DNA of 16,160 nt from Bacteroidia bacterium (lineage in GTDB: Bacteria > Bacteroidota > Bacteroidia > Bacteroidales > UBA12481), in contig JAPLDV010000046.1 of assembly GCA_026391235.1 (NCBI GenBank), positions 1 through 16,160 on the forward strand, read 5' to 3'. Shown here piece by piece: positions 1-16,160 of the stretch. Position numbers and translations under genes: made by a program. The notes beneath the pieces are model-generated. The model was not told the DNA's origin, searched no databases, and saw only the letters and a list, made by a program, of their open reading frames with translations. Every line of letters starts with the position of its first letter. Positions within the stretch are counted from its first letter, which is position 1.

Positions 1-358
1 AGGAAGCTGGTTGTCCGACAGCCTGAACCCTGCTGGCCGAATCATTGCTCATGCCACCGCCGGCCGGAAACTCTTCCGCCTGGTTTGGATCGAAGGGGTT
101 TATTATTTTGGCAACATCCGTAACTTTACAGAGAGTAACGCCTACGTCGTTTATAATAATTACGATATGATCCGGAAACGCATGGGAATCAACTTGTTGG
201 CTTACCGGGTTTTGCCACATCTCGATCTGTCGCTGCGATATCAATATTCCCTTCGGTCAGCAACCTGGCAGATCTATCAGAATTCTGAATATCTTGAGGA
301 CTTTAACAAAGATTATCCTGTTCACAGTATTATTGGAGGATTAACATGGCGATTCTAA
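1..358 (+). CDS. C-terminal end of an outer-membrane beta-barrel protein (5' truncated by window edge)
   Basis: The frame is open from base 2 and its start lies left of the window; the TTG at base 11 is only an internal leucine codon. The visible ~118 residues alternate polar and aromatic/hydrophobic residues in short stretches, as in antiparallel beta strands. They include aromatic-rich segments such as V-Y-Y-F-G-N and L-R-Y-Q-Y-S-L. The protein ends in W-R-F: a terminal phenylalanine after an amphipathic strand is the usual signal for barrel insertion by BAM. I infer an integral outer-membrane protein. I do not recognise the family; a YaiO-like barrel is possible because the next gene encodes a TPR protein, but this is not shown. 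The stop codon overlaps the start region of the next gene, so the two are probably co-transcribed. Confidence 0.6.
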   Translation, partial: GSWLSDSLNPAGRIIAHATAGRKLFRLVWIEGVYYFGNIRNFTESNAYVVYNNYDMIRKRMGINLLAYRVLPHLDLSLRYQYSLRSATWQIYQNSEYLEDFNKDYPVHSIIGGLTWRF

Positions 359-969
359 TGAAAAAAATAATAATCATTTTCATCGTGGCCGGCATTTTTT
401 ACCCGGCTGGTGCACAGAATTTTGATAAACTGCGGGCGGCATTCCGTACCAGCTATACCCAGGAAAATTCGGGCGATTATAAGGCCGCCGTCAATACCCT
501 TAAATCAGTTTACGATGATTCCTCGTATGAAATGAACCTTCGTCTCGGCTGGGTGAGTTTCAAATCGGGCGATTTCAAGGAATCCGAAGCTTATTACCGG
601 AAAGCCATCACCCTGAGGCCATACGGGATCGAGGCCCGGTTCGGATTGGTCTTTCCGCTCTCCTCCATGGGGAACTGGACCCTCGTGAATTCAATTTATG
701 AAGAGATACTGGCGATTGATGCCAATAATGCTCTTGCTAATTACCGGTATGGACTGCTCGCTTACGGCAAAGAGGATTATGCAAAGGCTGATAAACTGTT
801 TTCAAAGGTGTTCAATCTCTACCCGTTTGATTATGATTCCCTGATCATGCTGGCCTGGACCCGGTTCAAGCTCGGCAAATCGCTCGAGGCCAGGGCACTT
901 TTCCAAAAGACCCTGTTATACAGCCCTGATGATTCTTCAGCTCTCGAAGGGTTGTCATTAATCCGATAA
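346..969 (+). CDS. Exported tetratricopeptide-repeat (TPR) protein
   Basis: A 207-residue protein with an N-terminal signal peptide: K-K followed by a run of I/F/V, then A-G-A-Q near residue 24. It then carries about five degenerate TPR units (residues ~32-205). The clearest are G-W-V-S-F-K-S-G-D-F-K-E-S-E-A-Y-Y and Y-G-L-L-A-Y-G-K-E-D-Y-A-K-A-D-K. TPR arrays are protein-protein scaffolds; no catalytic motif is visible. Two starts are possible. ATG 346 has a GGAGGA ribosome site 5 bases upstream (335-340). ATG 358 overlaps the upstream stop (TAATG) and gives a cleaner signal peptide starting M-K-K. Overlap with the barrel gene implies translational coupling, so the protein may act with that barrel in the periplasm. 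Specific function unknown. Confidence 0.75.
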   Translation: MAILMKKIIIIFIVAGIFYPAGAQNFDKLRAAFRTSYTQENSGDYKAAVNTLKSVYDDSSYEMNLRLGWVSFKSGDFKESEAYYRKAITLRPYGIEARFGLVFPLSSMGNWTLVNSIYEEILAIDANNALANYRYGLLAYGKEDYAKADKLFSKVFNLYPFDYDSLIMLAWTRFKLGKSLEARALFQKTLLYSPDDSSALEGLSLIR

Positions 970-979
970 AGTATATACA

Positions 980-1804
980 ATGAAGTCAATCAGAATGTTG
1001 CCATGGAGTAGGTACTTTATAACCTTGATAATCTTTTTAGTCTTTCCTGTCGAATCACATGCCCAGATTGTTTTTGAACAGTCATACCCCTATTCCGGAA
1101 CTATCACCCAACTCGAAAAGGAGGGACCAAAGTTCTATCTGATGGATGTAACAGCTAAAGAGTGCCGCATTTACAATTTAGATTATTCAATGTTTAGAAT
1201 TATTAAGCTGGATGTTCCTTCTAACAGGTATCTTTATGATATTCAGTTTGTAACACAGCATTTATTTGATGGTGATGATGGTGTTGAGCTTCTCTATGTT
1301 TTCTATCAGTATGTTCAAACGGCAACCAGCTATTATTACATCTATACCACCCGCATTGCTGATGAAAACGGTTCGATTCTCCTGGATATAACCGGATGCA
1401 GCTGGACCGACATCAAGAATACAGGCGGATCTGGATCACTGATGATGACTTATATAACAGATTATTCCGTTTTCCCCTATCCGGTGGAAACCCGAATTTA
1501 CCGGCTGCCCGGACAAATCATGGGTGTTGAAGGAGGTCCGGTGCCGGATATTTCCGATAACCTGGTTTTTCCCAATCCCACTTCAGGATCGATCCGGATG
1601 AATTCCAACGGATTAAGCACATCTGATAAGGCCGAGTGGGTAATTCTCGATTCGGCAGGCAAACTCATTGCCCGGGTACCCGTTTATGACCCTGGCAATC
1701 CGGTCGACCTGAAATCGCTGGGCCTGGTAGCTGGGATATATATCGTACGGATGGAATCTAAAAACTATCAGACTAAATTTCAGCAAGTTGTCCTCAATTA
1801 CTGA
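980..1804 (+). CDS. Secreted protein with C-terminal type IX secretion sorting domain
   Basis: A 274-residue protein. A signal peptide covers residues ~1-29 (basic start, hydrophobic core, S-H-A-Q). A central region (30-190) is rich in Y, F and D. A C-terminal domain (~193-274) carries the T9SS type A hallmarks: the F-P-N-P-T motif at 197-201, a glycine-rich turn, then G-I-Y-I-V-R-M and a final strand with K-F-Q-Q-V-V-L. This domain is known to direct proteins across the outer membrane through the Bacteroidota-specific T9SS, with cleavage and surface attachment or release. No enzymatic motif is visible; the central part looks like a beta-rich repeat or propeller-like fold, which is inference. 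The gene starts 10 bases after the TPR gene, and its last 17 bases overlap the start of rimM. The stretch ~1120-1330 is visibly more A/T-rich than its surroundings. Confidence 0.8.
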   Translation: MKSIRMLPWSRYFITLIIFLVFPVESHAQIVFEQSYPYSGTITQLEKEGPKFYLMDVTAKECRIYNLDYSMFRIIKLDVPSNRYLYDIQFVTQHLFDGDDGVELLYVFYQYVQTATSYYYIYTTRIADENGSILLDITGCSWTDIKNTGGSGSLMMTYITDYSVFPYPVETRIYRLPGQIMGVEGGPVPDISDNLVFPNPTSGSIRMNSNGLSTSDKAEWVILDSAGKLIARVPVYDPGNPVDLKSLGLVAGIYIVRMESKNYQTKFQQVVLNY

Positions 1805-2330
1805 TCAGATCGAATCAACGACCTTTGAAGCCGGACGGGTGGTGAAGGTTCATGGTGTTAATGGTGAACTGGTTATCCGGATGAACCGGCCCGTTGGTGA
1901 TGTGCTGGATTTTCCGGAATGGCTGTTTATCCGGATCGATGGTGGATTGGTACCATTTAGAGTTACAGAAGAGTCAGTATTTCAGAAAGATACCAATCAT
2001 TTGGTGGTTGGACTCGATCAGGTAAATGAGCCAAAAAAAGCAACCACCCTGGTCGGGCTCACATGCAACCTCGAAGGTACTTGGTCCGACTGGTTTGAAG
2101 CCACCTGTGAAGAAACTGACTCACTGACTGGTTTTGAAGTGCTTGATGAAATATCAGGGAAAAACGGCAAAGTGATTGGATTCGAAGATATTCCCGGCAA
2201 TCCCCTGCTCGAAATCGAAATCGATGGAAAAAGATCGCTCCTGCCGCTGCAACCTGAATTTGTGATTTCAACGGATCTCCTTAAAAGAAAGCTGATTTTG
2301 AGGATACCCGAAGGTTTGCTTGATTTGTAA
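1788..2330 (+). CDS. rimM: Ribosome maturation factor RimM
   Basis: A 180-residue protein of the usual RimM length. The N-terminal RimM domain begins with E-A-G-R-V-V-K-V-H-G-V-N-G-E-L-V-I (residues ~14-30), the family signature. The C-terminal PRC-barrel half includes G-F-E-V-L-D and L-L-P-L-Q-P-E-F-V. RimM binds the 30S subunit near ribosomal protein S19 and assists 16S rRNA 3'-domain maturation in the cytoplasm. No ATG lies upstream of the conserved domain in this frame. The TTG at 1788 is the best start, although CTG or ATT codons cannot be excluded because the frame is open back to 1731. It overlaps the T9SS cargo gene by 17 bases, so its translation may depend on that gene. The usual partner rpsP is not in the window. 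Confidence 0.9.
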   Translation: MSSITDQIESTTFEAGRVVKVHGVNGELVIRMNRPVGDVLDFPEWLFIRIDGGLVPFRVTEESVFQKDTNHLVVGLDQVNEPKKATTLVGLTCNLEGTWSDWFEATCEETDSLTGFEVLDEISGKNGKVIGFEDIPGNPLLEIEIDGKRSLLPLQPEFVISTDLLKRKLILRIPEGLLDL

Positions 2331-2341
2331 CTATGTTAAAA

Positions 2342-2359
2342 GGACGCAATTATTCGTCC
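2342..2359. repeat. Short palindrome preceding heptamer array 1
   Basis: GGACG (2342-2346) pairs with CGTCC (2355-2359) around an 8-base A/T-rich centre. The core ACGCAATTATTCGTC followed by CTAC is almost identical to the palindrome at 8402-8419, which also precedes a heptamer array. There is no T-run after the stem, so I do not call it a terminator, although it lies just 3' of rimM. Confidence 0.6.
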
Positions 2360-2370
2360 CTACAGTCTCA

Positions 2371-2447
<77 letters not shown>

Positions 2448-2449
2448 CC

Positions 2450-3040
2450 TCAAGGTCTTATCATCTCCATCTCCCCTTTGTTCCCAAGCCTGACAACCGT
2501 GGATGGCGTGCCGGGCTGAAAGTCGTCCTGTCGCCATCTGACTACATAATCCACTGATTCAATAAATTTCTTCGGGATATCTATGAATAGCTGAGGCGGC
2601 ATTTCATTGCTGCGGTTAGCTGATGAAGATACAATAGGCTTTCCGAAACGGCAGATAAGCTCCAGGCAGAACTGATCTTTTGGCAACCGGATTCCAATCG
2701 AATCATCCTGCGCCGGCAGGTTAGCTGCAAGGTTCCTGGCATGAGGGAAAATCAGTGTAAGCGGATCCAAAGCTTCTTTCATTACTTCCCACGTCAGGTC
2801 GGGAGTGTTCTCAGTATACTCTTCGGCCATTTCAATATCAGCTACCAATATCAGCATGCTTTTCCCGATTGGCCGCTCCTTGATGCGGTAAACTCTTTCC
2901 ACGGCATCCCGGTTGGTAGCATCGCAGCCTATTCCCCAAATAGTATCAGTAGGATATAGAATAACACCACCTTGGCGCAAAACCTCCACCGCTTGAAATA
3001 AATCTTCAGAATCCCAAACTGTATTATCGTTGACTTCCAT
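2450..3040 (-). CDS. tsaC: L-threonylcarbamoyladenylate synthase (TsaC/YrdC family)
   Basis: A 196-residue single-domain YrdC protein. Family motifs are Y-P-T-D-T-I-W-G-I-G-C-D-A (residues ~29-41), K-E-R-P followed by K-S-M (the K-x-R motif), and S-S-S-A-N-R-S near residue 140. The enzyme makes threonylcarbamoyl-AMP from threonine, bicarbonate and ATP, the first step of t6A37 modification of ANN-decoding tRNAs. It lacks the extra C-terminal Sua5 domain. YciO paralogues look similar, but the K-x-R motif favours TsaC. I place the start at ATG 3040, immediately before the conserved domain and overlapping the 3' end of the glycosyltransferase gene by 17 bases. A longer frame to 3130 adds 30 residues without family character. 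The TGA stop sits at the edge of the heptamer array. Confidence 0.87.
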   Translation of the reverse strand: MEVNDNTVWDSEDLFQAVEVLRQGGVILYPTDTIWGIGCDATNRDAVERVYRIKERPIGKSMLILVADIEMAEEYTENTPDLTWEVMKEALDPLTLIFPHARNLAANLPAQDDSIGIRLPKDQFCLELICRFGKPIVSSSANRSNEMPPQLFIDIPKKFIESVDYVVRWRQDDFQPGTPSTVVRLGNKGEMEMIRP

Positions 3041-3782
3041 ATAGTTTACGAAGGTAATAATATTTTTTCCAAACGTAAAGTGCTGAATATCTAGCAACTT
3101 GCCATCCAGCCTTCCCGTCGAGAATCCCAAGATTTATGCAATATTCTCTGAACCAGTGCCATACGCAGTGAACCAAAGCAGAACCTATCCCTCGTCTGAT
3201 ACCCTGATCGAAATAAAACTTTGCAGATATCCGGGAAAATTGTTCCATTTTCGCTAAATGTTCTTCTTTCGAACGCACGGTCCAGTGCAATATATCACCT
3301 TTCATCCGCCTGCTCGTGCCTCCGGGAGCCATCTGCATATATTCATGAAGATCCAAGCCCACACAAGCAGCCTTCCTTCGGTCGAACAAACGAAGTTTCC
3401 GATCCGGATACCAAGTGGTAAAACGCATCCAATGACCACAATAGTTGTTTCTGCGATTAAAAATGTACCCGTCATGGCTCCATTCCTTTTTCACTCTTGA
3501 AACTTCAGACCTGGCTTCATTTGAAAGCGCCTCATCTGCATCCAGCGATAAAATGTAATCATGGGTAGCCATCTGCACTGCCCGGTTCTTCTGCGAACCG
3601 TAACCATCAAACACATGCTGTTCAAACCGCGCACCGTAATTACGGCATATCGCTTCCGTTTCATCCGTACTGAAGGAATCCAGCACCAGCACCTCATCGG
3701 CAATGCCTGTTACTGACCCGAGGCACCTTCCGATGTCCTTCTCCTCATTAAAGGAAATAATTACGGCAGAAATTTTATTCAT
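3024..3782 (-). CDS. WaaE/KdtX-like family 2 glycosyltransferase
   Basis: A 252-residue GT-A protein. It starts with the GT2 nucleotide-binding strand I-S-A-V-I-I-S-F-N-E-E, followed by V-L-D-S-F-S-T-D-E-T. The metal-binding D-A-D (residues 81-83) lies in Y-I-L-S-L-D-A-D-E-A. The Y-G-S-Q-K-N-R-A motif and the later W-Y-P-D-R-K-L-R-L-F-D stretch are typical of the WaaE-like beta-1,4-glucosyltransferase subgroup acting on LPS core. The C-terminal third is basic and aromatic, and may contact the inner membrane. The acceptor is not predictable from sequence. The ATG at 3782 places the family motif at once; an in-frame ATG at 3791 would add three residues. It lies 47 bases downstream of dapD and overlaps tsaC, consistent with a three-gene operon. 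Confidence 0.85.
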   Translation of the reverse strand: MNKISAVIISFNEEKDIGRCLGSVTGIADEVLVLDSFSTDETEAICRNYGARFEQHVFDGYGSQKNRAVQMATHDYILSLDADEALSNEARSEVSRVKKEWSHDGYIFNRRNNYCGHWMRFTTWYPDRKLRLFDRRKAACVGLDLHEYMQMAPGGTSRRMKGDILHWTVRSKEEHLAKMEQFSRISAKFYFDQGIRRGIGSALVHCVWHWFREYCINLGILDGKAGWQVARYSALYVWKKYYYLRKLYGSQR

Positions 3783-3829
3783 AATGTGCATTGTTGTTTT
3801 ATCGTCTTAACGTGGTCTTTACGCCGTAT

Positions 3830-4642
3830 TTACGTAATGTTATAATCCCTCAATGCATCATTTAACGCCGTCTTTAAATCGGTCGATGCCTTGCGCTGAC
3901 CGATGATCAATGCACAAGGCACGTGATATTCGCCTGCAGGAAATTTCTTCGGATAGGTTCCCGGGATCACCACTGATCTTGGTGGCACGTATCCGCGGTA
4001 TTCCAATACCTCCACCCCAGAAACATCCAGGATCCGGGTTGATCCGGTGATCACGACATTAGCCCCCAGAACCGCTTCGCGACCAATTCTCGCTCCTTCC
4101 ACAATTATACATCTTGAACCGATAAAGGCATGATCTTCAATGATTACCGGGGCAGCCTGAACAGGTTCCAGCACTCCGCCGATCCCAACACCACCGCTCA
4201 GATGAACGTTCCTGCCGATTTGAGCACACGATCCAACCGTTGCCCAGGTATCAACCATCGTCCCTTCATCCACATAGGCCCCGATATTCACATAGGAGGG
4301 CATCAGGATGACCCCGGGTGCAAGGTAGGCTCCGTAACGGGCAACCGCATGCGGTACCACACGGACTTCCTGACCTGCATAATCAGTTTTCAGCGGAATT
4401 TTATCGTGAAACTCCAACGTGCCTGCAGTAATGGTCTCCATTTTCCGGATCGGGAAATAAAGGATCACTGCCTTCTTGACCCACTCATTAACCACCCATT
4501 CATCCCCAGCAGGTTCCGCCACACGCAACCGCCCTTTGTCGAGTTCCTCGATCACCATCCCGATGGCCTCCCTGTAAACCGGCAGGCTCAATAAGGTGCG
4601 ATCTTCCCAAACCTGTTGAATAAGTGTTTTTTTCGATTCCAT
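3830..4642 (-). CDS. dapD: 2,3,4,5-tetrahydropyridine-2,6-dicarboxylate N-succinyltransferase
   Basis: A 270-residue protein, close to the usual ~274 of DapD. It has an N-terminal helical domain (1-~100) and then the left-handed beta-helix of hexapeptide repeats. Clear signatures are M-P-S-Y-V-N-I-G-A-Y-V-D-E-G-T-M-V-D-T-W, G-S-C-A-Q-I-G-R-N-V-H-L-S-G-G-V-G-I-G-G-V, and the C-terminal P-G-T-Y-P-K-K-F-P-A-G-E-Y. The enzyme succinylates tetrahydrodipicolinate with succinyl-CoA in the succinylase branch of lysine and meso-diaminopimelate synthesis, so it feeds both protein and peptidoglycan. No other lysine gene is adjacent. It is the first gene of the minus-strand operon with the glycosyltransferase and tsaC, and has a TATATTTG promoter element 20 bases upstream. 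Confidence 0.95.
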   Translation of the reverse strand: MESKKTLIQQVWEDRTLLSLPVYREAIGMVIEELDKGRLRVAEPAGDEWVVNEWVKKAVILYFPIRKMETITAGTLEFHDKIPLKTDYAGQEVRVVPHAVARYGAYLAPGVILMPSYVNIGAYVDEGTMVDTWATVGSCAQIGRNVHLSGGVGIGGVLEPVQAAPVIIEDHAFIGSRCIIVEGARIGREAVLGANVVITGSTRILDVSGVEVLEYRGYVPPRSVVIPGTYPKKFPAGEYHVPCALIIGQRKASTDLKTALNDALRDYNIT

Positions 4643-4661
4643 CCTGAGTTTCTTTGGGGTT

Positions 4662-4669
4662 CAAATATA
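4662..4669 (-). promoter_or_regulatory. Bacteroidota -7 promoter element upstream of dapD
   Basis: On the minus strand the bases read TATATTTG, an exact match to TAnnTTTG, the -7 element recognised by the primary sigma factor of Bacteroidota. It lies about 20 bases before the dapD ATG, giving a short leader. I see no convincing TTTG element near -33, so support is partial. Confidence 0.45.
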
Positions 4670-4737
4670 GCGGATTACGATTGTTTTTTTTTAATTTGCG
4701 CCACATTCCCGGATAAACCCATAAAACCTATGCAGTT

Positions 4738-7173
4738 ATGAACCTCCCGAAATCGAAATTATTTCATTCATTAATCCTGCTGTTTACAGCAATACCTATG
4801 ATCATGTCTGCACAAACCGATCTTAAATACCAGATTCCACCCAAAGACCTTGTGGCAGTGGTGGATGCTCCGGCAACACCCGGCATGCAAGCCGATCCTT
4901 CCGGCCGGTTCGCCCTGTTTTTAACACGATCCGAAAATCCGACAATCGAAGATTTTGCAGATGAAATGCTACGGTTGGCAGGTCTCCGGATCGATCCGTC
5001 CATCAATGCAGCCAGTCGGCCATCCTATTCGGTAGATATCGAATTGATGGTTCTAACGACACTTGAAAAGAAGCATTTTACCGGGATGCCCGAGCCGGTG
5101 AAAATCATGCAGGTATCCTGGGCACCGGATAGCCGCGGATTTTCTTTTTTTCAGCTCACCCCCAAAGGGCTCTGTCTGTGGTATGCCGATGCTGTAACCC
5201 TCATCGCCAGGAAACTAAGCGACCAGCCGGTAAACAGCCTCATGGGGCAGGCAATCAGCTGGCTGCCAAATTCGTCAGGGCTTATTTGTAAGATGATTCC
5301 GGCGGAAAGGGGCCCGCGTCCAGCGATCTCACAGGTTCCGGCCGGTCCGGTGATCCAGGAAACATCGGGCAACAAGGCTGCCGTACGCACCAACCAGGAT
5401 ATGCTCACCGGGCCGCAGGATGAAATTCTGTTTGATTATTTCGGCCAGTCAGAGGTGATCTTAATTAATCTCGATGGAACTTCCCGCACGATACTGCCGA
5501 ACGACATGTATACCCGCATCGATATGTCTCCGGGCGGAGAGTATTTCCTTACTGAACGGATATCGAAACCTTATTCCTACCTGGTTGGCTATTCTGATTT
5601 CCCATCGATCGTCGAGGTTGTCGATCTGAACGGGAAGATCGTTCGCGAACTGTTCAGGATCCCGCTTATGGAAAATGTGCCCACGGGCTATGATGCTACT
5701 GCTCCGGGCCCAAGAAATATCAACTGGCGAGCCGATATCCCGGCTACAGTTTATTGGGCGGAGGCTCTTGATGGCGGCGATCCGAAAAAGGATGTCCCTT
5801 ACCGTGATCAGGTGTACCGGATTGATGCCCCTTTTACCGGATCACCGGTCGCACAGCTTAAAACCAAACTGCGCTTTAAAGGAATTACCTGGGCCCGGGC
5901 CGAACTGTCCGTCATCCGCCAGGCTTCGTCAAAAACAAAGCAGGAAATAATATCCTTTTTCGATCACGCCAATCCGGCTGCAGAGCCCCGAGTGATTTGG
6001 GATCGCTCTTCCGAGGATAAATACGGTGATCCGGGAGATTTTGTTATGACCAGCAACCGCGGACGGTCAACAATCCTGATTGCCGATAAGGGGAATACGA
6101 TGTTTCTGACGGGTTCCGGAGCCTCACCCGAAGGCGACCGGCCATTTCTGGATAAATTTGATATTAAAACATTTCAGGTCAAGCGATTATGGCAATCAAA
6201 TACCCCATATTTTGAATCTGTTTCAAAAATTCTGGACCCAGATAAACTGGTGATTCTAACCAGCCGTCAATCGGTTACCGAACCCTCAAATTTCTTTATC
6301 CGCAACCTGAAATCCAAAAAAGGAACCCAACCGGTGCAGGTTACACAATTCACCAATCCCTATCCGTTCATGGAGGGTGTTAAAAAAGAGCGGATTACCT
6401 ATAACCGGGCCGATGGGGTGCAGCTCACGGCTACGCTTTATACCCCGGCCGGCTGGAAAAAGGAAGACGGACCGCTGCCAACCCTGTTGTGGGCCTATCC
6501 GGTGGAGTTTAAATCGAAATCAGCCGCCGGACAGGTTAGCGGATCACCTTATACCTTCACCCGCCTGAGTGCAAGTTCAGCCGTTCCCTTTGTAACCCAG
6601 GGTTATGCAATCCTCGATAATGCTGCTTTCCCGATTATTGGCGAAGGCGATGCCGAACCCAATGATACTTTTATAGAACAATTGGTTGCCAATGCCAAAG
6701 CCGCTATCGACAAAGGAGCAGAAATGGGTGTTGTCGATCCTAAGCGGGTTGCTGCCGGGGGCCATTCCTACGGTGCTTTCATGACTGCCAACCTTTTGGC
6801 CCATTGCGATCTGTTTGCTGCCGGAATTGCCCGTAGCGGAGCCTATATGCGCTCCCTCACACCGTTCGGATTTCAGTCGGAGCCCCGAACTTACTGGGAA
6901 GCCACCGATCTGTACAATAAAATGTCGCCGTTTAATTATGCGGATAAAATTAAAACCCCGCTCTTGATGATCCACGGCATCGCCGATAACAACCAGGGCA
7001 CCTTTCCGATCCAGAGTGAACGCATGTATGCTGCGCTCAAAGGACTCGGTGCCACTGCCCGCCTCGTACTCCTGCCGCTCGAAAGCCATGGCTATGCTGC
7101 CCGCGAAAGCCTCCTGCACATGCTCTGGGAAATGAATACCTGGATGGATAAATACGTGAAGAATATAAAATAA
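4738..7173 (+). CDS. Secreted S9 family serine peptidase (S9D, glutamyl-endopeptidase-like)
   Basis: An 811-residue exported peptidase. A signal peptide covers residues 1-~25 (K-L-F-H, hydrophobic core, M-S-A-Q). A long beta-rich region (~30-560) fits the propeller of prolyl oligopeptidases. A C-terminal alpha/beta hydrolase domain (~565-811) follows. The catalytic residues are visible: Ser677 in G-G-H-S-Y-G, Asp750 in H-G-I-A-D-N-N, and His784 in E-S-H-G-Y. The stretch G-I-A-R-S-G-A-Y followed by T-P-F-G-F-Q resembles the plant chloroplast glutamyl endopeptidase subgroup (S9D), suggesting cleavage of peptides after Glu. That specificity is inference. It probably degrades peptides in the periplasm. 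It is divergent from dapD, with only a weak TTAATTTG upstream (4691-4698). The TAA stop overlaps an octamer repeat. Confidence 0.9.
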   Translation: MNLPKSKLFHSLILLFTAIPMIMSAQTDLKYQIPPKDLVAVVDAPATPGMQADPSGRFALFLTRSENPTIEDFADEMLRLAGLRIDPSINAASRPSYSVDIELMVLTTLEKKHFTGMPEPVKIMQVSWAPDSRGFSFFQLTPKGLCLWYADAVTLIARKLSDQPVNSLMGQAISWLPNSSGLICKMIPAERGPRPAISQVPAGPVIQETSGNKAAVRTNQDMLTGPQDEILFDYFGQSEVILINLDGTSRTILPNDMYTRIDMSPGGEYFLTERISKPYSYLVGYSDFPSIVEVVDLNGKIVRELFRIPLMENVPTGYDATAPGPRNINWRADIPATVYWAEALDGGDPKKDVPYRDQVYRIDAPFTGSPVAQLKTKLRFKGITWARAELSVIRQASSKTKQEIISFFDHANPAAEPRVIWDRSSEDKYGDPGDFVMTSNRGRSTILIADKGNTMFLTGSGASPEGDRPFLDKFDIKTFQVKRLWQSNTPYFESVSKILDPDKLVILTSRQSVTEPSNFFIRNLKSKKGTQPVQVTQFTNPYPFMEGVKKERITYNRADGVQLTATLYTPAGWKKEDGPLPTLLWAYPVEFKSKSAAGQVSGSPYTFTRLSASSAVPFVTQGYAILDNAAFPIIGEGDAEPNDTFIEQLVANAKAAIDKGAEMGVVDPKRVAAGGHSYGAFMTANLLAHCDLFAAGIARSGAYMRSLTPFGFQSEPRTYWEATDLYNKMSPFNYADKIKTPLLMIHGIADNNQGTFPIQSERMYAALKGLGATARLVLLPLESHGYAARESLLHMLWEMNTWMDKYVKNIK

Positions 7174-7211
7174 TGTGCCAATTTTTCAATGTGCCAATGT
7201 GCCAATTGTCC
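7172..7211. repeat. Octamer array (AATGTGCC-type, period 8, 5 units)
   Basis: Five consecutive 8-base units: AATGTGCC, AATTTTTC, AATGTGCC, AATGTGCC, AATTGTCC. The first unit shares its AA with the TAA stop codon of the S9 peptidase (7171-7173). The array is followed directly by a palindromic repeat. Confidence 0.7.
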
Positions 7212-7237
7212 CCCCGCTGCACTGCGTCTCCTTGTCA

Positions 7238-7255
7238 TCCCGGCGGAGGCCGGGA
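7238..7255. repeat. GC-rich intergenic palindrome, same family as the 11348-11548 cluster
   Basis: TCCCGGC (7238-7244) pairs perfectly with GCCGGGA (7249-7255) around GGAG. It is preceded by TGTCA and by GCTGCACTGCG (from ~7216), the same flanking words seen between the palindromes at 11348-11548. A half-copy (GCGGGGACCT, 7284-7293) and another CTGCACTGAG (7301-7310) follow. No T-run is present, so it is not a classical terminator. Confidence 0.6.
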
Positions 7256-7342
7256 CCCCGTCACGCTGCACGTATCCTGACAGGCGGGGACCTTTTAACA
7301 CTGCACTGAGTTCTATTTGATAACTTTTTCAACTCTATAACA

Positions 7343-8293
7343 ATGCCAACCAACCTCCTCCCCGTACTCTCCGATATCCTCAATGCCCACGCCCGAATCC
7401 GCCCGTTCATTCATTGGACCCCTGTTTTAACCTCCCGGAGTATCAACGAGATTCTCGGTGCGGAATTCTTCTTCAAGTGCGAGAACTTCCAGAAAGTCGG
7501 AGCTTTTAAGTTCCGCGGAGCTACAAATGCCGTGTTATCGCTGACTCCGGAAGAACTTTCAATGGGGGTGGGGACACATTCTTCAGGGAACCATGCTGCC
7601 GCGCTGGCTCTGGCAGCCCGCAACTCGGGTGTACCGGCCTATATCGTGATGCCCCGCACAGCTCCTGATATTAAAAAGATCGCCGTGGCCGGATACGGTG
7701 GCATAATTGCCTATTGCGAGCCGACTCTTGAAGCGAGGGAAACTACAATGGCTAAGGTTCAGCAGCAGACCGGCTGCACTTTTATCCATCCTTTTAACCG
7801 GTTTGAAATCATTGCGGGGCAGGGAACTGCTGCTCTGGAACTTCTCGGGGATCAGCCTGAATTGGATATCATAATGGCTCCCGTTGGCGGCGGCGGTCTT
7901 TTGAGCGGAACCGCCATTGCTGCAAAATCCATCATACCGGATATCACCGTGTGGGCTGCTGAACCTGCCAATGCCGATGATGCCTTCCGATCTTTGCAAA
8001 TGGGATCCATTCAGTCGGCGGTTCCACCCAATACTATCGCCGATGGCCTTCTCACTTCATTAGGACCGCTTACTTTTGAAGTGATCCGTAACCGCGTGGA
8101 TCGCATCCTTCTCTGCCCCGAACCCAACATTATAGAAGCCATGAGGCTTATCTGGGAACGCATGAAAATCATCATCGAACCCAGCTCAGCCGTCCCGCTC
8201 GGCGCTCTTATAGCCAATCCCGATAGTGGATGGAAAGGAAAAAGAATCGGCATCATTTTAAGCGGAGGCAACTGCCGGGTGAAACTGGCGTAA
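7343..8293 (+). CDS. PLP-dependent serine/threonine dehydratase or serine racemase family protein
   Basis: A 316-residue fold-type II PLP enzyme. The Schiff-base lysine is Lys56 in V-G-A-F-K-F-R-G-A. S-S-G-N-H-A-A-A-L-A (~residues 80-89) binds the substrate carboxylate. The glycine loop P-V-G-G-G-G-L-L-S-G (~178-187) grips the phosphate, and S-G-G-N lies near the C terminus. There is no ACT regulatory domain, so it is not the feedback-regulated biosynthetic IlvA. It could deaminate threonine, serine or 3-hydroxyaspartate, or racemise serine; K-C-E-N-F-Q-K-V-G-A-F-K resembles the eukaryotic serine racemase/Sry1 branch. Substrate choice cannot be fixed from sequence. It lies 169 bases after the S9 peptidase with palindromic repeats between, so co-transcription is uncertain. 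A TCTATTTG (7312-7319) is one base off the -7 consensus. Confidence 0.85.
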   Translation: MPTNLLPVLSDILNAHARIRPFIHWTPVLTSRSINEILGAEFFFKCENFQKVGAFKFRGATNAVLSLTPEELSMGVGTHSSGNHAAALALAARNSGVPAYIVMPRTAPDIKKIAVAGYGGIIAYCEPTLEARETTMAKVQQQTGCTFIHPFNRFEIIAGQGTAALELLGDQPELDIIMAPVGGGGLLSGTAIAAKSIIPDITVWAAEPANADDAFRSLQMGSIQSAVPPNTIADGLLTSLGPLTFEVIRNRVDRILLCPEPNIIEAMRLIWERMKIIIEPSSAVPLGALIANPDSGWKGKRIGIILSGGNCRVKLA

Positions 8294-8302
8294 TAATGTA
8301 AC

Positions 8303-8337
8303 GGTTGTCGGTTGTCAGTTGTCGGTTGTCAGTTGTG
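8303..8337. repeat. Heptamer tandem array 2a (GGTTGTC/AGTTGTC, 5 units)
   Basis: Five units of period 7: GGTTGTC, GGTTGTC, AGTTGTC, GGTTGTC and AGTTGTG. It begins 9 bases after the stop of the dehydratase gene. As a rotation it reads CAGTTGT/CGGTTGT in the sense of that gene, fitting the same core as the other arrays. Between it and the next palindrome (8338-8401) I see only G/T-rich sequence with no clear feature. Confidence 0.8.
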
Positions 8338-8401
8338 ATGGAGGTTGTTGTGATTGTTGTGTGGGTTGCAGGTTACAAGGGCCTGTTGCTTAATGCCAGC
8401 A

Positions 8402-8419
8402 AGACGCAATTATGCGTCT
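8402..8419. repeat. Short palindrome preceding heptamer array 2b
   Basis: AGACGCA (8402-8408) pairs perfectly with TGCGTCT (8413-8419) around ATTA, and CTAC follows. It matches the palindrome at 2342-2359 at nearly every base of the core and, like it, is immediately followed by a heptamer array leading into the 3' end of a minus-strand gene. Confidence 0.65.
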
Positions 8420-9587
<1,168 letters not shown>

Positions 9588-9591
9588 ACTT

Positions 9592-10485
9592 CTATTTTTT
9601 ACTGGATTTAAACAGAATTTCCTTCTCTTCCTTCGATAACCCCTCGTAGCCGTTCCGGGCAATCTTGTCCAGAATCTGGTCGATCGTACGCTGTTCAGCT
9701 GCCCGGCGTGCATTGTATTCCATGTCCGTTTCGGGCCGGCCTTCCGGTTTTTTATATTTGACCTTCATATTTGGCCGGCGCTTGAATAAGCTGAATAAGG
9801 TGTCCATGAACCGGTTAAATCCTTTTGACATGTCTTTTCCCCTGTGCAATTGAGTGGCGTAAAGAAAGCCAAACAGTGCGCCTCCAAGGTGCGCCAGATG
9901 GCCACCGGCATTTCCCGACCGCATACTCAGCACATCAATCAGAACTGTTACCAGAGCAATATATTTCAATTTCACAGGTCCAAAAAACATCAGGTACAGA
10001 GTGTAATCAGGCACATAAAATGCAATGGCCATCACGATGGCTAAAACCGCAGCAGAAGCACCCAATGCAACAGATTGCCCCACTGATGCCTGAAAGGCTG
10101 GAAACAAATTAAAAGCCAGAACATATACCAACCCCCCGGTCAGACCGCCGATCAGGTAAACAGAAATCAGTTTTTTTGGATTCAGATATTCAAGAAAGAT
10201 CTTTCCAAACCAGTACAACCAGAGCATGTTGAACAGGATATGGAAAAAATCGTAATGGAGAAACATGTAACTGATTATGGTCCATGGCTTTCTTAGAATC
10301 ATCTGAGGGTTTGCAGGAAGAGCCAGGTAACTCAAAACCAGTTGCTCAAGGTTCTCCTGTTTGAAAAGGAAAAACAGAACACCCAGGATCTTAAGGAATA
10401 GGTAGACTCCAACATTGATCATAATCAGCTGCGTGAGCGTGCTACGCTTGCTGAAAGTCCGTTTAAATTCATCGAAAGCATTCAT
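9592..10485 (-). CDS. Rhomboid family intramembrane serine protease (second of tandem pair)
   Basis: A 297-residue six-helix rhomboid with a cytosolic-type C-terminal tail. The proposed dyad is Ser144 in L-G-A-S-A-A and His199 in G-G-H-L-A-H-L-G-G. The preceding Y-M-F-L-H...F-H-I-L-F-N-M-L-W segment is the characteristic helix-2 motif. Rhomboids cleave transmembrane segments of client proteins within the membrane; the clients here are unknown. Residue 145 is Ala where many members have Gly (GxSG). The tail (~215-297) is charged, with a predicted helical R-R-A-A-E-Q-R-T-I-D-Q-I segment and a C-terminal E-G-L-S-K-E-E-K-E-I-L-F motif. ATG 10485 lies 2 bases after the upstream rhomboid stop; a TTG at 10491 would overlap it. 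It is tightly packed with the EEP gene (4-base gap), so one operon is likely. Confidence 0.9.
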   Translation of the reverse strand: MNAFDEFKRTFSKRSTLTQLIMINVGVYLFLKILGVLFFLFKQENLEQLVLSYLALPANPQMILRKPWTIISYMFLHYDFFHILFNMLWLYWFGKIFLEYLNPKKLISVYLIGGLTGGLVYVLAFNLFPAFQASVGQSVALGASAAVLAIVMAIAFYVPDYTLYLMFFGPVKLKYIALVTVLIDVLSMRSGNAGGHLAHLGGALFGFLYATQLHRGKDMSKGFNRFMDTLFSLFKRRPNMKVKYKKPEGRPETDMEYNARRAAEQRTIDQILDKIARNGYEGLSKEEKEILFKSSKK

Positions 10486-10487
10486 AA

Positions 10488-11309
10488 TCAATAAAATTGC
10501 TGTCGTTTGTTCCGGTTCCAGAACTTTATCAGGAGAAAACCAAAAATCATTCCACCAAGATGGGCAAAATGGGCAACATTGTCTCCTGGCTGGTTCCAGA
10601 TGGCTGATACGAATTCAATAATCCCGTATCCCAGCACAAACCATTTGGCTTTGATGGGTATCGGCGGAAAGAGGAGCATAAGTTGAGTATTGGGGAACAG
10701 CATCCCGAAAGCAAGCAGTACGCCGAAAACGGCTCCGGAGGCACCAACAGTCGGGATGTTCATCCGCAGGTGCATCAGTTGCCGGATATATTCGGGCGCC
10801 TGCCCCAGGTAAATCGGATTGTTCGGATCGGAGGCCCAGTTGGAAACAAACTCAGATACCTGCCCCTGATATTCGGGAAACCGGTGCTTCAGAAATTCTG
10901 CAAAAGCATCAGGAGAAAGGGTATTGATAACTGCCTGGGCTTCGTTGGCCATCGATCCGATCGCCAGAGCGTTTACCAGCAAATGAAGCGCTGCCGCACC
11001 TAAACCAGTCACGAAATAGTATATCAGGAAACGCTTGCTTCCCCATACTGATTCAAGCACCCGGCCAAACATCCAGAGTGCGAACATGTTAAAGAACAAA
11101 TGAGTAAACCCGCCATGCATAAACATGTGCGTGATAAGCTGATACGGCCGGAAGAGTTCCGAACCCGGATAATATAAACCCAGATACCTAACCAGATCGA
11201 CCCTACTACCCAATAAATAGGTGGCAAGAAAAAATATCACATTAATTATCAGCAGATTCAACACCACAGGTGGCATCGATCCTCCCCGGCCTCCAAATCG
11301 TTCAAACAT
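10488..11309 (-). CDS. Rhomboid family intramembrane serine protease (first of tandem pair)
   Basis: A 273-residue rhomboid. The dyad is Ser191 in V-G-A-S-G-A-V-F-G and His250 in H-F-A-H-L-G-G. The helix-2 motif M-F-M-H-G-G-F-T-H-L-F-F-N-M-F lies at ~62-76. Between helices 3 and 4 there is an insertion of ~65 mostly polar residues (~120-185) that the downstream paralogue lacks; it should face outside and could gate substrates (inference). A strong AGGAGG ribosome site 5 bases before ATG 11309 supports this start, although such sites are often weak or absent in this phylum. It follows mutL after ~240 bases filled with palindromic repeats. Confidence 0.92.
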   Translation of the reverse strand: MFERFGGRGGSMPPVVLNLLIINVIFFLATYLLGSRVDLVRYLGLYYPGSELFRPYQLITHMFMHGGFTHLFFNMFALWMFGRVLESVWGSKRFLIYYFVTGLGAAALHLLVNALAIGSMANEAQAVINTLSPDAFAEFLKHRFPEYQGQVSEFVSNWASDPNNPIYLGQAPEYIRQLMHLRMNIPTVGASGAVFGVLLAFGMLFPNTQLMLLFPPIPIKAKWFVLGYGIIEFVSAIWNQPGDNVAHFAHLGGMIFGFLLIKFWNRNKRQQFY

Positions 11310-11347
11310 AATTTCCTCCTACTTCTATATTAAGCTCAAATGTCCCT

Positions 11348-11548
11348 TGTCATCCCCGCGAAAGCGGGGACCTCTCCCCCCTGCACTGCGCCCTTTTCTG
11401 TCATCCCCGCGAAAGCGGGGACCTCTACCCGCTGCACTGAGTGTCCTTGTGATCCCTGCGAAAAGCCTGCCCTCGCGAATGCGAAGGCCGGGACCTCTCC
11501 CCCCCTGCTCTGGGCCCCTTTTTGTCATCCCCGCGAAAGCGGGGACCT
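11348..11548. repeat. Cluster of four GAAA-loop palindromes in ~50-base tandem units
   Basis: Three intact hairpins TCCCCGC-GAAA-GCGGGGA lie at 11353-11370, 11404-11421 and 11528-11545. A fourth, expanded and degenerate copy lies at ~11448-11495. Each is preceded by TGTCA (or TGTGA) and followed by CCTCT or CCTAT. The spacers share CTGCACTG or CTGCTCTG and a C/T-rich run, so the repeating unit is ~50 bases, with the expanded copy longer. The cluster fills the gap between mutL and the first rhomboid; its final ACCT overlaps the mutL stop codon (11547-11549). Similar palindromes are known as dispersed repeats in many bacteria. They may stabilise mRNA or block 3' exonucleases; that role is inference. 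Confidence 0.8.
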
Positions 11549-12329
11549 ATGCAAGCCTCCTTTCAATCTCCTCCATCGGTAAAATAGTCAGTACCGGTTT
11601 GCCTCCCGGGGTGAATTGTGGTTCGCTGCAGGCAAACAACCTGTCGATCAGTACTGTTACTTCTTCGTCGTGCAGCGGGCGGATAAACGAAAGGGATGAT
11701 ACCCGCGCTGCCGTTTTTGCTACCTGCTCACTGAACTGACCGGCCAGATCCGGTGTTTCATTCTTAAGTTGTTCCAATAGTCCTTCAATCAAAGCTTTGG
11801 GGTCACTGGCATCAACAGAGGCGGGTACCGAACTCATAATAACACTTTGTCCGCCGAAAGGCTGTATGTCGAAACCGATAGCTGTCAATTCGTCACTCAA
11901 ATCCAAAAGTAAATTCAGGTCGACGGGGTTAAGCTCAAAGGTAAAGGGGAACAGAACCTTCTGCCTCACACCGCCAGGCTCAGTCATGTTCCGTATAAAA
12001 TCCTCAAAAAGAATTCTTTCATAAGCCCTGACCTGATTAACCACCATCAGCCCCGATTTAACAGGAATCATGATATATTTATTTTTGAGCTGCAGGCTGG
12101 CGCGGGTATCCTGTCGTAATCCTGCAAGCTCGGCCTGCTCCTTCTCCTGCTCCTGAATTGGGGTATATAACCGCTCCCACCCGGTCACCTGGGCCTCGCG
12201 TGATTGGAGTCCTGTACGCGGATCAAAGTTCCGGGGTTGATCATCGCTGTCGAATGGATTAAAATCATGGTTAACATGGATAGTTGGCGGGTTAACCACT
12301 TGTCCCGGCCGGAAATAGGGAATTTCCAT
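11547..12329 (-). CDS. mutL: MutL C-terminal fragment (linker and dimerisation domain)
   Basis: The frame is open from the lesion at ~12405, and its first ATG is at 12329. It holds a proline- and acid-rich linker (residues ~1-85) and the C-terminal dimerisation domain (~85-260), ending F-T-P-G-G-K-P-V-L-T-I-L. Where endonuclease-type MutL has D-Q-H-A-x-x-E-R, this reads N-Q-V-R-A-Y-E-R-I-L-F-E, so the metal-binding Asp and His are missing. The distal C-P-H-G-R-P motif reads T-P-G-G-K-P. Either this lineage has a non-endonucleolytic MutL or the domain has drifted. I doubt it is translated on its own, because no clear ribosome site precedes ATG 12329. Confidence 0.7.
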   Translation of the reverse strand: MEIPYFRPGQVVNPPTIHVNHDFNPFDSDDQPRNFDPRTGLQSREAQVTGWERLYTPIQEQEKEQAELAGLRQDTRASLQLKNKYIMIPVKSGLMVVNQVRAYERILFEDFIRNMTEPGGVRQKVLFPFTFELNPVDLNLLLDLSDELTAIGFDIQPFGGQSVIMSSVPASVDASDPKALIEGLLEQLKNETPDLAGQFSEQVAKTAARVSSLSFIRPLHDEEVTVLIDRLFACSEPQFTPGGKPVLTILPMEEIERRLA

Positions 12330-12388
12330 TGCCCCTTCCCGGTCAAAATCCAGTGTGGGTGTCAGGTTGAATTTGCCCAGTGCCTCCC

Positions 12389-13315
12389 TTACCGAAGCTT
12401 GAATAATTTTGTTGGATGAACGTTAACGTCGATACGAGACGGATCGATCTCGATATAGATAAAATAGGCCGGAACCGAATCGCCCGGTATAAGTTCTTCA
12501 TAACATTGAGTTACAGCTTTATGGAAATACGGATGCTTCATGAACCTGCCGTTTACAAAAAAGAATTGTTCTCCGTATGTTTTCCGGGCAAACTCAGGTT
12601 TTCCAATATAACCGCTTATCCCCATCATGGTGGTTTCGGTTTTCAGATTGACAAGCTGCTGAGCCATTGTTTTACCGAACAGATGTTGGATCCGCTCAGG
12701 AAGTCTGGCAGCAGCAAGATTATATACGTCCGAATCGTTATGATGAAGTAGAAAGGTTATTTCGTGGTGGGCAAGCGCAATTCGCTGAAATTCAATTATA
12801 ATTTGTTTTAGCTCGGTTGAATTGGCCTTGAGGAATTTCCGGCGGGCCGGAACATTATAATATAGGTTCTTTACTGAGATGCTGGTGCCCCCCGGACACG
12901 CTGCGGGTTCCTGCAACTCAAATTCTGATCCATTGATCTTGACCCGGGTGCCTGCTTCCGAACTGCCGGTTTTTGTCTTGAGTTCGATCTGGGCAATAGC
13001 CGCAATGGCAGCCAAAGCCTCACCGCGGAATCCCATGGTCCGGATGGTATAAAGGTCATCCGCCTGGCGGATTTTGGACGTGGCATGCCGTTCAAAGCAG
13101 AGTCGTGCATCGGCATCGGTCATCCCAGACCCATTATCCACCACCTGCACAAGAGTGCGCCCTGCATCTTTAATAATCACCTGGATCCGGTCGGCACCGG
13201 AATCCACCGAGTTCTCCATTAATTCTTTAACGGCCGACGCAGGTCGCTGAATGACTTCTCCTGCCGCAATCTGGTTAGCAACCGAATCGGGTAATACCTT
13301 GATTAATTCTGTCAT
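12389..13315 (-). CDS. mutL: MutL N-terminal fragment (GHKL ATPase and transducer domains)
   Basis: A 308-residue frame starting at ATG 13315. ATPase motif I is [12 protein letters not shown], with the presumed general base Glu31 and Mg-binding Asn35. Motif II is D-N-G-S-G-M, with Asp60. Motif III is G-F-R-G-E-A-L (residues 95-101). The transducer domain ends in [10 protein letters not shown], whose lysine contacts the nucleotide in known MutL structures. All ATPase residues are intact, so this fragment could still fold and hydrolyse ATP if made, but it lacks the dimerisation domain. The last five residues after T-P-T-K-type sequence are out of frame. Confidence 0.8.
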
Positions 13316-13322
13316 CAGTAAA

Positions 13323-13631
13323 TCAGGTTTTGTCGGCTATCGCCAGTATGCGAATAATATAATAGCCGATCAGGAGAATTAAGCCGATGAAGACGATTGT
13401 TAATAATCTTCTGCTGATCAGCGATTTTCCCGGTTTCCCTGATTTCCCGTACAGCGCATCATGCCGGCTTCGCATCCGGCCCCGAATGTTTGGTACATAA
13501 TGACCGGCCGGATTCTCTTCTATCTCCTTCTTGACTTCCTCAATCCGAGTTTCAAGCTCCTCCTTCCTTTCATCGTAGAACCGGGGTATGTAAGTGAATT
13601 GCTTCGGTTTCTCAGTTCTGAATAAAGCCAT
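13323..13631 (-). CDS. Small conserved membrane protein upstream of mutL, function unknown
   Basis: A 102-residue protein. The N-terminal ~70 residues are highly charged, with a helical [17 protein letters not shown] segment, then a basic R-G-R-M-R-S-R-H stretch. One transmembrane helix lies at ~residues 76-97, giving an N-in topology by the positive-inside rule. No known catalytic motif is present. It is the first gene of the mutL operon (7-base gap to mutL) and follows a promoter-like element at 13664-13692. I recall similar small proteins in front of mutL in other Bacteroidota, but cannot confirm that here. Confidence 0.75.
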
Positions 13632-13663
13632 AATAAGAAAAATTATCTATTGAGTGTAACAAA

Positions 13664-13692
13664 CAAAAATACGAAAATGATTTTCCATCAAG
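13664..13692 (-). promoter_or_regulatory. Bacteroidota promoter for the small membrane protein/mutL operon
   Basis: On the minus strand CTTG (13692-13689) is followed after 17 bases by TATTTTTG (13671-13664), an exact TAnnTTTG. The -7 box lies about 32 bases before the ATG at 13631. The -33 box is one base off TTTG and the spacing is slightly short, so confidence is moderate. Confidence 0.5.
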
Positions 13693-13731
13693 CCAGGTTT
13701 TACGCATCTATATTACTTTAAACAAATAACT

Positions 13732-15270
13732 ATGTTGGTACGGACATTTGCAAGTGCAGTATTTGGGATCTCTGCAAGCACCATTCGCGTGGAGGTCCAG
13801 GTAAGTGAAGGCATCGGCTATTTTCTTGTCGGGTTGCCCGATAATGCGATCCGGGAGAGCCAGCAACGAATCGTTGCAGCGCTGAGTACGCTTGATTACC
13901 GGTGGCCAGGTAAAAGGGTAGTTATCAATCTGGCTCCGGCGGATGTGCGCAAGGAGGGCTCTGCCTATGATCTCCCTTTGGCTGTGGGTATTCTTGGGGC
14001 AAACGAACAGTTGAAAACCGATGATTTCGATCGGTTTATTTTGATGGGAGAGCTTTCTCTGGATGGTGGACTTCAGCCTGTTACCGGAGTTTTACCGATG
14101 GCCATGAAAGCAAAAGAGGAAGGCTTCAGAGGAATCATTATTCCGATGGTCAATGCCCGCGAAGCAGCTGTAGTGGAGGGATTGGATGTGTACGGCATGA
14201 ATACCCTTTCTGAAGTAATCTCCTTTTTTACCGGAGGCGAGCGGCCTGAACCGGTCAGGATTGATGTCATTGCGGAATTCCAGCGCCAATATAATCAGTT
14301 TGAATCCGACTTTCAGGATGTTAAAGGACAGGAAAATGTTAAAAGAGCACTGGAGGTGGCTGTGGCGGGTGGACATAATGTGTTAATGGTTGGGCCTCCG
14401 GGTGCAGGGAAAACCATGCTTGCCCAGCGCCTTCCCGGGATCATGCCCCCGCTCTCGATGCAGGAGGCCCTCGAAACTACCCGTATTCATTCGGTAGCAG
14501 GAAAACTCGGTGCCAATGCAACACTCATTACACGCCGGCCATTCCGCTCCCCGCACCATACCATTTCCGACATCGCTTTGGTTGGGGGTGGCTCCGTACC
14601 AAAACCCGGAGAAATATCACTGGCACATAACGGAGTGTTATTTCTGGATGAATTACCGGAATTTAAACGATCGGTGCTCGAAGTGCTCCGCCAACCCCTG
14701 GAGGACAGGGTAATCCATATCTCGAAGGCCCGGTATGCCATCCAGTATCCCGCCAGCTTCATGATGGTGGCTTCGATGAACCCTTGCCCGTGCGGATTCT
14801 TTAATCACCCTGATAAAAAATGCACTTGCGGCAATGGACACGTTCAGAAATACCTGAGCCGGGTTTCCGGGCCACTCCTCGACCGGATCGATCTGCATAT
14901 CGAAGTTGTACCCGTTAGTTTTGATAAACTTGCCGAACTGCCACCTGCTGAATCGAGCACCAAAATTCGCGAAAGGATCATCAGAGCCCGCGAGATTCAA
15001 TCAAAAAGATTTTTGGAGGTGCCGGGTGTCTATTGCAATGCACAAATGTCATCCCGCCTGATGCGGAAATTTGTTCGAATCGATGAGCCCGGACGCTTGA
15101 TCCTGAAACAAGCTATGGAACGATTGGGATTGTCGGCACGCGCTTACGACCGCATTCTGAAAGTGTCATTAACCATTGCCGACCTCGAGGGTTGCCCGGC
15201 CATCAAACCGCATCATCTGGCCGAAGCTGTGAATTACAGAACGCTCGACCGGGATATGTGGGGGGCATAA
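13732..15270 (+). CDS. yifB: YifB/ComM family Mg-chelatase-like AAA+ ATPase
   Basis: A 512-residue protein of full family length. The N-terminal ChlI-like domain (residues 1-~170) carries V-G-L-P-D-N-A-I-R-E-S and V-I-N-L-A-P-A-D-V-R-K-E-G. The AAA+ module has Walker A G-P-P-G-A-G-K-T (221-228) and Walker B L-F-L-D-E (Asp306, Glu307). The F-R-S-P-H-H-T-I-S motif lies between them, and a cysteine-rich N-P-C-P-C-G...C-T-C-G insert follows. The C-terminal Mg-chelatase domain has L-S-A-R-A-Y-D-R. The close homologue ComM is a hexameric helicase promoting branch migration when incoming DNA is integrated during natural transformation; a role in recombination is likely here. It is divergent from the mutL operon, with a 100-base shared promoter region. 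A heptamer array begins 2 bases after its stop. Confidence 0.93.
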   Translation: MLVRTFASAVFGISASTIRVEVQVSEGIGYFLVGLPDNAIRESQQRIVAALSTLDYRWPGKRVVINLAPADVRKEGSAYDLPLAVGILGANEQLKTDDFDRFILMGELSLDGGLQPVTGVLPMAMKAKEEGFRGIIIPMVNAREAAVVEGLDVYGMNTLSEVISFFTGGERPEPVRIDVIAEFQRQYNQFESDFQDVKGQENVKRALEVAVAGGHNVLMVGPPGAGKTMLAQRLPGIMPPLSMQEALETTRIHSVAGKLGANATLITRRPFRSPHHTISDIALVGGGSVPKPGEISLAHNGVLFLDELPEFKRSVLEVLRQPLEDRVIHISKARYAIQYPASFMMVASMNPCPCGFFNHPDKKCTCGNGHVQKYLSRVSGPLLDRIDLHIEVVPVSFDKLAELPPAESSTKIRERIIRAREIQSKRFLEVPGVYCNAQMSSRLMRKFVRIDEPGRLILKQAMERLGLSARAYDRILKVSLTIADLEGCPAIKPHHLAEAVNYRTLDRDMWGA

Positions 15271-15272
15271 AT

Positions 15273-15314
15273 GCAGTAGGCAGTAGGCAGTAGGCAGTGG
15301 GCAGTGGGCAGTGG
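15273..15314. repeat. Heptamer tandem array 3 (GCAGTAG/GCAGTGG, 6 units)
   Basis: Three GCAGTAG units then three GCAGTGG units, beginning 2 bases after the yifB TAA stop. The unit is the same as array 2b in opposite orientation; relative to the adjacent gene both read CAGTAGG. It is followed by a degenerate GCTGCCGTGGG and then GGGATGACA, which matches the conserved left edge (TGTCATCCC, reversed) of the palindrome family. Confidence 0.88.
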
Positions 15315-15345
15315 GCTGCCGTGGGATGACAGTTTTGCATAACAT

Positions 15346-15377
15346 AAAAGGAAGGAGCCACGCTCCTCCCTTTTTTT
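15346..15377. terminator. Bidirectional Rho-independent terminator between yifB and the repeat-protein gene
   Basis: AAAAGGAAGGAGC (15346-15358) pairs with GCTCCTCCCTTTT (15362-15374), with one A/C mismatch and a three-base CAC loop. It is followed by a continuing T-run to 15377. The A-run on the left gives a T-run on the minus strand, so it can terminate both convergent genes. Confidence 0.8.
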
Positions 15378-15423
15378 ATGCAGGAAGAGCAGAGCCCTTC
15401 CTTATATATATCGAAACTCTCTT

Positions 15424-15774
15424 CTATCTTGAGAGATAATTGGCATCAAACATCCACGGCTCCATGGCCCTTTCAGAGGTGGTTTCCGATAAACGGTTTT
15501 CGCTGAACATCCAGCTTTCAAGGGGTTGAACTTCTTCGCTGAGGTAGCCGGAATCCATCATCCAGGCTTCAATGTTAACAGCCTGTTCTTCGTTTAAATA
15601 ATCCGAATCGAACATCCAGTCTTCAACAGGTTGCGTAAATAGCATTTCAGCATCTGGTACCTCATAGCCGCTTGTTTTTATCAGATTTTTATCGTTGTCA
15701 CCCTGAACTTTTACTGAAAAGGTAATTCCCAGAAGAATCACCAAGGCTATTTTTATCAGATTCATTGCTTTCAT
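15424..15774 (-). CDS. Small exported protein with four W-M repeat units
   Basis: A 116-residue protein. A signal peptide covers residues 1-~25 (K, then L-V-I-L-L-G-I-T-F hydrophobic core, V-Q-G). The mature part is acidic and contains four copies of a unit resembling E-x-W-M-F-D-x-x-Y-L-S-E-E. The W-M pairs lie at residues 53, 71, 88 and 107, so spacing is 17-19. The second unit reads W-M-M-D-S-G-Y-L-S-E-E and the third W-M-F-S-E-N-R-L-S-E-T. The protein ends straight after the fourth unit (A-N-Y-L-S-R). There are no cysteines, no lipobox and no enzyme motif. I do not recognise a named family, but have a sense that similar short exported proteins occur in Bacteroidota. A purine-rich AAGGGAG lies 9 bases before ATG 15774; ATG 15765 is an alternative. 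It is monocistronic and has its own terminator. Confidence 0.75.
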   Translation of the reverse strand: MKAMNLIKIALVILLGITFSVKVQGDNDKNLIKTSGYEVPDAEMLFTQPVEDWMFDSDYLNEEQAVNIEAWMMDSGYLSEEVQPLESWMFSENRLSETTSERAMEPWMFDANYLSR

Positions 15775-16064
15775 TTTTCTAATCTCCCTTTAATTTTCTT
15801 TTGTTTTCTGATAATAAGACGGCGAAATCGCCCACTTGTTACAGGCTATGATGTTAAATATTGTGAAGATTGCAACTCTTTTGGTTAATGAATTGTTAAT
15901 AGTGACGCGGGTTTCAGGCATGGATGTGTCGATCTCCCTGCGTTTAATACACATTTCATGCCAATTTTTATTTTCATGATAAGTGACTTCCTCTCCCTCC
16001 CCAGACGGTCAATCTTGAATAATTGGCTGGTCAACTAATTGATATCAAGGTTTATCAAGTAGAT

Positions 16065-16097
16065 AGCACGGGCGAAATGAATCCTGTGCTTTTTAAT
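16065..16097 (+). terminator. Possible Rho-independent terminator or leader hairpin
   Basis: AGCACGGG (16065-16072) pairs with CCTGTGCT (16083-16090), one pair being G-T, around a 10-base loop. TTTTAAT follows. No plus-strand gene is visible immediately upstream, so it may end an unseen small RNA or be fortuitous. Confidence 0.35.
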
Positions 16098-16109
16098 AAG
16101 CAGGATATC

Positions 16110-16140
16110 TTTGCATTTTCAAACCACATACGTACTTTTG
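16110..16140 (+). promoter_or_regulatory. Near-ideal Bacteroidota promoter reading out of the window
   Basis: TTTG (16110-16113), then exactly 19 bases, then TACTTTTG (16133-16140), matching both elements of the TTTG/TAnnTTTG consensus with optimal spacing. Transcription should start a few bases downstream and run rightwards to a gene outside the window. Confidence 0.65.
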
Positions 16141-16160
16141 GCGTTGAAAAAAACTAAATC

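Follow-up and report, generated by a model that had tools for sequence, protein, structure and literature searches.

A 40-base deletion probably breaks mutL on a contig from an uncultured Bacteroidales

The gene for the mismatch-repair protein MutL lies in two reading frames on the minus strand of a 16,160-base stretch of DNA from an uncultured Bacteroidales (the whole of this stretch is called the window here). This arrangement raises a question: has the gene truly been broken, is the assembly at fault, or does a working MutL still emerge from the two parts? The original prediction described an ATPase half that ends at NVHPTK and a C-terminal half that continues in another frame, and the translations of the open reading frames (ORFs) bear this description out. 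The first frame starts at position 13315, NVHPTK ends at K303 (codon 12407-12409), and the truncated ORF, from 12389 to 13315, comprises 308 amino acids; the C-terminal frame is open from 12407 to 11550. The LFKLR tail of the truncated product is absent from all others among the 300 MutL proteins compared. TIGR00585 matches the N-terminal part at 410.8 bits, and PF08676 matches the C-terminal part (Table 1); because both parts match MutL models, the split mutL is not a chance reading. The match to PF01119 reaches profile position 95 in the window, compared with position 118 of 119 in the relative L001 (PowLak16_MAG2), which is 87% identical to the window over mutL. The dimerisation domain described by PF08676 is encoded, but it is out of frame with the ATPase part. 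Judged from these reading frames, the window is best described as carrying a mutL gene that is broken rather than as encoding a MutL protein.

Table 1. Positions of the mutL parts and related features (window coordinates unless a locus is named).
Feature	Position	Strand	Remarks
mutL N-terminal part: residues 1-303 of the native protein, with the ATPase and the greater part of the transducer domain	12407..13315	-	HATPase; PF01119 to profile position 95 of 119; 92-93% identity to intact P0182/P0183
Out-of-frame tail LFKLR and stop codon (12389-12391) of the truncated ORF	12389..12406	-	
Deletion junction, placing ambiguous by ~1 base; 40 bases of relatives absent	12404..12410	-	DNA alignment
mutL C-terminal part, read in the second frame: linker, dimerisation domain and stop codon	11547..12407	-	PF08676, 90.3 bits; 88-89% identity to P0182/P0183
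260-aa ORF with ATG start within the C-terminal part	11547..12329	-	Putative separate product if translation restarts
Four period-7 arrays, between genes	2373-2448, 8302-8336, 8420-8510, 15273-15316		
MutL departing from the endonuclease motif	window 11547-12407; L001 8001-9800; L002, L004, L005, L006, L107, L108, L109		

To define what is missing between the two parts, we used a DNA alignment with six relatives, the sixth of which, L003, ends with its contig at the gap site. Against the other five (L001, L002, L004, L005 and L006), all of which read through, the assembled window has a single gap of 40 bases. The early estimate of about 40 bases and about 13 residues was thus accurate: in L001 numbering, residues 304-316 and one further base are missing. 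The lost segment is the end of the ATPase/transducer domain, and five of its residues (T304, E305, K307, F308 and E311) are invariant across 41 MutLs. In the structure model, it contains a strand (residues 304-308) and the first part of a helix that spans 311-325. This model places the cut within the ATPase domain rather than in the linker; the structure comparison covered residues 1-331. Scanning positions 12300-12500 revealed no repeat of 8 or more bases at the junction, and no tandem repeat was found within the window’s mutL. With no flanking repeat of note, the event resembles a short deletion of the ordinary kind rather than a switch driven by repeats.

We regard a single, recent 40-base deletion, real and causing an ordinary loss of function, as the best explanation for this locus, with a probability of about 0.73. 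In the contig, the absence of these bases takes out residues 304-316 and shifts the frame, with the ORF stopping five codons on. Because the ATPase half would then be both incomplete at its domain end and severed from the dimerisation domain, no working MutL would be expected, and MutL-dependent mismatch repair would be lost in cells with this allele, presumably making them mutators.

Is the split a property of the group or of this contig? Relatives were collected in one scan of GTDB genome contigs, from which the best 80 of 479 loci encoding a relative were examined. None of these 80 has a mutL broken by an internal stop. The mutL ORF is at least 560 amino acids long in 78 of them, and the other two, L002 and L003, end with their contig, L003 at the site itself. 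MutL was matched in 10 of the 12 genomes in the family of the genome G001. Nine of these genes extend across the site, all without interruption there, while the contig of G003 stops at residue 303 of its mutL. A split shared by relatives had been named at the outset as a finding that would speak against a recent break. We reject it, since it occurs in none of the best 80 of 479 loci and the nine family genes are open across the site. A true loss of mutL in G007 and G011 is likewise unsupported: the comM match is also missing from these genomes and their rhomboid matches are weak (E values of 4e-7 and 2e-4), which makes missing sequence the likely cause. The comparison is closest within the genus, where L001, L002, L004 and L005 read through the site and the window does not. 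L001 has the same gene order around mutL as the window, and the two proteins are 92% identical in the N-terminal part and 88% in the C-terminal part. In that arrangement, mutL is flanked on one side by a small ORF together with a comM-like gene (PF01078, PF13541, PF13335), and on the other by two rhomboid genes (PF01694). The gene names comM, ilvA and EEP were assigned in this analysis from Pfam matches.

As a separate observation, several other Bacteroidota MutL records are interrupted close to this point: P0119, P0056 and three of 304 aa (P0022, P0052 and P0057) stop or shift frame only a few residues away. These breaks could be due to chance, to partial records or to a weak spot; several of the records are short or partial.

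The age of the break was assessed from the constraint on the two halves. Between the window and L001, dN/dS is 0.075 and 0.081 for the mutL halves and 0.031-0.120 for six neighbouring genes (comM, rhomA, rhomB, EEP, ilvA and orf102). In protein trees, the window’s tip measures 0.164 for the N-terminal part, against a mean of 0.140 (sd 0.047, 24 tips including the window), and 0.300 for the C-terminal part, against a mean of 0.433 (sd 0.211, 25 tips); it is no outlier in either. Both halves thus still look to be under selection. The six neighbours, aligned with L001 over 1,858 codons, are free of frameshifts and none has more than one gap codon, indicating that indel errors are not widespread in the contig. 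Taken together, halves that look selected and neighbours free of frameshifts imply that the break is recent or that it is an assembly error. The original prediction had said as much, holding the halves to be otherwise intact, and the alignment, the dN/dS values and the protein trees support it.

One comparison leans the other way. When mutL (11550-13315) was compared with L001, L002, L004 and L005 at sites where the outgroups agree, 51 changes fell on the window branch and 14 on the L001 branch (binomial p 4e-6); counted by amino acid, the figures were 14 and 7. For other genes, the corresponding counts for window and L001 were 23 and 16 (comM), 44 and 47 (rhomA), and 14 and 21 (orf102). The third-position distances of mutL to L002, L004 and L005 are also slightly larger for the window than for L001. 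Relaxed selection on the window’s mutL was therefore considered; it is absent from the pairwise dN/dS and the protein trees, although the outgroup counts nonetheless lean towards the window. The excess could mean that the break is older and constraint has relaxed somewhat, or that the L001 sequence is odd (through recombination or a slow gene).

The alternative of an assembly error takes two forms: the 40 bases may have been lost in assembly, or the consensus may represent a minor strain, the mutL of the population being intact in either case. We consider this unlikely. The contig appears to come from a metagenome or draft assembly, and the truncated form of MutL is known, among the best 8,000 candidates scored, from this contig only (its cluster holds two member sequences from one contig). 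These points are compatible with an artefact, as are the intact mutL of the relatives and the little decay seen in the halves. However, the junction has no repeat of at least 8 bases that might mislead an assembler, the six neighbouring genes are free of frameshifts, and assembly errors that drop 40 unique bases are unusual. The closest intact proteins are P0183 (93% identical in the N-terminal part and 89% in the C-terminal part) and then P0182 (92% and 88%); at identities of only 93% and 89%, the search yielded no intact MutL of the same species.

Could the two parts instead be made as separate proteins that act together? The 260-residue ORF has an ATG lying 59 bases past the stop of the first ORF, and both parts look selected, but the invariant residues are lost, the cut lies inside the ATPase domain instead of the linker, and no such split occurs in any relative examined (the best 80 of 479 loci and the family genomes); a working split MutL is accordingly very improbable. 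Ribosomal frameshifting is more doubtful still: a -1 shift at the lysine codon 12407-12409, where four A in a row would permit a one-base step back, would join the frames into a MutL 13 residues shorter, but no standard slippery heptamer (X-XXY-YYZ) stands at the junction and the product would still be without invariant residues 304, 305, 307, 308 and 311.

If the deletion is real, the window would represent a naturally occurring null allele of mutL, from an uncultured lineage of environmental Bacteroidales, and hence a candidate mutator. That MutL-dependent repair has been lost and a mutator state has followed is a plausible prediction from the loss of the gene. The substitution spectrum was inspected for an excess of transitions on the window branch, and none was seen: transitions and transversions stand at 85:47 on the window branch and 60:38 on the L001 branch (p 0.68), a comparison with little power if the break is recent. 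As regards repair partners, a MutS_I match is present in 11 of the 12 genomes of the G001 family. Second MutL matches in G002, G004 and G006 cover only the end of the protein; these matches may be the remainder of genes interrupted by contig ends.

The window also contains four arrays of period 7 (Table 1), and the original prediction had connected the broken mutL with such slippage-prone repeats. This connection is not supported, because other genomes of the genus carry the same heptamer and have a mutL that is open at the site. Allowing no more than one mismatch, three copies of CTACTGC were found in four of eight genus genomes: G001 (on 11 contigs), G002, G005 and G009. In each of these genomes, mutL continues across the site of the deletion, the gene of G002 reaching its contig end at residue 529. 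A reversed control pattern matched only in G007 (12 matches) among the eight genus genomes. Pointing the other way, TRF reported period-7 arrays for the window alone and none in 13 loci of relatives, which come from eight genomes and partly overlap. Heptamers as a mark of lost repair were rejected, given that genus mates with arrays have a mutL that is open at the site. Work on fission yeast (PMC5427490) puts the largest loop handled by MutS-alpha and MutL-alpha at four nucleotides and describes heptanucleotide repeats as unaffected in msh2, msh6 and mlh1 mutants. Should this limit carry over from yeast to bacteria, as we infer by analogy, slippage by seven bases would not be expected to need the loss of MutL. 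Heptamer arrays can exist in this group with no loss of mutL. L001 has a 26-base tandem repeat of its own (12839-12923), between the EEP and PALP genes and near the position of the window’s heptamers.

A different question arises from the C-terminal domain. MutL endonucleases carry the motifs DQHA(X)2E(X)4E and CPHGRP. In an alignment to the MutL C-terminal domain 3gab, the window and L001 both have NQVRAYERILFE at the place of the first motif and TPGGKP at the place of the second, and neither sequence conforms to its motif. The first position of DQHA(X)2E(X)4E is Asn in six, His in two and Asp in none of eight readable family genomes. In a wider set of 78 loci (from the best 80 of 479) it is Asp in 70, Asn in five and His in three; in 197 full-length proteins, chosen for likeness to L001, there are 133 with Asp, 38 with Asn, 22 with His and four with Ser. 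Of the 77 loci that could be read at the first CPHGRP position (again from the best 80 of 479), none has Cys, so the wider group also departs from the standard. A MutH match was found in none of the 12 family genomes, which are drafts; among 14 control genomes, only E. coli matched.

One could read these data as describing a family whose MutL is without a nicking site (Asp changed to Asn or His, the Cys and His of CPHGRP gone) and which has no MutH, while its MutL is still selected. Another nicking enzyme or strand signal, or another duty for MutL, would then be called for, and the loss of mutL in the window might be tolerated because the pathway was already unusual. We offer this reading tentatively and think it rather improbable. 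The more open point is the family itself, which has MutS and MutL, yet in which neither MutH nor the standard endonuclease motif was found. Among titles and the opening parts of abstracts, with few subscription papers included, we found no paper on the MutL motif of Bacteroidetes or on a broken mutL in Bacteroidales.

Two other elements of the locus deserve mention. A 25-base palindromic element, GTCATCCCCGCGAAAGCGGGGACCT, is present just downstream of mutL in three identical copies (11349-11373, 11400-11424 and 11524-11548), with 0 expected by chance. Further away, both the window (15424-15774) and L001 (5002-5496) encode a small protein in which WMFD..YL-like segments recur and to which no Pfam model matches. 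Its length is 116 residues in the window but 164 in L001, and aligning the two leaves 48 gaps; the number of its repeats therefore seems variable.

Loss alleles of mutL are already a known kind, to which the window would add another member. In Salmonella, mutL alleles are switched on and off reversibly by the copy number of small tandem repeats (PMC2955026). The likeness lies in a small change of length in mutL that yields a defective allele, there with a mutable strain as the result; the difference is that the window has no repeat of at least 8 bases at the junction and that 40 unique bases are gone. In Streptococcus pyogenes, a chromosomal island is reported to integrate in the 5' end of mutL and to leave again (PMC3430984, PMC4689407). 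There, too, mutL is put out of use in a natural lineage, whereas the window has a plain deletion inside the gene and no element.
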